From Blastococcus saxobsidens (GTDB lineage Bacteria > Actinomycetota > Actinomycetes > Mycobacteriales > Geodermatophilaceae): a stretch of DNA of 64,000 bases. Under the pieces are notes generated by a model that saw only the letters and a program-made list of their open reading frames with translations, made no database searches and was not told the origin of the DNA. The position numbers and the translations under genes were made by a program. The stretch spans positions 1 through 64,000 of the forward strand of contig NZ_JAAGWG010000018.1 of the NCBI RefSeq assembly GCF_010682065.1, given 5' to 3'. Of the stretch, positions 1 to 64,000 are shown in pieces. Position 1 is the stretch's first letter. Every line of letters starts with the position of its first letter.

Positions 1-444
1 CTGGCCGACGTGCCGGCCACCGACGACCCCGTGCGCGACCTCGCCGCCCTCGGGGCGGCGTACGTCGCGGCCGCGCAGGCCGATCCCTTCCTGTACCGGG
101 CGATGTTCGACGCGGCGGCCGACCTCGAGGACCCGGCAGCCGCGGACGCGACGTTCGGCCGGCTGGTCGAGGCGGCCGGGCGTGCGCGGGCGGCCGGGCG
201 GTTCTCCGACGACGCCGACCCCGTGGCCGTGGCGACGCGGATCTGGGCGGCGGGCCACGGGCTGGTCCTGCTGGTGCTGACCGACGTGCTCCCGGCGCAG
301 GCGCTGGCCCAGCACGGTCCGGAGCTCACCGTGGCCGGCTGCGTGGGCGCCGGCGACGACCTCCGGCGCTGCCGCACGTCGGTGCGGCGGGGGTGGGGAG
401 CGGCCCCCTCGGCAGGGGCGAGCGTGCCCTCGAGCGGGGGCTGA
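1..444 (+). CDS. TetR-family regulator, C-terminal part (5' truncated by window edge)
   Basis: The frame is open from base 1, so the N-terminal HTH half lies outside the window. The remaining 147 residues resemble the ligand-binding C-terminal domain of TetR-type repressors: a helix-rich segment with DPFLYRAMFDAA, then a stretch around AARIWAAGHGLVLL-like residues (here ATRIWAAGHGLVLLVLTDVLP) typical of the WHG-type TetR C-terminal domain. The last 40 residues are Arg/Ser/Gly rich and look unconserved. It ends 12 bases before the peptide deformylase start, so the two may be co-transcribed. The family call rests on half a protein; the ligand is unknown. Confidence 0.6.
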   Translation: MADVPATDDPVRDLAALGAAYVAAAQADPFLYRAMFDAAADLEDPAAADATFGRLVEAAGRARAAGRFSDDADPVAVATRIWAAGHGLVLLVLTDVLPAQALAQHGPELTVAGCVGAGDDLRRCRTSVRRGWGAAPSAGASVPSSGG

Positions 445-456
445 GAGACTGCCGGG

Positions 457-939
457 GTGACGATCCGCCCCATCCGCGAAGTCGGTGACCCCGTCCTCCG
501 CACCCCCGCCGACGCGGTGCGCTCGTTCGACCGGGAGCTCGCCGCGCTCGTCCGCGACCTTCTCGAGACCGTCGACCACCCCGGCCGGGCCGGGCTGGCC
601 GCCACCCAGATCGGGGTGGGCCTGCGCGCGTTCAGCTACAACATCGACGGTGTCATCGGGCACATGGTGAACCCGCGCATCGTCGAGCTGTCGGAGGAGA
701 CGCAGGACGGCGACGAGGGCTGCCTGTCGGTGCCCGGCATCTGGGCGCCCACCGTGCGCGCCATGCACGCCGTCGTGGAGGGGTTCGACGTGCACGGGAA
801 GCCGCTGCGGCTGGAGGGCAGCGGCCTGATGGCCCGGTGCCTGCAGCACGAGGTCGACCACCTCGACGGGAAGCTCTTCCTCGACCGGCTCACCGGCGAG
901 GCGCGCAAGAGCGCCCTGCGCGCGCTCCGCGACCGCTGA
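457..939 (+). CDS. def: peptide deformylase
   Basis: Removes the N-formyl group from the initiator methionine of nascent proteins in the cytoplasm. All three family motifs are present in 160 residues: GLAATQIG near residue 48 (motif 1, GxGxAAxQ type), EGCLSVPG near residue 88 with the metal-binding Cys, and QHEVDHLDG near residue 129 with the HExxH metal ligands. Motif 1 reads R-A-G-L-A-A, so its first Gly is Arg-Ala. That is a feature of some actinobacterial paralogues, so this may be a second, accessory deformylase. The GTG start at 457 gives the usual family length and no clear Shine-Dalgarno sequence precedes it. Confidence 0.93.
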
Positions 940-945
940 CCTGGC

Positions 946-951
946 TACGGT
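946..951 (+). promoter_or_regulatory. -10 hexamer of the PEP-mutase-family gene
   Basis: TACGGT ends 7 bases before the GTG start at 959. With this spacing the transcript would begin at or within a base of the GTG, which predicts a leaderless mRNA. Confidence 0.55.
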
Positions 952-958
952 CGCCGTC

Positions 959-1741
959 GTGACCGACCTCGTGACGCGCGCCCGCGCCCTCCTCGACCTG
1001 CACGCCGCCCCGGAGATCCTGGTCCTCACCAACGTGTGGGACGTCGCCTCGGCCCGGGTGGTGGCCGGTACCGACGGCGTGCGGGCCCTGGCCACCGCCA
1101 GCCACGGCATCGCGGCGACCTTCGGCTACGAGGACGGCGAGAACATCCCGCTGGACCTCCACCTGGACATGGTCGGGCGGATCGCCGCCGCCGTGGAGCT
1201 GCCGGTGAGCATGGACCTGGAGGCCGGCTACGGCGATCCCGGCGGGACGACCCGCCGGGCCATCGCCGCGGGGGCCGTCGGCGGCAACCTCGAGGACCAG
1301 ATGAAGCCGCTGGACGAGGCGGTCGCCGCCGTCGAGGCGGTGCTGCGCGCGGGGCGCGACGCCGGCATCGACTTCGTCCTCAACGCGCGCACCGACGCCC
1401 TCCTGCGGGCCGGGGCCGGCGCCGACAGGGCAGAGCTGCTCGCCGAGGCGGTCCGCCGCGGCCGGGCGTTCCTCGAGGTCGGTGCCCCGGTGGTGTTCGT
1501 GCCCGGGCTGGTGGCCCGCGAGGAGATCGAGACGGTGGTCGAGGGCCTCGGCCGCAACCGGCTCACGCTGATCAGCGTGCCGGGTGCCTCGCTGCCGGCC
1601 CGCGAGCTGCAGGAGCTCGGCGTCGCCCGCGTCTCCACCGGCCCGTACACCCAGCGGGTCGCTCTCACCGCCCTGCAGGACGCCGTCGTCGACATGGTCG
1701 GCGGTGGCGTGCTGCCGCCCGGCACCCGGACGCTGACCTGA
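959..1741 (+). CDS. isocitrate lyase / phosphoenolpyruvate mutase family protein
   Basis: A 260-residue TIM-barrel protein of the ICL/PEP-mutase superfamily, whose members cleave or form C-C or P-C bonds next to a carboxylate using Mg2+. The N-terminal LTNVWDVASARVV matches the start of PEP-mutase-like proteins, VSMDLEAGYGDP (about residues 82-93) carries the metal-binding acidic residues, and NLEDQMKPLDEAV and VLNARTDALLRAG are further superfamily blocks. The KKCG loop Cys of true isocitrate lyases is not seen, so it is not an isocitrate lyase. Candidates such as oxaloacetate decarboxylase-like or 2-methylisocitrate lyase-like cannot be separated from sequence alone. GTG start, apparently leaderless. 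Confidence 0.85.
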   Translation: MTDLVTRARALLDLHAAPEILVLTNVWDVASARVVAGTDGVRALATASHGIAATFGYEDGENIPLDLHLDMVGRIAAAVELPVSMDLEAGYGDPGGTTRRAIAAGAVGGNLEDQMKPLDEAVAAVEAVLRAGRDAGIDFVLNARTDALLRAGAGADRAELLAEAVRRGRAFLEVGAPVVFVPGLVAREEIETVVEGLGRNRLTLISVPGASLPARELQELGVARVSTGPYTQRVALTALQDAVVDMVGGGVLPPGTRTLT

Positions 1742-1750
1742 GCAGGTGGG

Positions 1751-2056
1751 TCAGACGGCGATGCCGGCGCGGGGGAGGACCAGGCCGCGGACGGCGAACG
1801 GGGTGACCACCGTGGGCCGGCGTGGCCGCCCGTGCAGCACCTCGGTGGCGACCGGTCCGACGATCTCCGCGCTGTAGCGCTCGAAGTCCTCGCGCGACTC
1901 CCACACCTCGACCACCTGGAAGCCGTCCCCGGTCTGCCGGGCGAGGTGCACGAGCAGGCCGTCGACGACGCCGTCGGTCCGTTCCAGCAGGGCCCGGTGC
2001 ACGGAGTCGTAGAGCTCCACCGGCTCGGGCACGTCCATGGTCACGCCCCATGTCAT
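1751..2056 (-). CDS. small antibiotic biosynthesis monooxygenase-like (dimeric alpha+beta barrel) protein
   Basis: A 101-residue protein with the pattern of the ABM-like dimeric ferredoxin-fold family: a central DGLLVHLARQTGDGFQVVEVWES segment followed by a short helix (REDFERYSAEIVGPVATEVL). These small proteins act as cofactor-less oxygenases or simple binding proteins, and the substrate cannot be inferred. The ATG at 2056 has a strong AGGAGG ribosome site six bases upstream that overlaps the end of the preceding gene. With only 10 bases between them it forms an operon with the mycothiol-dependent enzyme gene. A later in-frame ATG at 2038 is possible. Confidence 0.7.
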   Translation of the reverse strand: MTWGVTMDVPEPVELYDSVHRALLERTDGVVDGLLVHLARQTGDGFQVVEVWESREDFERYSAEIVGPVATEVLHGRPRRPTVVTPFAVRGLVLPRAGIAV

Positions 2057-2066
2057 GGCGTCCTCC

Positions 2067-2711
2067 TCATCGGGACTCGCGACGGCCGTCTGCCGCCGGA
2101 AGATGCTGCACGCCCGGGCCGGATAGCCGGCCGAGGGCGGCGGTGCGGCCGGTCAGCAGCAGGAGCAGGTCGCCGGTGGTCCCCTCGACGGCGGCGCCGT
2201 CCCCCAGGTCGAGGTCGCTGTCGGTGGCCCGGAGGCGCAGGCCGGCCAACCTCCGCCGGGCGTGGAAGGGGAAGGGCAGCTGCCAGACCCGGGTCGCCGA
2301 GGCGGCTGCGGCCGCCGGGGGCACCGGCCGGTCCCGTCCTAGCGGCACCGCGACGTCCTGACCGTGCACGAGGACGTCGGTCAGCGGCTCCAGCGGGCTG
2401 ATCAAGGGTGCGCGGCGCCGGGAGCCGACCATCGCCCGGATCCGCCGGCCGTACTCGGCGGGCGGTAGCGGGCCGACGCGCAACGCGGAATCCCGGATCA
2501 TGCGGTCGAAGCTGCCCCGCGCCCGGACGGTCTCCCGCAGGGCCGGCCACGGGCCCATCTGGGCGAGGGTGAGGTGCGCGGCGACGTCGCGCACCCGCCA
2601 GGCGTCGCAGAGGGACGGCGTCTCCCACTCCTCCGGGGAGAGATCGTCGAGCAGGTCGGCGAGGCTCCGCCGCTCCGCGACGATCGTCCGCCACACCTCG
2701 TCGACGTCCAT
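2067..2711 (-). CDS. maleylpyruvate isomerase-family, mycothiol-dependent (DinB-like) enzyme
   Basis: A 214-residue four-helix-bundle protein of the MDMPI/DinB family, which uses mycothiol, the actinobacterial low-molecular-weight thiol, in isomerase or thiol-transfer reactions. The metal-site pattern of the family is visible: RDVAAHLTLAQ near residue 46 with one His, and DVLVHGQDVAVPLGR near residue 114 with another His. The TTGDLLLLLTGRTAAL block near the C-terminus is the usual short MDMPI C-terminal region. The ATG has GGGAG five bases upstream. It is divergent from a MarR gene and probably controlled by it. The substrate is unknown. Confidence 0.82.
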   Translation of the reverse strand: MDVDEVWRTIVAERRSLADLLDDLSPEEWETPSLCDAWRVRDVAAHLTLAQMGPWPALRETVRARGSFDRMIRDSALRVGPLPPAEYGRRIRAMVGSRRRAPLISPLEPLTDVLVHGQDVAVPLGRDRPVPPAAAAASATRVWQLPFPFHARRRLAGLRLRATDSDLDLGDGAAVEGTTGDLLLLLTGRTAALGRLSGPGVQHLPAADGRRESR

Positions 2712-2738
2712 GGCGACTCCCGCGATTGGTACGATGCC

Positions 2739-2764
2739 CTGACCATCTAGTCAGATGAGCTGAC
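2739..2764. promoter_or_regulatory. interleaved inverted repeats, candidate MarR operator
   Basis: In the 72-base gap between two divergent genes CTGAC occurs at 2739, its complement GTCAG at 2750 and CTGAC again at 2760. A fourth imperfect copy (GTCAA) lies at 2770. Each step is 10-11 bases, one helical turn, so adjacent half-sites form overlapping palindromes on one DNA face. CATCT/AGATG (2744-2757) adds a further inverted repeat. Position and symmetry suit the adjacent MarR-type repressor. Confidence 0.55.
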
Positions 2765-2783
2765 CGTTCGTCAAAGGGGTTCC

Positions 2784-3242
2784 GTGGCCGAGTCCGACCT
2801 TCCCTCCGACAGCGAGCGCCAGAACTTGGGCCTCCTGTGCTTCTACCCGTACCGGGCCATGGAGGCCCGGATCCTGGCCGGGCTGGCCGCCGCCGGCTTC
2901 GACGACCTCACCCCGGCCCAGGGGCGGATCGCGGCACGCATCGGGCCCGCCGGCACCCGTCTCACCGATCTGGCCGAGCAGGCGCTGGTGACCAAGCAGA
3001 CCGCCGGCTCCCTGGTGGACTCCCTCGTGCGCTGCGGCTACGTCGAGCGGGTGCCCGATCCGACCGACGCCCGTGCCCGGCTGGTCCGGATGGCCGAGCG
3101 GGGCCGGGCCGCCGTGGCAGTCGCCCGGCGGCTGGAGGCCGAGGTCGAGGCCGAGTGGACCGCCCACCTGGGGGAGGAGGCCACCGCGACGCTGCGCGCG
3201 GCGCTGACCCGGCTGCGCGAGGTGACCGACCCCTACCGCTGA
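2784..3242 (+). CDS. MarR-family transcriptional regulator
   Basis: A 152-residue winged-helix protein. The HTH lies near residues 56-80 (GTRLTDLAEQALVTKQTAGSLVDSLV) and is followed by the wing motif YVERVPDPTDARARLVRM, the conserved DxRxxx signature of MarR proteins. It likely represses itself and the divergent mycothiol-enzyme operon through the repeats at 2739-2764. The GTG start at 2784 is preceded by AAAGGGG. Its last 10 bases overlap the end of zur on the other strand. The effector is unknown, though MarR proteins commonly sense phenolic or reactive compounds. Confidence 0.9.
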   Translation: MAESDLPSDSERQNLGLLCFYPYRAMEARILAGLAAAGFDDLTPAQGRIAARIGPAGTRLTDLAEQALVTKQTAGSLVDSLVRCGYVERVPDPTDARARLVRMAERGRAAVAVARRLEAEVEAEWTAHLGEEATATLRAALTRLREVTDPYR

Positions 3243-3646
3243 GCGCAGGCGCCGCAGGTGCCGAAGACCTCGACGTCGTGCTGGACGTCGACGAACCCGT
3301 GCTCGGCGGCGATCCGGGCCGCCCAGCGCTCGACCGGTGGGTCGGCCACCTCCTCCGTCCGGCCGCACGACCGGCACACCAGGTGGTGATGGTGGCTGGG
3401 GGAGCAGCGCCGGTAGGCGGCCTGGCCGTCCTGGCCGCGCAGCACGTCGAGCAGGCCGTCGTCGACCAGCGCCTGCAGGGCCCGGTAGACCGTCGCCAGG
3501 CCCACGGCGTCCCCGCGGGCGCGCAGCAGCGCGTGCAGGTCCTGGGCGCTGCGGAACCCGTCCAGCTCGTCGAGCAGCGCGAGCACCGCGCTGCGCTGAC
3601 GGCTGTGCCGCCGCGCGCCGGCCTCCGGCTGCTCCGCCACGCTCAT
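3233..3646 (-). CDS. zur: Fur-family zinc uptake regulator Zur
   Basis: A 137-residue Fur-family repressor. It has an N-terminal winged helix (RQRSAVLALLDELDGFRSAQDLHALL and GLATVYRALQALVDDGLLD) and a C-terminal metal-binding and dimer region with HHHHLVCRSCGRTEEV and a final CGAC pair that bind structural and sensory zinc. It is the last gene of the znuACB operon (4-base overlap with znuB), which supports Zur over iron Fur. It should bind the Zur-box-like element at 6453-6461 when zinc is sufficient and shut off uptake. A close paralogue lies at 63431-63832. Confidence 0.9.
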   Translation of the reverse strand: MSVAEQPEAGARRHSRQRSAVLALLDELDGFRSAQDLHALLRARGDAVGLATVYRALQALVDDGLLDVLRGQDGQAAYRRCSPSHHHHLVCRSCGRTEEVADPPVERWAARIAAEHGFVDVQHDVEVFGTCGACAQR

Positions 3647-4671
3647 CGGGTGCTCCCGGTCGCACCCTGACCCGTCGGAGCGGTGACCGTCCCGTGCTCG
3701 TCGTAGTGGACGCCGGTGCCGGTCATGTGCGGCGCGTGCAGGTGGCCGTCGTGGTCGTAGTCGACGTGGTCGCCGTGCGGCACGGCCGGGTGGCCGCAGC
3801 GCGGGCCGTGCTCGTGCGGGTGGGCCGCGTGCACCTCGCCGCGGCGCCGGTGCCGGCGCCGCGCGGTGGCCTCGCGGAGTGCGACGGCGCCCGCGACCAG
3901 GAGGAACACGGCGATGGCCAGCAGCACGATCGTCCCGCCGGACGGCGTGCCGGTGTAGTACGACGCGGTGGTCCCGGAGACGCTCACGACCAGCCCGATC
4001 CCGCAGGCGAGGTACAGCGCCTGCCGGAAGCTGCGGGCGACGAGCTGGGCCACCGCGCTGGGCACGATCATCAGCGCGCTGATCAGCAGCAGGCCGACCA
4101 CGCGCATGGAGAGCACGACCGTCGAGGCGACCAGGACGGCGAGGACGACGTTGAGCGGCAGCACCGGGAGCCCGACCGCCCGCGCGTACTCCTCGTCGTC
4201 GCTCACCGCGTAGAGCCGCTGGCCCAGGAGGCCGACGACGGCCAGCACGGTGAGGGCGATGGCGGCGAAGACCACCAGGTCGCCGGAGCTCGTCGTCGTG
4301 ATGGCGCCGAAGAGGTAGGCGTCGAGGTTGGTCGCCTGCCCCCGCGGGGCGAGGCTGAGCAGGACCACGCCGCCGGCGATGCCCCCGTAGAAGAGCACCG
4401 CGAGGGCGACGTCGCCGCTGGTGCGGCCGCGGGCCCGGATGAGCTCGATGAGCACCGCCCCCAGGACGGCGGCGACCAGGGCGGCGCCCACGGGGGCGGT
4501 CGACGTCAGGACGCCGACGGCCACCCCGGTCAGGGCGACGTGGCCGAGGCCGTCGCCGAGCAGGGACAGCCGCCGCTGCACCAGGAAGATGCCCACGGCG
4601 GGCGCGACGAGACCCACCAGCAGGGAGGCGAGCAGCGCGCGTTGCATGAAGCCGTACTCGAGGATCTCCAC
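3643..4671 (-). CDS. znuB: zinc ABC transporter permease ZnuB with His-rich tail
   Basis: Membrane subunit of the zinc importer: a 342-residue ABC-3-type permease with about eight hydrophobic segments between residues 10 and 275. QRRLSLLGDGLGHVALTGVA is the conserved start of the family and GLLLISALMIVPSAVAQLVARS the typical coupling region. After the last membrane segment there is a charged tail of roughly 65 residues with more than a dozen His (HAAHPHEHGPRCGHP and following). It is predicted to lie in the cytoplasm and may buffer metal. Only one base separates it from znuC and it overlaps zur by four. Confidence 0.92.
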   Translation of the reverse strand: MEILEYGFMQRALLASLLVGLVAPAVGIFLVQRRLSLLGDGLGHVALTGVAVGVLTSTAPVGAALVAAVLGAVLIELIRARGRTSGDVALAVLFYGGIAGGVVLLSLAPRGQATNLDAYLFGAITTTSSGDLVVFAAIALTVLAVVGLLGQRLYAVSDDEEYARAVGLPVLPLNVVLAVLVASTVVLSMRVVGLLLISALMIVPSAVAQLVARSFRQALYLACGIGLVVSVSGTTASYYTGTPSGGTIVLLAIAVFLLVAGAVALREATARRRHRRRGEVHAAHPHEHGPRCGHPAVPHGDHVDYDHDGHLHAPHMTGTGVHYDEHGTVTAPTGQGATGSTR

Positions 4672-4672
4672 G

Positions 4673-5482
4673 TCAGCGCCCCCCGCCGAGCGGCCGGAGC
4701 ACGCGCGCGGTCACGCTCGGCTGGTCCATGCGGTAGCCGGGGCGGGCCGGGTCCTCGGCCGGACCGCAGTGGTGGTCCCCGTGCGTGGTGGCGGCCCCGG
4801 CGAGCGGGCCGTCGTAGCTGATCCGCCCCTGGTCGACGACCACCGCCCGGGTGAGGACCTCGGCCAGCGGGCCGGTCTCGTGGGTGACGACGAGCAGCGT
4901 GGTGCCCGCGGCCGACACGCGGGCGAGCACCTCGGCCAGTGCCTGCTGGCTCGCGGCGTCCACGCCGGCCGTCGGCTCGTCCATGATCAGCAGCTCGGGC
5001 TGGGCCGCCAGCGCCCGGGCGACGAGCACCCGGCGCTGCTGCCCGCCGGAGAGCGACGCGACGGGCTCCTCCATGCGGTCGGCGAGGCCGACCGCGGCGA
5101 CCGCCTCGCCGACGGCCACCCGGTCGGCCGGCCCCAGCCGGCGGTAGAGCCCGCGACGGGCCAGCCGGCCCACGGCCACGACCTCGCGGACCGTGGCGGG
5201 GACCGCGCCGCTCACCGTGTGCCGCTGCGGCACGTACCCGATCCGGCCGCGGTCGCGCAGCCGGCCGACGGGTGCGCCGAGGATCTCGACGTCGCCCCCG
5301 AGCACGGTGGCCAGCCCCAGCAGGCCGCGGGCCAGCGTGGTCTTGCCCGACCCGTTGGACCCGAGGACCGCGACGGCCTCGCCGTGCCGCACGGTCAGGT
5401 CGACGTGCGCGACGATCGGCACGTCCTCGTAGCCGATGCTGGCGTCGCGCAGTCGGACGGCGTCGGGAGAGCGATCGGTCAT
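4673..5482 (-). CDS. znuC: zinc ABC transporter ATP-binding protein ZnuC
   Basis: The ATPase that powers zinc import, 269 residues. Walker A is GSNGSGKTT (about residues 38-46), the ABC signature is SLSGGQQRR, Walker B is LLIMDEPTAGVD and the switch His lies in LLVVTHE. The C-terminus carries a short His/Cys segment (THGDHHCGP) that may touch metal. The ATG at 5482 overlaps the znuA stop by four bases; a longer reading frame upstream of this ATG is the antisense of znuA and is not real. Partner permease and lipoprotein are adjacent. Confidence 0.93.
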   Translation of the reverse strand: MTDRSPDAVRLRDASIGYEDVPIVAHVDLTVRHGEAVAVLGSNGSGKTTLARGLLGLATVLGGDVEILGAPVGRLRDRGRIGYVPQRHTVSGAVPATVREVVAVGRLARRGLYRRLGPADRVAVGEAVAAVGLADRMEEPVASLSGGQQRRVLVARALAAQPELLIMDEPTAGVDAASQQALAEVLARVSAAGTTLLVVTHETGPLAEVLTRAVVVDQGRISYDGPLAGAATTHGDHHCGPAEDPARPGYRMDQPSVTARVLRPLGGGR

Positions 5483-6450
5483 GAACAGTCCTGGCCTTCC
5501 TGCAGGGTGCCCAGGTTGGTGCGCATCACCTGCAGATAGTCCTCGCCGGCGGACTCGTCGGTCAGCCCCTCGAGCGGGTCGAGCACCGCGGTCTGCACCC
5601 CCGCCTCCTGCGCGACCGTCTCGGCGACCGCCGGGTCGACCAGGGTCTCGGTGTAGACGGTGGTGATCCCGCGGTCCTGGACGAGGTCGGCGATCTCGGC
5701 GAGGCCGGCGGGGCTCGGCTCCTGCGAGGGGCTCAGCCCGCTGATGCCGACCACCTCGAGACCGTAGCGCTCGGCGAGGTAGCCGAAGGCGTCGTGGCTG
5801 GTGACGAGGGTGTCCACGGCGCAGGTGGCGAGTCCCGAGCGGATCTCGGCGTCGAGCGCCTCGAGGTCGGCGCGCAGCGCCGCCGCGTTCTCCTCGTAGG
5901 TCGCGGCGCCGTCGGGGTCCAGGTCGGCGAGCCGGTCGGCCAGGGCGTCGCCGACGGCGGCCAGCCGGGTGGGGTCGAGCCAGAAGTGCGGGTCGACAGC
6001 GTCCTCGGCGTGCGCCTCGCCCTCGTGCTCCTCCTCGGCGTGCTCCTCGCCCTCGCCCTCGCCCTCGTGCTCGTGGGCGGCGCCCTCGACGAGGTCGGCG
6101 GCCTGACCGGCGTCCCAGGCGCTCTCGCCGGCCTCCGAGGCGGCGGCCTCGTCCAGCGCGGGCTGGAAGCCGGCCAGGTAGACGAGCAGGTCGGCCTCGC
6201 CGACGGCGGCGACGTCGCGCGGGGTGAGCTCCAGGTCGTGGGCCTCCGCCCCGGCGGGGGTCAGCGAGGACACCGCGACGCGCTCGCCGCCGACCCGCGC
6301 GGCGGCCCACTCCAGCGGGTAGAAGCCCGCCACCACGGAGACCTCGCCGTCGGCGGCAGCGTCCCCGCCCCCGGCCGAGCACCCGCCGGCGAGGAGGGCG
6401 GAAGCGGTCAGTGCGGCGAGGCCGGCGCGGCGGGCCGTGGACGTGCGCAT
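5479..6450 (-). CDS. znuA: zinc-binding lipoprotein ZnuA
   Basis: High-affinity zinc receptor of the importer, anchored outside the membrane as a lipoprotein (signal segment [16 protein letters not shown], modified Cys about residue 24). Metal-ligand His blocks of cluster A-1 binding proteins are present: [22 protein letters not shown] and [15 protein letters not shown]. Between the first two lies an acidic, His-rich loop (about residues 126-152) typical of ZnuA rather than manganese receptors. I place the start at the ATG at 6450 because GAGAAT (6458-6463, minus strand) ends 7 bases upstream, a leaderless arrangement; an ATG at 6459 would put the -10 inside the gene. Confidence 0.9.
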
Positions 6451-6452
6451 GG

Positions 6453-6463
6453 GAATCATTCTC
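6453..6463 (-). promoter_or_regulatory. Zur-box-like element over the znuA -10
   Basis: On the minus strand GAATGATTC (6453-6461) is a palindrome with the central pattern of actinobacterial Zur boxes (AATGATT core). It overlaps the predicted -10 GAGAAT (6458-6463) and the transcription start, so bound Zur would block RNA polymerase. Confidence 0.6.
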
Positions 6464-6526
6464 GCATGACCGGCGCGCCCTCCGTCCTCCGGTGCCGGTG
6501 GGCCCGGTCCACCCCGTGCGCCCGCG

Positions 6527-6532
6527 TACCCT
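6527..6532 (+). promoter_or_regulatory. -10 hexamer of proA
   Basis: TACCCT ends 7 bases before the GTG at 6540, predicting a leaderless proA mRNA. Confidence 0.5.
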
Positions 6533-6539
6533 CGCGGGC

Positions 6540-7793
6540 GTGTCCGAGGTCGCTGAGCTGCCCCTGATCGGTGCCGCCGCCCTGCGCGCGCGGTCGGTTG
6601 CCCGGGTGCTGCGCACCCTGCCGACGGACACCAAGGACGCCGCGCTGACCGCGATGGCCGAGGCGCTGGTCGAGCGGACCGAGGAGATCCTCGCCGCGAA
6701 CGCCGTCGACGTCGACGCCGCGGCCGAGGCCGGCACCCCGGCGTCGGTGCTCGACCGGCTCCGGCTGGACGCCGCGCGGGTGGCCGGGGTCGCCGACGCG
6801 CTGCGCCAGCTGATCGCGCTGCCGGACCCGGTGGGCGACGTCGTCCGCGGCAGCCGGCTGCCCAACGGCCTGGAGCTCACGCAGGTCCGCGTGCCGCTCG
6901 GCGTCGTCGGCATCGTCTACGAGGCCCGCCCGAACGTGACCGTCGACGCCGCCGGGCTGTGCCTCAAGAGCGGCAACGCCGCGCTGCTGCGGGGGTCCGC
7001 GTCGGCCTACCGCACCAACACCGCGCTCATCGCCGTCCTCACCGAGGCGGGGGAGAAGGCCGGCCTGCCCGCCGGCTTCGTCGAGCTGCTGCCGGCCGAG
7101 CGCGCCTCGGTGGGGGAGCTGCTGAACGCCCGCGGGTACGTCGACGTGGTGATCCCGCGCGGCGGGGCGTCGCTGATCCAGCGGGTGGTGCGCGAGGCCC
7201 GCGTGCCGGTCATCGAGACCGGCGAGGGCAACTGCCACGTCTACGTCGACGCCTCCGCGGACCCCGCCATCGCCGAGGCGGTCGTGCTCAACTCCAAGAC
7301 CCACCGGGTGAGCGTCTGCAACTCCGCCGAGACGCTGCTCGTGCACAAGGACGTGCCCTTCCTGCCGCGGCTCCTCGCGGCGCTGGCCGGCAGCGGCGTG
7401 ACGCTGCACGGTGACGACGCCGCCCGGACCGCCCACGACGGCGTCGTCCCGGCCACCGACGAGGACTGGGCCACCGAGTACCTGTCGATGGACATGGCCG
7501 TGCGCGTGGTCGACGACCTGCCCCAGGCGCTGGAGCACATCGCCCGGTGGAGCACCGGGCACACCGAGGCGATCGTGGCCGACTCCGCCTCGGCCATCGC
7601 CGAGTTCACCGCGGGCGTCGACGCCGCCGCGATCCTGGTCAACGCCTCGACCCGGTTCACCGACGGCGGGGAGTTCGGCTTCGGCGCCGAGATCGGCATC
7701 TCCACCCAGAAGCTGCACGCGCGTGGCCCGCTGGGCCTGCCGGAGCTCACCTCCACCACCTACGTCGTCACGGGGCGCGGCCACACCCGCTGA
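6540..7793 (+). CDS. proA: gamma-glutamyl phosphate reductase
   Basis: Second step of proline synthesis: NADPH-dependent reduction of glutamyl 5-phosphate to glutamate semialdehyde. The 417 residues equal the family length. Recognisable blocks are [48 protein letters not shown] and [13 protein letters not shown], which carries the catalytic Cys near residue 260. [25 protein letters not shown] is the C-terminal family signature. The GTG start at 6540 is chosen because the frame upstream lacks homology and a -10 lies at the leaderless distance. Divergent from znuA. Confidence 0.95.
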
Positions 7794-7829
7794 CCCGCCC
7801 CACCGCCCCCCCTCCGAGGAGCCCGCCCG

Positions 7830-8711
7830 ATGCCCCGCCAGCAGTCCCCGAACTTCTCCTCGGTAGCGGACGTCGGCAAGCGGCTGTCCGCGGCGGGTTA
7901 CCTGCCCGACGCGCAGATCGCGACGACGGTCTTCCTCGCCGACCGGCTGGGCAAGCCGCTGCTGGTCGAGGGGCCCGCCGGCACCGGCAAGACCGAGCTG
8001 GCCAAGGCGCTCGCCGCCGCCACGGGGTCGGAGCTGATCCGGCTGCAGTGCTACGAGGGCCTGGACGAGGCACGGGCGCTCTACGAGTGGAACTACAAGA
8101 AGCAGCTGCTGCGGATCCAGGCCTCCCAGACCGGGGACGGCGCGGACTGGGACACCGTCCACGACGACATCTTCGGCGAGGAGTTCCTGCTCTCCCGGCC
8201 GCTGCTGACCGCGATCCGGCGCACCGAGCCGACCGTCCTGCTGATCGACGAGACCGACAAGGCCGACGTCGAGGTGGAGGGACTGCTGCTGGAGGTGCTC
8301 AGCGACTTCCAGGTGACCATCCCCGAGCTCGGCACGATCACCGCGACCCGCCGGCCGATGGTCGTGCTCACCTCCAACGCCACCCGGGAGCTGTCCGAGG
8401 CGCTCAAGCGCCGCTGCCTCTACCTGGCCCTGGACTACCCGTCGGCCGAGCGGGAGCGCGAGATCGTGCTCTCCCGGGTGCCCGACCTCGCCCCGGGCCT
8501 GGCCGACCAGCTGGTCCGCACCGTCCGGGCACTGCGCGGGCTGGAGCTGAAGAAGTCGCCGTCGATCTCGGAGACCCTCGACTGGGCGCAGACCCTGCTG
8601 GAGCTCGGCCTGGACACCCTCGAGGAGCAGGCGATGAGCTCGACCCTCGGCGTGGTGCTCAAGCACGCCAGCGACCAGACCCGTGCCGCCGCCGAGCTCC
8701 GGCTGAACTGA
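7830..8711 (+). CDS. MoxR-type AAA+ ATPase
   Basis: A 293-residue AAA+ chaperone of the MoxR/CoxD kind, usually working with a von Willebrand A-domain protein to mature or insert cofactors into enzymes. Walker [15 protein letters not shown] is at about residues 48-61, Walker B VLLIDETDKAD near 136, sensor 1 VVLTSNATRELS and the arginine finger region ALKRRC near 192. A GAGGAG ribosome site precedes the ATG. Its stop overlaps the VWA gene start by one base, so the two are translationally coupled. The same pair follows proA in mycobacteria. The client is unknown. Confidence 0.9.
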   Translation: MPRQQSPNFSSVADVGKRLSAAGYLPDAQIATTVFLADRLGKPLLVEGPAGTGKTELAKALAAATGSELIRLQCYEGLDEARALYEWNYKKQLLRIQASQTGDGADWDTVHDDIFGEEFLLSRPLLTAIRRTEPTVLLIDETDKADVEVEGLLLEVLSDFQVTIPELGTITATRRPMVVLTSNATRELSEALKRRCLYLALDYPSAEREREIVLSRVPDLAPGLADQLVRTVRALRGLELKKSPSISETLDWAQTLLELGLDTLEEQAMSSTLGVVLKHASDQTRAAAELRLN

Positions 8712-10123
8712 TGGGCGAGCGGCTGACGTCGGCCGGAGGGCTGGCCGGGCACCTCGACGGCTTCGTCCGCGCGGTCCGGGAGGCCGGGATCCCGGTCGGC
8801 ATCAGCCAGGCGGTGGACGCCGCGGAGATCCTCACCGTGGTCGACCTGCTCGACCGGGAGCAGCTGCGCCACGGGCTGGCGGCGGTGCTGCTGCAGCGCG
8901 CCGCCCAGCGCCCCACCTACGACGTCCTCTTCGACCTGTGGTGGCCGCTGAGCGACCGCCCCGCCACCGGTCCCGACGACGACGAGCCGGCCGACGGCGC
9001 CCCCTCGACGCTCGACGTCCCGGACGACGCCGCGCTCGCCGAGCTGATGCGCGCCGAGCTGCTGCGGCGGCTGCAGGACGGCGATCCCGAGGAGCTGCGC
9101 CGGTTCGCGCGCGACGCCGTCGACCAGCTGGGGCAGGGGCAGCCGACCCCGTCGGGCCAGTCGTACTTCAGCTACCGGGTGCTGCGGGCGCTGTCGCCGG
9201 ACACGCTCGTCGCGCAGCTGCTGGCCGGGCTCCTGGGCGATGCCGACCGCGGTGGGCTGGCCGAGCAGGTGGCCCGGCAGACCGTCCGCGACCGGCTGGC
9301 CGCCTTCAAGGCCGCGGTCGAGGCCGAGGTGCGCCGGCGGACGGCCGCGGAGAAGGGGCGCGACCGCGTCGTCAAGAACGCCGTCCGACCGCTGGCCGAC
9401 CAGGTGGACTTCCTCCGCGCGCAGGCCGCCGACCTCGCCGAGCTGCGCCGGGCCGTGACGCCGCTGGCCCGCCGGCTGGCCGTCCGGCTGTCGGCCCGGC
9501 GCCGGATGGGCCGGGAAGGCCGGGTGGACTTCCGCAAGACCGTCCGGGCGTCGCTGGCCACCGGCGGGGTGCCGGTGGTGACCCACCACCGACCGCGCAA
9601 GGTGCACAAGCCCGAGCTGGTGGTGCTGTGCGACGTCAGCGGATCGGTGGCCGGCTTCAGCCACTTCACCCTGATGCTCACCCAGGCCCTGCGGGAGCAC
9701 TTCACCGGCGTCCGGGCCTTCGCCTTCGTCGACTCCACCGACGAGGTCACCCGCTTCTTCCGGCCCGGGGCGGACGTGGCCGACGCCATCGCCCGCATCG
9801 GCCGCGAGGCGCAGGTGGTCGCCTTCGACGGGCACAGCGACTACGGCAACGCCTTCGACGTCTTCGCCGACCGGTGGGCCTCGGCGATCGGGCCGAAGAC
9901 GTCGCTGCTGGTGCTCGGCGACGGCCGCACCAACTACCGGCAGCCGGGCGTCCCGGTGCTGGCGGGGCTGGTGTCGAAGGCCCGCTCGGCGCACTGGCTG
10001 AACCCGGAGCCGCGGCGGCTGTGGGGGAGCGGTGACTCCGCGGCCGACCGCTACGGCGAGGTCATCGACATGGTCGAGTGCCGCAATGCCGCGCAACTGA
10101 CCGACTTCGTCACGACCCTCTGA
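8711..10123 (+). CDS. VWA-domain protein of the CoxE type
   Basis: Partner of the preceding MoxR ATPase, 470 residues. The N-terminal half is helical and charged; the C-terminal half is a von Willebrand A domain with the metal-dependent adhesion site DVSGSVAGFS near residue 307, the second acidic block DSTDEV and SDYGNAF. In CO dehydrogenase clusters the CoxD/CoxE pair inserts the metal centre. No such enzyme is encoded here, so the client is unknown. The start ATG overlaps the upstream TGA (TGATG). An Arg-rich stretch near 250 (LSARRRMGREGR) is conserved in the family. Confidence 0.88.
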   Translation: MGERLTSAGGLAGHLDGFVRAVREAGIPVGISQAVDAAEILTVVDLLDREQLRHGLAAVLLQRAAQRPTYDVLFDLWWPLSDRPATGPDDDEPADGAPSTLDVPDDAALAELMRAELLRRLQDGDPEELRRFARDAVDQLGQGQPTPSGQSYFSYRVLRALSPDTLVAQLLAGLLGDADRGGLAEQVARQTVRDRLAAFKAAVEAEVRRRTAAEKGRDRVVKNAVRPLADQVDFLRAQAADLAELRRAVTPLARRLAVRLSARRRMGREGRVDFRKTVRASLATGGVPVVTHHRPRKVHKPELVVLCDVSGSVAGFSHFTLMLTQALREHFTGVRAFAFVDSTDEVTRFFRPGADVADAIARIGREAQVVAFDGHSDYGNAFDVFADRWASAIGPKTSLLVLGDGRTNYRQPGVPVLAGLVSKARSAHWLNPEPRRLWGSGDSAADRYGEVIDMVECRNAAQLTDFVTTL

Positions 10124-10260
10124 CCGTCCCGCCGCGCGACGCCGCCGGCGATTGCCGAGGTCAGCGGGTCGAGCGGCTCCTCCTCGGCGCGAAGCGGTCC
10201 GGGGAGGGCTCGCGAGGGCGGGCCCCCGCGAGACCGGGCCGTAACCGAATGCCGCCCTGC

Positions 10261-10317
10261 CGCGTTGTCAACGCGGTGTCGACAGATCGACGGATCGACT
10301 CGCCGACTCGTCGACAC
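10261..10317. repeat. two adjacent palindromes
   Basis: CGCGTTG-T-CAACGCG (10261-10275) is a perfect 15-base palindrome. It abuts GGTGTCGAC (10275-10283), whose exact inverse GTCGACACC lies at 10310-10318, with ATCGAC repeated in the spacer. It could be a protein-binding site or a terminator for the VWA operon; there is no T-run. Confidence 0.5.
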
Positions 10318-10463
10318 CCGCCGCCGCAGCGTCGCGGATGGACGGCGACCGGCTGCACGGGGGAGCCGGTCGCGGCGGGTCCACCCGGCCCGGCCTCCGG
10401 GCCGGGCGGGTGGTTCCGCGGGGCGGGGCCGGTCCTCACGGGGCCGGCCCCGGTACCCCCGGA

Positions 10464-10469
10464 TACGCT
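10464..10469 (+). promoter_or_regulatory. -10 hexamer of nadD
   Basis: TACGCT ends 6 bases before the GTG at 10476, a leaderless arrangement. Confidence 0.5.
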
Positions 10470-10475
10470 CGACCG

Positions 10476-11216
10476 GTGGCGGGGCGACGAGTCGGGGTGA
10501 TGGGTGGGACGTTCGATCCCATCCACCACGGTCACCTGGTGGCCGCCAGCGAGGTCGCCGGGCTCTTCGGGCTCGACGAGGTCGTGTTCGTGCCGACCGG
10601 GGAGCCGTGGCAGAAGAGCGACCGATCGGTCAGCCCGGCGGAGGACCGCTACCTCATGACGGTCATCGCGACCGCGTCGAACCCGCGGTTCTCCGTGAGC
10701 CGGGTCGACATCGACCGGGGCGGTCCCACCTACACGTTCGACACCCTGACCGATCTGCACGCGCAGCGTCCCGACGACGAGCTGTTCTTCATCACCGGCG
10801 CCGACGCGCTGGCCCAGATCATGACGTGGCGCGACGGGGCCCGGTGCTTCGAGCTGGCCCACTTCATCGGTGTGACCCGCCCCGGCTACACCCTGGCCGG
10901 GGCCCACCTTCCCGAGGGCGGGGTCAGCCTGGTCGAGATCCCGGCGCTGGCGATCAGCTCCAGCGACTGCCGGGAGCGCGTGGACCGGGGGATGCCGGTC
11001 TGGTACCTCGTGCCCGACGGCGTCGTCCAGTACATCGAGAAGCGGGGCCTCTACCGCCGGCCGCCCGGCCGGACCCTCCCCGCCGCCCCGGACGGCCGCC
11101 CCTCCGGCGACCGCCCGACCTACGACCGTCCACCGCCCGAGACGCCGGGGAACACCTCCGACGGCGCCGGCGCTGATCCCTCAGACACTTCTCACCTCCA
11201 GGAGGTACCCCGATGA
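10476..11216 (+). CDS. nadD: nicotinate-mononucleotide adenylyltransferase
   Basis: Adenylates nicotinate mononucleotide to deamido-NAD in NAD synthesis. The nucleotidyltransferase motif [13 protein letters not shown] is at about residues 10-22, and the second family motif [10 protein letters not shown] (ISSTxIR type) near 165. The protein is 246 residues, the last 50 being a Pro/Asp-rich tail. The start GTG ([11 protein letters not shown]) matches the mycobacterial N-terminus and has a -10 at leaderless distance. The open frame upstream is not conserved. It overlaps rsfS by four bases, the usual actinobacterial order. Confidence 0.94.
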
Positions 11217-11635
11217 CCGCCTCGGCCGAAGCGCGGGAGACCGCGCTCGTCGCCGCCCAGGCGGCTGCGGACAAGCTGGCCACCGACGTCTCGATCGTCG
11301 ACGTCAGCGAGCGGCTCGCGATCACCGACGCGTTCGTGCTCGCCTCTGCTCCGAACGAGCGGCAGGTGCAGGCCATCGTCGACGAGGTGGAGGAGCGCCT
11401 GCGCGAGCACGGCGTCAAGCCGGTGCGCCGGGAGGGCGTCGCCGAGGCGCGCTGGGTGCTCCTGGACTTCGTCGACGTCGTGGTGCACGTGCAGCACGCC
11501 GAGGAGCGGGCCTACTACGCCCTCGAGCGGCTCTGGAAGGACTGCCCGATCATCCCCTTCGTCGACTCCGCCGCGCCGGCACAGCCGGCCGGGGACGCCG
11601 GCACCCCGTCGGTCGTGGAGACGGCCGGCCAGTGA
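11213..11635 (+). CDS. rsfS: ribosomal silencing factor RsfS
   Basis: Binds ribosomal protein L14 on free 50S subunits and blocks subunit joining in starved cells. A 140-residue protein with the Iojap/RsfS domain: [22 protein letters not shown] at the start, [23 protein letters not shown], and [28 protein letters not shown]. The terminal 25 residues are Ala/Pro rich. Overlaps both neighbours by four bases, so nadD-rsfS-phosphatase form one operon. A GGAGG ribosome site lies inside the end of nadD. Confidence 0.95.
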
Positions 11636-12384
11636 CCGCTCCTGGTCTGCCCGAGCTGCCGGTGGGCCGTCTGGTCGTCTGGCGGCACGGACGGACCGAG
11701 TGGAACGCAGCGGGCCGGTTCCAGGGCCAGCTCGACCCGCCCCTGGACGACGTCGGCCGGGCCCAGGCCGCGCATGCCGCGCCGCACCTGCTCGCGGGTC
11801 TCGCCGGGCAGGAGGCCGTCGTGGTGTCGAGCGACCTGGTGCGCGCGGCGGACACCGCACGTGAGCTCACCGGCCTGCTGGGGGTTCCCCTGCAGCTGGA
11901 CCCGCGTCTGCGCGAGCACGGCATGGGCTCCTGGGAGGGCCTGACGCGGAACGAGGTGGCCGACCGCTACCCCGACCAGTACGCCGACTGGCTCGCCGGG
12001 GGAACCGTGCGGGGACGCGGTGGCGAGGAGACGGCCGCCGTCGCCGAGCGGGTGCTGGGCGCCCTGCAGGAGCTGCCGCCGGTGCAGGTGGCCGTCGTCG
12101 TCACCCACGGCGGGACCAGCGGCCGGCTGATCGAGCGGCTGCTGGAGCTCGGGTCCGACCACCGCCGGGTGTTCGGCCCGCTGGGCAACTGCGCCTGGAG
12201 CGAGCTGGCCCGCCAGAGCGGCCGGTGGCGGCTGTTGCGGCACAACACCTCCGCCGGGCCGGTGCCCGAGGGCTTCCCCGGCCGGGCGCCGCGCGGGCGG
12301 GAGGACTCCGGGACCGCGGTCCTCCCCGGCACCGGCGCACAGCCCGGACCCGATCCCGCCCAGGACGCCGACGCCGTCGGCTGA
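11632..12384 (+). CDS. histidine phosphatase family protein (phosphoglycerate mutase-like)
   Basis: A 250-residue enzyme of the histidine phosphatase superfamily. The RHG motif WRHGRTEWN (about residues 18-26) carries the phosphorylated His and is followed by RFQGQLDPPLDDVGRAQA. The second catalytic His is in VVTHGGTSGRL near 160. The operon position matches the glucosyl-3-phosphoglycerate phosphatase gene of mycobacteria (nadD-rsfS-gpgP), so that activity in methylglucose polysaccharide synthesis is a reasonable inference, but general phosphatase activity is equally possible. A Pro/Gly-rich tail of about 45 residues follows. GTG start overlapping rsfS. Confidence 0.85.
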   Translation: MTAPGLPELPVGRLVVWRHGRTEWNAAGRFQGQLDPPLDDVGRAQAAHAAPHLLAGLAGQEAVVVSSDLVRAADTARELTGLLGVPLQLDPRLREHGMGSWEGLTRNEVADRYPDQYADWLAGGTVRGRGGEETAAVAERVLGALQELPPVQVAVVVTHGGTSGRLIERLLELGSDHRRVFGPLGNCAWSELARQSGRWRLLRHNTSAGPVPEGFPGRAPRGREDSGTAVLPGTGAQPGPDPAQDADAVG

Positions 12385-12438
12385 GCCGCCCGCGGCCGCT
12401 CCGGCGGCACCGGGGCCGACGCCGCGCCCCGTGCCGGT

Positions 12439-12444
12439 TAGCCT
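12439..12444 (+). promoter_or_regulatory. -10 hexamer of the degV-family gene
   Basis: TAGCCT ends 7 bases before the GTG at 12452; leaderless spacing. Confidence 0.5.
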
Positions 12445-12451
12445 TCGCCGC

Positions 12452-13321
12452 GTGCCCGTCGCCGTCCTCACCGATTCGACGGCATACCTGCCCCGTTCCA
12501 CGGTGGACGAGTACGGCATCCACGTGGTCCCCCTGTACGTGGTCCTCTCCGGTCGCTCCGGCCGGGAGGGGGAGGACATCACCTCCGCCGACGTGGCCAA
12601 GGCCCTCTCCACCCGTGGGCAGCGGGTCTCGACCTCGCGCCCCACGCCGGGGGACTTCGTCGCCGCCTACCGGGCGGCGCTCGCCGCCGGCGCCGACCGG
12701 CTGGTCTCCATCCACCTGTCCTCGGAGCTGTCGGGCACCTGGGACGCGGCCCGAGTCGCGGCCTCCCAGGTGGGTGAGCACATCGTGTCGGTCGTCGACT
12801 CCCGCTCCGCCGCCATGGGCACCGGCTTCGCCGTGCTCGAGGCGGCCCGGGCGGCGGCCGGCGGCGCCGACCTGACCACGGTCGACCGGATCGCCCGCGC
12901 GGCCGTCGACCGCACCCGCACCCTGTTCGTCGTGGACACCCTGGAGCACCTGCGTCGGGGTGGCCGGATCGGCTCGGCCGCGGCGATCCTCGGTTCGGCG
13001 CTGGCGGTCAAGCCGGTGCTGCACGTCGAGGCCGGCCGGGTGGTGCCGCTGGAGAAGGTGCGCACGTCGGGCCGGGCGCTCTCCCGGCTGGTCCAGCACG
13101 TGGTCGACCACGCGGGGCAGCGGCAGGTCTCGCTGGCCGTCCACCACCTGGCGGCTCCGGAGCGGGCCGAGCGGCTCATGACCGAGCTGCGCGCGCGGGT
13201 GCCGTCGATCCGCGAGCTGCACGTGAGCGAGCTGGGCGCGGCCATCGGCGCGCACGTGGGACCCGGCGCGGTGGGCGTGGTCGTCTGCCTGCCGGAGGAC
13301 GACGCCGACCAGGGGACCTGA
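12452..13321 (+). CDS. DegV-family fatty-acid-binding protein
   Basis: DegV/FakB-type protein, 289 residues, that binds a fatty acid and, where a FakA kinase exists, presents it for phosphorylation. The N-terminal VLTDSTAYLP is the DegV signature. STSRPTPGDF, IHLSSELSGTWDAA and DSRSAAMGTG are conserved lipid-pocket blocks, and LEHLRRGGRIGSAAAILGSALAVKPVL is the central family block. No FakA is in the window. The GTG start is preferred over the ORF start 21 bases upstream because it begins at the conserved strand and has a leaderless -10. Confidence 0.9.
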   Translation: MPVAVLTDSTAYLPRSTVDEYGIHVVPLYVVLSGRSGREGEDITSADVAKALSTRGQRVSTSRPTPGDFVAAYRAALAAGADRLVSIHLSSELSGTWDAARVAASQVGEHIVSVVDSRSAAMGTGFAVLEAARAAAGGADLTTVDRIARAAVDRTRTLFVVDTLEHLRRGGRIGSAAAILGSALAVKPVLHVEAGRVVPLEKVRTSGRALSRLVQHVVDHAGQRQVSLAVHHLAAPERAERLMTELRARVPSIRELHVSELGAAIGAHVGPGAVGVVVCLPEDDADQGT

Positions 13322-13447
13322 GCCCCGCTCTGCCTCCCGCACCTGCCCAGCCTGCACCGGGATGCCCCCAGGGGCCCTCGGCCGTCCACAGCGGCCGGAA
13401 CCGTCCACAGCCTGGCCGGACCGGCCTCGCGACCGGGTCGCTGTTCC

Positions 13448-13453
13448 TAGCGT
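13448..13453 (+). promoter_or_regulatory. -10 hexamer of comEA
   Basis: TAGCGT ends 7 bases before the GTG at 13461. Two copies of CCGTCCACAGC (13382 and 13401), DnaA-box-like, lie upstream. Confidence 0.5.
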
Positions 13454-13460
13454 CGGCCGG

Positions 13461-14327
13461 GTGCGCCTCTCTTCCCGCCGTGGCGATGACGCCGACCTCA
13501 TCCGCGCCAGGCTGCGGGCCCTGCTGGCGGAGCACACCGCGACCCCCGGCGGCTGGGTGCCCGAGGCGGAACCGACTCCCCGGACCGAACCGGAGGAGGT
13601 GCCCGTCGCCGGCCTGACGGACGCCCCGGGGGCAGACGGCCCGGAGCCGGACGGAGCTCTGCCACCGGGCCTCGGCCGCCACCGCGCGCCCGGTACGGCC
13701 GTGCGGTGGGACACGGGTCGACCGGGTGCACGGGCGCTCTGGATGACCGCCGTCCTGGCCGTCGCACTGCTGCTCGGCTGGACCTGGCTGGACCGCCCGA
13801 CCGTCGAGCCGGCCCCGGCACCCGAGGCGGCGCCCTCCGCCCCCGCACCCGGCCCCGCCTCGCCGACCGTCGGGGAGGCGGCGGAGAGCACGACCACCGT
13901 GGTCGTGTCCGTGGTCGGGCAGGTGGCGCGCCCCGGGCTGGTCACGCTGGGCGCCGGAGCGCGGGTGGCCGATGCCGTCGAGGCGGCAGGTGGGCTGCTG
14001 CCCGGTGCCGACCCGGCGTCGGTGAACCTGGCTGCACCGCTGAGCGACGGGCAGCAGATCGCGGTCGGCGTGCCCGGTGCCCCTGGGTCCGCGGGGAGCG
14101 GCGCGCCGGCCGGCGGCGGTCCGGCCGCCGCGGGCGGACCGGTCGACCTCAACGCGGCCGGGGTCGCCGACCTCGACGCGCTGCCCGGCATCGGCCCGGT
14201 CCTCGCCCAGCGGATCGTGGAACACCGCGCCCGGCACGGGCCCTTCCGCAGCGTCGAGGAGCTGGACGACGTGCCGGGCATCGGACCGGCGATCGCGGCT
14301 GAACTGGCCGACCTGGTGACGGTGTGA
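13461..14327 (+). CDS. comEA: ComEA-family DNA-binding competence protein
   Basis: Membrane-anchored DNA receptor of transformation systems. The 288 residues read: variable cytoplasmic N-terminus, one membrane segment (ALWMTAVLAVALLLGWTWL, about 95-113), a Pro/Ala-rich linker, a SLBB domain (VSVVGQVARPGLVTLGAGARVADAVEAAGG) and two C-terminal helix-hairpin-helix motifs (VDLNAAGVADLDALPGIGPVLAQRIVEHR and LDDVPGIGPAIAAELADLV) that bind DNA without sequence specificity. The start GTG is set by the -10 and by loss of similarity upstream. It overlaps comEC by four bases. Whether this species is competent is unknown. Confidence 0.9.
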   Translation: MRLSSRRGDDADLIRARLRALLAEHTATPGGWVPEAEPTPRTEPEEVPVAGLTDAPGADGPEPDGALPPGLGRHRAPGTAVRWDTGRPGARALWMTAVLAVALLLGWTWLDRPTVEPAPAPEAAPSAPAPGPASPTVGEAAESTTTVVVSVVGQVARPGLVTLGAGARVADAVEAAGGLLPGADPASVNLAAPLSDGQQIAVGVPGAPGSAGSGAPAGGGPAAAGGPVDLNAAGVADLDALPGIGPVLAQRIVEHRARHGPFRSVEELDDVPGIGPAIAAELADLVTV

Positions 14328-17300
14328 CGCCCGCCGGGCGCGACGCCCGGTGGCGGTGGGTGGACCTGCGCCTCTGGCCGGTGGCCGGGACGGTCTGGGC
14401 GGTCACGCTCCTCGCGCCGTACGTCCCGGCGGTCGCCCTGGGCGCAGCGGCCGCGAGCGCCCTGCTGCTGGCGGTGGGGACGGCGCGCCGCCCGGGCCGG
14501 CGGGGGGTGACCGTGGCGGTCGGGATCCTCGCGGCGGTGGTGGTCGCCGCCGGCACCGCGGCCGTCCGCAGCGGCGCGCGGGAGGGATCGCCCCTGCGGG
14601 AGCCCGCCGTGAACCGGGCGACGGTGGAGGTGACCCTCACGGTGACCGGGGCACCGCACCGGCTCCGCGGCACAGGGCCGCCCCGTGTCGTCCTCGACGC
14701 CGACGTCGACGAGGTGGACATCGGTGGACGCCGGCACCGACTCGACGCCGGGGTGGTGGTCTTCGCACCCGCCGAGGGCTGGGAGACCCTGCTCCCCGGG
14801 CAGCGCGTGCGCTGCCGGGCCGGGCTGGCGCCGGCCGAGCCTCCCGACGTCGTGACCGCGGTCCTCTCCGCGCGCGGGCCGCCGCAGCCGCTGGGCGAGC
14901 CGGGCGCGGCCCAGCGAGCGGCGTCCGTGGTCCGGGAGTCCCTGGCGGGTGCGGCGGCGCGCGTCCTGGCCCCGCGCCCGGCGGGCCTGCTGCCGGGACT
15001 GGTCGTCGGGGACACCCGCGCGATGGACCCGGTGCTCGACGAGGAGTTCCGGCTGGCCGGGCTCTCGCACCTCACCGCCGTCTCCGGGGCGAACGTCGCG
15101 ATCGTGATCGCCGGGGTGCTCTGGCCGCTGCGGCGGCGCGCGGTGGACCGCCGGGTCCAGGCCTTCGTCGGCGTCCTCGGGCTGGCCGGCTTCGTCCTGC
15201 TCGCCGGCCCGAGCGCCAGCGTGGTCCGGGCGGCGGCGATGGGTGCGGTGACCCTGCTGGCGCTCGCCTCGGGGCGCGCACGCTCGGCGCTGCCCGCGCT
15301 GGGTGCGGCCGTGGTCGTGCTGCTGCTGGCCGATCCCGCGCTGGCCCGCGATCCCGGCTTCGCCCTGTCGGTCACCGCGACCGCGGCCATCGTGCTGCTC
15401 GCGCCCGGCTGGTCTCGCCGGCTGCGCAGCCGCGGATGGCCGCAGTGGCCGGCCGATGCGGTGGCGGTGAGCGCGGCGGCCGGGCTGGCGACGGCACCGC
15501 TCGTCGCGGGGCTGTCCGGCACGGTCAGCCTGGTGTCGCTGCCGGCGAACCTGCTGGCCGCGCCGGCCGTCGCGCCGGCGACCGTGCTGGGTCTGGTGGC
15601 CGCGCTGGTCGGGGTCGCCGCCCCGGCGCTGGGTGAGCTGCTGGTCTCGGCCGCCGGCTGGCCGGTGCGCTGGGTGGTGTTCGTGGCCGAACGCGCAGCC
15701 GCGCTGCCCGACGCCGTCACCGGCTGGCCGGCCGGGACGGTCGGCGCGGTGGTGCTGGGCCTGCTCCTCGGCGCCGCCGGCTGGGCGCTGTGGCGGTTCG
15801 CCCCGCTGCGCCCGCTCGCCCTCGCCGCCCTCACCGCGCTCGTGGTCATCGGCTGGCCGCTGCGCCAGCCGCTGGACGGATGGCCCCCGGACGAGGCGAG
15901 GCTGGTCGCCTGCGACGTCGGGCAGGGCGACGCCCTGGTCCTCCTGCTCGGGGACGGTGCCGGCGTGCTCGTGGACGCCGGCCCGGAGGTGGGCCCGGTC
16001 GACCGGTGCCTGGACCGGCTCGGCATCCACCGGCTCCCGCTGGTCCTCCTCTCGCACCTCGACGCCGACCACGTGGGGGGCCTGTCCAGTGCGCTGGCCG
16101 GGCGCGCCGTGGGCGTGGTGGCCACCGGCACGCTCTCACCGGCCGACGACCGGGCGGAGGCGCTCGATGCCCTCCTGCGCCGCACCGGGGCGACGCGCAC
16201 CGTCCTGGTGCCCGGGGACCGCCGGCAGGCCGGAGGAGCGGTCCTGGAGGTGCTCGCGCCCAGTCCCCGGCGGGCCGCCGCGGCCCCGGAATCGGCGGCC
16301 AACGACCTGTCGCTGGTCGTCCGGGTCACGGTCCGGGGACTCCGCCTCTTGCTCACCGGTGACCTGGGCGCCGACGCCGAGGAGCGGCTGGTGCGCGAGG
16401 GCACCGATCTGCGGGCCGACGTGCTCAAGGTGCCGCACCACGGCAGCGGCGATGCCGACCCCGGGTTCCTCGCGGCGACGGGGGCCGCGGTGGCGCTGAT
16501 CTCCGTGAGCGCCGACAACACCTACGGCCATCCGGCGCCCCGGCTGCTCGGCTGGCTGGCCGACGCCGGGATGCGCGTCCACCGCACCGATCTGGGCGGT
16601 GATCTGGCGGTGGTGGGGGAGGCGGGGGACTGGGGGATCGTCGAGCGGGGTCAGGGCGCCGGCGGGAACGCGTCGGCGGCGGGGGAGGAGCCGGTTCCGG
16701 CGGCCGCCGGGCCTCCGGCCGGGACGCGCCCGGCCGGCCGGGGTCGTCGGTGCCCCGTGACACCATGCAGACGTGCCAGCGTCAGCGGTGGAGCCCACGT
16801 CCCGGTTGCGGGTGGTGATGGGCGAGGAGGAGCTGCTGCGCTCGCGGGCCGTCGGTGCGGTCCGCGCCGCGGTGCTCGGCCGCCACCCCGACGTGGAGGA
16901 GCACGAGCTGGCCGCCGCGGGCCTGCCGATCGGGCAGCTGGCCGACGTGCTGGCCCCGTCGCTGTTCGGCGGGCACCGCCTCGTCGTCGTCACCGGGGTC
17001 CAGGAGGCGGCCGGCGCGCTGACGGAGTCCCTGACGTCCTACGCCAAGGACCCGGACCCCGAGCTGACGTTGGTCGTCGTGCACAACGGCGGCAAGCGCA
17101 ACGAGGCGCTGGTGAAGGCCTTCCGGTCCGCCGGCGCGGCGGTGGACGAGTGCCCGAAGGTCAGCTCGGTCGGCGACCGGATCGCCTTCGTGCGCAACGA
17201 GGTGCGCATCTTCGGCGGGCGGATCACCCCCGACGCGGTCACCGCGCTCGTCGATGCCATCGGTGCGGACCTGCGCGCGCTCTCGGCGGCGGTGAGCCAG

Positions 17301-17971
17301 CTGCTGTCGGACTTCGGCGGCAGCATCGACGCCGACGACGTCGCCCGCTTCCACCGGGGCCAGGCCGAGGTCACCGGCTTCACCGTCGCGGAGCGGGTGC
17401 TGACCGGGGACCGTGCCGGCTCCATCGAGATGCTGCGGTGGGCGCTGGACCGGGGGGTCGCCCACGTGCTCATCGCCGATGCGATCGCCGACGGTGTGCG
17501 TACCGCGGCCCGGGTCGCCTCGCTCAGCTCCACCAACCCCGGCGAGCTCGCCCGCACGCTGAAGATGCCGCCCTGGAAGGTCAAGAAGGCGCAGGCCCAG
17601 GCGCGCGGCTGGAGCATCGAGGGGCTGCAGCTGGCCCTGGGGGTGGCCGCCGACCTCAATGCCGACGTGAAGGGCGCCGCGGCCAGCGCCGACTACGCCC
17701 TCGAACGGGCGATCCGGCGGATCGTCACCATCCGCACCGAGACCGGCAGGGGTCGGCCGGCCCGTCGCTGACCCGGGCCCGATCCGGCCGACCGAGCCCC
17801 ACCAGGCCGGACCGGCCGTGCAGGGCCCGACGGGCCCGGACATGCGACGAGCCCCCGTCCCGAGGGGACGAGGGCTCGTTCGCTGCGCGCGAGGCGCGGC
17901 GCCGGCTCAGAGGCCGGCGACCTGCTTGGCCAGCCCCGACTTGCGGTTGGCGGCCTGGTTCTTGTGGATGA
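14324..17971 (+). CDS. comEC: ComEC/Rec2 DNA-uptake channel; frame lacks a stop before holA
   Basis: Multi-pass membrane protein that moves single-stranded DNA into the cell. Domains in order: two N-terminal membrane segments with an OB-like region (to about residue 200), the Competence domain ([24 protein letters not shown] near 245) with roughly nine membrane segments, then a metallo-beta-lactamase-like domain ([11 protein letters not shown] near 575, LLLTGDLG near 680, KVPHHGSGD near 705). Family similarity ends about base 16660. The frame has no stop until 17969-17971, running out of frame across all of holA and into the antisense of rpsT. The last 430 residues (Arg/Gly/Pro rich) look like translation of a non-coding frame. 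Either a stop has been lost or a one-base indel exists near 16610-16690. Confidence 0.75.
16773..17771 (+). CDS. holA: DNA polymerase III subunit delta
   Basis: Clamp-loader delta subunit that opens the sliding clamp. 332 residues with the family N-terminal ATPase-like fold ([35 protein letters not shown]), middle lid region ([35 protein letters not shown]) and C-terminal collar helices ([25 protein letters not shown]). The GTG start follows CACCAT, a weak -10 at leaderless distance. It lies entirely inside the +1 frame of the run-on comEC frame. The coding pattern here clearly favours holA. Confidence 0.93.
   Translation: MPASAVEPTSRLRVVMGEEELLRSRAVGAVRAAVLGRHPDVEEHELAAAGLPIGQLADVLAPSLFGGHRLVVVTGVQEAAGALTESLTSYAKDPDPELTLVVVHNGGKRNEALVKAFRSAGAAVDECPKVSSVGDRIAFVRNEVRIFGGRITPDAVTALVDAIGADLRALSAAVSQLLSDFGGSIDADDVARFHRGQAEVTGFTVAERVLTGDRAGSIEMLRWALDRGVAHVLIADAIADGVRTAARVASLSSTNPGELARTLKMPPWKVKKAQAQARGWSIEGLQLALGVAADLNADVKGAAASADYALERAIRRIVTIRTETGRGRPARR
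17847..17879. terminator. bidirectional hairpin terminator between holA and rpsT
   Basis: ACGAGCCC and CGTCCC pair with GGGACG and GGGCTCGT around a GAG loop, with one C-A mismatch. Lies between convergent genes. No T-run, as usual in GC-rich actinobacteria. Confidence 0.75.
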
Positions 17972-18167
17972 CGCCCTTGCTGGCGGCCTTGTCGAGCTGC
18001 TTGGCAGCGACCTCGAAGGCGGCACCGGCGGCAGCGGCGTCGCCGGACTCGGCGGCGGTGCGGACGCGCCGGACGGCCGTCTTCAGGGCGGACTTGACCG
18101 CGACGTTGCGCTGACGCGCCTTCTCGTTGGTCTTGATCCGCTTCATCTGGGACTTGATGTTCGCCAC
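17907..18167 (-). CDS. rpsT: 30S ribosomal protein S20
   Basis: Primary 16S rRNA-binding protein S20. 86 residues, Lys/Arg/Ala rich, starting [21 protein letters not shown], the standard S20 N-terminus, and containing [17 protein letters not shown] at the end. The GTG start at 18167 is chosen because the extra 30 upstream residues are not S20-like. The promoter -10 lies about 90 bases upstream, leaving a leader of about 80 bases that could carry autogenous control. Opposite strand to holA, as in mycobacteria. Confidence 0.95.
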
Positions 18168-18255
18168 GCGTGAGCCTCGGGTGTCTCGCAGGAGGGAGTA
18201 CTTCTGACAGTGCGTCCAGGGGCAGTGCACGACCGCGCGCCAGGACCGGTCTGCC

Positions 18256-18261
18256 AAGATA
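18256..18261 (-). promoter_or_regulatory. rpsT promoter -10
   Basis: TATCTT on the minus strand, the best -10 upstream of rpsT, predicts a start near 18249 and a leader of about 80 bases. Confidence 0.45.
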
Positions 18262-18303
18262 CCAGCGCATCGGGCCGGTTCCCAACCCGGCCGGTCGCCG
18301 CGC

Positions 18304-19908
18304 TCAGTCGCACCGCCCGCCGGGCAGCCACGAGCTGGTGAGCACGTACCGGCCCGGGCGCTCCGCGGTCAGCGTCGTCCAGCCGTCCCGGTCACCGGGG
18401 CGAACGCACCCGCCCGGGCCGGCGACCGAGGACCACTGCGACCAGCGCAGCGCGACCTCCACCTGCCCCGCGGCGCGCACGTCGACCACCAGCCGGGACC
18501 GGTCGCTGGAGACCAGCGTGGCGTTCCCCCGGAGGATCCCGCCGCCGGACACCTCGAACAACCGCCACGACCGGTCCGACCACACCTCCCGCAGTCCCGG
18601 CACACCCTCGCGCAGCAGCCGGGCCTCGCCTCCCGTCGGCCAGTCCAGCGGGCCGCTGGGGAGCACCACGAAGGAGACCCCGGCGTCCCGGAGCCAGTCC
18701 AGGTACGTGCCGGCGTCGAGGGTGCCGTCGTAGAACAGCCCCGCGTGGACGGTGTCCAGCTGCCGCAGCCAGCCGCGCGCCAGCGGCACGCCCTGCGCCA
18801 CCGACATGCTCTCCTCGTGGCTGTTCAGGGGCACCACCTCGATGCGCCCCACGGGTCCGCGCTCCCGCAGCTCGGCCAGCAGCGACTCGGCCTGCGGGGC
18901 GGGCGGCCCCGGCTCCCGCGGCATGAGGTCCCGGACCACGACGGGCGGGAGCAGCCACACCACGGCCACCGCGGCGAGGAAGGTGACCGCCGGCCGGGTG
19001 CGCGCCGCGGCGACCAGCACCGGGACGGCGAAGAGCAGGACCAGGCGGGTCGACGTCGAGCCGACCGGGCTGCTGACCAGCCAGGTCGCCAGCAGCAGCA
19101 CGGCGGTGAACACCGCGCCGGCGCGCAGGGCCCGGTGGCAAGAGGGCAGCAGCGCCGCGGTGAGGCCGGCCGCCGCCACCGCCGCCAGCATCTGGTGGGC
19201 GCTGGTCGGCTGCGGCCCGCTCACCGCGCCGAGGAGCCTGGCGAGGGCCACCGACAGCAGGGCCCCGCCGGCGATCCACCAGGGCGCCACAGGTCGGAGG
19301 GTCACCGCCGACAGCCGCATCCCCGGCTGCGCCCCGATCCACCACGCCGCGGCGGCCAGCACCAGGAAGGCGGCCGCCACCGGGCTCGTGGCCCCGGCGA
19401 GCGCGGCCAGCACCGCCCCGGCGAGCCGTCCCCGACGACCCGGGCGGGTCGCCGCCAGGAGCGCCAGGCACCCCAGCGCCGCACCCAGCCCGAAGGTGGT
19501 GCGCCCGCTCCACTCGTTGGCCGCGAAGGTGGCCGCGGCGGTCACCCCCGCGGCGGTCCAGCGCGCGGGTGAGGGGTGGAGCCGGCCGAGCAGCGCCGTG
19601 GTGGCGGCGGCGCCCAGGACCGTGCCCAGGATGCCGACCAGCGGGAGCCCGAGCAGCCCACCGGCCCAGGGGCTGAGCAGGCTGTAGGAGGCGACCGTCA
19701 CCCCGCCGTACCAACCCAGGTCCACCGGTGCCCGGTTCGTCGTCGCCCACGACGCCCACCACTCCTGCGCGACGAGGTCGCCGCCGACCACGGGCGCGGC
19801 CTCCACGAGCAGCGCCAGGACCAGCGCGCAGGCCGCCGCGACGCCGACGGGGGAGGTCGACAGGAGGCCCGCGGCGCGCCGGAACGACGTCGTCGGGGAG
19901 GCCGGCAT
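18304..19908 (-). CDS. polytopic membrane protein with C-terminal extracytoplasmic domain, function unknown
   Basis: A 534-residue protein. Hydrophobic segments fill residues 15 to about 340 (roughly ten to twelve passes), including a first loop with [17 protein letters not shown] soluble domain of about 190 residues follows, with [17 protein letters not shown], a Trp-rich patch and a beta-rich end ([16 protein letters not shown]). The membrane part plus exterior domain resembles GT-C-type glycosyltransferases in layout, but I see no clear acidic catalytic motif, so I do not assign one. The ATG at 19908 is used; upstream codons in frame are antisense to the lepA promoter region. Divergent from lepA. 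Confidence 0.7.
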
Positions 19909-20047
19909 CGCCGGCTGCGGCGTGGCTGTCCGGAGCACGCGCTGGTCCTGCCCCGGACCGGCGTCCCCGGAACTCCGCGTCCGCGCCGGTCCCGCCCGCC
20001 GGGTCGCGCCGTCCGACCTGCCGGGGACGTGGGACGATGGCGGCACT

Positions 20048-21895
20048 GTGACGACTCCTGCTGCCACCGATCCGGCCCGCATCCGGAACTTCTGCATCAT
20101 CGCCCACATCGACCACGGCAAGTCGACGCTGGCCGACCGGATGCTCGAAGTGACCGGAATCGTCGAGGGCCGCAACATGCGCGCCCAGTACCTCGACCGC
20201 ATGGACATCGAGCGCGAGCGCGGCATCACCATCAAGGCGCAGAACGTCCGGCTGCCGTGGACCCCGCGCAGCGGCGCCGACACCAGCACCGAGTTCGTGC
20301 TGGACATGATCGACACCCCGGGTCACGTCGACTTCACCTACGAGGTGTCCCGGTCGCTGGCCGCCTGCGAGGGCGCGGTGCTGCTGGTCGACGCCGCGCA
20401 GGGGATCGAGGCCCAGACGCTGGCGAACCTGTACCTGGCGCTGGAGAACGACCTCACGATCATCCCGGTGCTGAACAAGATCGACCTGCCGGCCGCCCAG
20501 CCGGAGAAGTACGCCGCGGAGATCGCGCACATCATCGGCTGCGACCCCGACGACGTGCTCCGGGTCAGCGGCAAGACGGGTGTCGGCGTCCCGGAGCTGC
20601 TCGACCGCATCGTCACCGACATCCCGGCCCCGACCGGCGTCGCCGAGGGTCCGGCGCGCGCGATGATCTTCGACTCCGTCTACGACATCTACCGCGGCGT
20701 CATCACCTACGTGCGCGTGGTCGACGGCCGGATCTCCGCCCGCGAGAAGATCAAGATGATGTCCACCGGCGCCACGCACGAGCTGCTGGAGATCGGCGTC
20801 ATCTCGCCCGAGCCCAAGCCGGTGGACTCCCTGGGCGTCGGCGAGGTCGGCTACTTCATCACCGGGGTGAAGGACGTCCGCCAGTCCCGCGTCGGTGACA
20901 CCGTCACGCTCCAGCACAAGCCGGCGACCGAGTCCATCGGCGGGTACCGCGACCCCAAGCCGATGGTCTACTCCGGCCTCTACCCGATCGACGGCAGCGA
21001 CTACCCGCTGCTGCGCGAGGCGCTGGACAAGCTGCTGCTCAACGACGCCGCCCTGGTCTACGAGCCGGAGACGTCGGCCGCGCTGGGCTTCGGCTTCCGC
21101 GTCGGCTTCCTCGGCCTGCTGCACCTGGAGATCGTCCGGGAGCGGCTGGAGCGCGAGGCGGGCATCAGCCTCATCTCCACCGCCCCCAACGTCGTCTACC
21201 GGGTGGTCATGGAGGACCGCTCGGAGCTGACGGTGACCAACCCGAGCGACTGGCCCGAGGGCAAGATCGACAAGGTCTTCGAGCCGATCGTCAACGCGAC
21301 GATCATCGCGCCCAGCGACTACACCGGCGCGATCATGGAGCTCTGCCAGAGCCGCCGGGGCCAGCTCGGCGGGATGGACTACCTGAGCGAGTCCCGGGTC
21401 GAGCTGCGCTACACGCTGCCGCTGGGCGAGATCATCTTCGACTTCTTCGACGCGCTGAAGTCCAAGACCCGCGGCTACGCCAGCCTGGACTACCAGGAGG
21501 CCGGCGAGCAGGAGTCCGCGCTGGTCAAGGTGGACATCCTGCTGCAGGGCGAGGCCGTCGACGCGTTCAGCGCGATCGTGCACAAGGACAAGGCGTACAG
21601 CTACGGCGTGATGATGGCCGGCAAGCTGCGCGAGCTGATCCCGCGCCAGCAGTTCGAGGTGCCCATCCAGGCCGCCGTCGGGTCCCGGGTCATCGCCCGC
21701 GAGACCGTCCGCGCCATCCGCAAGGACGTCCTCGCCAAGTGCTACGGCGGTGACATCACCCGCAAGCGGAAGCTGCTGGAGAAGCAGAAGGAGGGCAAGA
21801 AGCGGATGAAGATGGTCGGCCGCGTCGAGGTCCCCCAGGAGGCGTTCGTCGCCGCGCTCTCCACCAACGAGTCGACCGCCTCCAAGCCCAAGTGA
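20048..21895 (+). CDS. lepA: elongation factor 4 (LepA)
   Basis: Ribosome-binding GTPase that back-translocates or aids initiation and biogenesis under stress. 615 residues. G1 [14 protein letters not shown]2 region RERGITIK, G3 DTPGHVDF and G4 NKIDLP are intact. LepA-specific C-terminal blocks include [17 protein letters not shown] and the extreme C-terminal [21 protein letters not shown]. The GTG at 20048 is taken as start; upstream frame sequence is unconserved. A four-base overlap couples it to the MOSC gene. Confidence 0.97.
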
Positions 21896-22548
21896 TCGGG
21901 CGGCTCACCGCCGTCTGCGTCTCGGGGACGGACCTGCCCGCCGTCGAGGGCCGCAAGCCCGTCCGCACCGGCATCGACAAGCGGCCGGTCGAGGGCCGGG
22001 TCGCCGTCGGGGAGCACGGGCTGGACGGCGACGTCCAGGTCAACCGCAAGTACCACGGCGGCGACGGGCAGCAGGTCTACGCCTACGCCCAGGAGGACGC
22101 CGACTGGTGGGTGGCCGAGCTCGGCCGCGAGCTGCCGCCGGGCCGGTTCGGCGAGAACCTCCGGACGACGGGGCTCGACCTCACCGGGGCGGTGCTGGGG
22201 GAGCGGTGGCGGGTCGGGACGGCGCTGCTCGAGGTGACGGCCCCGCGCATCCCGTGCGCCAACTTCGCCCGGTTCTGGGACGTGCCGCAGCTGGTCAAGC
22301 GGTTCACCGCGCGCGGTGCCAGCGGGGCCTACCTGCGCGTCCTGGAGACCGGTGAGCTCGGCGCGGGCGACGCCGTGGAGATCGTCGAGCGCCCCGAGCA
22401 CGACGTGACCATCGGGCTGGCGTTCAGGGCCTTCACCACGCAGAAGTACCGCATCCCCGAGCTGGACCCGGCGCTGCCCCATCTGCCCGAGCGGGACCGC
22501 GCCAAGGTGGCGGCGAGGATCGCCCGGCGGATCACTCCCGTCCTCTAG
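21892..22548 (+). CDS. MOSC domain-containing protein (YiiM-like)
   Basis: A 218-residue MOSC-domain protein of the type related to molybdenum cofactor sulfurase C-termini. [29 protein letters not shown] is the family N-terminal block, [12 protein letters not shown] follows, and [13 protein letters not shown] contains the conserved Cys that could carry sulfur for the molybdenum cofactor. It starts with GTG overlapping the lepA stop, and ends with TAG, rare in this window. Its physiological substrate is unknown; YiiM reduces N-hydroxylated compounds in enterobacteria. Confidence 0.88.
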
Positions 22549-22610
22549 CAGCGCAGCGCGCTAGTGTCCGCCGCGACGGCCGGGTCGACCGGTCGCGGGG
22601 AGAGGTGGCC

Positions 22611-23318
22611 ATGTCCGTGCGCCGGTCGGGAATCGTGCTGATCTCACTGGCCCTGCTGGCCGGTCCGGTCCTGGTCGGCTGCGGCGGGAGCGACGAACCG
22701 GAGGAGTCGGCGGGGGACCTGCTCGGTCGCGCCAAGCAGCACCTCGACGAGACGTCCAGCGCGCACTTCGTCCTGGACAGCGAGGGGGCGCCGTCGTCGG
22801 GCACCGCCCTGGTCGGCGGGGAGGGGGACATCGCCCGCCCGGCGTCGTTCCAGGGGACGCTGAAGGTGGTCGCCCTCGGCTCCACCGTCGACCTGCAGGT
22901 CGTCTCCGTCGACGGGACCGTCTACGCCGAGCTGCCGTTCGCCGCCGGGTTCAGCGTGATCGAGCCGGCCCAGTTCGGCATCGGCGACCCCGGCGCGCTG
23001 CTCGACCCGGAGACCGGCATCTCCCAGCTCCTCGCCGAGGCGCAGTCGGCCGAGCTGGGGGAGGAGCGCCGGGTGGACGGCGAGGTGGTCCGCGAGGTGA
23101 CGGCGGAGCTCCCCGGCGAGCTGGTGGAGCAGGTGCTCACCAGCAAGGACCCGTCCGAGCCGGTGCAGGCGCGCTTCTCCGTCGCCACCGAGAGCGGTGA
23201 GCTGCGCCGCGCCGAGCTGACCGGACCGTTCTTCGCCGCCGGCGAGGAAGCGACCTACACCCTCGAGCTCAGCGACTTCGGGGCCGATGTCGAGATCACC
23301 GCACCTCCCACGGGCTGA
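22611..23318 (+). CDS. lprG: LprG/LppX-family lipoprotein
   Basis: A 235-residue lipoprotein: signal VLISLALLAGPVLVGCGG with the modified Cys near residue 24, then a LppX_LprAFG-type fold (AKQHLDETSSAHFVLDSEG, a beta sheet, and GFSVIEPAQFGIGDPGALLDPETGISQLL). In mycobacteria LprG carries triacylated lipids and works with the MFS pump P55 from the same operon. The next gene here is such a pump and overlaps by 32 bases, which supports orthologous function. The ATG at 22611 has GGAGAGG upstream; the GTG two codons earlier is less well placed. Confidence 0.82.
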   Translation: MSVRRSGIVLISLALLAGPVLVGCGGSDEPEESAGDLLGRAKQHLDETSSAHFVLDSEGAPSSGTALVGGEGDIARPASFQGTLKVVALGSTVDLQVVSVDGTVYAELPFAAGFSVIEPAQFGIGDPGALLDPETGISQLLAEAQSAELGEERRVDGEVVREVTAELPGELVEQVLTSKDPSEPVQARFSVATESGELRRAELTGPFFAAGEEATYTLELSDFGADVEITAPPTG

Positions 23319-25044
23319 TCCGGCGACCCCCGGCCGCACCCCGGTCCCCGGGGTGGCGGCGGTCGCCCTCGCCACCCTCGCCGTGCTGGTCACCGCGGCC
23401 GACACCTACGTCGTCGTCCTGGCGCTGCCCGACATCCTCACCGGCGTCGGGGTCGGTCTGGACGACCTCCAGCGGGCGACACCGATCGTCGGCGGTTTCC
23501 TGCTCGGCTACACCGCCACCCTGCCGCTGCTGGGCCGGCTCGCCGACCTGCGCGGCCGCACGCCGGTGCTCGTGGGTTGCCTCCTGCTGTTCGCGCTCGG
23601 CTCGCTGCTCACCGCCTCGGCCGACTCGCTCGGTCTCGCCGTCGCCGGGCGCGGCCTGCAGGGCATCGGCGCCGGCGGGCTGGTGCCCGCCACCCTCGCC
23701 CTGGTGGCCGACCGCTGGCCGCCCGAGCGGCGGTCGGTGCCGCTCGGCGTCGTCGGGGCCGTGCAGGAGGCCGGCGCGGTGCTGGGTCCGCTGGCCGGTG
23801 CCGCGGTGCTCGCCGCGGCCGACTGGCGGGCGATCTTCTGGCTCAACCTGCTTCTCGGTCTCGGGCTGGCGGCCGGCATCGCCGCGGCGGCCCGGTCGCG
23901 GCGGCCCGACGGCGTGGGCCTCGCGCTGGCGTCGCTCGCGGCCCTGGCCCTGGCCCTCCAGCTGGCCGAGCCGGCGGCGCTGGCCGAGGACGTGACCCTC
24001 GGCCTGCTCTACGTCCCGGTGGTCGAGGCGTGGCCGTGGACCACGCCGCTGGCGCTGGTCGCCGTGCTGGCGGCGGCCGCGCTCGGAGCGCGCAGCCTGG
24101 CCACCCCGGCGGGGGCGCTGCTGCCGCTGCGCGGGCTCGGCGCGCTCGCCCGCGAGGTCGACGTGCTCGGGTCGGCGCTCGCCGTGGTCGCGCTGGGCTC
24201 CCTGGTCTGGGCCTTCGCCGCCGCCGACCCGGCCACGCAGGTGGTGGCGCACGGCCGGCTGCTGCTGCCGCTGGCCGGCGTCACCGCGCTGCTGTTCGTG
24301 CTGCACGAGCGGCGGACGGCGAACCCGGTGCTGCCGCTGGCCGCGATGCGTCCCGTCGGCGCGTGGGGTGCGCTGCTGGTGAACCTGCTGGTCGGTGTCG
24401 CCCTGGTGGCGGCGCTGGTCGACATCCCGCTCTTCGCCCGCGCCACCACGGCGCCGGGGGACCAGCTCGGGGCGGCGCTCGTGCTGCTGCGGCTGCTGGT
24501 CGCCGTTCCGGTGGGTGCGGTGGCCGGCGGGTGGCTCTGCCGGGTGGTCCCGCCGCGCCTCGTCGCCGCCGTCGGCATGGCGCTGGCCGCGGTCGCGTTC
24601 GTGGCGATGACCAGCTGGGACGAGCGATCGCTGGACGGCTGGCCGTCGACCGTCGTCCTGCTGGCCGCGGGGCTCGGGTTCGGGCTGGCGATCCCGCCGG
24701 TCAACGCCGTGCTCCTGGCCGTCACCCGGCCCGAGGTGCACGGCAGCGCCGGCGCGCTCGCCGTCGTCGCCCGGACCGTCGGCATGCTGGCCGGGCTGTC
24801 CCTGCTCACCGCCGTCGCGCTGCGCCGGTTCACCGCGGAGGTGGCGGCGATCGGGACGCCGATGGAGCTCTGCCCGACCACCCCCGCCGACTGCGCCGCC
24901 TACGACGCGGCCACCGAGGCGGCGCTGCTCACCCAGCTGCACACGGTGTTCGCCGGCGCCGCGATCGCCGCGGGCCTGGCCGCCGTCGCGGCGCTGGTGC
25001 TGCTCAGGAGTTCAGGACCAGTCCGAGGTCCTGCCGGAGGCTGA
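23287..25044 (+). CDS. MFS transporter, P55/EmrB-QacA type
   Basis: A 585-residue proton-driven exporter with about 14 membrane segments. MFS motif A is GRLADLRGRTPVLVG near residue 80, motif C-like GAVQEAGAVLGPLAGAAV near 160, and TAADTYVVVLALPDIL in the first helix is the DHA2 pattern. It overlaps the lprG-type gene, matching the mycobacterial lprG-p55 operon for lipid and drug export. Its 3' end overlaps the convergent Clp N-domain gene by 41 bases, so the two transcripts are antisense there. Confidence 0.87.
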   Translation: MSRSPHLPRADPATPGRTPVPGVAAVALATLAVLVTAADTYVVVLALPDILTGVGVGLDDLQRATPIVGGFLLGYTATLPLLGRLADLRGRTPVLVGCLLLFALGSLLTASADSLGLAVAGRGLQGIGAGGLVPATLALVADRWPPERRSVPLGVVGAVQEAGAVLGPLAGAAVLAAADWRAIFWLNLLLGLGLAAGIAAAARSRRPDGVGLALASLAALALALQLAEPAALAEDVTLGLLYVPVVEAWPWTTPLALVAVLAAAALGARSLATPAGALLPLRGLGALAREVDVLGSALAVVALGSLVWAFAAADPATQVVAHGRLLLPLAGVTALLFVLHERRTANPVLPLAAMRPVGAWGALLVNLLVGVALVAALVDIPLFARATTAPGDQLGAALVLLRLLVAVPVGAVAGGWLCRVVPPRLVAAVGMALAAVAFVAMTSWDERSLDGWPSTVVLLAAGLGFGLAIPPVNAVLLAVTRPEVHGSAGALAVVARTVGMLAGLSLLTAVALRRFTAEVAAIGTPMELCPTTPADCAAYDAATEAALLTQLHTVFAGAAIAAGLAAVAALVLLRSSGPVRGPAGG

Positions 25045-25540
25045 CCGGGTCGAGGCCGCGGTCGTGCAGGATCTTCATCGCCAGGCCCTCGCCCTCGCGG
25101 ATCAGGCCGAGCGCGATGTGACCGTCGGCGATGCTCCGCGACTTCATCGCCAGCGCCTCGCGGAGGGAGAGCTCGAGCACCTTCTTCGCCCGCGGGGTGA
25201 ACGGGATGTGCCCGCTGCCCCCGGAGCTGCGCCCGGGACCGTCGAGCGCGCCGGGGCCGAAGGTGGCCTCGACGCTGCTGCGGACCGCGTCGAGGTCGAT
25301 GCCCACGCTGGTGAGCGCGTCGGCGTCCAGGTCGTCGCTGCCGGTCAGCCGGACGACGTCGGCGGCCACCTCGTCGGCCGCCAGGCCGTGCCGCGCGAGC
25401 ACGACCGCGGACGGCGTGGACCGCCGCAGGAGCGCCAGCAGCAGGTGCTCGGTGCCGATCCGGGGGGAGTGCAGGGTCCGGGCCTCCTGCTGGGCGCCGA
25501 CGACGACCGCCCGCGCCTCGGGGGTGAACCGCTCGAACAT
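25004..25540 (-). CDS. Clp N-terminal-domain protein (ClpC2-like)
   Basis: A 178-residue protein made only of Clp_N repeats: FERFTPEARAVVVGAQQEARTLHSPRIGTEHLLLALL and FTPRAKKVLELSLREALAMKSRSIADGHIALGLIREGEG. It has no AAA+ module, so it is not a protease unfoldase. Such stand-alone domains bind ClpC substrates or ligands and may act as adaptors or decoys; mycobacterial ClpC2 is a comparison. It starts two bases after the HTH gene stop, suggesting a regulator-adaptor operon. It runs over the end of the exporter gene on the other strand. Confidence 0.85.
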   Translation of the reverse strand: MFERFTPEARAVVVGAQQEARTLHSPRIGTEHLLLALLRRSTPSAVVLARHGLAADEVAADVVRLTGSDDLDADALTSVGIDLDAVRSSVEATFGPGALDGPGRSSGGSGHIPFTPRAKKVLELSLREALAMKSRSIADGHIALGLIREGEGLAMKILHDRGLDPVSLRQDLGLVLNS

Positions 25541-25542
25541 GG

Positions 25543-25791
25543 TCAGTCCTTCCGTCGGAGGGAGGCTCTGCCGCTGAGGGACCGAGCGCTCGCGTGCTTC
25601 TTGTGCACCGCCTGCCGGCTCACCCCGAGCAGCTGGGCGATCTGCTCCCAGGTCCAGCCCTGGTCGCGCGCGCTCTGCACCTGGAGGGCCTCCAGGCGTT
25701 CGACCAGCACCCGCAACGACCGGACGGCCTTCAGGCCCACGGCGGGGTCCTTGCTGCCGGCGGCGGTGGCCACCTCTGTCGTGTCGGCCAT
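25543..25791 (-). CDS. small HTH DNA-binding protein
   Basis: An 82-residue protein. The C-terminal half has DQGWTWEQIAQLLGVSRQAVHKKHA, a clear helix-turn-helix like sigma-factor region 4 or transposase-like HTH. Upstream of it a helix LRVLVERLEALQVQSAR may mediate dimerisation. The start is the ATG at 25791: TAGGTT (minus strand) ends 7 bases upstream and a perfect TTGACA lies 18 bases further. It likely controls itself and the Clp-N gene behind it through the CTGTCAACC repeats at its own promoter. Confidence 0.8.
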   Translation of the reverse strand: MADTTEVATAAGSKDPAVGLKAVRSLRVLVERLEALQVQSARDQGWTWEQIAQLLGVSRQAVHKKHASARSLSGRASLRRKD

Positions 25792-25793
25792 GG

Positions 25794-25841
25794 CTGTCAA
25801 CCTAGGTTGCGCGCTTGGGTCCTGTCAACCCGCTTTGACAG
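25794..25841 (-). promoter_or_regulatory. promoter and candidate operator of the HTH-clpN operon
   Basis: Minus strand: -35 TTGACA (25823-25828), 18-base spacer, -10 TAGGTT (25799-25804). On the plus strand CTGTCAACC occurs at 25794 and 25822, and TTGACAG at 25835-25841 pairs with the second copy. The repeats cover both promoter boxes, fitting autorepression. Confidence 0.6.
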
Positions 25842-25883
25842 CGGAGAGGTGGCTAAGCTCGGGTCGAGCCGCGACCACGGCTC

Positions 25884-25926
25884 CCGGACGAGCGGTGCCG
25901 TACCCGGTGTGCGACAAGACGGCGCC
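25884..25926 (+). promoter_or_regulatory. guanidine-III (ykkC-III) riboswitch
   Basis: The 43-base element contains the conserved pieces of the class: CCGGACGAG (25884-25892), GCCGTACCCGGT (25897-25908) and ACAAGACGGCGCC (25914-25926). CCGG at 25884 pairs with CCGG at 25904, and GCCGT (25897-25901) forms the pseudoknot with ACGGC (25919-25923). The ribosome site AGAGGAG begins immediately after the 3' end, so guanidinium binding would control its exposure. Confidence 0.88.
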
Positions 25927-25939
25927 AGAGGAGCCCGCG

Positions 25940-26254
25940 ATGTCGTGGTTGGTGCTGGTCCTGTCCGGGGTGCTGGAGGCGGTGTGGGCTGCGGCCCTGG
26001 ACCGCTCGGAGGGCTTCACGCGGCTCTGGCCGACGGTGCTCTTCGCCGTCGCGCTGGCCGCGAGCATGGGCGGGCTCGCCTTCGCGATGCGCGAGCTCCC
26101 GCTGGGCACGGCCTACGCGGTGTGGGTGGGCATCGGCGCGGTGCTGACGGTCGTCTACGCCATGGTGACCGGCGCGGAACCGGTCTCGCTCGTACGGCTG
26201 CTGCTGCTCGCCGGGATCGTCGGCTGCGTGGTCGGCCTCAAGCTCGTCCATTGA
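25940..26254 (+). CDS. SMR-family guanidinium exporter (Gdx/SugE type)
   Basis: A 104-residue, four-helix small multidrug resistance protein. The first helix carries the essential membrane Glu in SGVLEAVWAAALDRSEGF, in the Gdx rather than EmrE sequence context. PLGTAYAVWVGIGAVLTVVYAMV is the second signature. Gdx proteins expel guanidinium in exchange for two protons as dual-topology dimers. The guanidine-III riboswitch directly upstream supports that substrate and fixes the ATG at 25940. A strong hairpin begins right after the stop. Confidence 0.9.
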   Translation: MSWLVLVLSGVLEAVWAAALDRSEGFTRLWPTVLFAVALAASMGGLAFAMRELPLGTAYAVWVGIGAVLTVVYAMVTGAEPVSLVRLLLLAGIVGCVVGLKLVH

Positions 26255-26255
26255 G

Positions 26256-26308
26256 GGTGTGCGCGGATGCGCGATTCCGGGACTCGGAACTGCGCACCCG
26301 CGCACACC
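26256..26308. terminator. long interrupted hairpin between gdx and the oxidoreductase gene
   Basis: GGTGTGCGCGG (26256-26266) pairs perfectly with CCGCGCACACC (26298-26308), and inner TGCGC and TTCCG pair with GCGCA and CGGAA. Between convergent genes, so it can serve both. Confidence 0.75.
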
Positions 26309-26317
26309 GTCGCCCGC

Positions 26318-27283
26318 CTACAGCGTGAAGACGATCTTCCCGTTGGTGCGGCCCTCGAGCATCCGCGCGAAGCCCTCGGCGGCCTGCGCCAGCGGCAGCT
26401 CGACGTCGATCTGCGGCCGGATGCCGGTCACGGCGCACATCTGGATGAGCGCCTCGAGCTCGGCCTTGGTGCCCATCGTGGAGCCGATCACCGACAGCTG
26501 GGTGAAGAACACCCGGTTGAGCTCGGCGCCGGGGTTGAAGCCGGTGGTCGCGCCCGAGGTCACCAGGACCCCGCCGGGCTTGAGCGACTTGATGCTGTGG
26601 CTCCAGGTGGCCTCGCCGACGGTCTCCATGACGCCGTCCACCCGCTCCGGCAGCCGCGCGCCGGACTCGAACGCCTGCTCGGCGCCCAGGGCCAGCGCGG
26701 CGGCGCGCTTCTCCTCGCTGCGGCCGGTCACCCAGATCCGGTAACCGGCGGCGCGGCCCAGCACGATCAGCGCCGTCGCGACGCCGCCGCTGGCGCCCTG
26801 CACGAGCACCGTCTGGCCCGGGCGCAGCCCCGACTTCACGAACAGCATCCGGTAGGCCGTCAGCCACGCGGTGGGCAGGCACGCGGCCTCGGCGAAGGAC
26901 AGCTCGGCCGGCTTGGGCAACAGGTTGCGCCTCGGGACGGCGACCTTCTCCGCCATCGACCCCTGGTGCACCTCCGACAGCAGCGAGCGCTTCGGGTCGA
27001 GGGTCTCGTCACCCATCCAGTCCGGGGTGGAGATGACGCCGTGGACGACGACCTCGTTGCCGTCCTCGTCGATCCCGGCGGCGTCGGTGCCCAGGATCAT
27101 CGGCATGCGCTGGGCGGGCAGCCCGATGCCCTGCAGGCTGAACAGGTCGTGGTGGTTGAGCGACACCGCCTTGACCTGGATCGTCGTCCAGCCGTCGGGC
27201 GCCACCGGCTCGGGCCGGTCGCCGACCTCCAGCACGGAGAGCGGGTCCTTCGGTGCGGGCGTGGAGACGAAGGCAGCGAGCAT
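26318..27283 (-). CDS. zinc-binding alcohol dehydrogenase-like / quinone oxidoreductase family protein
   Basis: A 321-residue medium-chain dehydrogenase/reductase. The N-terminal GroES-like domain contains SLNHHDLFSLQGIGLPAQRMPMILGTDAAG, and the nucleotide-binding domain has VLVQGASGGVATALIVLGRAAG (GxGxxG-like turn near residue 155). The catalytic zinc Cys/His set of alcohol dehydrogenases is absent, which fits the zinc-free NADPH:quinone or enoyl reductase branch. The ATG is preceded by TAGCGT at 6 bases, a leaderless start. It ends with TAG. The substrate is not predictable. Confidence 0.87.
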   Translation of the reverse strand: MLAAFVSTPAPKDPLSVLEVGDRPEPVAPDGWTTIQVKAVSLNHHDLFSLQGIGLPAQRMPMILGTDAAGIDEDGNEVVVHGVISTPDWMGDETLDPKRSLLSEVHQGSMAEKVAVPRRNLLPKPAELSFAEAACLPTAWLTAYRMLFVKSGLRPGQTVLVQGASGGVATALIVLGRAAGYRIWVTGRSEEKRAAALALGAEQAFESGARLPERVDGVMETVGEATWSHSIKSLKPGGVLVTSGATTGFNPGAELNRVFFTQLSVIGSTMGTKAELEALIQMCAVTGIRPQIDVELPLAQAAEGFARMLEGRTNGKIVFTL

Positions 27284-27289
27284 GTCCGG

Positions 27290-27295
27290 ACGCTA
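27290..27295 (-). promoter_or_regulatory. -10 hexamer of the oxidoreductase gene
   Basis: Minus-strand TAGCGT ends 6 bases before the ATG at 27283. Confidence 0.5.
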
Positions 27296-27386
27296 ACCGA
27301 GGCGGCGACCAGCGGCGACGTCGGCAGTGATGCGACCGGGCGCTAGCGTGACCGTGATCACGACCACGGCGAGGGGACCCCTGCAG

Positions 27387-28232
27387 ATGACGACACGCGC
27401 GCTGGTGCTCGGTGGCGGCGGGATCGCCGGCATCGCCTGGGAGCTCGGGCTGCTCAGCGGCTGGGCCGCCTAGGGCGTCGACGTCCGGCAGGCCGATCTC
27501 GTCGTCGGTACGTCCGCGGGGTCGATCGTCGGGACCCTGCTGCAGGGGGGCCAGGACCCGCAGGGCCTGTACGAGGGCCAGCTGGGGCCCGTGCCGGCCA
27601 CGGAGCCGCGGGTGGAGTTCGACTCGATGGCCATGATGACCGCGTTCGGGCAGGCGCTGGCGGGAGCGACCGGCCAGCAGGACGCCCGGGCGCGCATCGG
27701 CGCCCTGGCGGTGCAGGCGGCCACCGTCGCCGAGGGCGACCGCCGGGCGATCATCGCGGGGCGGATCGGCGACCCGGAGTGGCCGGCGACGCGACTGCTG
27801 GTCACCGCGATCGACACCGCGGACGGCGAGTTCCGGGCGTTCGACGCCGACTCGGGCGTGCGCCTGCTGGACGCCGTGGCGGCCAGTTGCGCGGTGCCCG
27901 GCGTGTGGCCGCCGATCACCATCGGCGACCGCCGCTACATGGACGGCGGCATGCGCTCGGTGACCAACGCCGACATCGCCACCGGCTGCGCGAAGGTGCT
28001 GGTGGTGGCCCCCATGGGCGGCTTCCCGAACAGCCCGCTGGGCCCGACGCTGGAGCAGGAGGTCGAGTCCCTGCGCCCGGACGCCGACGTGCACGTCGTC
28101 CTCGCCGACGAGGCGGGCCTGGCGGCCTTCGGCACCAATCCGCTCGACCCCGCGACCCGGGAGCCCTCGGCACGCGCCGGCCGGGCGCAGGCGGCGGCCA
28201 CGCTGGAGGCCGTCCGCGCCTTCTGGGGCTGA
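27387..28232 (+). pseudogene. patatin-like phospholipase gene with an in-frame TAG (nonsense or recoded)
   Basis: Start ATG at 27387 with GAGGGGA upstream. The frame encodes VLGGGGIAGIAWELGLLSGWAA, then TAG at 27471-27473, then GVDVRQADLVVGTSAGS and an otherwise intact patatin domain to TGA at 28232. Both catalytic elements are preserved, the nucleophile Ser in GTSAGS and the Asp in YMDGGMRS, as is the glycine-rich oxyanion hole before the TAG. No later start could keep the oxyanion hole. The 252 codons downstream have no other defect. The TAG lies 2.5 kb from a Sec tRNA that should read UAG, so recoding is possible, but the position (before GVD) is not catalytic and CAG-to-TAG mutation is the simpler reading. 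Confidence 0.75.
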
Positions 28233-28234
28233 CG

Positions 28235-28268
28235 AGGACCCCGCGGCCCCCCGCTCGCGGCGGGTCCT
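28235..28268. terminator. hairpin between the patatin gene and selD
   Basis: AGGACCC pairs with GGGTCCT and inner CGC with GCG; lies between convergent genes. Confidence 0.6.
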
Positions 28269-28307
28269 GCAGCGCGGCCGGACGAAGGGACGCTGCCGCG
28301 CCTCCGG

Positions 28308-29315
28308 TCAGCGGATGACGACGACGTACTCCCCGCGCGGCACGAACTCGCCGATGACCGGAGCTCCGGGGACCTCGCCGCCCAGCAGCAGGCCGCCGGA
28401 GGTCTGGGCGTCGGCCAACAGGAGCGCCTCGTCCTCCGAGACGGCCGACAGGTCGGTGTGCGGCCGCACCCAGTCGAGGTTGCGACGGGTCCCACCGGAG
28501 ACGAACCCGTCGGCCAGGGCCTGCCGGGCACCGGCCAGGTAGGGCACGGCGGCCGCGTCGACCACGGCGGTCACCCCGCTGGCCCGCGCCATCTTGTAGA
28601 GGTGCCCGAGCAGGCCGAACCCGGTCACGTCGGTGCCGGCGCGGATCCCGGCGGTGACCGCTGCCCGACCGGCGTCGCGGTTCAGCGCGGTCATCGAGGC
28701 GACCGCCTCCTCCGAGACCTCGCCGGTGGCCTTCATCCGGCTGTTGAGGACGCCGACGCCCAGGGGCTTGGTGAGGCTCAGCGGGGTGCCGGCCACCGCA
28801 CCGGAGTTGGTGATGATCCGGTCGACGTCGACGATCCCGGTCACCGCCATCCCGTACTTGGGCTCCGGGTCGTCGATGGAGTGACCGCCGCCGACGTGGC
28901 AGCCCGCCTGCTGGGCGACGTCGAGGCCGCCGCGCAGCACTTCGGCGGCGAGCTCGGCGGGCAGCACGTCCCGTGGCCAGCCGAGCAGGTTCACGGCCAC
29001 GACCGGGGTGCCACCCATCGCGTAGACGTCCGACAGCGCGTTGGCCGCGGCGATCCGGCCGAAGGTGTAGGCGTCGTCGACGACCGGGGTGAAGAAGTCC
29101 GTGGTCAGCACGATGCCCTGACCGCCGGCGATCCGGACCACGGCGGCGTCGTCGCCGTGGTCGAGGCCGACGACCAGCTCGGCGGCCGGGTCCACCGGCC
29201 CCTGCGCGGACAGGCCGGCGACCACGGCCTCCAGCTCGCCGGGCGGGATCTTGCAGGCGCACCCGCCGCCGTGCGCGAACTGGGTGAGCCGGATGCGGGC
29301 GGGTGCGGTGGTCAC
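28308..29315 (-). CDS. selD: selenophosphate synthetase
   Basis: Makes monoselenophosphate from selenide and ATP, the selenium donor for Sec-tRNA. 335 residues. The N-terminal glycine-rich segment is AHGGGCACKIPP, so the catalytic position is Cys, not Sec, and the following Lys is present. GLDHGDDAAVVRI, TTDFFTPVVDD and ANALSDVYAMGGTPV are the Mg-ATP-binding Asp blocks, and GHSIDDPEPKYG is the family motif. The GTG start at 29315 has TAGATT 7 bases upstream (leaderless), although it could also be read with the WYL gene 21 bases before it. First step of the Sec island. Confidence 0.95.
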   Translation of the reverse strand: MTTAPARIRLTQFAHGGGCACKIPPGELEAVVAGLSAQGPVDPAAELVVGLDHGDDAAVVRIAGGQGIVLTTDFFTPVVDDAYTFGRIAAANALSDVYAMGGTPVVAVNLLGWPRDVLPAELAAEVLRGGLDVAQQAGCHVGGGHSIDDPEPKYGMAVTGIVDVDRIITNSGAVAGTPLSLTKPLGVGVLNSRMKATGEVSEEAVASMTALNRDAGRAAVTAGIRAGTDVTGFGLLGHLYKMARASGVTAVVDAAAVPYLAGARQALADGFVSGGTRRNLDWVRPHTDLSAVSEDEALLLADAQTSGGLLLGGEVPGAPVIGEFVPRGEYVVVIR

Positions 29316-29322
29316 GGCACCG

Positions 29323-29328
29323 AATCTA
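29323..29328 (-). promoter_or_regulatory. -10 hexamer of selD
   Basis: Minus-strand TAGATT ends 7 bases before the selD GTG, in the gap after the WYL gene stop. Confidence 0.5.
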
Positions 29329-29336
29329 GGCCGGTG

Positions 29337-29924
29337 TCAGGAGAGACCGCCGGGGAGCAGCCGGAGACGGGGTGCCGCCTCCGGCGGTGCGACCGGGGTG
29401 CGGGGCAGCTTCCGCCCCGCGGGGTGGTTCGAGGCCGGAGGGGTGCCGATGCCCGGCAGCTCGCGCCGCGGGGCGACCTCGTCGGTCACCTGCACGTCGT
29501 TGATCCGGTCCTCCCGGAACCAGCGGAGCTCCTGGCGCTCGCGGCACCAGGCGACCAGGAACCAGTGCGCCCCCTGGCGGGCGAGCAGCTGCGGCTCCAC
29601 CGTGCGCTCCGACCAGCGCTGCTGGCGGTCGCAGTAGTCGATGACCAGCACCCGCCGCTCGGCCAGCCCGCGCTCGACCCGGCGCCGCAGATCCGCCTCG
29701 CGGGCGGCCTCGGACGCCAGCCACCGGTGGCTGGCCAGCATCCGCGCCCGGCGGCCGGCATCGGGCTCCAGCGCGGTGAGGACCTTCTCCATCGCCGTCT
29801 GCCCGGCCTCGGCGAACGGCCCCTCGGTCCGGCTCGACAGGGCGGCGACGATCGCGGCCGCCTCCTCGGGGGTGAGGTCGACCGGGGGCAGCGGCGCGGG
29901 GGTGCGGTGCTCGGTGCTGGTCAC
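29337..29924 (-). CDS. WYL-domain protein lacking an HTH
   Basis: A 195-residue protein. The core RRVLVIDYCDRQQRWSERTVEPQLLARQGAHWFLVAWC followed by ELRWFREDRI is the WYL domain, a Sm-like sensory fold of transcription factors. The N-terminal helical stretch (LTPEEAAAIVAALSSR) resembles the region between HTH and WYL in those regulators, but no winged helix is encoded before the start, and I see no remnant of one upstream. It lies between selD and the Sec tRNA in the selD direction, so a role in controlling the selenium genes is possible but unproven. The C-terminal 45 residues are low complexity. Confidence 0.75.
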   Translation of the reverse strand: MTSTEHRTPAPLPPVDLTPEEAAAIVAALSSRTEGPFAEAGQTAMEKVLTALEPDAGRRARMLASHRWLASEAAREADLRRRVERGLAERRVLVIDYCDRQQRWSERTVEPQLLARQGAHWFLVAWCRERQELRWFREDRINDVQVTDEVAPRRELPGIGTPPASNHPAGRKLPRTPVAPPEAAPRLRLLPGGLS

Positions 29925-29983
29925 GGGGAAGAGGCTGGCAGCACCCTCTGACAGTTTCGGGGCACGGGCGATCCCGGAGCACG

Positions 29984-29989
29984 TACGCT
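29984..29989 (+). promoter_or_regulatory. -10 hexamer of the tRNA-Sec gene
   Basis: TACGCT ends 7 bases before the mature tRNA 5' end at 29997. Confidence 0.45.
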
Positions 29990-29996
29990 GCCCGGT

Positions 29997-30092
29997 GGAG
30001 GCGTCAGGGTGTCTGGTGGCCCCCGCGGCCTCTAAAGCCGACGTGGTCGAGCATCTCGGCCAGGCGGGTTCGATTCCCGTCCGCCTCCGCCA
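29997..30092 (+). tRNA. selC: tRNA-Sec with anticodon CUA (reads UAG)
   Basis: A 96-base gene with encoded CCA. Acceptor GGAGGCG (29997-30003) pairs with CGCCTCC (30082-30088), G73 then CCA. The D arm is long with a 4-base TGGT loop (30007-30024, one mismatch). The anticodon loop CTCTAAA (30030-30036) sits between CGGC and GCCG, putting CTA at 30032-30034. A 7-bp variable arm GGTCGAG/CTCGGCC (30045-30061) and a T arm GCGGG-TTCGATT-CCCGT complete it. Long D stem with 4-base loop, long variable arm, G-U first T-stem pair and position between selD and selA identify tRNA-Sec. Normal tRNA-Sec has UCA; CUA should decode UAG. The eighth acceptor pair is T-C. Confidence 0.93.
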
Positions 30093-30108
30093 TATTTCCC
30101 CGCCCGCC

Positions 30109-30114
30109 TACGCT
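30109..30114 (+). promoter_or_regulatory. possible -10 of selA
   Basis: TACGCT lies 9 bases before the selA ATG, suggesting a 5' leader of only a few bases. selA could also be read from the tRNA promoter. Confidence 0.4.
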
Positions 30115-30123
30115 GCTCAGTCG

Positions 30124-31440
30124 ATGAGCGCCGACCCGCGGCGGCAGGTGCCGCGCACCGACACGCTGCTCGCCGACCCACGCCTCGCGGCCGCCGCCGG
30201 ACGACTGGGCCGCGCGCTGGTGAAGGACGCCGTCCAGCGGGTGCAGCAGCGGGTCCGCGCCGGGGAGGTCGCGCCCGACGCCGCCGTCGACGCGGTGCTG
30301 GCCGAGCTGCCGACGACGGCGTCGAGCCTCCGCCCGGTCCTCAACGCGACCGGCGTCCTCGTGCACACCAACCTCGGCCGGGCCCCCCTCTCGGACGCCG
30401 CGGTGGCGGCGATCACCGCCGCGGCCGGCACCACCGACGTCGAGCTCGACCTCGGCACGGGGCGCCGGGGCCCCCGCGGGGAGGCGGCGCTCGCCGCGCT
30501 GCTGGAGGCCGTGCCCGCCGCCGAGGCCGCGATCGTGGTCAACAACTGCGCCGCGGCCCTGGCCCTGGTGGCCACCGCGCTCGGTCAGGGCCGGGAGCTG
30601 GTCCTGGCCCGCGGCGAGCTGGTCGAGATCGGCGACGGCTTCCGCATCCCGGAGCTGCTGCAGAGCACCGGCGCCCGGCTGCGCGAGGTCGGCACCACGA
30701 ACCGGGTCGCCGTGGCCGACTACCGCGACGCGCTGGGCCCCGACACCGGCGCGGTGCTCAAGGTGCACCCGTCGAACTTCGTCGTCCGCGGCTTCACCCG
30801 GTCCGTGGACGTGGCCGAGCTGGCGGCGGCGCTGGCGGGCACCGGCGTCCCGCTGGTCGCCGACGTCGGGTCGGGGCTGCTGCGGCCCAGTGCGGTGCTG
30901 CCCGAGGAGCCGGACACGCAGACCACCCTGGCCGACGGCGCGGACCTCGTCCTGGCCAGCGGCGACAAGCTGCTCGGTGGGCCGCAGGCCGGCCTGGTGC
31001 TGGGCCGCGCCGACCTGGTGCAGCGGCTGCGCCGGCACCCGCTGTACCGGGCGCTCCGGGTGGACAAGACCACCCTCGCCGCGCTGGAGGCGACGATGCG
31101 CGGCCCGCGGCCGCCGGTGCAGGAGATGCTCGCCGCCGACGTCGAGGAACTGCGCGCCCGTGCCCGGGCGGTGGCCGAGCGGCTCGCCGGTGCCGGCATC
31201 GACGCCGTCGCCGTGGACGCCGAGTCCCGCGTCGGTGGGGGCGGGGCGCCCGAGCACCCGCTGCCCGGGGCCGCCGTCTCCCTGCCGCCGGGCTTCGCGG
31301 AGCCGCTGCGGCTCGGGAACCGGCCGGTCGTCGGCTACGTCGAGGACGACCGCACCCTGCTCAACCTGCGCAGCGTCCCCCCGTCGGCCGACGGCGACCT
31401 CGCCGACGCGGTGCTGGAGGTGGCGGCCGCGTGGACGTGA
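30124..31440 (+). CDS. selA: L-seryl-tRNA(Sec) selenium transferase
   Basis: PLP enzyme that converts Ser-tRNA(Sec) to Sec-tRNA(Sec) with selenophosphate. 438 residues, close to family length. RPVLNATGVLVHTNLGRAPLSDAA is the SelA N-terminal signature, and LASGDKLLGGPQAG carries the PLP-binding Lys near residue 282. KVHPSNFVVRGFTRSV and DVGSGLLRPS are further family blocks. The ATG start begins MSADPRRQVPRTDTLL, a typical SelA start, 31 bases after the tRNA. It overlaps selB by 10 bases. In this organism its product should be inserted at UAG. Confidence 0.95.
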   Translation: MSADPRRQVPRTDTLLADPRLAAAAGRLGRALVKDAVQRVQQRVRAGEVAPDAAVDAVLAELPTTASSLRPVLNATGVLVHTNLGRAPLSDAAVAAITAAAGTTDVELDLGTGRRGPRGEAALAALLEAVPAAEAAIVVNNCAAALALVATALGQGRELVLARGELVEIGDGFRIPELLQSTGARLREVGTTNRVAVADYRDALGPDTGAVLKVHPSNFVVRGFTRSVDVAELAAALAGTGVPLVADVGSGLLRPSAVLPEEPDTQTTLADGADLVLASGDKLLGGPQAGLVLGRADLVQRLRRHPLYRALRVDKTTLAALEATMRGPRPPVQEMLAADVEELRARARAVAERLAGAGIDAVAVDAESRVGGGGAPEHPLPGAAVSLPPGFAEPLRLGNRPVVGYVEDDRTLLNLRSVPPSADGDLADAVLEVAAAWT

Positions 31441-33176
31441 TCGCCACCGCGGGCCACGTCGACCACGGCAAGTCGGCGCTGGTGCGGGCGCTCACCGGCA
31501 TGGAGCCCGACCGCTGGGCCGAGGAGCGCCGCCGCGGGCTCACCATCGACCTCGGGTTCGCCTGGACGACGCTGCCCTCGGGGCGCCGGCTCGCGGTCGT
31601 CGACGTCCCCGGGCACGAGCGGTTCGTCGGCAACATGCTGGCCGGTGTGGGTTCGGTGCCCGCCGCCCTGGTGGTGGTCGCCGCCGACGACGGCTGGTCG
31701 GCCCAGACCGCCGAGCACGTCGCCGTCCTCGACGCCCTCGGGGTACGGCGGGCGCTGCTCGCCGTCACGAAGTCCGACCTCGCCGACCCCGCGCCCGTCG
31801 TCGCCGACGTGCGGCAGCGGCTGGCCGCGACGTCGATGGGGGACGTGCCTGCGGTGGCCGTCAGCTCGGTGACCGGGCAGGGCCTGCCGGAGCTGACGAC
31901 GGCGCTGGAAGCCCTCCTCGCGGGGCTCCCGGCCTCCGATGCCGCCGCGCCGGTGCGGCTCTGGATCGACCGGGCCTTCACGATCAGGGGCGCCGGCACC
32001 GTGGTCACCGGCACCCTGGCCGCAGGAACCGTGACGCCCGAGGACCGGCTCCTGCTGGGTGGTCGCGAGGTGACCGTGCGCGGCGTGCAGTCCCTGGGCG
32101 CCCCCGTCGAGCGCGCGCAGGCCACCGCGCGGGTGGCGCTGAACCTGCGCGGCGTCGCGGTCGAGGAGCTGTCCCGGGGCGACGCGCTGCTCACCCCGGG
32201 CGCCTTCCGGCTCACCGACGTCGTCGACGTGACCCTCGCCGTCGAGCCGGACGAGCGGCTGCCCGCCGAGCCGGTCGTGCACGTGGGCTCGGCGACCGTC
32301 GGCGCCCGGCTGCGCCCGCTGGACGGCGCCGCCGTGCGGCTGCGGCTGACCGCCCCGCTGCCGCTGCGGGTGGGCGACCGCCTGCTGCTGCGCGATCCGG
32401 GCGCCCGGCGGGTGCTGGGCGCCGACGTCCGCGACGTCGACCCGCCCGAGCTGCGCCGGCGCGGGGCCGCCCGGCAGCGGGGTGCGGAGCTGGCCGCTCA
32501 GCCCGAGGGGGACGCGGGCGCAGCGGCCGACCTCGCCCGCCGCCGGATCGTGCGCGCCGCCGACTTCGCCGCGATGGGCTGGCCGGTGCCGGCCGGGGCC
32601 ACCGAGCAGGGGCCGTGGCTGCTGGCGCCCGGCCTGGCCGACGAGCTCGCGGCCCGGGTGCCCGACGTCGTGACCCGCTTCCGGCGGTTGCGGCCGCTCG
32701 AGCCGGGGCCCCCGGTCGAGGTCGTGCGCCGCGCCCTCGACCTCCCCGACGCCGACCTGGTCGCCTCGCTCGTGCGACCCCCGCTGGTGCTGCGCGAGGG
32801 CCGGGTGGTCGACGGAGACGCCGTCCTGCCGCCGACCGTGCAGAAGGCCGTGGACGACATCCGCGCCCGGCTCGTCCTCGACCCGTTCGCCGCGCCGGAG
32901 GCACCGGAGCTGGTGGTCGCCGGCCTCGGGGTGCGCGAGCTGGCCGCGGCGGTGCGCAGCGGGCAGCTGGTGCGCGTCGGGGAGGGCGTCTACCTGGCGC
33001 CGGACGTCGGCGGCGTCGCCCGGAACCGGCTGGCCACGATCCCGCAGCCGTTCACGCTCAGCCAGGCCCGGCAGGCGTGGGGGACCAGCCGCCGGGTGGC
33101 CGTCCCGCTCATGGAGTGGCTCGACGCCCAGGGCGTGACCGAGCGGCTGCCCGACAACACCCGTCGCCTGCGCTAG
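31431..33176 (+). CDS. selB: selenocysteine-specific elongation factor SelB
   Basis: GTPase that carries Sec-tRNA to the ribosome and reads the SECIS hairpin. 581 residues. G1 GHVDHGKSALVRALTG starts at residue 8, G2 region RRRGLTIDLGFAW, G3 DVPGHERFVGNM and G4 TKSD follow. EF-Tu-like domains 2 and 3 and a SelB-specific domain occupy the middle, and C-terminal winged-helix repeats (about 380-581), the mRNA-binding part, end in PLMEWLDAQGVTERLPDNTRRLR. GTG start inside selA. The gene itself stops with TAG at 33174-33176, although its own system should recode UAG where a SECIS is present. A perfect palindrome follows. Confidence 0.95.
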   Translation: MDVIATAGHVDHGKSALVRALTGMEPDRWAEERRRGLTIDLGFAWTTLPSGRRLAVVDVPGHERFVGNMLAGVGSVPAALVVVAADDGWSAQTAEHVAVLDALGVRRALLAVTKSDLADPAPVVADVRQRLAATSMGDVPAVAVSSVTGQGLPELTTALEALLAGLPASDAAAPVRLWIDRAFTIRGAGTVVTGTLAAGTVTPEDRLLLGGREVTVRGVQSLGAPVERAQATARVALNLRGVAVEELSRGDALLTPGAFRLTDVVDVTLAVEPDERLPAEPVVHVGSATVGARLRPLDGAAVRLRLTAPLPLRVGDRLLLRDPGARRVLGADVRDVDPPELRRRGAARQRGAELAAQPEGDAGAAADLARRRIVRAADFAAMGWPVPAGATEQGPWLLAPGLADELAARVPDVVTRFRRLRPLEPGPPVEVVRRALDLPDADLVASLVRPPLVLREGRVVDGDAVLPPTVQKAVDDIRARLVLDPFAAPEAPELVVAGLGVRELAAAVRSGQLVRVGEGVYLAPDVGGVARNRLATIPQPFTLSQARQAWGTSRRVAVPLMEWLDAQGVTERLPDNTRRLR

Positions 33177-33190
33177 GTGTCCCTCCGGCA

Positions 33191-33230
33191 CAGTTGTGCT
33201 CTGAGTCCCCGGGGACTCAGAGCACAACTG
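33191..33230. terminator. 40-base perfect palindrome after selB
   Basis: CAGTTGTGCTCTGAGTCCCC is followed directly by its exact reverse complement, giving two 20-base arms without a loop. It starts 14 bases after the selB stop and lies between convergent selB and the enoyl-CoA hydratase gene, so a bidirectional terminator is the simplest role. The arms are less GC-rich than the surroundings. Confidence 0.8.
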
Positions 33231-33278
33231 CCCGGGGAGCACCCCGGCCGCGGGGCAGGGGACGCGCGGTGGCCCGCG

Positions 33279-34058
33279 TCAGTCGGCGGTCGGCACCCAT
33301 CGGGCGGCGCGCTTCTCGCGGAACGCGGCGATGCCCTCCTGGCCCTCCTCGCCGGCGAAGAACCGGGCGGAGAGGTCCAGCAGCTCGTCGAAGGCCAGTG
33401 AGCCCTGGCGGGCGCGCAGCAGCCGCTTCGTCTGGGCCAGCGCCGTGGGGGCGCCCGCGGTGAGGTGCACCAGCTGGGCCCGCACCTCGCCGTCGACGTC
33501 GGCGTCGGGGACGACGACGTCCACCAGCCCGCCGGCCGAGGCGACCGTCGCGTCGAAGACCTGACCGGTGAGCATCAGCCGGTGCGCCACGTGCGGCACC
33601 ATCCGCGGCAGCACGACGGCGGAGATGACCGCCGGCACCAGGCCGAGCCGCACCTCGGAGAAGGCGAAGGTGGCCGAGTCGGCCGCCACCACGACGTCGC
33701 AGGCCGCGAGCAGCCCGACGCCCCCGGCCCGCGCCGGCCCCCGCACGGCGGCCACGACGGGCTTGGGGGAGGACCACACCAGCTCGAGCAGCTCCGGGAA
33801 CTCACGCACCCCCTGGTCCTGCGACGACCCGCCGGCCGCCTCGGAGAGGTCCATCCCCGAGCAGAACACCCGGCCGGTGTGGTCGAGGACGACCGCCCGC
33901 ACGGCGTCGTCGGCCAGCGCCTCGGCGAGGGCCGACCGCAGCTGACCGCGCATCGCGCGGGAGAGGGCGTTGCGGTTGGCGGGGGAGTCGAGGGTGAGGG
34001 TCGCGACGCCGCGCGACACCGACACCTGCAGCACTCGGTCGGAGGTCACCCCAGGCAT
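33279..34058 (-). CDS. enoyl-CoA hydratase/isomerase family protein
   Basis: Crotonase-fold acyl-CoA enzyme of about 259 residues. LTLDSPANRNALSRAM begins the fold. GRVFCSGMDLSEA and AVRGPARAGGVGLLAACDVVVAADSATFAFSEVRLGLVP carry the two oxyanion-hole regions. The catalytic Glu pair of true enoyl-CoA hydratases is not clear (the second is in FSEVRLGL), so hydratase, isomerase or thioesterase activity cannot be decided. The ATG at 34058 is used; a GTG at 34049 with CAGGAT seven bases upstream is an alternative leaderless start. Divergent from hemW. Confidence 0.86.
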   Translation of the reverse strand: MPGVTSDRVLQVSVSRGVATLTLDSPANRNALSRAMRGQLRSALAEALADDAVRAVVLDHTGRVFCSGMDLSEAAGGSSQDQGVREFPELLELVWSSPKPVVAAVRGPARAGGVGLLAACDVVVAADSATFAFSEVRLGLVPAVISAVVLPRMVPHVAHRLMLTGQVFDATVASAGGLVDVVVPDADVDGEVRAQLVHLTAGAPTALAQTKRLLRARQGSLAFDELLDLSARFFAGEEGQEGIAAFREKRAARWVPTAD

Positions 34059-34098
34059 CCTGCCGGTTCCCGGCGGTCGCGCGGCACACTGGGAGCAG

Positions 34099-35337
34099 AT
34101 GAACACCGTCCTGCCGCTGCTGACCGACGCCGGCCTGCCGCCCGGCGCGCCCGGCCCCGACCGGCTGCCCGACACCGCCCGCCAGGGCCTGGCCACCACG
34201 CCGTTCGGGCTCTACGTGCACGTCCCGTTCTGCGCGACCCGCTGCGGCTACTGCGACTTCAACACCTACACCTCCGACGAGCTGGGCCCCGGCGCGAACC
34301 GCAGCGAGTACGCCGGCACCGCGATCGCCGAGCTGGAGCGCGCCGCGCGCACCCTCGGTCCGGACCTGCCGACGGTCTCGACGGTGTTCGTCGGCGGCGG
34401 CACCCCCACGCTGCTGCCGGCCGACGACCTCGCCGCCGTCCTGGCGGCGGTCCGGGAGCTGTTCCCGGTGGCCGACGACGTCGAGGTGACGACCGAGGCC
34501 AACCCGGAGACCGTCTCGCCGGCCTCGCTGACGACGCTGCGGGAGGCCGGCTTCACCCGGGTCAGCCTGGGCATGCAGTCCGCCGCGGCGCACGTGCTGG
34601 CCGCGCTGGACCGCCGGCACACCCCCGGCCGCGCCGTCGAGGCCGCGCACGAGGCCCGCGCCGCCGGGTTCGACCACGTGAACCTCGACCTGATCTACGG
34701 GACGCCGGGGGAGAGCGACGCCGACTGGGCCGCCTCGCTCGACGCCGTCCTCGCCTCGCCGGTCGACCACGTGAGCGCCTACGCGCTGATCGTCGAGGAG
34801 GGCACCAAGCTCGCCCGCCGCGTGAAGCGGGGCGAGCTGCCCATGCCGGACGACGACGTGCTGGCCGACCGCTACGAGCAGGCCGACGCCACGCTCGGCA
34901 GCGCCGGCTTCCGGTGGTACGAGGTGTCCAACTGGGCCACCTCCGACGCCGCCCGCTGCCGGCACAACGAGCTGTACTGGGCCAACGCCAACTGGTGGGG
35001 CGTCGGCCCCGGCGCGCACAGCCACGTCGGCGGGCTGCGCTGGTGGAACGTCAAGCACCCGGCGGCCTACGCCGACCGGCTGGCCCGCGGCGAGAGCCCG
35101 GCCCAGGACAGCGAGCTGCTGGACGAGGCCGACCGGGCGCTGGAGGCGGTGATGCTCGGGCTGCGGCTGCGCGACGGGCTGCCGCTGGCCGCCCTCACCG
35201 GGCTCGGGCGGGTCCGTGCCGCGGCCGCCGTCGACGACGGGCTGCTGGACGCCGGGGCCCACGCCCGGGGCCGCGCCGTCCTCACCGACCGCGGCCGGCT
35301 GCTGGCCGACGCGGTGGTCCGTGACCTCACCGACTGA
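34099..35337 (+). CDS. hemW: radical SAM heme chaperone HemW
   Basis: Inserts heme into respiratory enzymes; long mis-annotated as oxygen-independent coproporphyrinogen oxidase. 412 residues. The radical SAM cluster motif CATRCGYCDF has Cys at about 45, 49 and 52. FVGGGTPTLLPADDL, TEANPETVSPASLTTL and RVSLGMQSAAAHVL are HemW/HemN family blocks, and YEVSNWATSDAARCRHNELYW near 275 is characteristic of HemW. The extra N-terminal Cys of true HemN is missing. The ATG at 34099 follows GGGAGCAG. In mycobacteria it also lies between lepA and hrcA. Confidence 0.93.
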   Translation: MNTVLPLLTDAGLPPGAPGPDRLPDTARQGLATTPFGLYVHVPFCATRCGYCDFNTYTSDELGPGANRSEYAGTAIAELERAARTLGPDLPTVSTVFVGGGTPTLLPADDLAAVLAAVRELFPVADDVEVTTEANPETVSPASLTTLREAGFTRVSLGMQSAAAHVLAALDRRHTPGRAVEAAHEARAAGFDHVNLDLIYGTPGESDADWAASLDAVLASPVDHVSAYALIVEEGTKLARRVKRGELPMPDDDVLADRYEQADATLGSAGFRWYEVSNWATSDAARCRHNELYWANANWWGVGPGAHSHVGGLRWWNVKHPAAYADRLARGESPAQDSELLDEADRALEAVMLGLRLRDGLPLAALTGLGRVRAAAAVDDGLLDAGAHARGRAVLTDRGRLLADAVVRDLTD

Positions 35338-35341
35338 ACGT

Positions 35342-35390
35342 CCTCGTCCTGCCCACCCTTCGCAGGCTCAGGGCGGGACCCGGGACGAGG
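35342..35390. terminator. hairpin after hemW
   Basis: CCTCGTCCTGCCC pairs with GGGCGGGA...ACGAGG with a bulge of a few bases. It begins four bases after the hemW stop. Confidence 0.55.
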
Positions 35391-35506
35391 CCGTTCCAGC
35401 ACGTCGCCGTGGGAAGTCATCCGAAAGAGCGAGATCCAGGTCGCACTCCTGGGCTAAGCTCCTGCGTTCCGGCAACGGCGCCGGGCAGACCTCGGGGGTG
35501 ATCGGC

Positions 35507-35686
35507 ATGGACGCATTCGCGATCCGGCATGCGCGATCCCGGCCCGGTGCCCGATCCGCCGTCCCGGTCCCCGCCCTCTCCGGCGGGATGCTGCTCGCTC
35601 TGGCGATGAATCGCCGGGCCCGCGGACTCCGCGGTCTCGACGTACTCCGCCGCAGCCAGGACCGGGCCCCGCCGCGCACCGCCTGA
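35507..35686 (+). CDS. possible small protein, 59 residues, unknown
   Basis: Lies in the 434-base gap between hemW and the DksA-type gene. A TAAGCT -10-like hexamer (35454-35459) and GGGGGTG seven bases before the ATG could support expression. The peptide is Arg-rich with a short hydrophobic centre (ALSGGMLLALAMNRRARGL) and has no family I recognise. Codon bias resembles genes only weakly, so it may be chance. Apart from this and the hemW terminator the gap shows nothing. Confidence 0.3.
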   Translation: MDAFAIRHARSRPGARSAVPVPALSGGMLLALAMNRRARGLRGLDVLRRSQDRAPPRTA

Positions 35687-35771
35687 CTCCCGTCCGGGAG
35701 TCGCGACCGCCCGTCCTGACGCGCCACCGACCGGTGACCGCGTCCTTCCGCGTTGCCAGAAGGAGAACCGC

Positions 35772-36086
35772 ATGTCCGCCAGCCTCGACGCCATGACCGC
35801 CCCCTCGGCGGACCGTTTCCGCACGCTGCTGGAGACCCAGCGCGCCGACGCCGTGCAGCAGCGCGAGGAGGCCCTCGCCGAGTGCGCCACGTCGGTCCCC
35901 GACCCGGTCGCCCAGCACCGCAGCGCCGACCTCCAGCGCACCATCGAGCAGATCGACGCCGCCCTCGCGCGCATCGACGCCGGCACCTACGGCCGCTGCA
36001 CCGGCTGCCAGGCCGAGATCCCCGAGGAGCGGCTGGAGCTGCGCCCGTTCGCCGGCACCTGCGTGTCCTGCACCAGCGCCGCCTGA
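35772..36086 (+). CDS. DksA/TraR-family C4 zinc-finger protein
   Basis: A 104-residue protein: an N-terminal coiled coil (RFRTLLETQRADAVQQREEALAECA to QRTIEQIDAALARIDAGTYG) and a C-terminal zinc finger CTGCQAEIPEERLELRPFAGTCVSC with four Cys. Proteins of this family insert into the RNA polymerase secondary channel and tune rRNA or stress promoters. The DxxDxA tip motif of DksA is not evident, so the mode of action may differ. A clear ribosome site (AGAAGGAG) precedes the ATG. Stand-alone gene. Confidence 0.85.
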   Translation: MSASLDAMTAPSADRFRTLLETQRADAVQQREEALAECATSVPDPVAQHRSADLQRTIEQIDAALARIDAGTYGRCTGCQAEIPEERLELRPFAGTCVSCTSAA

Positions 36087-36108
36087 CGCCGTCGGTCGCC
36101 GGCCGGAC

Positions 36109-36122
36109 CTGACGGATGTCAG
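36109..36122. promoter_or_regulatory. candidate response-regulator operator upstream of the ABC exporter
   Basis: CTGAC-GGAT-GTCAG is a perfect palindrome about 60 bases before the ABC ATPase start. LuxR/NarL-type regulators of DesR/LiaR style bind such TGAC-N4-GTCA sites in front of the ABC genes they control. Confidence 0.5.
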
Positions 36123-36180
36123 ATCCGACCGGCGACGTCCGGCACTACTGAGCGGGCCACGGGCGCGGCACGCTCGGCGC

Positions 36181-37089
36181 ATGGAATCCGCAGCCGCCCT
36201 CGGCATCAGGGGGCTGACCGTCCGCTACGGCGACGCGGTCGCCGTCGACGACCTGTCCCTCACGATCCCGCGGGGCCAGACCGTCGCCCTGCTCGGCGCC
36301 AACGGCGCCGGCAAGTCGACCACGGTCAACGCCGTCCTCGGCTTGCTCCGACCGGCCGCCGGCCAGGTCCGCGTGTTCGGCCGGAGCCCCGCCGACGCCG
36401 TCCGCGCCGGGAGCGTCGGGGCGATGCTCCAGCACGGCGGGCTGCCCAGCGAGGCCCGGGTCGGAGAGGTCCTCGACCTCGTCCGCCGCAGCTTCCCGAC
36501 CGCCTGGCCGCTGGACGACCTGGTCGTCACGGCGGGCATCGAGGGGCTGCTCGGCCGCTCCGTGGACGCCCTCTCCGGCGGTCAGCGCCAGCGGGTGCTG
36601 CTCTCCCTCGCGCTGGCCGGTGCGCCACCCCTGCTGCTCCTCGACGAGCCGACGTCGGCCATGGACGTCGAAGGACGCCGCGCCTTCTGGACGACGATGC
36701 GCGGGCTGGCCGGGCGCGGGCACACGGTCGTCTTCGCGACCCACCACCTCGACGAGGCCGACGCGGTCGCCGACCGTGTCGTCGTCGTGGCGGAGGGCCG
36801 CGTGGTCGCCGACGGCACCACCGCCGAGATCAAGACCGGCGTCGGTGGGCGCACCGTGTCCTTCACCGCCGACCCGGCCCGCCGGCTCGACGACCTCCCC
36901 GCCGTCACGGCCGTCACCCGGCGGGGCGCGACGGTGACGCTCGCGACCACCGATGCCGACGCCACGCTCCGGGCACTGCTGGCCGAGGGCGGGCTGCCCG
37001 ACCTCGAGGTCCGCGGCGCCACCCTCGAGGACGCCGTCCTCTCCCTGATCGCCACCCGCCGCCCGACCCCGATCGGAGTTCCCCGATGA
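36181..37089 (+). CDS. ABC transporter ATP-binding protein (ABC-2 exporter)
   Basis: ATPase of a two-gene ABC-2 exporter, 302 residues. Walker A GANGAGKSTT at about 38-47, signature LSGGQRQRV near 129, Walker B LLLDEPTSAMD near 151, switch His in VVFATHHLDEAD. A C-terminal extension of about 80 residues (GRTVSFTADPARRLDDL onwards) is the regulatory domain seen in antibiotic/lipid exporters. It overlaps the permease by four bases. The operon with a DesK/DesR-like pair suggests induction by membrane stress or a lipid-active compound. The ATG follows CACGCT at 6 bases, possibly leaderless. Confidence 0.9.
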   Translation: MESAAALGIRGLTVRYGDAVAVDDLSLTIPRGQTVALLGANGAGKSTTVNAVLGLLRPAAGQVRVFGRSPADAVRAGSVGAMLQHGGLPSEARVGEVLDLVRRSFPTAWPLDDLVVTAGIEGLLGRSVDALSGGQRQRVLLSLALAGAPPLLLLDEPTSAMDVEGRRAFWTTMRGLAGRGHTVVFATHHLDEADAVADRVVVVAEGRVVADGTTAEIKTGVGGRTVSFTADPARRLDDLPAVTAVTRRGATVTLATTDADATLRALLAEGGLPDLEVRGATLEDAVLSLIATRRPTPIGVPR

Positions 37090-37832
37090 GCCCGCTGTTC
37101 GTCTTCCAGCTGCGCCGCGTCGCGCGGAACAAGCAGTTCGTCTTCTTCACGGTGCTGCTGCCCGCGCTCTTCACGGTCTTCCTGACGAAGATCATCGGCG
37201 GGCAGATGGCCGGCGCGGCCGAGCGTCAGGACGTCGCGGCGTCGATCATGGTCTCGATGATGGCGTACGGCGCCATCGGCGCGGCCCTGGGCGCCACCAT
37301 CCGGATCTCCTTCGACCGCGCGTCGGGCTGGCTGCGGCAGCCTCGCGTCACCCCCGTGCCGCAGACCCAGGTGTTCGGCGTCGACGTCGCCGTCGGCGTG
37401 CTGCTGACCCTGCCCAGCGTGCTGGTGGTGGCGCTGGTCGGCCGGTTCGTCAACGGCGTGCAGCTGCCGCTGGGCACCTGGATCACCCTCGTCGCGGTGC
37501 TGTGGGCCGGGTCGGCGGCCTTCGTCGCGCTCGGCGTCCTGGTCGGCCTGTCCCTGGACGAGAAGGCGGCCGGCGGCGCCATCGGCATCCTGGGCGTGGT
37601 GCTGGCGGCGCTGGGCGGGCTGTGGTGGCCGGTGGAGATGCTGCCCGAGGCGATGCGCGGACTGGCCTACTCGCTGCCCTCCTACTGGTACGCCGAGCTG
37701 GGCCGCGGAGTGATCACCGGCGGCCTGCCCGCGGCGGTCGCCGTCCTGGCGATCGCCGCCTACACCGCCGCCTTCGGCGCGCTGGCCGTCCTCGTCGCGC
37801 GCCGCCGGCCGCTGTACGCGGTCGCGGGCTGA
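37086..37832 (+). CDS. ABC-2 type permease
   Basis: Membrane half of the exporter, 248 residues with about six hydrophobic helices. The N-terminal cytoplasmic QLRRVARNKQFVFFTVLLPALFTVFL is the typical ABC-2 entry helix, and WWPVEMLPEAMRGLAYSLPSYWYAELGRG near residue 180 matches the conserved ABC-2 signature region before the last helices. It pairs with the preceding ATPase (ATGA overlap). Twenty-two bases separate it from the histidine kinase gene. Substrate unknown. Confidence 0.88.
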   Translation: MSPLFVFQLRRVARNKQFVFFTVLLPALFTVFLTKIIGGQMAGAAERQDVAASIMVSMMAYGAIGAALGATIRISFDRASGWLRQPRVTPVPQTQVFGVDVAVGVLLTLPSVLVVALVGRFVNGVQLPLGTWITLVAVLWAGSAAFVALGVLVGLSLDEKAAGGAIGILGVVLAALGGLWWPVEMLPEAMRGLAYSLPSYWYAELGRGVITGGLPAAVAVLAIAAYTAAFGALAVLVARRRPLYAVAG

Positions 37833-37841
37833 GCCGGTCGT

Positions 37842-37847
37842 TACGGT
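37842..37847 (+). promoter_or_regulatory. -10 hexamer of the histidine kinase gene
   Basis: TACGGT ends 7 bases before the GTG at 37855, so the kinase-regulator pair may have its own leaderless transcript. Confidence 0.45.
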
Positions 37848-37854
37848 CGCCGGT

Positions 37855-38967
37855 GTGGACATGACCAACCGCCTGCAGCAGCTGGGCTGGGCGCTGCCGT
37901 GGTTGCTGTTCCAGGTCTTCCCGGTCGTCGACCTGCTCAGCACGCCGCGGCCGGACTGGGTGCGGGTCGTGGCCGCCGTCGCCCTCGTCGTCTTCACCGC
38001 CGCCTACCTGACGGTGTTCGCCCGGGCCTTCGCCCCCGGCTGCTCGCCGGCCTACCGCCAGCTGGCCGTGGTGGCGCTGCTCGGGGTGGGTCTGGCGGTC
38101 TGGCTGGGGACGCCGTTCGCCGGGCTGATGATCTACCTGTCCGCCGCGGTCGCGGTCACGCTGCCCGAGCGCTGGGTGTGGCCGGCCGTCGCGGGTGCGA
38201 CGGCCGTGTGCGCCGGGGTCGCGTTCGCCGACGACGCGCCCGGGGACGTGTTCTTCCTGCCGCTGCTGTGCCTGCTGACCGCGTTCGCCCTGCGCGGCAC
38301 GCGCTACCTGATCGGGGTCAACTCCGAGCTGACCGCGGCACGGGAGGAGCTGGCCCGCAGCGCCGTCGCCGAGGAGCGGATGCGGTTCGCCCGCGACCTG
38401 CACGACCTGCTCGGGCACAGCCTGTCGCTGATCGCGCTCAAGAGCGAGCTGGCCGGCCGGCTCGCCGACCGGGACCCCCAGCGCGCGCGGCAGGAGATGG
38501 CCGACGTGGAGGCGGCCGCCCGGCGGGCGCTGGCCGAGGTGCGTGACGCGGTCAGCGGCTACCGCCAGGTCAGCCTCGCCCAGTCGCTCGCCGAGGCCCG
38601 TTCGGCGCTGTCGGCGGCCGGCATCTCGCTCAAGGTGCCCGCACCCGGTGAGCAGCTGCCCGGTCCGGTGGACGCGGTCCTGGGCTGGGTGGTGCGGGAG
38701 GCGACCACCAACGTGCTCCGGCACAGCGACGCCCGGTCGGTCACCGTCTCCTTCTCCGCCGGTGAGACAGGCGTCGAGCTCAGCGTCTCCGACGACGGGC
38801 GGGGCGGCGACGCCCCCGCGGGAGCCGGGCTCAGCGGCCTGGCCGAGCGGGTGGCCGCCGTCGGTGGCCGGCTCGAGCACGGCCCCGCCGATGGCCGGGG
38901 CTTCCGGCTGACCGCCGCCGTCCCGCTGGCCGGCCCGGTGGCCGCCGGACGGGTGGCCGCCCGGTGA
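37855..38967 (+). CDS. sensor histidine kinase, DesK-like (HisKA_3)
   Basis: A 370-residue kinase. The N-terminal 150 residues form about five membrane helices without a large external sensor, which suggests sensing within the membrane. The phospho-acceptor H-box RFARDLHDLLGHSLSLIALKSELAGRL is HisKA_3 type (His near 182). The ATPase domain has LGWVVREATTNVLRHSDARSV (N box) and SDDGRGGDAPAGAGLSGLAERV (G boxes). The start is the GTG at 37855, with the ATG two codons later as alternative. Four-base overlap with the response regulator. Likely controls the upstream exporter. Confidence 0.9.
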   Translation: MDMTNRLQQLGWALPWLLFQVFPVVDLLSTPRPDWVRVVAAVALVVFTAAYLTVFARAFAPGCSPAYRQLAVVALLGVGLAVWLGTPFAGLMIYLSAAVAVTLPERWVWPAVAGATAVCAGVAFADDAPGDVFFLPLLCLLTAFALRGTRYLIGVNSELTAAREELARSAVAEERMRFARDLHDLLGHSLSLIALKSELAGRLADRDPQRARQEMADVEAAARRALAEVRDAVSGYRQVSLAQSLAEARSALSAAGISLKVPAPGEQLPGPVDAVLGWVVREATTNVLRHSDARSVTVSFSAGETGVELSVSDDGRGGDAPAGAGLSGLAERVAAVGGRLEHGPADGRGFRLTAAVPLAGPVAAGRVAAR

Positions 38968-39569
38968 TCCGGGTGCTGCTGGCCGAGGACCAGTCGATGG
39001 TGCGCGGCGCGCTGCGGGCGCTGCTGGAGCTCGAGGACGACATCGAGGTGGTGGCCGAGGTGGGGCGTGGCGACGCCGTCGCGGCCGCCGCGCTGGAGCA
39101 CCGGCCCGACGTCGCCCTGCTCGACATCGAGATGCCCGGCGCCGACGGGCTGACCGCGGCCCGGGAGCTGGCGACGGCGCTGCCGAGCTGCCGGGCGGTC
39201 ATCCTCACCACGTTCGGCCGGCCGGGCTTCCTGCGGCGGGCGATGGAGGTGGGCGCGGCCGGGTTCCTGGTCAAGGACGCGCCGGTCGCCGAGCTCGCGC
39301 AGGGGATCCGGGCGGTGATGGCCGGGGAGCGGGTGATCGACCGCGACCTGGCCGCCGCGGCCCTGGCGATCGGGGCGACGCCGCTGTCGGCGCGGGAGGC
39401 CGACGTGCTGCGCGCCGCTGCCGACGGCGCCACCGTCTCCGACATCGCCGGGCGGCTGTTCCTGTCGGAGGGGACGGTGCGGAACTACCTGTCCTCGGCC
39501 ATCGGCAAGACCGGTGCCCGGACCCGGGTGGAGGCCGCGCGCGTCGCCGAGGACAAGGGCTGGCTGTAG
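38964..39569 (+). CDS. response regulator, DesR/LuxR family
   Basis: A 201-residue NarL/LuxR-type regulator. Receiver: acidic pocket LLAEDQSM, phospho-accepting Asp in VALLDIEMPGADG near residue 53, Thr in AVILTTFGR and Lys in GFLVKDAP. The C-terminal HTH LSAREADVLRAAADGATVSDIAGRLFLSEGTVRNYLSSAIGKTGARTRVEA binds DNA as a dimer, plausibly at the palindrome 36109-36122. DesR in Bacillus controls lipid desaturation; here the neighbouring ABC exporter is the more likely target. The gene ends with TAG. Confidence 0.92.
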   Translation: MIRVLLAEDQSMVRGALRALLELEDDIEVVAEVGRGDAVAAAALEHRPDVALLDIEMPGADGLTAARELATALPSCRAVILTTFGRPGFLRRAMEVGAAGFLVKDAPVAELAQGIRAVMAGERVIDRDLAAAALAIGATPLSAREADVLRAAADGATVSDIAGRLFLSEGTVRNYLSSAIGKTGARTRVEAARVAEDKGWL

Positions 39570-39570
39570 C

Positions 39571-39948
39571 TCAGCTGGTGCGGGGCCCCGGCACCGGCGG
39601 CTGGGCCGGGATCGCCGCGGTGCTCGGCCCGGCCGGTGCCTGCACCGGCGTGAGCGCGTCCAGGTCGAGCACCCGCACGTGGATGACGTTGCGCTGCTGC
39701 AGCGCGGCCCGCAGCGCGCGGTGCAACCCGTCCTCCAGGTAGAGCTCGCCGTGCCACTGCACCGCGTGCGGGAACAGGTCGCCGTAGAAGGTCGAGTCGT
39801 CGGCCAGGAGGGCGTCGAGCGCCAGCTCCCGCTTCGTCGTCGTCAGCGTGTCCAGGCGCACCTGACGGGGCGGGATCATCGCCCAGTCGCGGGTGGACAG
39901 CCCGTGGTCGGGATACGGGCGACCGTCGCGCACGCCTTTGAAGATCAG
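39571..39948 (-). CDS. conserved actinobacterial protein of unknown function (Rv2375-like)
   Basis: About 125 residues. The core RQVRLDTLTTTKRELALDALLADDSTFYGDLFPHAVQWHGELYLEDGLHRALRAALQQRNVIHVRVLDLD matches a conserved protein next to hrcA in mycobacteria; its function is unknown. I place the start at CTG 39948 because related proteins, as I recall them, begin xIFKxVxDGRPYPDHG and because GGAGG lies exactly seven bases before this CTG. A conventional alternative is the GTG at 39933. A Pro-rich C-terminal tail follows the core. It overlaps nothing but ends one base after the response regulator stop (convergent). Confidence 0.7.
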   Translation of the reverse strand: MIFKGVRDGRPYPDHGLSTRDWAMIPPRQVRLDTLTTTKRELALDALLADDSTFYGDLFPHAVQWHGELYLEDGLHRALRAALQQRNVIHVRVLDLDALTPVQAPAGPSTAAIPAQPPVPGPRTS

Positions 39949-40095
39949 GGGAGGACCTCCGCTTCTCAGCCCCGCCCCGGGGCGCCGACGGACCCACCCT
40001 AGTCGTCGTCGGCTGCGGCCGTCGCCGCCCTCGACGGCTCCGTGCAGGGGCCCGGCACGGGCGGGCGAGCGCTGAGGGGGACGGCGTCCTTCGCG

Positions 40096-40131
40096 TATGC
40101 TGGGCTGGCACCCTGTCCGTGCGAGTGCCAG
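40096..40131 (+). promoter_or_regulatory. hrcA promoter -10 with CIRCE operator
   Basis: TATGCT (40096-40101) is the -10. CTGGCACCC (40105-40113), nine bases, GAGTGCCAG (40123-40131) is a CIRCE element with standard N9 spacing and one arm mismatch, extended by GGG/CCC. It covers the transcription start, so HrcA represses its own operon. Confidence 0.85.
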
Positions 40132-40216
40132 CCCGCAGCCGCTCGGGCCGGCCCGCCCCGGGACCTGCGTCCCGACGGTGCGCACGGCGCGTCGACCGGT
40201 ACGGGGAGGTGTCACC

Positions 40217-41239
40217 GTGGCGCACGACGAACGCCGCCTGGAGGTGCTCCGGGCCATCGTCCAGGACTTCGTGTCGACCAACGACCCGGTCGGCAGCAAG
40301 GCCCTGGCCGAGCGGCACGACCTCGGGGTCTCGCCGGCCACCATCCGCAACGACATGGCCGTGCTCGAGGAGCAGGGCTACATCACCCAGCCGCACACCA
40401 GCGCCGGCCGGGTGCCCACCGACAAGGGCTACCGGCTCTTCGTCGACCGGCTGTCGGCGGTCAAGCCGCTCTCGGCCGCCGAGCGGCGGGCGATCGAGCG
40501 CTTCCTCGACGGCGCGGTGGACCTGCACGACGTGCTCGGCCGCACGGTGCGGCTGCTGGCCCAGCTGACCCGCCAGGTCGCCGTCGTCCAGTACCCGACC
40601 CTGTCGCGCAGCGCCGTCCGGCACCTGGAGGTCGTCCAGGTCGCCGGCACCCGCCTGCTGCTGGTGCTGATCACCGACACCGGCCGGGTCGAGCAGCGGG
40701 TCGTCGAGTCGCCGGTGGAGGTGGACGCGCAGGCGGTGCCCGAGCTGCGGGCGCTGCTGAACTCCGCGTTCGCCGGCGTCCGGCTGACCGAGGCCGGCGA
40801 CAAGGTGCCCGACCTGCTGGACACCGCCCCGCCGCACCTGCGGGGCCTCGTCGCCACGGTGAGCACCACGCTGGTGGAGACCCTGGTGGAGCCCAGCGAG
40901 GACCGGCTCGTCGTCGGCGGGACGGCGAACCTCGCCCGCGGGAACGCGATGGAATTCTCCGGCACCATGCGCCCGTTGCTCGAGGCGCTGGAGGAACAGG
41001 TCGTCGTCCTGCGCCTCATGGGCGAGGTCGACCCGAGCACCGTGCTGGTGCGGATCGGCGAGGAGAACGCCCACGAGGCGCTCACGGGCGCCTCGCTGGT
41101 CACCGTGGGGTACGGCTCCGCCGACCGGCCGCTCGGCGGGCTGGGCGTGGTGGGGCCGACCCGGATGGACTACCCAGGGAACATGGCCGCGGTTCGTGCC
41201 GTGGCCCGCTACGTCGGCCACCTGCTGGCCGAGAGCTGA
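40217..41239 (+). CDS. hrcA: heat-inducible transcription repressor HrcA
   Basis: Repressor of class I heat-shock genes that binds CIRCE and is kept active by the GroE chaperonin. 340 residues. The N-terminal winged helix [68 protein letters not shown] is the classical HrcA signature. [34 protein letters not shown] near the C-terminus is the family end block. The GTG at 40217 is chosen; the frame upstream runs through the CIRCE leader and is not coding. First gene of hrcA-dnaJ-rsmE. Confidence 0.95.
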
Positions 41240-41254
41240 GGACGAGACTCACCG

Positions 41255-42388
41255 ATGGCAACCGACTACTACGGCGTGCTGGGGCTTGCCCAGGGGGCGA
41301 CCGACACCGACATCAAGCGCGCCTACCGGCGGCTGGCCCGGGACCTGCACCCCGACGTCAACCCCGACCCCGAGGCCAAGGAGCGCTTCCAGGAGGTCAC
41401 CCGCGCCTACGAGGCGCTGACCGACCCGGAGAAGCGCCGCATCGTCGACCTGGGCGGCGACCCGTTCGACTCCGGTGCCGGTGGTGCCGGTGGGTTCGGC
41501 GGCGCGGCCGGCTTCGGTGGCCTCGGCGACATCATGGACGCCTTCTTCGGGGGCGCGGCGGCCCGCGGGCCGCGCAGCCGCACCCGCGCCGGCCGCGACG
41601 CGCTGATCCCGGTCGAGCTGGAGCTCGACGAGACGGTCTTCGGCACCCAGAAGGACATCACCGTCGACACCGCCGTCCTCTGCGACACCTGCACCGGGGC
41701 CGGCACGGCGCCGGGCACCCACGCCACGACCTGCGCCACCTGCTCGGGTCGCGGCGAGGTGCAGAGCGTGCAGCGGGGGTTCCTCGGCCAGGTCGTGTCC
41801 AGCCGGATCTGCCCGACGTGCTCGGGCACCGGTCAGGTCATCCCCGAGCCGTGCCCCAAGTGCGCCGGCGACGGCCGGGTGCGCTCCCGGCGCACCATCT
41901 CGGTCAAGGTGCCGGCCGGCGTCGAGGACGGCATGCGCATCCGGCTCACCGGCCACGGCGAGGTGGGCCCCGGTGGCGGCCCCGCCGGTGACCTCTACGT
42001 CGAGGTGCACGAGCGCCCGCACCCGGTGTTCACCCGCGAGGGCGAGGACCTGCACTGCCGGGTCACCCTGCCCATGACCTCCGCCGCGCTGGGCACCACG
42101 CTGAACCTCAAGACGCTGGACGGCGAGGAGGACCTCGACATCCGCCCGGGCACCCAGTCCGGCAGCGTGCTCACCCTGCGCGCCCACGGCGCCCCGCGGC
42201 TGCGGGCGAGCGGCCGGGGGAACCTGCTCGTGCACGTGGAGGTGGAGACGCCCACCAGGCTCGACGCCGAGCAGGAGAAGCTGCTGCGCGAGCTCGCCGC
42301 CCTCCGCGGGGAGGACCAGCCGGAGTCCCACCGCGAGGCGCAGGGCGGGCTGTTCTCCCGGGTCCGCGACGCGTTCAACGGGCGCTGA
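41255..42388 (+). CDS. dnaJ: chaperone DnaJ (DnaJ2 type)
   Basis: Hsp40 co-chaperone that delivers substrates to DnaK and stimulates its ATPase. 377 residues. J domain [33 protein letters not shown] with the HPD tripeptide near 33, a Gly/Phe linker, four zinc-binding repeats [32 protein letters not shown] (about 145-210) and the C-terminal beta domains. Location after hrcA marks it as the second, CIRCE-controlled DnaJ of actinobacteria, separate from dnaK-grpE-dnaJ1. The ribosome site GAGGACGAG precedes the ATG. Confidence 0.95.
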
Positions 42389-42392
42389 GCCG

Positions 42393-43145
42393 ATGAGCAC
42401 CGAGGTCCCCGAGCTCGACGGTGCGCCGCTGTTCCTCCTCGACGAGGTGCCCGACGTGCCCGAGCTGCTGGTCGACGGCCAGGAGGGCCGGCACGCGGTC
42501 GACGTGCTGCGCCTGCAGCCGGGGGAGCGGGTGCACGTCGGCGACGGCGAGGGGACGCTCGCCGAGGGCGACGTCGTGGCGGCCGGACCCGAGGGGCTGC
42601 GCGTGGCGGTGCGGGCCCGGTTCGAGGTGCCCGCGCCCGATCCGGAGTTCGTGCTCGTGCAGGCGCTGCCCAAGGGTGACCGCGGGCCGTTGGCCGTCGA
42701 CCTCGCCACCGAGCTGGGCGTGGACCGGATCGTCCCCTGGCAGGCGGCGCGCTGCGTCACCCGCTGGCGCGACGACCGCGTGGGCAAGGGCGTGGCGAAG
42801 TGGCGGGCGGCCGCACGTGCGGCGAGCAAGCAGTCCCGCCGTCCGCGGCTGCCTGAGGTGACCGAGCCGATGACGACCCGGGAGGTCGCCGGGCTGCTCG
42901 CCGACGCCGACCTCGCCGTGGTGCTGCACGAGCAGGCCCGCCGTCCGCTGACCGAGCTCACGATGCCCACGGAGGGCACCGTGGTCATCGTCGTCGGCCC
43001 CGAGGGCGGGCTCACCGACGGCGAGGTCGTGGCCTTCCGGGCCGCCGGCGCCGAGCCCGTGCGGCTGGGCCCCGAGGTGCTGCGCACCTCCACCGCCGGC
43101 GCGGCCGCGATCGCCGCGCTGTCCGCCTCGACCCGCTGGCACTGA
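42393..43145 (+). CDS. rsmE: 16S rRNA (uracil1498-N3)-methyltransferase RsmE
   Basis: Methylates U1498 in the decoding centre. 250 residues: an N-terminal PUA-like domain (GQEGRHAVDVLRLQPGERVHVGDGEG) and a C-terminal SPOUT knot domain with VIVVGPEGGLTDGEVVAFRAAGAEPVRLGPEVLRTSTAGAAAIAAL, the AdoMet-binding motif. ALPKGDRGPLAVDLATELGVDRIVPWQAARCV is the family middle block. Follows dnaJ by four bases, the standard actinobacterial order. A strong hairpin ends the operon. Confidence 0.94.
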   Translation: MSTEVPELDGAPLFLLDEVPDVPELLVDGQEGRHAVDVLRLQPGERVHVGDGEGTLAEGDVVAAGPEGLRVAVRARFEVPAPDPEFVLVQALPKGDRGPLAVDLATELGVDRIVPWQAARCVTRWRDDRVGKGVAKWRAAARAASKQSRRPRLPEVTEPMTTREVAGLLADADLAVVLHEQARRPLTELTMPTEGTVVIVVGPEGGLTDGEVVAFRAAGAEPVRLGPEVLRTSTAGAAAIAALSASTRWH

Positions 43146-43213
43146 GCGACGACACCGCGGTCCTCCGGACCGCACCACGGCCAGGTGCCGTCCTCCTGCT
43201 GCGACGAGTGGCG

Positions 43214-43263
43214 TCAGCGGTCCGCGCCGGGAGCCTCCCGGGCCCCGCGGCGCGGACCGCTGA
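43214..43263. terminator. hairpin with 16-base perfect arms between rsmE and ybdD
   Basis: TCAGCGGTCCGCGCCG (43214-43229) pairs perfectly with CGGCGCGGACCGCTGA (43248-43263) across 18 bases. It touches the stop codon of the convergent ybdD gene. Confidence 0.8.
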
Positions 43264-43452
43264 TCAACAGCATCTGGACATGGGGTTCTTCTCCGCCGCG
43301 TCGGTGCGCTGCTTCTCGAACTCGTAGCGGCTCATCGGCGTGTGCCCGTGCTCCGCGCAGTGGGCCAGGTAGCGGTCCCAGTTCGCCTCGCCGGTGAACT
43401 CCTTGAGGTACCAGCGCACGCCCTGCCAGGCGCGGGTGAGGGTCGCGGTCAC
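43264..43452 (-). CDS. ybdD: YbdD/YjiX-family small protein
   Basis: A 62-residue cytoplasmic protein with WQGVRWYLKEFTGEANWDRYLAHCAEHGHTPMSRYEFEKQRTDAAEKNPMSRCC, cited here only in part: the TGEANWDRYLAH and PMSRYEFEKQR blocks define the family. It is always found next to CstA-type transporters and overlaps cstA by four bases here. Its molecular role is not established; association with pyruvate/peptide uptake is inferred from the pairing. It ends in a Cys pair. GTG start. Confidence 0.85.
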   Translation of the reverse strand: MTATLTRAWQGVRWYLKEFTGEANWDRYLAHCAEHGHTPMSRYEFEKQRTDAAEKNPMSRCC

Positions 43453-45671
43453 TTCTCCTCCGCCTCGCCGCGGCCGGCGCCGGCGCCGACCAGCCGGTCG
43501 CGGTCGGCCATCGCCCGCTTCTCCTCGGCGGTGGCGAACAGGCCGGCCGGCTCGACGATCTGCGACGGCACGGCCGGCTCCTCCGTGGTCGGCAGGCCGT
43601 GCGACCGGATCGCCTTGGCGATGACGACGGCGGCGTGCGCGGCGACGACCAGCGTGAGGAGCGCGAAGACGGCCTGCAGGATGCCGTTGAGCGTGGAGTT
43701 GAAGATGACCTGGTCCATCTGCTCCTGGGTAGTCGCGGGCGCCAGCAGCTCCCCGGCGTCCTGGGCGTCGGAGTACACGCCCGCCTGGGTGAAGTAGCCG
43801 ACCCGCGGGTCGCCGGAGAAGACCTTCTGCCAGCTCGCGGTCATGGTGATGACCAGGTCCCACGCCAGCGGGACCGCAGTCACCCAGGCGTAGCGGAGCT
43901 TGCCGTGCTTGACCAGCAGCACGGTGCACAGCGTGAGCGCGATGGCGGCCAGCAGCTGGTTGGCGATGCCGAACAGCGGGAAGAGCTGGTTGACGCCGCC
44001 CAGCGGGTCGGTGACGCCGATGTAGAGCACCGAGCCCCACAGGCCGACGACGACGGCGCTGGCGATGATGTTGCCCGGCCGCCACGACAGGTCGCCGAAG
44101 CGCTTCCAGACGTTGCCGATCGTGTCCTGCAGCATGAACCGGCCCACGCGGGTGCCGGCGTCGACGGCGGTGAGGATGAACAGCGCCTCGAACATGATCG
44201 CGAAGTGGTACCAGAACGCCTGGCCGCCGCCGCCGAACGCCTGGCTGAACACCTGGGCGAGGCCCACGGCCAGCGCCGGGGCGCCGCCGGTCCGCGAGAC
44301 GAGGCTGTCCTCCTGGACGGCCGCCGAGGCCGCGGCGATGCTCTGGGCGGTGGTGTCGAACCCGAGACCCTGCACGAACGCCGCTGCCGACTCCGCCGTC
44401 CCGCCGGTGGCTCCGGCCGGGCTGTTCATCGCGTAGTAGAGGCCCTGGTCGATCACGACGGCGGCGATCAGCGCGCTGATGGCCACGAAGGACTCCATCA
44501 GCATGCCGCCGTAGCCGATGAGCCGGACCTGGCTCTCCTTGGCCACCATCTTCGGCGTCGTCCCCGACGAGATCAGCGCGTGGAAGCCCGAGAGCGCACC
44601 GCAGGCGATCGTGATGAACACGAACGGGAAGAGCGACCCGGCGAAGACCGGACCGGTGCCCTCGCGGGCGAACTGCGTCACCGCGTCGGCCTGGATGACC
44701 GGGCGGGCGATGATCAGGCTCGCGGCCAGCAGGACGATGACGCCGATCTTCATGAACGTGGAGAGGTAGTCGCGCGGGGTCAGCAGGAGCCAGACGGGCA
44801 GCACCGAGGCGACGAACCCGTAGATGACCAGGGCCAGGACCAGCCACTCCCGCGACAGGGTCAGCGCGTCGCCCAGCGCGGTGTCCTGGATCCAGCCGCC
44901 GCCGACGATCGCCAGCAGCAGCAGGGCGACGCCGATGCCGGTGGCCTCGAGCACCCTGCCCGGTCGCAACCGGCGCAGGTAGACGCCCATGAACAGCGCG
45001 ATCGGGATGGTCAGCGCGATGGAGAAGACCCCCCACGGCGACTCGGCCAGCGCGTTCACCACGATCAGCGCGAGCACCGCGAGGATGATGATCATGATCG
45101 CGAAGACGGCGATCAGCGCGGCGATGCCGCCGACGATCCCGATCTCCTCGCGGATCATCTGGCCCAGGCTCTTCCCGTTGCGGCGCATCGAGAAGAACAT
45201 GACGACGAGGTCCTGGACGGCCCCGGCGAAGATGACGCCGACGACGATCCAGATCGTGCCGGGCAGGTAGCCCATCTGGGCGGCGAGCACGGGCCCGACC
45301 AGCGGTCCGGCGCCGGCGATGGCGGCGAAGTGGTGGCCGAAGAGGACCCGCCGGTCGGTGACGTCGAAGTCCACGCCGTTCTGCAGCCGCTCGGCGGGCG
45401 TGGCCCGGCGGTCGTCGGCGCGCAGCACCCGGTAGGTGATGAAGCGGGCGTAGAAGCGGTAGGCGATGGCGTAGGAGCACAGCGCCGCGAACAGCATCCA
45501 CAGCGCGGAGATCGTCTCGCCGCGGGCGAGCGCCAGCACCGTCCAGCAGACCGCGCCGACGGCGGCGACGGCGGTCCAGACGAGGATCGACCTCAGCGGT
45601 GGGCGTCTCCTCCCCGGACCCGAGGGAGCGGCGCCCCCGGCGTCGTCGTTCCTGGTCATGGTCCCGGCCAT
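43449..45671 (-). CDS. cstA: carbon starvation protein CstA (pyruvate/peptide transporter)
   Basis: A 740-residue membrane protein with about 16-18 hydrophobic helices. VLFGHHFAAIAGAGPLVGPVLAAQMGYLPGTIWIVVG near residue 110 is the CstA signature, SMRRNGKSLGQMIREEIG follows, and ALSGFHALISSGTTPKMVAKESQVRLIGYGGMLMES near 345 is the second conserved block. Family members take up pyruvate or peptides when carbon is scarce. The acidic C-terminus overlaps ybdD. A TATGCT -10 (minus strand 45717-45722) lies about 45 bases upstream of the ATG. Confidence 0.92.
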   Translation of the reverse strand: MAGTMTRNDDAGGAAPSGPGRRRPPLRSILVWTAVAAVGAVCWTVLALARGETISALWMLFAALCSYAIAYRFYARFITYRVLRADDRRATPAERLQNGVDFDVTDRRVLFGHHFAAIAGAGPLVGPVLAAQMGYLPGTIWIVVGVIFAGAVQDLVVMFFSMRRNGKSLGQMIREEIGIVGGIAALIAVFAIMIIILAVLALIVVNALAESPWGVFSIALTIPIALFMGVYLRRLRPGRVLEATGIGVALLLLAIVGGGWIQDTALGDALTLSREWLVLALVIYGFVASVLPVWLLLTPRDYLSTFMKIGVIVLLAASLIIARPVIQADAVTQFAREGTGPVFAGSLFPFVFITIACGALSGFHALISSGTTPKMVAKESQVRLIGYGGMLMESFVAISALIAAVVIDQGLYYAMNSPAGATGGTAESAAAFVQGLGFDTTAQSIAAASAAVQEDSLVSRTGGAPALAVGLAQVFSQAFGGGGQAFWYHFAIMFEALFILTAVDAGTRVGRFMLQDTIGNVWKRFGDLSWRPGNIIASAVVVGLWGSVLYIGVTDPLGGVNQLFPLFGIANQLLAAIALTLCTVLLVKHGKLRYAWVTAVPLAWDLVITMTASWQKVFSGDPRVGYFTQAGVYSDAQDAGELLAPATTQEQMDQVIFNSTLNGILQAVFALLTLVVAAHAAVVIAKAIRSHGLPTTEEPAVPSQIVEPAGLFATAEEKRAMADRDRLVGAGAGRGEAEEK

Positions 45672-45716
45672 CTGTGCCTCCCGCTCGCGGCGACCTGGGC
45701 GGCGCCTGCGGGCAGC

Positions 45717-45722
45717 AGCATA
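45717..45722 (-). promoter_or_regulatory. cstA promoter -10
   Basis: Minus-strand TATGCT about 45 bases upstream of the cstA ATG, in the gap behind the selenate-type permease gene. Confidence 0.45.
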
Positions 45723-45783
45723 GGGATCCGGAGCCGTTCCGCGAGGGGGAAACGACCGCTGTCGTCTCGCGATCCGCGGCGGG

Positions 45784-47394
45784 TCAGCGCAGGGCGGCGC
45801 GGGCCCTCGAACCGAGCACGTCGACGGCGAAGCCCAGCAGCACGACGGCGCCCAGCACGGTGGTCACCGCCGGCCAGTCGAACGCCGAGGTCCGGGCCGA
45901 CAGCAGCACGCCGATGCCCCCGGCGCCGAGCAGCCCGACGAGCACCGTGTCGCGGATCGTCACCTCCCAGCGGTGCAGGGCGAGCGCGAGCACCGGCCCG
46001 GCCAGCGCCGGCACCGCGCCGTACAGCCAGGCGCCCGCCGGCGAGGCGCCGGCCGCCCGCAGTGCCGCAGGAGGACGGCGGTCGGCCTCCTCGACCGCCT
46101 CGCCGACGAGCCGGCCGAGCACGCCCAGCGTGTAGACGGCCAGCGCCAGCGCGCCGGGCAGGATCCCGGGGAGCAGCACGAAGAGCAGCACCAGCGCCCA
46201 CACCGGCGGGGGCACCGCGCGCAGCAGCAGCAGTCCGGCCCGCACCAGGACGCCGAGCGCCCGGCGGAGGGGGCCGGCCGCCGGCGGCCGTGCGGCGAGG
46301 CCGGCGAGGGCGACCGCGCCGGCGGTGGCGAGGACGATCGCCACCACCGACATGAGCAGCGTGTCGACGGCGGTGGTGGCCACGTCGCCGAGCAGCGACG
46401 GGTCGGTCGACGGCGGCCACGCCGCGGCGGCGACGTAGGACAGCTGCTCACCGGTGCGGCCGGAGAACAGCGCGGCGGGGGAGAGGGCGAGGAACCATCC
46501 CGCCCAGCCGGCCAGCCCGACGACGGCCAGGACCGACGCCGTCAGCACCGGGTCGCGGCCGGGGCCCGGGGACGGGGGAGCGGCCACCCGCCGGCGGACG
46601 GCGCGCCCGCAGACGTCGGCCAGCAGGCAGAGCAGGGCCAGGGCGTAGACCGTCGTCCAGACCTGCTCCCAGCGCAGCGAGGTGAACGAGAGCGCCAGCT
46701 GGTAGCCCAGGCCGCCGGCGCCGATGAGGCCGAGCACCACCGCCGACCGGACGGCGCACTCCAGCCGGTAGAACGAGTAGGACAGCAGCCCGCCGGCCGC
46801 CGGCGGCAGCAGCCCGTACAACGCGGCGGTGCCCCGGCCGGCCCCCGCGGCCACCAGGGCCTCGTAGCCGCCGCGGGGCACCTCGTCGAGCAGGTCGGCG
46901 AAGACGGTGGCGGTGACGGCGCCGTACGGGACGGCGATGGCCAGCACGCCCACCCACGGGTCCAGCCCGAGGACGTTGAGCAGCAGGAGCCCCCACACCG
47001 CCTCGTGCAGACCACGCGGAACGGCGAGCAGTCCGCGGGTGACCAGCCAGCCCGTGCGGCGTCGTCCCCAGGTGCGCCGGGAGACGAGCACGGCACCGAC
47101 GGCGCCGAGCAGCAGGGCCAGCCCGCCGCCGAGCACCGCGTAGGCGACCGTGACCAGGACCGAGTCGGCCACGACGGCCAGGAACCCGGGATCGAGCTCC
47201 GGCCGCAGCGCCGCCGCCGCGAAGCGGCCGAACTGCGCGAACCCGCCCCGGTTCAGCACCGGACCGGAGAGCAGGCCGCTGCCGGCGAGGGCGGCCGCGG
47301 TCAGCGCGACCGCGGCCAGGCCCCACGCCCACCGCCGCCGGTCCCGCGCCAAGCGGGGGGCCGGCGGGGCGGCGCGGTCGAGCACGGTGGTCAC
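45784..47394 (-). CDS. PhnE-like double permease of a putative selenate ABC transporter
   Basis: A 536-residue protein containing two binding-protein-dependent permease domains in one chain. Domain 1 (about 60-275) has the EAA-like loop GYEALVAAGAGRGTAALYGLLPPA, and domain 2 (about 300-530) has ALRAAGASPAGAWLYGAVPA. VRSAVVLGLIGAGGLGYQL and IRDTVLVGLLGAGGIGVLL are the matching PhnE-type segments, so it arose by tandem fusion. The ATPase and lipoprotein genes lie directly upstream in the same operon. Substrate inferred from the lipoprotein; phosphonate or phosphite remain alternatives. GTG start overlapping the ATPase stop. Confidence 0.82.
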   Translation of the reverse strand: MTTVLDRAAPPAPRLARDRRRWAWGLAAVALTAAALAGSGLLSGPVLNRGGFAQFGRFAAAALRPELDPGFLAVVADSVLVTVAYAVLGGGLALLLGAVGAVLVSRRTWGRRRTGWLVTRGLLAVPRGLHEAVWGLLLLNVLGLDPWVGVLAIAVPYGAVTATVFADLLDEVPRGGYEALVAAGAGRGTAALYGLLPPAAGGLLSYSFYRLECAVRSAVVLGLIGAGGLGYQLALSFTSLRWEQVWTTVYALALLCLLADVCGRAVRRRVAAPPSPGPGRDPVLTASVLAVVGLAGWAGWFLALSPAALFSGRTGEQLSYVAAAAWPPSTDPSLLGDVATTAVDTLLMSVVAIVLATAGAVALAGLAARPPAAGPLRRALGVLVRAGLLLLRAVPPPVWALVLLFVLLPGILPGALALAVYTLGVLGRLVGEAVEEADRRPPAALRAAGASPAGAWLYGAVPALAGPVLALALHRWEVTIRDTVLVGLLGAGGIGVLLSARTSAFDWPAVTTVLGAVVLLGFAVDVLGSRARAALR

Positions 47395-48104
47395 CGGGTG
47401 ACCCCGTAGAACCGCTCCAGGGCCGTGGCCGTCAGCGAGTCCGCGGGGGCGTCGAGGACCACCCGGCCGGAGTCGAGGCCGACCACCCGGTCGCAGTGCC
47501 GCAGCGCCAGCGCCGGATCGTGCAGGCAGGCGACGAGGGCGCCGCCGCGCTCGGCGGCGAGCTCGCCGAGGACCGCGAGGACCGTGTCGGCCAGCGCCGG
47601 GTCCAGCGCCGACGCGGGCTCGTCGGCCAGCACCAGCTCGGGCCGCTGCAGCAGCACCCGGGCGACGGCGACCCGCTGGCGCTGGCCGCCGGAGAGCCGG
47701 TCGGTGCGCTCGTACATCCGGTCGGCCAGGCCGAGCCGGTGCAGCGCGGCGCCGACCTCCGCCGTCCCCTGGGGCCGGACCAGCGACCAGGCGGCGCGGG
47801 CCGCCGACCACGAGCCGAGCCGGCCGGCGTTCACGTTGTGCACCACGCGCAGCTGCCCGGGCAGGTCCAGGGACTGGCGCACCGAGCCGGTGCGCCCGCG
47901 CAGGCGGCGCAGCTCCCGGCCCCGCAGCGACGTCGGGTCGACGCCGTGCACCCGGACCTCCCCGGCGGTCGGCGTCACGCTGCCGTCGAGCACGCCGAGC
48001 AGCGTCGACTTCCCCGCCCCGGAGGCGCCCACGACGGCGACCCGCTCGCCGCGGGCGACGGCGAGGTCCACCCCGGACAGCGCCGTCGTGCCGCCGAAGC
48101 GCAC
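47391..48104 (-). CDS. PhnC-like ABC ATPase of the putative selenate transporter
   Basis: A 237-residue ATPase. Walker A GASGAGKSTLLG near residue 31, the PhnC-type insertion LRGRTGSVRQSLDLPGQLRVVHNVNAGRLG, signature LSGGQRQRVAVARVLLQ, Walker B LVLADEPASALDP and switch His in VACLHDPALALRH. It follows the lipoprotein gene by 29 bases and overlaps the permease by four. It belongs to the phosphonate/phosphite/selenate importer group; the specificity is set by the receptor. Confidence 0.85.
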   Translation of the reverse strand: MRFGGTTALSGVDLAVARGERVAVVGASGAGKSTLLGVLDGSVTPTAGEVRVHGVDPTSLRGRELRRLRGRTGSVRQSLDLPGQLRVVHNVNAGRLGSWSAARAAWSLVRPQGTAEVGAALHRLGLADRMYERTDRLSGGQRQRVAVARVLLQRPELVLADEPASALDPALADTVLAVLGELAAERGGALVACLHDPALALRHCDRVVGLDSGRVVLDAPADSLTATALERFYGVTR

Positions 48105-48133
48105 CTCGATCCCGCTGAGCCGGACGATCGCGG

Positions 48134-49090
48134 TCAGCTGATCAACCCGAGGTCACGGCCGATCTCCTCGATCTGCCGGTAGTTCGCCGCCTCGGTCGGG
48201 ACGAACGACCCGGCCCCGAAGAGGTCGAGCACTCCTGCGTCGGTGGGCCGGTCGGGGGAGAGTCCGGTGAAGTACCCGACGACCCGGTCGGGCCCGCCGA
48301 GCCGCTCGGCCGCCCGCGGCCCCAGCAGCCAGTGGTAGTCGGAGTACCCCGGGGTCCGGGCGTAGGCGACCACCGCGGGGTCGACCTCCCCGGCCTCGGT
48401 GCGGGCCAGCCACACCTGCTCGTTGACCGCCCCTGCCTGGTAGCTCCCCGAGGCGACGAGGGCGAGCGTGGCGTCGTGCGAGCCGGAGAACCCGGGCCCG
48501 CCCGGGAAGCCCTCCGGGTCCACGCCGGCCTCGCGCAGGAAGTAGGCGGGCATGAGCCGGCCCGACGTGGAGGTCTGGCTGCCGTAGGTGAAGCGCAGGT
48601 CCGCGAGCGGGCGCAGGTCGTCGGACGGGGTCAGCCCGGTCGCGGTGTTGACGACGAACACCGAGTGGAAGTCGGCGTCGATGTCGCGCTGGGCCACCGG
48701 GACGGCGCCGGGCGTCTGCAGCCGCGCCTGGACCCCGGTGAGGCCGCCGAACCAGACCAGGTCGAGGTCGCCGGTGCGGAACAGCGAGACCGCGGCCGCG
48801 TAGTCGGTGACCGGCCGGTACTCGACGGGGATGCCGAGCGCGTCGGCCAGGGAGTCGGCGACGGCGGCGTGCAGCCGCTGCAGCAGCTCGGGGTCCTGGT
48901 CGGGGATCGCGCCGATGCGCAGCGGGCCGGCCCGGTCGGGGGCGGCGGCGGAGCCGGCGCCGCAGCCGGCGAGCGCGGCGGCCAGGGCGGCGCCCGTGCC
49001 GGCCAGCAGGGCGCGGCGGGAGAGGCGGGGGAGGAGCGGGACGGTCACGGTCTCGGGGCCACCCGACCGGGCGGCGCGAACGGTGCTCAC
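48134..49090 (-). CDS. putative selenate ABC transporter substrate-binding lipoprotein
   Basis: A 318-residue receptor. The N-terminus LSRRALLAGTGAALAAALAGC combines a twin-arginine motif with a lipobox (Cys near 43). The mature part begins LRIGAIPDQDPELLQRLHAAVADSL and contains DLDLVWFGGLTGVQARLQ, QRDIDADFHSVFV, STSGRLMPAYFLREAGVD and FVPTEAANYRQIEEIGR. This matches, as I recall it, the PhnD-related family described as putative selenate ABC receptors, named for its co-occurrence with selenium genes. The selABCD island 15 kb away supports the role. Start GTG 49090 with GAGGA upstream; GTG 49048 is possible but would cut the signal. Confidence 0.78.
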   Translation of the reverse strand: MSTVRAARSGGPETVTVPLLPRLSRRALLAGTGAALAAALAGCGAGSAAAPDRAGPLRIGAIPDQDPELLQRLHAAVADSLADALGIPVEYRPVTDYAAAVSLFRTGDLDLVWFGGLTGVQARLQTPGAVPVAQRDIDADFHSVFVVNTATGLTPSDDLRPLADLRFTYGSQTSTSGRLMPAYFLREAGVDPEGFPGGPGFSGSHDATLALVASGSYQAGAVNEQVWLARTEAGEVDPAVVAYARTPGYSDYHWLLGPRAAERLGGPDRVVGYFTGLSPDRPTDAGVLDLFGAGSFVPTEAANYRQIEEIGRDLGLIS

Positions 49091-49415
49091 TACGTCCTCG
49101 CGGGGGGCAGGGGAACGGGCACGACGGACCTCCGGGCGTTCGGCATCGGGTGCCCCATCCTGTACCGGAGGCCCCGGCGGCGGCACGGCGCGCCGTCGTC
49201 GCACCCCTGCGGCGCCCAGGTCGGTCACGTTCTGGGCACGCTTCCCGCACCCCGGCGCGGACGGTCCCGGGGGCTGCCTAGTGTGACGGGCGTAACCGGC
49301 CGGCCGACATGGTCGGCCCCACGACCCGGGGCAGCGAGGGCAGGCCCCCGTCCGCCCTGGAGACGCGCGAACCCGCCGGCCGCCAGGCGGGCGCCGGGTT
49401 CGACAAGGGAGAGAC
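49091..49415. other. 325-base divergent intergenic region
   Basis: Separates the selenate-type operon (minus) from the LivK-type gene (plus). It holds a plus-strand TAGTGT -10-like hexamer (49279-49284), a leader hairpin GAACCCG (49369) with CGGGTTC (49395) and an AGGGAGAG ribosome site before 49416. No gene seen. Confidence 0.5.
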
Positions 49416-50594
49416 ATGCGCACCAAGCTCTGCACCGTGGCCGCGGCGGGCGCCGCCGCCCTCCTCCTCGCCTCCTGCGGGTCCGGGGACTCCGGTGGCG
49501 GGGGCTCCGACGCCTCGGGCGGCCTGACCGGCGAGGGCAGCGGCGAGTCGTGCACCATCGAGGGCGCGGTGCCCATCGGCGCGGTGCTCAGCCTCACCGG
49601 TGCGGCGGCCAGCTACGGCGAGTCCCAGCAGCGCGGCCTGGAGCTGGCCGCCGCGGAGCTGGCCGAGACCGACGGCGTCACCTACGACCTGACGATCGAG
49701 GACGACCAGACCGATCCCCGCCAGGCGATCACGCTGTTCGACGAGTTCGTGAACGACGGCGCCAGCCTGATCATCGGCCCGACGCTGTCCAACGCCGCCG
49801 TGCAGGCCGACCCGATCGCCCAGGACGCCGGCGTCCCGGTGCTCGGCATCTCCAACACCGCGGCCGGCGTCACCGAGATCGGCGACTACGTCTTCCGCGA
49901 CTCGCTGACCGAGCAGGCGGTCATCCCGCAGACGATCGCCAAGGCCACCGAGGAGTTCGGCCTCCAGGACGTCGTCGTGATGTACAGCAACGACGACGCG
50001 TTCACCGAGTCCGGCTACGAGGCGTTCGCCGCGGCGCTGGAGGACGAGGGCGTGGAGGTCAGCGAGACGATCACCTTCTCCAAGTCCGACACCGACTTCC
50101 GCGCCCTGCTGACCCAGGCCCAGGAGAGCGACCCCGACGCGATCGTCGTCTCGGCGCTGATCGAGGCCGCCGTCCCGCTGGTCACCCAGGCCCGCGAGCT
50201 CGGCATCGACGTGCCGATCATCGGCGGCAACGGGTTCAACAACCCGCGGCTGATGGCCGACGCCGGTGAGGCGGCCGAGGGCGTCGTCGTCGGTGCCGCG
50301 TGGAACTCCTCGTCGGACAACCCGGAGAACCAGGCGTTCCTCGAGGCCTACGAGGCCGAGTACGACGCGCAGCCCGACCAGTTCGCCGCGCAGGCCTACA
50401 CCGGGCTGAAGCTGGTGGACCAGGCCGTGCGCGCCGGGTGCTCCGCCGAGCGCGACGCGATCCAGCAGGCCCTCGGCGAGATCGAGGACGTGCCGACGGT
50501 CCTGGGCGAGTTCTCCATCGACGAGAACCGCGACGCCGACCACCCCGCCGTCGTGCAGGTGGTCGAGAACGGCGCCTTCGCCGTCCTCGAGTGA
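49416..50594 (+). CDS. branched-chain amino acid-type ABC transporter substrate-binding lipoprotein
   Basis: A 392-residue LivJ/LivK-like receptor. Lipobox LLLASCGSG with the modified Cys at 21, a Gly/Ser linker, then the type I periplasmic fold: IGAVLSLTGAAASYGESQQRGLELAAAEL, DDQTDPRQAITLFDEFVNDGASLIIGPTLSNAAVQADPIA and DVVVMYSNDDAFTESGYEAF. It ends with a strong palindrome before the permease genes, a common way to keep receptor levels above permease levels. Amino acid, amide or short-chain urea ligands are possible; the sequence does not settle which. Confidence 0.88.
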   Translation: MRTKLCTVAAAGAAALLLASCGSGDSGGGGSDASGGLTGEGSGESCTIEGAVPIGAVLSLTGAAASYGESQQRGLELAAAELAETDGVTYDLTIEDDQTDPRQAITLFDEFVNDGASLIIGPTLSNAAVQADPIAQDAGVPVLGISNTAAGVTEIGDYVFRDSLTEQAVIPQTIAKATEEFGLQDVVVMYSNDDAFTESGYEAFAAALEDEGVEVSETITFSKSDTDFRALLTQAQESDPDAIVVSALIEAAVPLVTQARELGIDVPIIGGNGFNNPRLMADAGEAAEGVVVGAAWNSSSDNPENQAFLEAYEAEYDAQPDQFAAQAYTGLKLVDQAVRAGCSAERDAIQQALGEIEDVPTVLGEFSIDENRDADHPAVVQVVENGAFAVLE

Positions 50595-50640
50595 TCCGGC
50601 GCACGGCTCCGGTCGGCTGACCGGCCGAGCCGTCCTGCGA

Positions 50641-50682
50641 CCCTCCCGGGGGCCCGGTCCGCGGACCGGGCCCCCGGGAGGG
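50641..50682. terminator. 42-base perfect palindrome after the receptor gene
   Basis: The 21 bases from CCCTCCCGGGGG to GGTCCG are followed directly by their exact reverse complement (arms 50641-50661 and 50662-50682). A smaller hairpin ACGGCTC/GAGCCGT (50602-50632) precedes it. Likely a terminator or attenuator between receptor and permease genes. Confidence 0.8.
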
Positions 50683-50725
50683 CGTCGACTACCGTGCCTG
50701 CACCCACCTCGAGACAGGGAACGCT

Positions 50726-51600
50726 GTGCAGCAGCTCCTCAACGGCATCTTCATCGGCTCGATCTACGCGCTGTTCGCGATCGGGTTCACGCTGGTCTTC
50801 GGCATCCTCGACCGGCTGAACCTGGCGCACCCCGCGGTCTTCGCCGCCTCGGCCTTCGTGGGCATCGAGCTCGTCGAGCGCGGCGGGCTCTCCCTGTGGG
50901 CGGCGCTCCCGCTGGTGTTCGTCGTCGGCGGCGTGCTGGGCCTGCTGATCGAGCGGCTGGCGTTCCGCCCGCTCAAGGGCCGGGCCGACGCGCACTTCGC
51001 CGGCCTGATCTCCTCCATCGCGCTGGCCGGCATGCTGATCGCCCTGCTGCAGTGGCGGTACGGCCCCGACACCCGCCGCTTCCCGCCGGGCTCGTTCCCC
51101 GACACCCGGTTCGAGGTGTTCGGCGCCCAGGTCACCCTCGTGCAGGTGGTGATCCTCGCGGTCTCCCTCGCCCTGATGGTGGGGCTGACCTACATGGTCA
51201 CCCGCACCCGGCTGGGCCGCGGCATGCGCGCGGTCGCGGAGAACCCGACGGCGGCGCGGGTGCTCGGCGTGGACGTCGACCGGGTGACCGCGGTGACCTT
51301 CGCCATCTCCTCGGCGCTCGGCGCGGTCGCCGGCGTGCTGTTCGCCATCAACGTGAACACCGCCCAGCTCGGCATGGGCGCCGCCATCGAGCTCAAGGGC
51401 CTGGCCGTCATCATCGTCGGCGGCATGGGCTCGCTGCCGGGGGCGCTCATCGGCGGGCTGCTCCTGGGCCTGGCCGAGGTGTTCGCCGTCCAGTACATCG
51501 GCTCGTCCTGGATCGACGTGATCGCCTTCGGCCTGCTGTTCGTCATCCTCCTGCTGCGCCCGCAGGGCCTGCTCGGCGCGCGGAAGGTCCGGGAGGTCTG

Positions 51601-51601
<1 letters not shown>
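50726..51601 (+). CDS. LivH-type ABC permease
   Basis: A 291-residue membrane protein with about eight helices. LNGIFIGSIYALFAIGFTLVFGILDRLNLAHPAVFAASAFVG is the LivH N-terminal signature, GRGMRAVAENPTAARVLGVDVDRV the coupling loop, and GLAVIIVGGMGSLPGALIGGLLLGLAEV the conserved C-terminal segment. The start GTG follows AGACAGGGAA. The stop overlaps the next start (TGATG). Works with the fused LivM-LivG protein and LivF. Confidence 0.9.
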
Positions 51602-53414
<1,813 letters not shown>

Positions 53415-53418
<4 letters not shown>

Positions 53419-54137
53419 GCGACCCCATCCTCACCGTGGAGGACCTGCGGGTGACCTACGGCCGGGTCGAGGCGGTCCGGAGCGTCAGCTTCCGCGCCGA
53501 GCCGGGGTCGCTCGTGACGCTGGTCGGCGCGAACGGGGCCGGGAAGTCCTCGGTCATCAACGCCGTCTCCGGGCTGCTCCGGCCGGCCGGTGGCCGGATC
53601 ACGTTCGAGGGTCAGGACATCACCCGGACCCCGGCGCACAAGCTGGTGGGCCGGGGGCTGGTCCAGGTGCCCGAGGGGCGTCAGATCCTCGCCACGCTGA
53701 CCATCGAGGAGAACCTCCAGATGGGCGGGTGGCACTCCGGCAACGGCGGCGCCGGCTCGATCGACGCGATGTACGACCGGTTCCCGGTGCTCGCCGAGCG
53801 GCGCGCGCTGCCGGCCGGTGCGCTGTCCGGCGGCGAGCAGCAGATGCTGGCCATCGCCCGCGCGCTGGTGGCCGGGCCCAAGGTGATGCTCATGGACGAG
53901 CCGTCGATGGGGCTGGCGCCCAAGATCGTCGACGAGGTGTTCCGGGTCATCGAGGAGATCCGCGCCTCGGGCACCACCGTCGTGCTGGTGGAGCAGAACG
54001 CCCGCCGGGCGCTGCGCGCGGCCGACCACGGCTACGTCATGGCCAGCGGGGAGGTCGTGCACTCCGGCCGGGCCGCCGACCTGCTCGCCGACGAGCGGAT
54101 CGTGCAGGCCTACCTGGGGGTCGAGAGCGGCAGCTGA
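53415..54137 (+). CDS. LivF-type ABC ATPase
   Basis: Second ATPase of the importer, 240 residues. Walker A GANGAGKSSVIN near 37, signature LSGGEQQMLAIARAL, Walker B VMLMDEPSMGLAP and switch region VVLVEQNARRAL, in which Gln replaces the usual His-containing TH pair as is normal for LivF. LVQVPEGRQILATLTIEENLQMG is the LivF-specific Q-loop region. GAGGA precedes the ATG. Forms a heterodimer with the LivG domain of the fused protein. Confidence 0.92.
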
Positions 54138-54158
54138 CCCCAGAACCGGCTGGAACGG

Positions 54159-54210
54159 CCCCCGCGCAGGGTCCCGCCACGAGCGCAGCGAGTGGTGGGG
54201 GGCACGGGGG
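54159..54210. terminator. hairpin after livF-type gene
   Basis: CCCCCG (54159-54164) pairs with CGGGGG (54205-54210), and inner CCAC with GTGG around GAGCGCAGCGA. The style (GAGCGCAGCGAG loop) looks like a dispersed palindromic element. Confidence 0.55.
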
Positions 54211-54216
54211 TCCTTC

Positions 54217-54222
54217 TAAGGT
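54217..54222 (+). promoter_or_regulatory. -10 hexamer of the HIT gene
   Basis: TAAGGT ends 7 bases before the GTG at 54230; leaderless spacing. Confidence 0.5.
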
Positions 54223-54229
54223 GCCTGTC

Positions 54230-54589
54230 GTGACCGACTGCCTGTTCTGCCGCATGGTCGCCGGTGAGATCCCCGCCGACGTCGTCCACCGCACCGACCG
54301 CGTGCTCGCCTTCCGCGACATCAACCCGCAGGCGCCGACGCACGTGCTGGTCATCCCGACCGACCACCACGCCACCGCCGGCGCGCTGGCCGAGGCCGAC
54401 CCGGCGCTGCTCGGCGAGGTCGTGGCGGCCGCCCACGCGGTGGCTCGTCAGGAGGGCCTGGTCGGCGGGGACGGCGCCGAGCCGGGCTACCGGCTGGTCG
54501 CCAACACCGGCCCCGACGCGGGCCAGACCGTCCACCACGTCCACCTGCACGTGCTGGGTGGCCGGGGGCTCGGCTGGCCGCCGGGGTGA
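54230..54589 (+). CDS. HIT-family nucleotide-binding protein (HINT type)
   Basis: A 119-residue histidine-triad protein that hydrolyses AMP linked to amines or other groups. The N-terminal DCLFCRMVAGEIPADVVHRTDRVLAFRDINPQAPTHVLVIP is typical HINT, and the active site triad is VHHVHLHVLGG near residue 105. The CxxC in LFCRM could bind zinc. GTG start with leaderless -10. In other actinobacteria a HIT gene likewise precedes phoH. Cellular substrate unknown. Confidence 0.93.
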   Translation: MTDCLFCRMVAGEIPADVVHRTDRVLAFRDINPQAPTHVLVIPTDHHATAGALAEADPALLGEVVAAAHAVARQEGLVGGDGAEPGYRLVANTGPDAGQTVHHVHLHVLGGRGLGWPPG

Positions 54590-54620
54590 CCCCCGCAGGG
54601 CAGCCTGAGAGGGTGGGGGC

Positions 54621-55433
54621 ATGAGCGAGCCCCTGCGCATCGAGCGCGACGGCGACGTCGCCGTCGTCGTCCTGGACAACCCGCCGCTGAACCTCTTCGA
54701 CGCGGCGACCTTCGACGCGATGGAGCGGGTGGCGCGCGAACTCGTCGCGATGACCGACCCGGCCGACCCCGACCGTGCCCGCGCGGTGCTGGTCGAGGCG
54801 CGCGGCAAGGTCGTCTCCGGGGGCGTCGACGTCACCTACTTCCGCGACATCGCCGAGGGGCCCGACCCGGCCGAGCGCGGCGGCGAGCTGTGGGCCCGCC
54901 TGCTGGAGGTGGCCAACACCTTCGAGGACCTGCCGGTGCCCACGGTGTTCGCCGCCCACGGGCTGACGCTGACCGCAGCCTTCGAGCTGGCGCTGTCCTG
55001 CGACATCCTGCTGGCCGCGGAGAAGGCGTCGTTCGGGCTGGTGGAGATCGTCGTGGGGCTGACCCCGTCGATGGGCGGGCCGCAGCGGCTGGCCGAGCGC
55101 GCCGGGCCGGCGCGGGCCAAGGAGCTGATCTACACCGGCGAGCGCTACCCCGCCGCGGTGCTGGAGCGCTGGAACGTGGTCAACCGGGTGCTGCCGGACG
55201 AGGGCTTCGCCGAGGCGGCCCGCGCCTACGCCCACCGGGTGGCCGCCGGCCCGACGGTGGCGCACGCGGCGACGAAGCGGCTGGCGTCGGTCGCGGTCCG
55301 CGAGGGGGCCCGGGCCGCCGACGCGCTGGTGCCCACGGTCTCCGGCCCGCTGTTCGCCACCGAGGACCTGCGCGGGGCGGTGGCGTCGTTCCTGTCCGAG
55401 GGACCGGGCAAGGCCACCTACCGGGGGCGCTGA
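54621..55433 (+). CDS. enoyl-CoA hydratase/isomerase family protein
   Basis: A crotonase-fold protein of 270 residues. Oxyanion-hole regions are VVSGGVDVTYFRD and AAHGLTLTAAFELALSCDILLAAEKASFGLVEIVVGLTPSMGGPQRLAERAG. The canonical GG of the second oxyanion hole reads LTLT and one catalytic Glu is only approximately placed (LVEIVVGL), so classical hydratase activity is uncertain. Other crotonase reactions such as isomerisation or hydrolysis are possible. The ATG follows GGGTGGGGGC. Not related closely to the gene at 33279. Confidence 0.83.
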   Translation: MSEPLRIERDGDVAVVVLDNPPLNLFDAATFDAMERVARELVAMTDPADPDRARAVLVEARGKVVSGGVDVTYFRDIAEGPDPAERGGELWARLLEVANTFEDLPVPTVFAAHGLTLTAAFELALSCDILLAAEKASFGLVEIVVGLTPSMGGPQRLAERAGPARAKELIYTGERYPAAVLERWNVVNRVLPDEGFAEAARAYAHRVAAGPTVAHAATKRLASVAVREGARAADALVPTVSGPLFATEDLRGAVASFLSEGPGKATYRGR

Positions 55434-55490
55434 CCCCATCGGGCGACGGGCGCTTGGGCGGCGCCGGCGCGGGTAGAGTTGACCGGTCCG

Positions 55491-57737
55491 GTGCCGCAAC
55501 AGCACATCGCCGTAGCAGGAAGGCAGGGTCGAGGGTTCTTGCCCGACACCTCCCCGAACGTCCCCGTGCCGGGTGCGCCCACGTCCCGTGAGGCTTCGGC
55601 GCACGCCGCCGCCGCGGACGGCGCCCCCGAGAGCGCGGCGGCCGTCCGCACCACGATCACCGTTCCCGAGACCGTCCCGATGGTGTCCCTCCTGGGCTCC
55701 GGCGACGAGCTGCTCCGCCTGCTCGAGACCGAGCTCGAGGCCGACGTGCACGTGCGCGGCAACGAGGTCGCGCTCACCGGGCAGCCGGGCGACAACGCCT
55801 TCGCCGTCCGCGTGTTCGACGAGCTCATCGCGCTCGTCCGCACCGGCCAGGCGCTGCGCCCCGACTCGGTGCGCCGCGTCGTGGCGATGCTGCGCGCCGG
55901 CGGGTCCGAGCGGCCGGCCGACGTCCTGAGCCTGGACATCATCAGCCGCCGGGGCCGCACCATCCGGCCCAAGACGCTGAACCAGAAGCGGTACGTCGAC
56001 GCCATCGACGAGCACACCATCGTCTTCGGCATCGGCCCCGCCGGTACCGGCAAGACCTACCTGGCGATGGCCAAGGCCGTGCAGGCGCTCACCACCAAGC
56101 AGGTCAACCGGATCATCCTGACCCGGCCGGCCGTCGAGGCCGGCGAGCGGCTGGGCTACCTGCCCGGCACCCTCTCGGAGAAGATCGACCCCTACCTGCG
56201 GCCGCTGTACGACGCGCTGCACGACATGGTCGACCCGGAGTCCATCCCGCGGCTCATGGCGGCCGGCACCATCGAGGTCGCGCCGCTGGCCTACATGCGG
56301 GGCCGGGCGCAGCCGTACGACGCGCAGGTGCTCACGCCGAACGGGTTCATGCCCATCGGCACGCTGCAGGTGGGCGATCTCGTGGTCGGCTCCGACGGGC
56401 TGCCGACCCCGGTGCTCGGCGTCTACCCGCAGGGCCGGAAGGCGGTCTACCGGGTCACCACGCAGGACGGCGGGTCGACCCTTGCCTGCGGCGAGCACCT
56501 CTGGACCGTCACCACCCCCGACGACCGGCGTCGCGGCACCACCCGCACGCTCGAGACGCAGGAGATGGCGGGCAACCTCCGCTGGGGTGCGGGAGCTCAC
56601 CGGTACGAACTCCCCCTGGTCGAGGCCGTCGAGTTCGAGCCCCAGGAGGTGCCGCTCGACCCCTACGCGCTCGGGCTCCTGCTGGGCGACGGTTGCCTGA
56701 CCACGGCGACCACCCCCTCCTTCTCGACGGCCGACGCCGACCTCGTCGTCGCTCTGGAGTCGGCGCTGGACGGCATCCAGGTGCGGCACAGGGCCGGACC
56801 CGACTACGTCCTGCACCACGTCGACGGCGGCCGCGGGGGACTGCGCATCGCCAACCCGGTGACCGAGGCCGTCCGCGAACTCGGGCTGGCCGGCACGCGG
56901 TCGGCAACGAAGTTCGTGCCGTGGGTGTACTCGCACAACACGGCAGAGGTCCGCACCGCCCTGCTGCAGGGGCTGCTGGACTCCGATGGGGATCCGGTCA
57001 CCCAGCGCGGCCGGACGTGCCGCATCCAGTACACGACGACGTCGGAGCGACTGCGCGACGACGTCATGTTCCTGGTGCGCTCACTGGGCGGCGTCGTCAC
57101 CTCGCGCACCCGCCCCGCGACCGGCCGACGTCCCGGCCTGGCGAACGGGCGCCCGGTGCACCACCGGCACGCGGCGCACGTCCTCGACATCCGGCTGCCG
57201 GCCGGCGTCCAGCCCTTCCGGCTGGAGCGCAAGCGCAGGATCTACGAGGAGCACGGCGGCGGACGACCGATGCGGTTCATCCACAGCATCGAGCCGGTCG
57301 GTGAGGTGGAGACCCTGTGCATCCAGGTCGGCGCACAGGACTCGCTGTACGTGACGGACGACTTCCTCGTCACCCACAACACCCTGAACGATGCGTTCGT
57401 CATCCTCGACGAGGCGCAGAACACCACCGCCGAGCAGATGAAGATGTTCCTCACCCGGCTCGGGTTCGGCTCCAAGATCGTCGTCACCGGTGACGTGACG
57501 CAGGTCGACCTGCCCGGTGGCGCGCAGAGCGGGCTGAAGATCGTCCGCGAGATCCTCGACGGGATCGACGACGTCCACTTCGCCAACCTGACCAGCACCG
57601 ACGTCGTCCGGCACCGCCTCGTCGGCAACATCGTCGACGCCTACGAGCGGTGGGACGCCACCCGTCAGGCCCCCACGACCCGATCGGCTGCTGGCGCGCC
57701 GGTCCGGACCTCGCGACCGCGCCGGCAGGGGAGCTGA
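55491..57737 (+). CDS. phoH: PhoH-family ATPase interrupted by an intein
   Basis: Cytoplasmic PhoH NTPase, possibly RNA-related, with a 748-residue precursor. N-terminal domain [29 protein letters not shown], then Walker [16 protein letters not shown] near 181. After LAYMRGR the intein begins; after it the host resumes with [16 protein letters not shown] (Walker B) and [23 protein letters not shown]. Splicing would give about 390 residues, the normal PhoH length. The start is ambiguous: GTG 55491 is used; a TTG at 55539 near GAGGG is possible and TAGAGT (55474-55479) is the likely -10. Followed by ybeY, five bases after its stop. Confidence 0.92.
56307..57380 (+). mobile_element. intein in PhoH with class 3 features and a LAGLIDADG homing endonuclease
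   Basis: A 358-residue insertion between MRGR and TLNDAF. It begins [26 protein letters not shown] (block A) with Ala instead of Cys/Ser at position 1. Block B is [17 protein letters not shown] (about 56675) and QGLLDSDG (about 56970) are the two LAGLIDADG motifs. Block F reads ETLCIQV with Cys, and block G is LVTHN followed by Thr. The Trp (B), Cys (F) and Thr (G) form the WCT triad of class 3 inteins, which use the block F Cys instead of residue 1. Confidence 0.88.
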
Positions 57738-57742
57738 CCACC

Positions 57743-58246
57743 GTGCCCGTCGAGGTGTCCAACGAGTCCGAGATCGCCGTGGACGAGGCCGAGCTGGCCG
57801 GCGTCTGCCGGTTCGTGCTCGGCGAGATGAAGATCAACCCGATGGCCGAGCTGTCGGTGCTCTGCGTCGACACGGAGTACATGAGCAGCCTGCACGAGCG
57901 GTGGATGGGCGAGAAGGGCCCCACCGACGTCCTGGCCTTCCCCATGGACGAGTTCGACTCCGGCCGCCCGGACGACCCCGACCCGGGCCCCGCGCTGCTC
58001 GGCGACATCGTGCTGTGCCCGGCCGTCGCCGTCCGGCAGGCCCGGGCCGCCGGCCACACCATGGACGACGAGCTGGTGCTGCTGGCCACCCACGGCGTGC
58101 TGCACCTGCTGGGCTACGACCACATGGAGCCCGACGAGGAGAAGGAGATGTTCGGTCTCCAGTCGAAGCTCATCGACGCCTGGCGCGCCGCTCCTCGCGA
58201 GCCGGTGACCGGCGCCGCCACCGGTCAGGAGAGCGGTTCCCGATGA
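57743..58246 (+). CDS. ybeY: endoribonuclease YbeY (rRNA maturation factor)
   Basis: Single-strand RNase needed for 16S rRNA 3' end maturation and ribosome quality control. 167 residues with the zinc motif [18 protein letters not shown] (three His, H-x3-H-x5-H). [12 protein letters not shown] and [16 protein letters not shown] are family blocks. The GTG start follows AGGGGAG at nine bases. The last 20 residues are unconserved. Overlaps the CBS gene by four bases, the usual phoH-ybeY-CBS-era order. Confidence 0.95.
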
Positions 58247-59601
58247 CCTCCACCGCGATCACGATGCTCGTGGTCGCCGGCTGCCTGGTCCCGCTCGCGG
58301 GCGTCTTCGGTGCGATGGACGCCGCCCTGCAACGCGTCTCCAAGGCACGCGTGGAGGAGCTGCGCCGGGACGGCGTCAAGCGCGCCGCCGCGCTCGAGGA
58401 GGTCGTCGCCGAGCGGGCGCGGCACGTCTCCCTGCTCCTGCTGCTGCGCATCCTCTGCGAGATGGTGGCCGCGGTGCTGGCCACCGTCCTGCTCTACGAC
58501 CTGTGGGGCGGCGGCTGGCGCACCTTCCTCGTCGCCGCCGGCGTGATGACCGTCGTCAGCTACGTGCTGGTCGGCGTCGGCCCGCGCACCCTGGGCCGGC
58601 AGCACGCCTACAGCACGGCGCTGGCCACCGCGGGCGTCGTGAAGCTGCTCGGCCGGGTGCTCGGCCCGGTCGCGACGCTGCTGATCCTGGTCGGCAACGC
58701 GATCACCCCCGGGCGCGGCTTCCGCGACGGCCCGTTCTCCTCCGAGGTGGAGCTGCGCGAGCTCGTCGACCTGGCCGAGGAGCGCGGCGTCGTCGAGTCC
58801 GGCGAGCGGAACATGATCCACTCGGTGTTCGAGCTGGGTGACACGATCGCCCGCGAGGTCATGGTGCCGCGCACCGACGTCGTCTACATCGAGCGGCACA
58901 AGACCGTGCGGCAGGCCCTGGCCCTGGCCCTGCGCAGCGGGTTCAGCCGCATCCCGGTCATCGGCGAGAACGTCGACGACGTCGTCGGCGTGGTCTACCT
59001 CAAGGACCTCGTGCGGCGGTCGCAGAACGCCGGTGACCAGCGCGGGCCCAAGGTCGAGGAGCTGATGCGGACGCCCACGTTCGTCCCGGAGTCCAAGCCG
59101 GTCGACGAGCTGCTCCGCGACATGCAGGCCCGGCGGATCCACATCGCGATCGTGGTGGACGAGTACGGCGGTTTCGCCGGGCTGGTCACCATCGAGGACA
59201 TCCTCGAGGAGATCGTCGGTGAGATCGCCGACGAGCACGACACCTTCCAGCGCCCCGAGATCGAGCAGCTCGAGGACGGCTCGGTGCGGGTCACCGCGCG
59301 GCTGCCGGTGCAGGGTCTGGCGGAGCTGTTCCCGGGCGTCGAGCTGACCGAGGACGACGACGTCGAGACCGTCGGCGGGCTGCTCGCCCGCGAGCTGGGC
59401 CGGGTCCCGATCGAGGGCGCGGCCGCCGAGGTCGGCGGCCTGCGGCTGGTCGCCGAGAGCACCGGCGGGCGGCGCAACCGGATCGACACGATGCTCGTCT
59501 GCCGCGTGCCCGAGCCGTCGGAGGACGGCGCGGACTCCGGCGCCGAGGACGGGTCCGGTGCCACCCGCGCCGACCTCCACGCCGACCTGGTGGAAAACTG
59601 A
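58243..59601 (+). CDS. hemolysin/CorC-type protein: DUF21 membrane domain, CBS pair, transporter-associated domain
   Basis: A 452-residue protein. Residues 5-150 hold the DUF21/CNNM membrane domain with about four helices. Two CBS domains follow ([30 protein letters not shown] and the block with [26 protein letters not shown]). A CorC_HlyC domain ([18 protein letters not shown] to [10 protein letters not shown]) ends the fold, then an acidic tail. Relatives export or bind Mg2+/Co2+; hemolysis is historical naming. The ATG overlaps ybeY. Neighbour of era in all actinobacteria I recall. Confidence 0.9.
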
Positions 59602-59607
59602 CGTCCC

Positions 59608-59940
59608 GTGGCTGAACTGCACCCCGAGGACGCGAAGCTCGTCACCCTGGCCCGGTCCGCCCGCGGCCGCACCGGCGCCGCCGAGGGCGCGGCGGTGCGC
59701 GACACCGACGGCCGCACCTACGTCGCGGCCGGCGTCTCCCTGCCGTCGCTGAAGCTGTCGGCGCTGCAGGCCGCGGTCGCCGCCGCCGTCTCCAGCGGGG
59801 TCGAGGGGCTCGAGGCCGCGGTGGTCGTCTCCGCGGCCGATGCGGTGGAGCAGGAGGGCCTGGCCGCCGTCCGGGACCTCACCGCCGATGCGCCGGTGCA
59901 CCTCGCCGGCCCCGACGGCACGCTGCGCGCGACGGTCTAG
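59608..59940 (+). CDS. small cytidine deaminase-like protein (Rv2365c-like), probably non-catalytic
   Basis: A 110-residue protein with the cytidine deaminase start (LHPEDAKLVTLARSARGRTGAAEGAAVRDTDGRTYVAAGVSL) but without the zinc-binding HAE and PCxxC motifs of active enzymes: the positions read KLSALQAAVAAAV and lack Cys. It may be a degenerate or structural member. It sits between the CBS gene and era, as its counterpart does in mycobacteria. Starts with GTG six bases after the CBS stop. Ends with TAG. Confidence 0.75.
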   Translation: MAELHPEDAKLVTLARSARGRTGAAEGAAVRDTDGRTYVAAGVSLPSLKLSALQAAVAAAVSSGVEGLEAAVVVSAADAVEQEGLAAVRDLTADAPVHLAGPDGTLRATV

Positions 59941-60524
59941 CGGGACAGCGGCACGCCGACGGCGTCGGCGAAGGCGTCGGCGTCCCGCGCCCAGAACGTG
60001 AACGACTGCTCGCCGTCGTCGGTCAGGTGCCGGACGACGACCCGCGTGCGGCCCGGCCACCACGCACCCCGCTTCCGCGGCTTCGGCCAGTCCGCCGGCG
60101 CCGGTCCGGTGCGCACCGCCTGCACCAGTGCGGACGGGACGACGGCTGCCGGATCGGTCCGCGTGCCGGCCACGTCGAAGGAGACGCCGTGGTCGGAGAC
60201 GGTGAGCCGGCGGGTGTTCACCAGGAACACGGCCAGCCCGGCGGGCACGGCCAGCACCAGCTCGTCCTGGGCCGCGGCCCAGCCGCCGCGCCAGGCGAAG
60301 AGGCCCACCCACACCGCGACCACGGCGACGGCGACCGCCAGGGCCACCGGGCCGGCCGACCGGTACTGCCAGTAGCGCAGCGGCGCTGGGACGACGGTCG
60401 CGGAGCGCTTCGGCCCCCAGCCGACGAGGAACCGGTGCCCGCGCACCTGCTCGACGTGCAGCCGGCGCGCGCGGTCCACCGCTGCCTGCGGCGGTCGCGA
60501 CCGGTTCCGCTCTCGTGCTGCCAC
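59937..60524 (-). CDS. two-helix membrane protein of unknown function
   Basis: About 195 residues. An N-terminal cytoplasmic segment rich in Arg (RRLHVEQVRGHRFLVGWGPKRSATVVPAPLRYWQYR) is followed by two close membrane helices (AGPVALAVAVAVVAVWVGLFAW and ELVLAVPAGLAVFLVN) and a C-terminal PH-like domain with LTVSDHGVSFDVAGTRTDP. Similar layout occurs in actinobacterial PH/DUF3093-type proteins. Start GTG 60524 is favoured by GATGAT seven bases upstream; ATG 60536 is the alternative. It overlaps the convergent gene end by four bases. Confidence 0.65.
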   Translation of the reverse strand: MAARERNRSRPPQAAVDRARRLHVEQVRGHRFLVGWGPKRSATVVPAPLRYWQYRSAGPVALAVAVAVVAVWVGLFAWRGGWAAAQDELVLAVPAGLAVFLVNTRRLTVSDHGVSFDVAGTRTDPAAVVPSALVQAVRTGPAPADWPKPRKRGAWWPGRTRVVVRHLTDDGEQSFTFWARDADAFADAVGVPLSR

Positions 60525-60670
60525 GGCAGCGATCATCCCAGCCCGCCGCGGCCGGGCGGCCACCGTGCTCCGACGACGCCGCGGGTGTGCGCCACGGCTG
60601 GCAGATCTCTTGCGGACGGGGTCAATCCGGCCACTTCCGGGCGAGGCGCCGACGGGTGAGGGTCGAAGGC

Positions 60671-60871
60671 GTGACGACGCTGCTGTTCCTGGTGCTGCTC
60701 CTGCTGTTCCTCCGGGCGCTGGGTCGCCCCGTCTCCGGACCGCCCCGGGCACCGGCGGTCACCTGGTCGGAGGTCGGGGCCCGCCTGGCCGGTGACGTGC
60801 TGGCCGGCGGGCGACTGCTCGGCCGGCTGCACGCCGCCGGGCGGGACCGGGTCGGCCGCCCCTGGTCCTGA
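60671..60871 (+). CDS. possible small single-pass membrane protein
   Basis: Sixty-six residues beginning VTTLLFLVLLLLFLRALGR, a convincing N-terminal membrane helix, followed by a basic soluble tail (GARLAGDVLAGGRLLGRLHAAGR). GAGGG lies eight bases before the GTG. No family recognised. It lies between the divergent membrane protein gene and era. Similar tiny membrane proteins are common here but chance cannot be excluded. Confidence 0.4.
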   Translation: MTTLLFLVLLLLFLRALGRPVSGPPRAPAVTWSEVGARLAGDVLAGGRLLGRLHAAGRDRVGRPWS

Positions 60872-60938
60872 CCGCCGAGCGGGACCCGCCGGCCGCGCCT
60901 GCGGGGCTCCGGCGCGCGGGGATGTCGGGCCCCGGTGG

Positions 60939-60944
60939 GACACT
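60939..60944 (+). promoter_or_regulatory. -10-like hexamer of era
   Basis: GACACT ends 7 bases before the GTG at 60952, same spacing as the other leaderless candidates but a weaker hexamer. Confidence 0.4.
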
Positions 60945-60951
60945 GGCTGCC

Positions 60952-61866
60952 GTGACCGTCCCTGACCAGCCGTACCGCAGTGGCTTCGTCGCCCTGGTCG
61001 GGCGTCCCAACGCCGGCAAGACCACGCTCACCAACGCGATGGTCGGCGAGAAGGTCGGCATCGTCAGCAACCGCCCGCAGACCACGCGGCACGCCATCCG
61101 CGGCGTCGTCCACCGGCCCGGCGGTCAGGTCGTGCTCGTCGACACCCCCGGGCTGCACAAGCCCAAGAGCCTGCTGGGCAAGCGGCTCAACGACGTCGTG
61201 CGCGACACCCTCTCCGACGTCGACGTGATCGTCTTCTGCATCCCGGCCGACCAGCCCGTCGGCACCGGTGACAAGTTCATCGCCCGCCAGCTCGCCGAGG
61301 TCAAGGCCCCGGTGGTCGTCGTCGTCACCAAGACCGACGCCGCCTCGAAGAAGCAGATCACCGAGCAGCTGATCGCCGCCAGCCAGCTGGTGGAGGCCGC
61401 CGAGGTGGTGCCGGTGAGCGCCGTGGGCGGCGACCAGGTCGAGCTGCTGGAGGACCTGCTCATCAAGCTGCTGCCCGAGGGGCCGCCGCTGTACCCGCAA
61501 GAGCAGACCACCGACGAGGACGTCGAGCGGCAGCTCGCCGAGCTCGTGCGGGAGGCGGCGCTGGAGAAGGTGCGCCAGGAGGTCCCGCACTCCCTGGCGG
61601 TGACGATCGAGGAGCTCAACCGCCGTCCGGACCCGAAGCGGGCCGGCCGGGAGCTGGTCGAGGTGCACGCGCTGCTGCACTGCGAGCGGCAGAGCCAGAA
61701 GCCCATGCTGCTGGGCAAGGGCGGTTCGATCATCAAGGCCATCGGCAGCGAGGCCCGCGTCGGCATGGAGACGCTGCTGGACGCCCGGGTGCACCTGGAG
61801 CTGCACGTCACCGTGCTCGGCGAGTGGCAGGACGACCCGAAGAAGCTCAACCGGCTGGGCTACTAG
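60952..61866 (+). CDS. era: GTPase Era
   Basis: Essential GTPase for 30S assembly; binds the 3' end of 16S rRNA. 304 residues. G1 [14 protein letters not shown] near residue 16, G2 region [14 protein letters not shown]3 [17 protein letters not shown]4 TKTDAAS. The C-terminal KH domain contains [33 protein letters not shown] with the GxxG loop. The GTG start at 60952 is preferred over the ORF start ten codons earlier. Ends with TAG, three bases before recO. Confidence 0.97.
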
Positions 61867-61868
61867 GC

Positions 61869-62660
61869 ATGAGCGCGCACACCCCGAAGGCGCTCTACCG
61901 GGACGAGGGCATCGTCCTGCGCACCCAGAAGCTGGGCGAGGCCGACCGGATCGTCACGGTGCTGACCCGGCGGACCGGCAAGGTGCGCGCGGTCGCCAAG
62001 GGCGTGCGCCGCACGAAGAGCAAGTTCGGCGCCCGGCTGGAGCCGTTCACCCACGTCGACCTGCAGCTCTACACCGGCCGCAACCTCGACATCGTGAGCC
62101 AGGCGGAGTCGATCAGGTCCTACGGCCAGGAGATCGTCGCCGACTACCCGGCCTACACCGCCGGCACCGCCGTCCTGGAGACCGCCGACCGGCTCACCGC
62201 GGAGGAGAAGGAGCCGTCGCTGCGGCTGTTCCTCCTGGTCGTCGGCGCGCTGCGGGCGCTGGGGGAGCAGACCCACCCGGCGGGTCTGGTGCTGGACGCG
62301 TTCCTGCTGCGCGCCATGTCCGTCGCCGGCTGGGAGCCCGCGCTCTCGGAGTGCGCCCGCTGCGGTGAGGCCGGGCCGCACCGGCACTTCTCCGTGCCCG
62401 CCGGCGGCACCGTCTGCCCCGCCTGCCGGCCCACCGGCTCGGCGATGCCCAGCCCGGTCACCATCGAGCTGCTCGACGCGCTGCTCACCGGCGACTGGGT
62501 GCGCGCCGAGGCCAGCCAGGGCATCAACCGGCGCGAGGGCAGTGGCCTGGTGGCCGCACTGCTGCAGTGGCACCTGGAGCGCGGCCTGCGCTCCCTGCCG
62601 CTGGTCGACCGCACCGAATCGGCGCCCCGCCGGGAGATGAGCCTGCTGCATGAGGCGTGA
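61869..62660 (+). CDS. recO: DNA repair protein RecO
   Basis: Recombination mediator that loads RecA with RecR. 263 residues: an N-terminal OB fold ([51 protein letters not shown]), a helical middle, and a zinc finger CARCGEAG...CPAC near residues 165-190. The family start [10 protein letters not shown] follows seven residues after the ATG. Overlaps uppS by 11 bases. Confidence 0.95.
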
Positions 62661-63429
62661 GGTCCCACGGCGTGAGGTGAAGGCGCCGAACCCGCACCCG
62701 TCCGGCGCCCGCCCGCCGCAGCTGCCCAAGGACAAGGTCCCCCGGCACGTCGCGATCGTCATGGACGGCAACGGCCGCTGGGCGAAGCAGCGCGGGCTGC
62801 CGCGCACCGCCGGGCACGAGGCGGGGGAGTCCTCGCTGTTCGACTGCGTCGAGGGCGCCATCGAGCTGGGCGTGAAGGCGATCAGCGCGTACGCGTTCTC
62901 CACCGAGAACTGGCGGCGCAGCCCCGAGGAGGTTCGCTTCCTGATGGGCTTCAACCGCGACGTCATCCGCCGCCGCCGCGACGAGATGCACGAGCTGGGC
63001 GTGCGGGTGCGCTGGGCGGGACGTCGTCCGAAGCTGTGGCGCTCGGTGATCAAGGAGCTCGAGATCGCCGAGGAGCTCACCCAGGACAACGACGTCCTGA
63101 CCCTCACCATGTGCGTCAACTACGGCGGACGGGCCGAGATCGCCGACGCCGCGGCGGCCATCGCCCGTGAGGTGGCGGCCGGCCGGCTGAACCCGGACAA
63201 GGTCGACGAGTCCACGGTCGCCCGGTTCCTCGACGAGCCGGACATGGAGGACGTCGACCTCTTCGTGCGCAGCTCGGGGGAGAACCGGACCAGCAACTTC
63301 CTGCTGTGGCAGTCGGCCTACGCGGAGTTCGTCTTCCTCGACACGCTCTGGCCGGACTTCGACCGCCGGCACCTGTGGGCGGCGGTCGAGGAGTACGCGT
63401 CCCGCCAGCGCCGCTTCGGCAGCGCCTGA
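62650..63429 (+). CDS. uppS: isoprenyl (decaprenyl) diphosphate synthase
   Basis: cis-Prenyltransferase that makes the polyprenyl carrier for cell-wall synthesis. 259 residues. [24 protein letters not shown] contains the catalytic Asp near residue 39; [18 protein letters not shown] and [23 protein letters not shown] are the substrate-binding signatures. The sequence [10 protein letters not shown] has Asn where most have Glu-Xaa-Arg-Leu; the core Arg and Ser remain. Orthologous to the long-chain (decaprenyl) synthase of mycobacteria by synteny. Confidence 0.95.
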
Positions 63430-63430
63430 G

Positions 63431-63832
63431 TCAGCCTGCGGCGGCGGCGCCGTCTGCCCGGCACGGGGTGCAGGTGCCGAAGATCTCCAGGGTGTGGCTG
63501 ACGTCGGCGAAGCCGTGCTCGTCGGCCACCCGGTCGGCCCACTGCTCCACGGCGGGCCCGGCCACCTCCACGGTGCGGCCGCAGGTGCGGCACACCAGGT
63601 GGTGGTGGTGCTGCGGGCTGCACCGGCGGTACAGCGCCTCGCCGGTGTCGGTGCGGATCGAGTCCAGCTCGCCGTCGTCGGCCAGGGACTGCACGGCGCG
63701 GTAGACGGTGGACAGCCCCACCTGGTCACCGGAGCCGCGCAGCCGGGCGTGCACCTCCTGGGCGCTGTGGAAGCCTTCGAGGTCCGCGAAGACGGCTCGG
63801 ACGGCTGCGCGCTGCCGGGTGGTGCGGACCAT
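63431..63832 (-). CDS. Fur-family regulator, second Zur-like
   Basis: About 133 residues. RQRAAVRAVFADLEGFHSAQEVHARLRG and GLSTVYRAVQSLADDGELDSIRTDTGEALYRRCSPQHHHHLVCRTCGRTVEV, ending FGTCTPC, give all Zur features. It resembles mycobacterial Zur, which also lies next to uppS. Sequence over the metal region is nearly the same as the znu-linked zur at 3233. The start is ATG 63832 (MVRTTRQRAAV) with CACCAT seven bases upstream; ATGs at 63841 and 63862 are alternatives. Convergent with uppS, one base apart. Confidence 0.85.
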   Translation of the reverse strand: MVRTTRQRAAVRAVFADLEGFHSAQEVHARLRGSGDQVGLSTVYRAVQSLADDGELDSIRTDTGEALYRRCSPQHHHHLVCRTCGRTVEVAGPAVEQWADRVADEHGFADVSHTLEIFGTCTPCRADGAAAAG

Positions 63833-63896
63833 GCCGTCCATGGTGACAGGCGGGCATGGCACGGTCTGCGTACGGCCACGACGACGGGAGCTCCAG

Positions 63897-64000
63897 GTGT
63901 TCGCGGTGACACGACTGCGCGTCGGCGCAGATGAGGCGGTGGAGCTGGCCGAGCAGGTGGAGGCGCTGCTCGCGGCGCTCGCCGCCAGGCCGGGGTTCCG
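63897..64000 (+). CDS. start of an antibiotic biosynthesis monooxygenase-like protein (truncated by window edge)
   Basis: Only 34 residues are inside the window: VFAVTRLRVGADEAVELAEQVEALLAALAARPGFR, which resembles the first strand and helix of ABM-family dimeric ferredoxin-fold proteins. GGGAG lies about eight bases before the GTG at 63897; a second GTG at 63906 is possible. Divergent from the second zur-like gene. Family call is tentative. Confidence 0.5.
   Translation, partial: MFAVTRLRVGADEAVELAEQVEALLAALAARPGF

Follow-up and report, generated by a model that had tools for sequence, protein, structure and literature searches.

The window analyzed here, a stretch of 64,000 nucleotides from Blastococcus saxobsidens, contains a single tRNA gene at positions 29997 to 30092 on the forward strand (selC), which ends in an encoded CCA and is labeled tRNA-Pyl, anticodon cta, by ARAGORN. 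The Rfam tRNA-Sec model, RF01852, matches the gene end to end (model positions 1 to 91) with 65.8 bits (E value of 3.5e-11), and this covariance score, above the curated gathering score of 47, places it among the bacterial tRNA-Sec genes. A preliminary description of the locus had proposed such a covariance search and had pointed to a long, Sec-type D stem with a 4-base loop and to a CUA anticodon at 30032 to 30034. Each of these points held: in the RF01852 alignment, the D stem is 6 bp with a 4-base loop (some D-stem pairs being marked nonstandard), and sequence and ARAGORN agree on CTA at 30032 to 30034, within the anticodon loop CTCTAAA. A 6-bp D stem with a 4-base loop is described as a SelA recognition feature in the part of PMC7609411 considered here. 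The variable arm, described earlier as 7 bp, folds instead as 8 pairs, one of them G-U (minimum-energy fold). By eye from the sequence, the acceptor stem has seven standard pairs and a U-C as the eighth, and there is a 5-bp T stem and a G73; the 8/5 acceptor-T domain, long variable arm, and G73 that serve as criteria for tRNA-Sec are all present. The fold energy of selC corresponds to a z of −3.4. When the bare strand is folded, the structure of lowest energy includes the acceptor stem and variable arm only; the evidence for the whole cloverleaf is the covariance model and ARAGORN. Positions 29997 to 30092 are thereby confirmed as a real, full-length tRNA-Sec with a CUA anticodon.

Downstream of selC on its strand lie selA (L-seryl-tRNA(Sec) selenium transferase; 30124 to 31440, +; TIGR00474, 426.1 bits against a cut-off of 267.9; PF03841) and selB (Sec-specific elongation factor; 31431 to 33176, +; TIGR00475, 292.9 bits against a cut-off of 242.25). 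The SelB product has a C-terminal winged helix (PF09107 at residues 536 to 577), and the stop codon of selB is itself TAG. Among the SelA sequences compared, the highest identity is to that of Blastococcus sp. LR1 (89%), which by itself would most likely place the organism in Blastococcus. On the opposite strand, selD (selenide water dikinase; 28308 to 29315, −; TIGR00476, 388.2 bits against a cut-off of 125) lies beyond a gene for a WYL-domain protein (29337 to 29924, −; PF13280, E value of 1.9e-15), which is a possible regulator of the sel locus. The translation of selD contains GGGCACK, which we take to be the N-terminal motif carrying Cys, not Sec. The preliminary description placed the tRNA between selD and selA; selA adjoins on the same strand, and the WYL-domain gene intervenes on the selD side. 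Elsewhere in the window, a Guanidine-III riboswitch was found at 25863 to 25928 (+; 63.4 bits), and shortly after it a small membrane protein gene ends at 26254, whose predicted product looks like an SMR-type exporter.

The genome assembly (4.09 Mb, 77 contigs, ~91% complete) has eight matches to RF01852, and above the cut-off there are only two, selC and one tRNA-Ser(tga). The latter was rejected as a second tRNA-Sec, as were the six matches below the cut-off, which are tRNA-Ser, -Tyr, -Leu, and -Met. A second tRNA-Sec with UCA, together with TGA-containing selenoprotein genes, had been named in advance as a finding that would speak against Sec at UAG; no UCA tRNA-Sec was found by the RF01852 search of this ~91% complete genome.

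A gene for the alpha subunit of formate dehydrogenase, fdhA, is present on another contig of the same genome. It has a single in-frame stop codon, TAG (C14:89958; surrounding protein sequence ENQARI*HSATVPGLGASFGRG, the asterisk marking the TAG). Open frames on both sides of the TAG are long. Translation through the TAG gives a protein that the NCBIfam formate dehydrogenase model NF041513 matches with 1922.5 bits, far above its cut-off of 1400, and that falls under the cut-off of TIGR01591. In an alignment with 1h0h, a formate dehydrogenase of solved structure, the TAG stands opposite the Sec residue, written X in ARIXHSATV, and the next best chains after 1h0h bear names stating that they are selenocysteine-containing. 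The sequence GGTCTG occupies the apical loop of a hairpin 18 nt after the TAG; the SECIS of Escherichia coli fdhF has an identical loop at identical spacing. A lack of any TAG-containing selenoprotein gene had been the other finding expected to tell against UAG decoding, and a gene with both an in-frame TAG and a downstream SECIS-like hairpin was what the preliminary description had proposed to look for. fdhA has both, with its TAG at the Sec residue, and is the only TAG-bearing selenoprotein gene located in this genome.

The hairpin is shared by relatives. GGTCTG is found in the loop at the same spacing in 30/30 fdhA loci of the family, while in 20 outgroup fdhA loci the loop is GGTCTG in 10, at 18-nt spacing, and AGTCTG or AGTTTG in the other 10. 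Across 32 distinct sequences from family and outgroup fdhA, 212 of 224 cells are paired, compared with 73 to 142 in controls that shift the 3′ arm by 1 to 3. The 12 unpaired cells all belong to the outermost pair and all occur in outgroup sequences (12/19); at one pair, five types occur. Since these sequences are protein-coding and closely related, the pairing counts should be taken as support and not as proof.

A SelA search of named genomes gave 80 loci that were kept, 37 counted as Geodermatophilaceae and 43 from others. A 96-nt tRNA-Sec with CTA accompanies SelA at all 37 Geodermatophilaceae loci (15 distinct sequences); the 37 include Bacillus sp. AZ43, a record with a title marked unverified, whose SelA falls inside the CTA clade. 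Among the 43 nonfamily loci, a tRNA-Sec was found within the flank in 25, always with TCA. The CTA tRNA pattern was detected in 101 of 112 family genomes and 9 of 12 genera. Genomes without it are nine from genera g5, g6, and g7 and two incomplete ones (G097 and G098), in which TAG is still present in fdhA. The g5, g6, and g7 genomes are fragmented assemblies, probably from uncultured organisms; six of these nine showed a TCA tRNA-Sec, and G067, G071, and G073 showed none among the matches listed. ARAGORN reads TCA in g6 (L109), g7 (L106 and L108), and g5 (L223 to L225). In an order-wide search, the real-looking tRNA-Sec among the matches listed carry CTA when they belong to the family and TCA when they do not, the exceptions being G058 and G230.

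These distributions bear on whether selC could be a decayed tRNA-Sec, its CUA a chance mutation in a disused system. Such decay is very improbable given the CTA anticodon at 37/37 family loci and in 101/112 family genomes, a matching TAG in fdhA flanked by long open frames, and selA and selB genes that score above their cut-offs.

The two exceptional genomes deserve separate description. G058 has a CTA tRNA-Sec (L120:5833-5928) and a second, TCA tRNA-Sec (L119:1169-1263, −) on contig C17, near the contig end and amid transposase-like genes. Its sole FdhA and UGSC matches carry TAG. When the 69-kb contig was scanned for read-through codons, a single TGA and a single TAG passed, neither with a strong GG-capped hairpin. 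The TCA gene is perhaps a transferred orphan, or G058 perhaps a potential two-codon Sec strain. G230, a genome bin of another family, has both a TCA and a CTA tRNA-Sec (loci L122 on C194 and L121 on C119). The CTA gene lies on a 4.8-kb contig, both FdhA of this bin have TGA, and contamination is the probable source of the CTA gene. A search of viral contigs for a CTA tRNA-Sec, made with one exact pattern, returned 0 matches.

The codon at the Sec site of formate dehydrogenase follows the anticodon. Searching with a 242-residue piece of the B. saxobsidens FdhA, we found matches in 99 of 112 family genomes, and in 98 of these 99 a match contains a single stop codon, which is TAG. The 121 family matches comprise 118 with one TAG, 3 with no stop, and 0 with TGA. 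Two of the stop-free matches are deleted copies in G079, and the third, in G098, is a partial match that ends before the site. Among the matches listed for 397 genomes of the order, all family FdhA have TAG and 66/66 outside the family have one TGA. These family and outgroup counts refer to a stop within the match; its position was read out in 30 family and 20 outgroup loci, and the stop stands at the same place and in the same protein context in 30/30 of the former (the 30 best matches) and 20/20 of the latter, which were chosen from listed rows with TGA and so show place and context, not frequency. The CTA-bearing genome G079 (genus g8) lacks the Sec codon and the hairpin stretch in both fdhA copies (L226 and L227), one loss being in frame and the other accompanied by a frame shift; this is either a true deletion or an assembly artifact at a segment common to both copies. 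The FDH of g6 and g7 (loci L209 to L212, L218, and L219) is of a different, more distant type and has TGA at its Sec site in 5/5 genomes. No FDH match spanning the Sec site was found in g5. In G070 (g6), locus L213 is related to the FdhA of the family but decayed: it has a frame shift, and its TAG falls within the first Cys motif and thus away from the Sec site. We read this stretch as a pseudogene.

Other selenoprotein candidates were considered as well. UGSC has 95 matches across the family, 72 with one TAG, 23 without a stop (3 of them from TCA genera), and 0 with TGA; the codon context was read out at 11 of 30 loci, with TAG in all 11. No UGSC match was found in the B. saxobsidens genome, and since the model does find the genes of relatives, UGSC is probably absent here or located in the missing 9%. 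AhpC/TSA has four matches in this genome, none with an in-frame stop. A read-through scan with a crude filter, covering the window and 43 kb of other stretches of the same genome (107 kb in total), passed one TAG, that of fdhA, and seven TGA (six in the window and one in L017); four of the seven stand directly before the annotated beginning of the following gene, and three remain. UGA may be kept as a pure stop, as the preliminary description proposed; in this genome the point was examined through FdhA, AhpC/TSA, and UGSC and through the 107-kb scan.

UAG continues to be used as a stop codon. TAG is the stop of 7 of 46 likely ORFs in the window, including selB, and at SelA loci UAG closes 34/226 ORFs in the family versus 33/214 in outgroups (ORFs picked by a crude GC3 filter); depletion of UAG as a stop was not seen. 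A special role for the TAG stop of selB had no support, TAG being found in 10/35 family and 9/43 outgroup selB genes (2 family loci ran off the contig). As UAG remains an ordinary stop, Sec insertion would have to depend on context, with the hairpin as the likely mark. A reading of UAG as Sec throughout the genome, with the hairpin not needed, could appeal to the only tRNA-Sec found being one that reads UAG, yet it is highly unlikely in view of these stop counts and of the loop conserved at constant spacing in family fdhA. UAG is recoded in context, not reassigned.

The change of anticodon can be bracketed within the family. A SelA tree was built from 71 rows by a quick method that included no bootstrap, and it was rooted at the midpoint for drawing only. 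In this tree, all 38 CTA rows form one clade with an SH-aLRT of 100, and one anticodon change is needed; 18 of the 43 outgroup loci, which had no tRNA-Sec in the flank, were left out of the tree, and L103 and L107 have no assigned anticodon. TCA-bearing g5 adjoins the CTA clade, and g6 and g7 form a separate group. Compared with the six UCA tRNA-Sec of the family, selC differs by 9 substitutions (g6 and g7) or 10 to 14 (g5), and four substitutions are common to all six comparisons: two anticodon bases and the anticodon-loop closing pair (U-A to C-G). It is hard to credit that selC is a pyrrolysine tRNA, as its cta anticodon led ARAGORN to label it, when the tRNA-Sec model matches it in full with no other Rfam family reported there, selA and selB adjoin, and it stands at this small distance from the six UCA tRNA-Sec, with the same four anticodon-arm changes in every comparison. 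The name tRNA-Pyl is a misannotation. The switch may have passed through an intermediate one step away, with anticodon UUA; none was seen among the matches listed in the order-wide search. On balance, it is quite likely that the switch occurred once, inside the GTDB family: other genera, one of them adjoining the CTA clade in the SelA tree, keep near-identical UCA tRNA-Sec, two of them with UGA in FDH, so that states before and after the switch would stand in one family in which UAG is not depleted.

Taken together, we assign a probability of about 95% to the reading, drawn from sequence comparison, that the only tRNA-Sec of this organism exchanged its UCA anticodon for CUA in an ancestor shared by most Geodermatophilaceae and that Sec would be inserted at the hairpin-marked UAG of fdhA. 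SerRS would load selC with serine, SelA would turn this serine into Sec, and SelB would bring the Sec-tRNA to the ribosome where a hairpin directly follows UAG. In this genome the Sec codon so served would be the UAG of fdhA, and UAGs lacking the hairpin, the stop of selB included, would still terminate, with RF1 instead of RF2 as the competitor at the Sec codon. The original proposal that Sec should be encoded by UAG is supported by the position of the fdhA TAG at the Sec residue, by the hairpin after it, and by the joint distribution of codon and anticodon among relatives. According to the part of PMC7609411 considered here, the anticodon arm is bound by none of the Sec enzymes; this would account for an easy change of anticodon. 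Sec appears to have moved between stop codons while the rest of the code stayed, and the family-wide data suggest that little was needed: new bases at two anticodon positions and at the closing pair of the anticodon loop, plus, we infer, a TGA-to-TAG change in few genes. A practical warning for annotation also follows, as selC is called tRNA-Pyl, and annotation with table 11 would presumably break fdhA up or list it as a pseudogene.

The preliminary description had suspected that the principle was known from actinobacteria, and this is a natural code variant already reported for Geodermatophilaceae. The portion of PMC5330540 considered here gives, after Mukai et al. 2016, three Geodermatophilaceae genomes with a CUA tRNA-Sec, their UAG codons lying in FDH and UGSC; a further UAG selenoprotein that it names is AhpC of Blastococcus saxobsidens; the principle is repeated in PMC8124441 and PMC10778597, as far as the portions considered go, and the parts covered of PMC13188914 and PMC9312934 make no mention of Geodermatophilaceae. 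Both marks of this recoding were found here: a CUA tRNA-Sec with no UCA tRNA-Sec found in the ~91% complete assembly, and a UAG that lies in frame within fdhA, at the Sec position, with a SECIS-like hairpin. The present locus agrees with the published system in family, anticodon, UAG at the FDH Sec site, and hairpin after it. It differs in its selenoproteins, since UGSC has no match here and the AhpC/TSA matches have no stop. In contrast to the three genomes in the portion of PMC5330540 considered, CTA is found here in 101/112 genomes, alongside genera that keep TCA. Neither this family-wide count nor the genera keeping UCA and UGA were found in the literature searched, which did not extend to the full text of Mukai et al. 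2016, and the bracketed switch is our main addition to published work. With the pyrrolysine tRNA (CUA), selC shares an identical anticodon and codon; unlike it, selC is matched by the tRNA-Sec model and has sel genes as neighbors. With the canonical bacterial Sec system, it shares the tRNA fold, the enzymes SelA, SelB, and SelD, and the GGTCTG-capped hairpin at 18-nt spacing, whereas the canonical tRNA-Sec has UCA and reads UGA, and here the codon would be UAG and the competing release factor RF1 in place of RF2.
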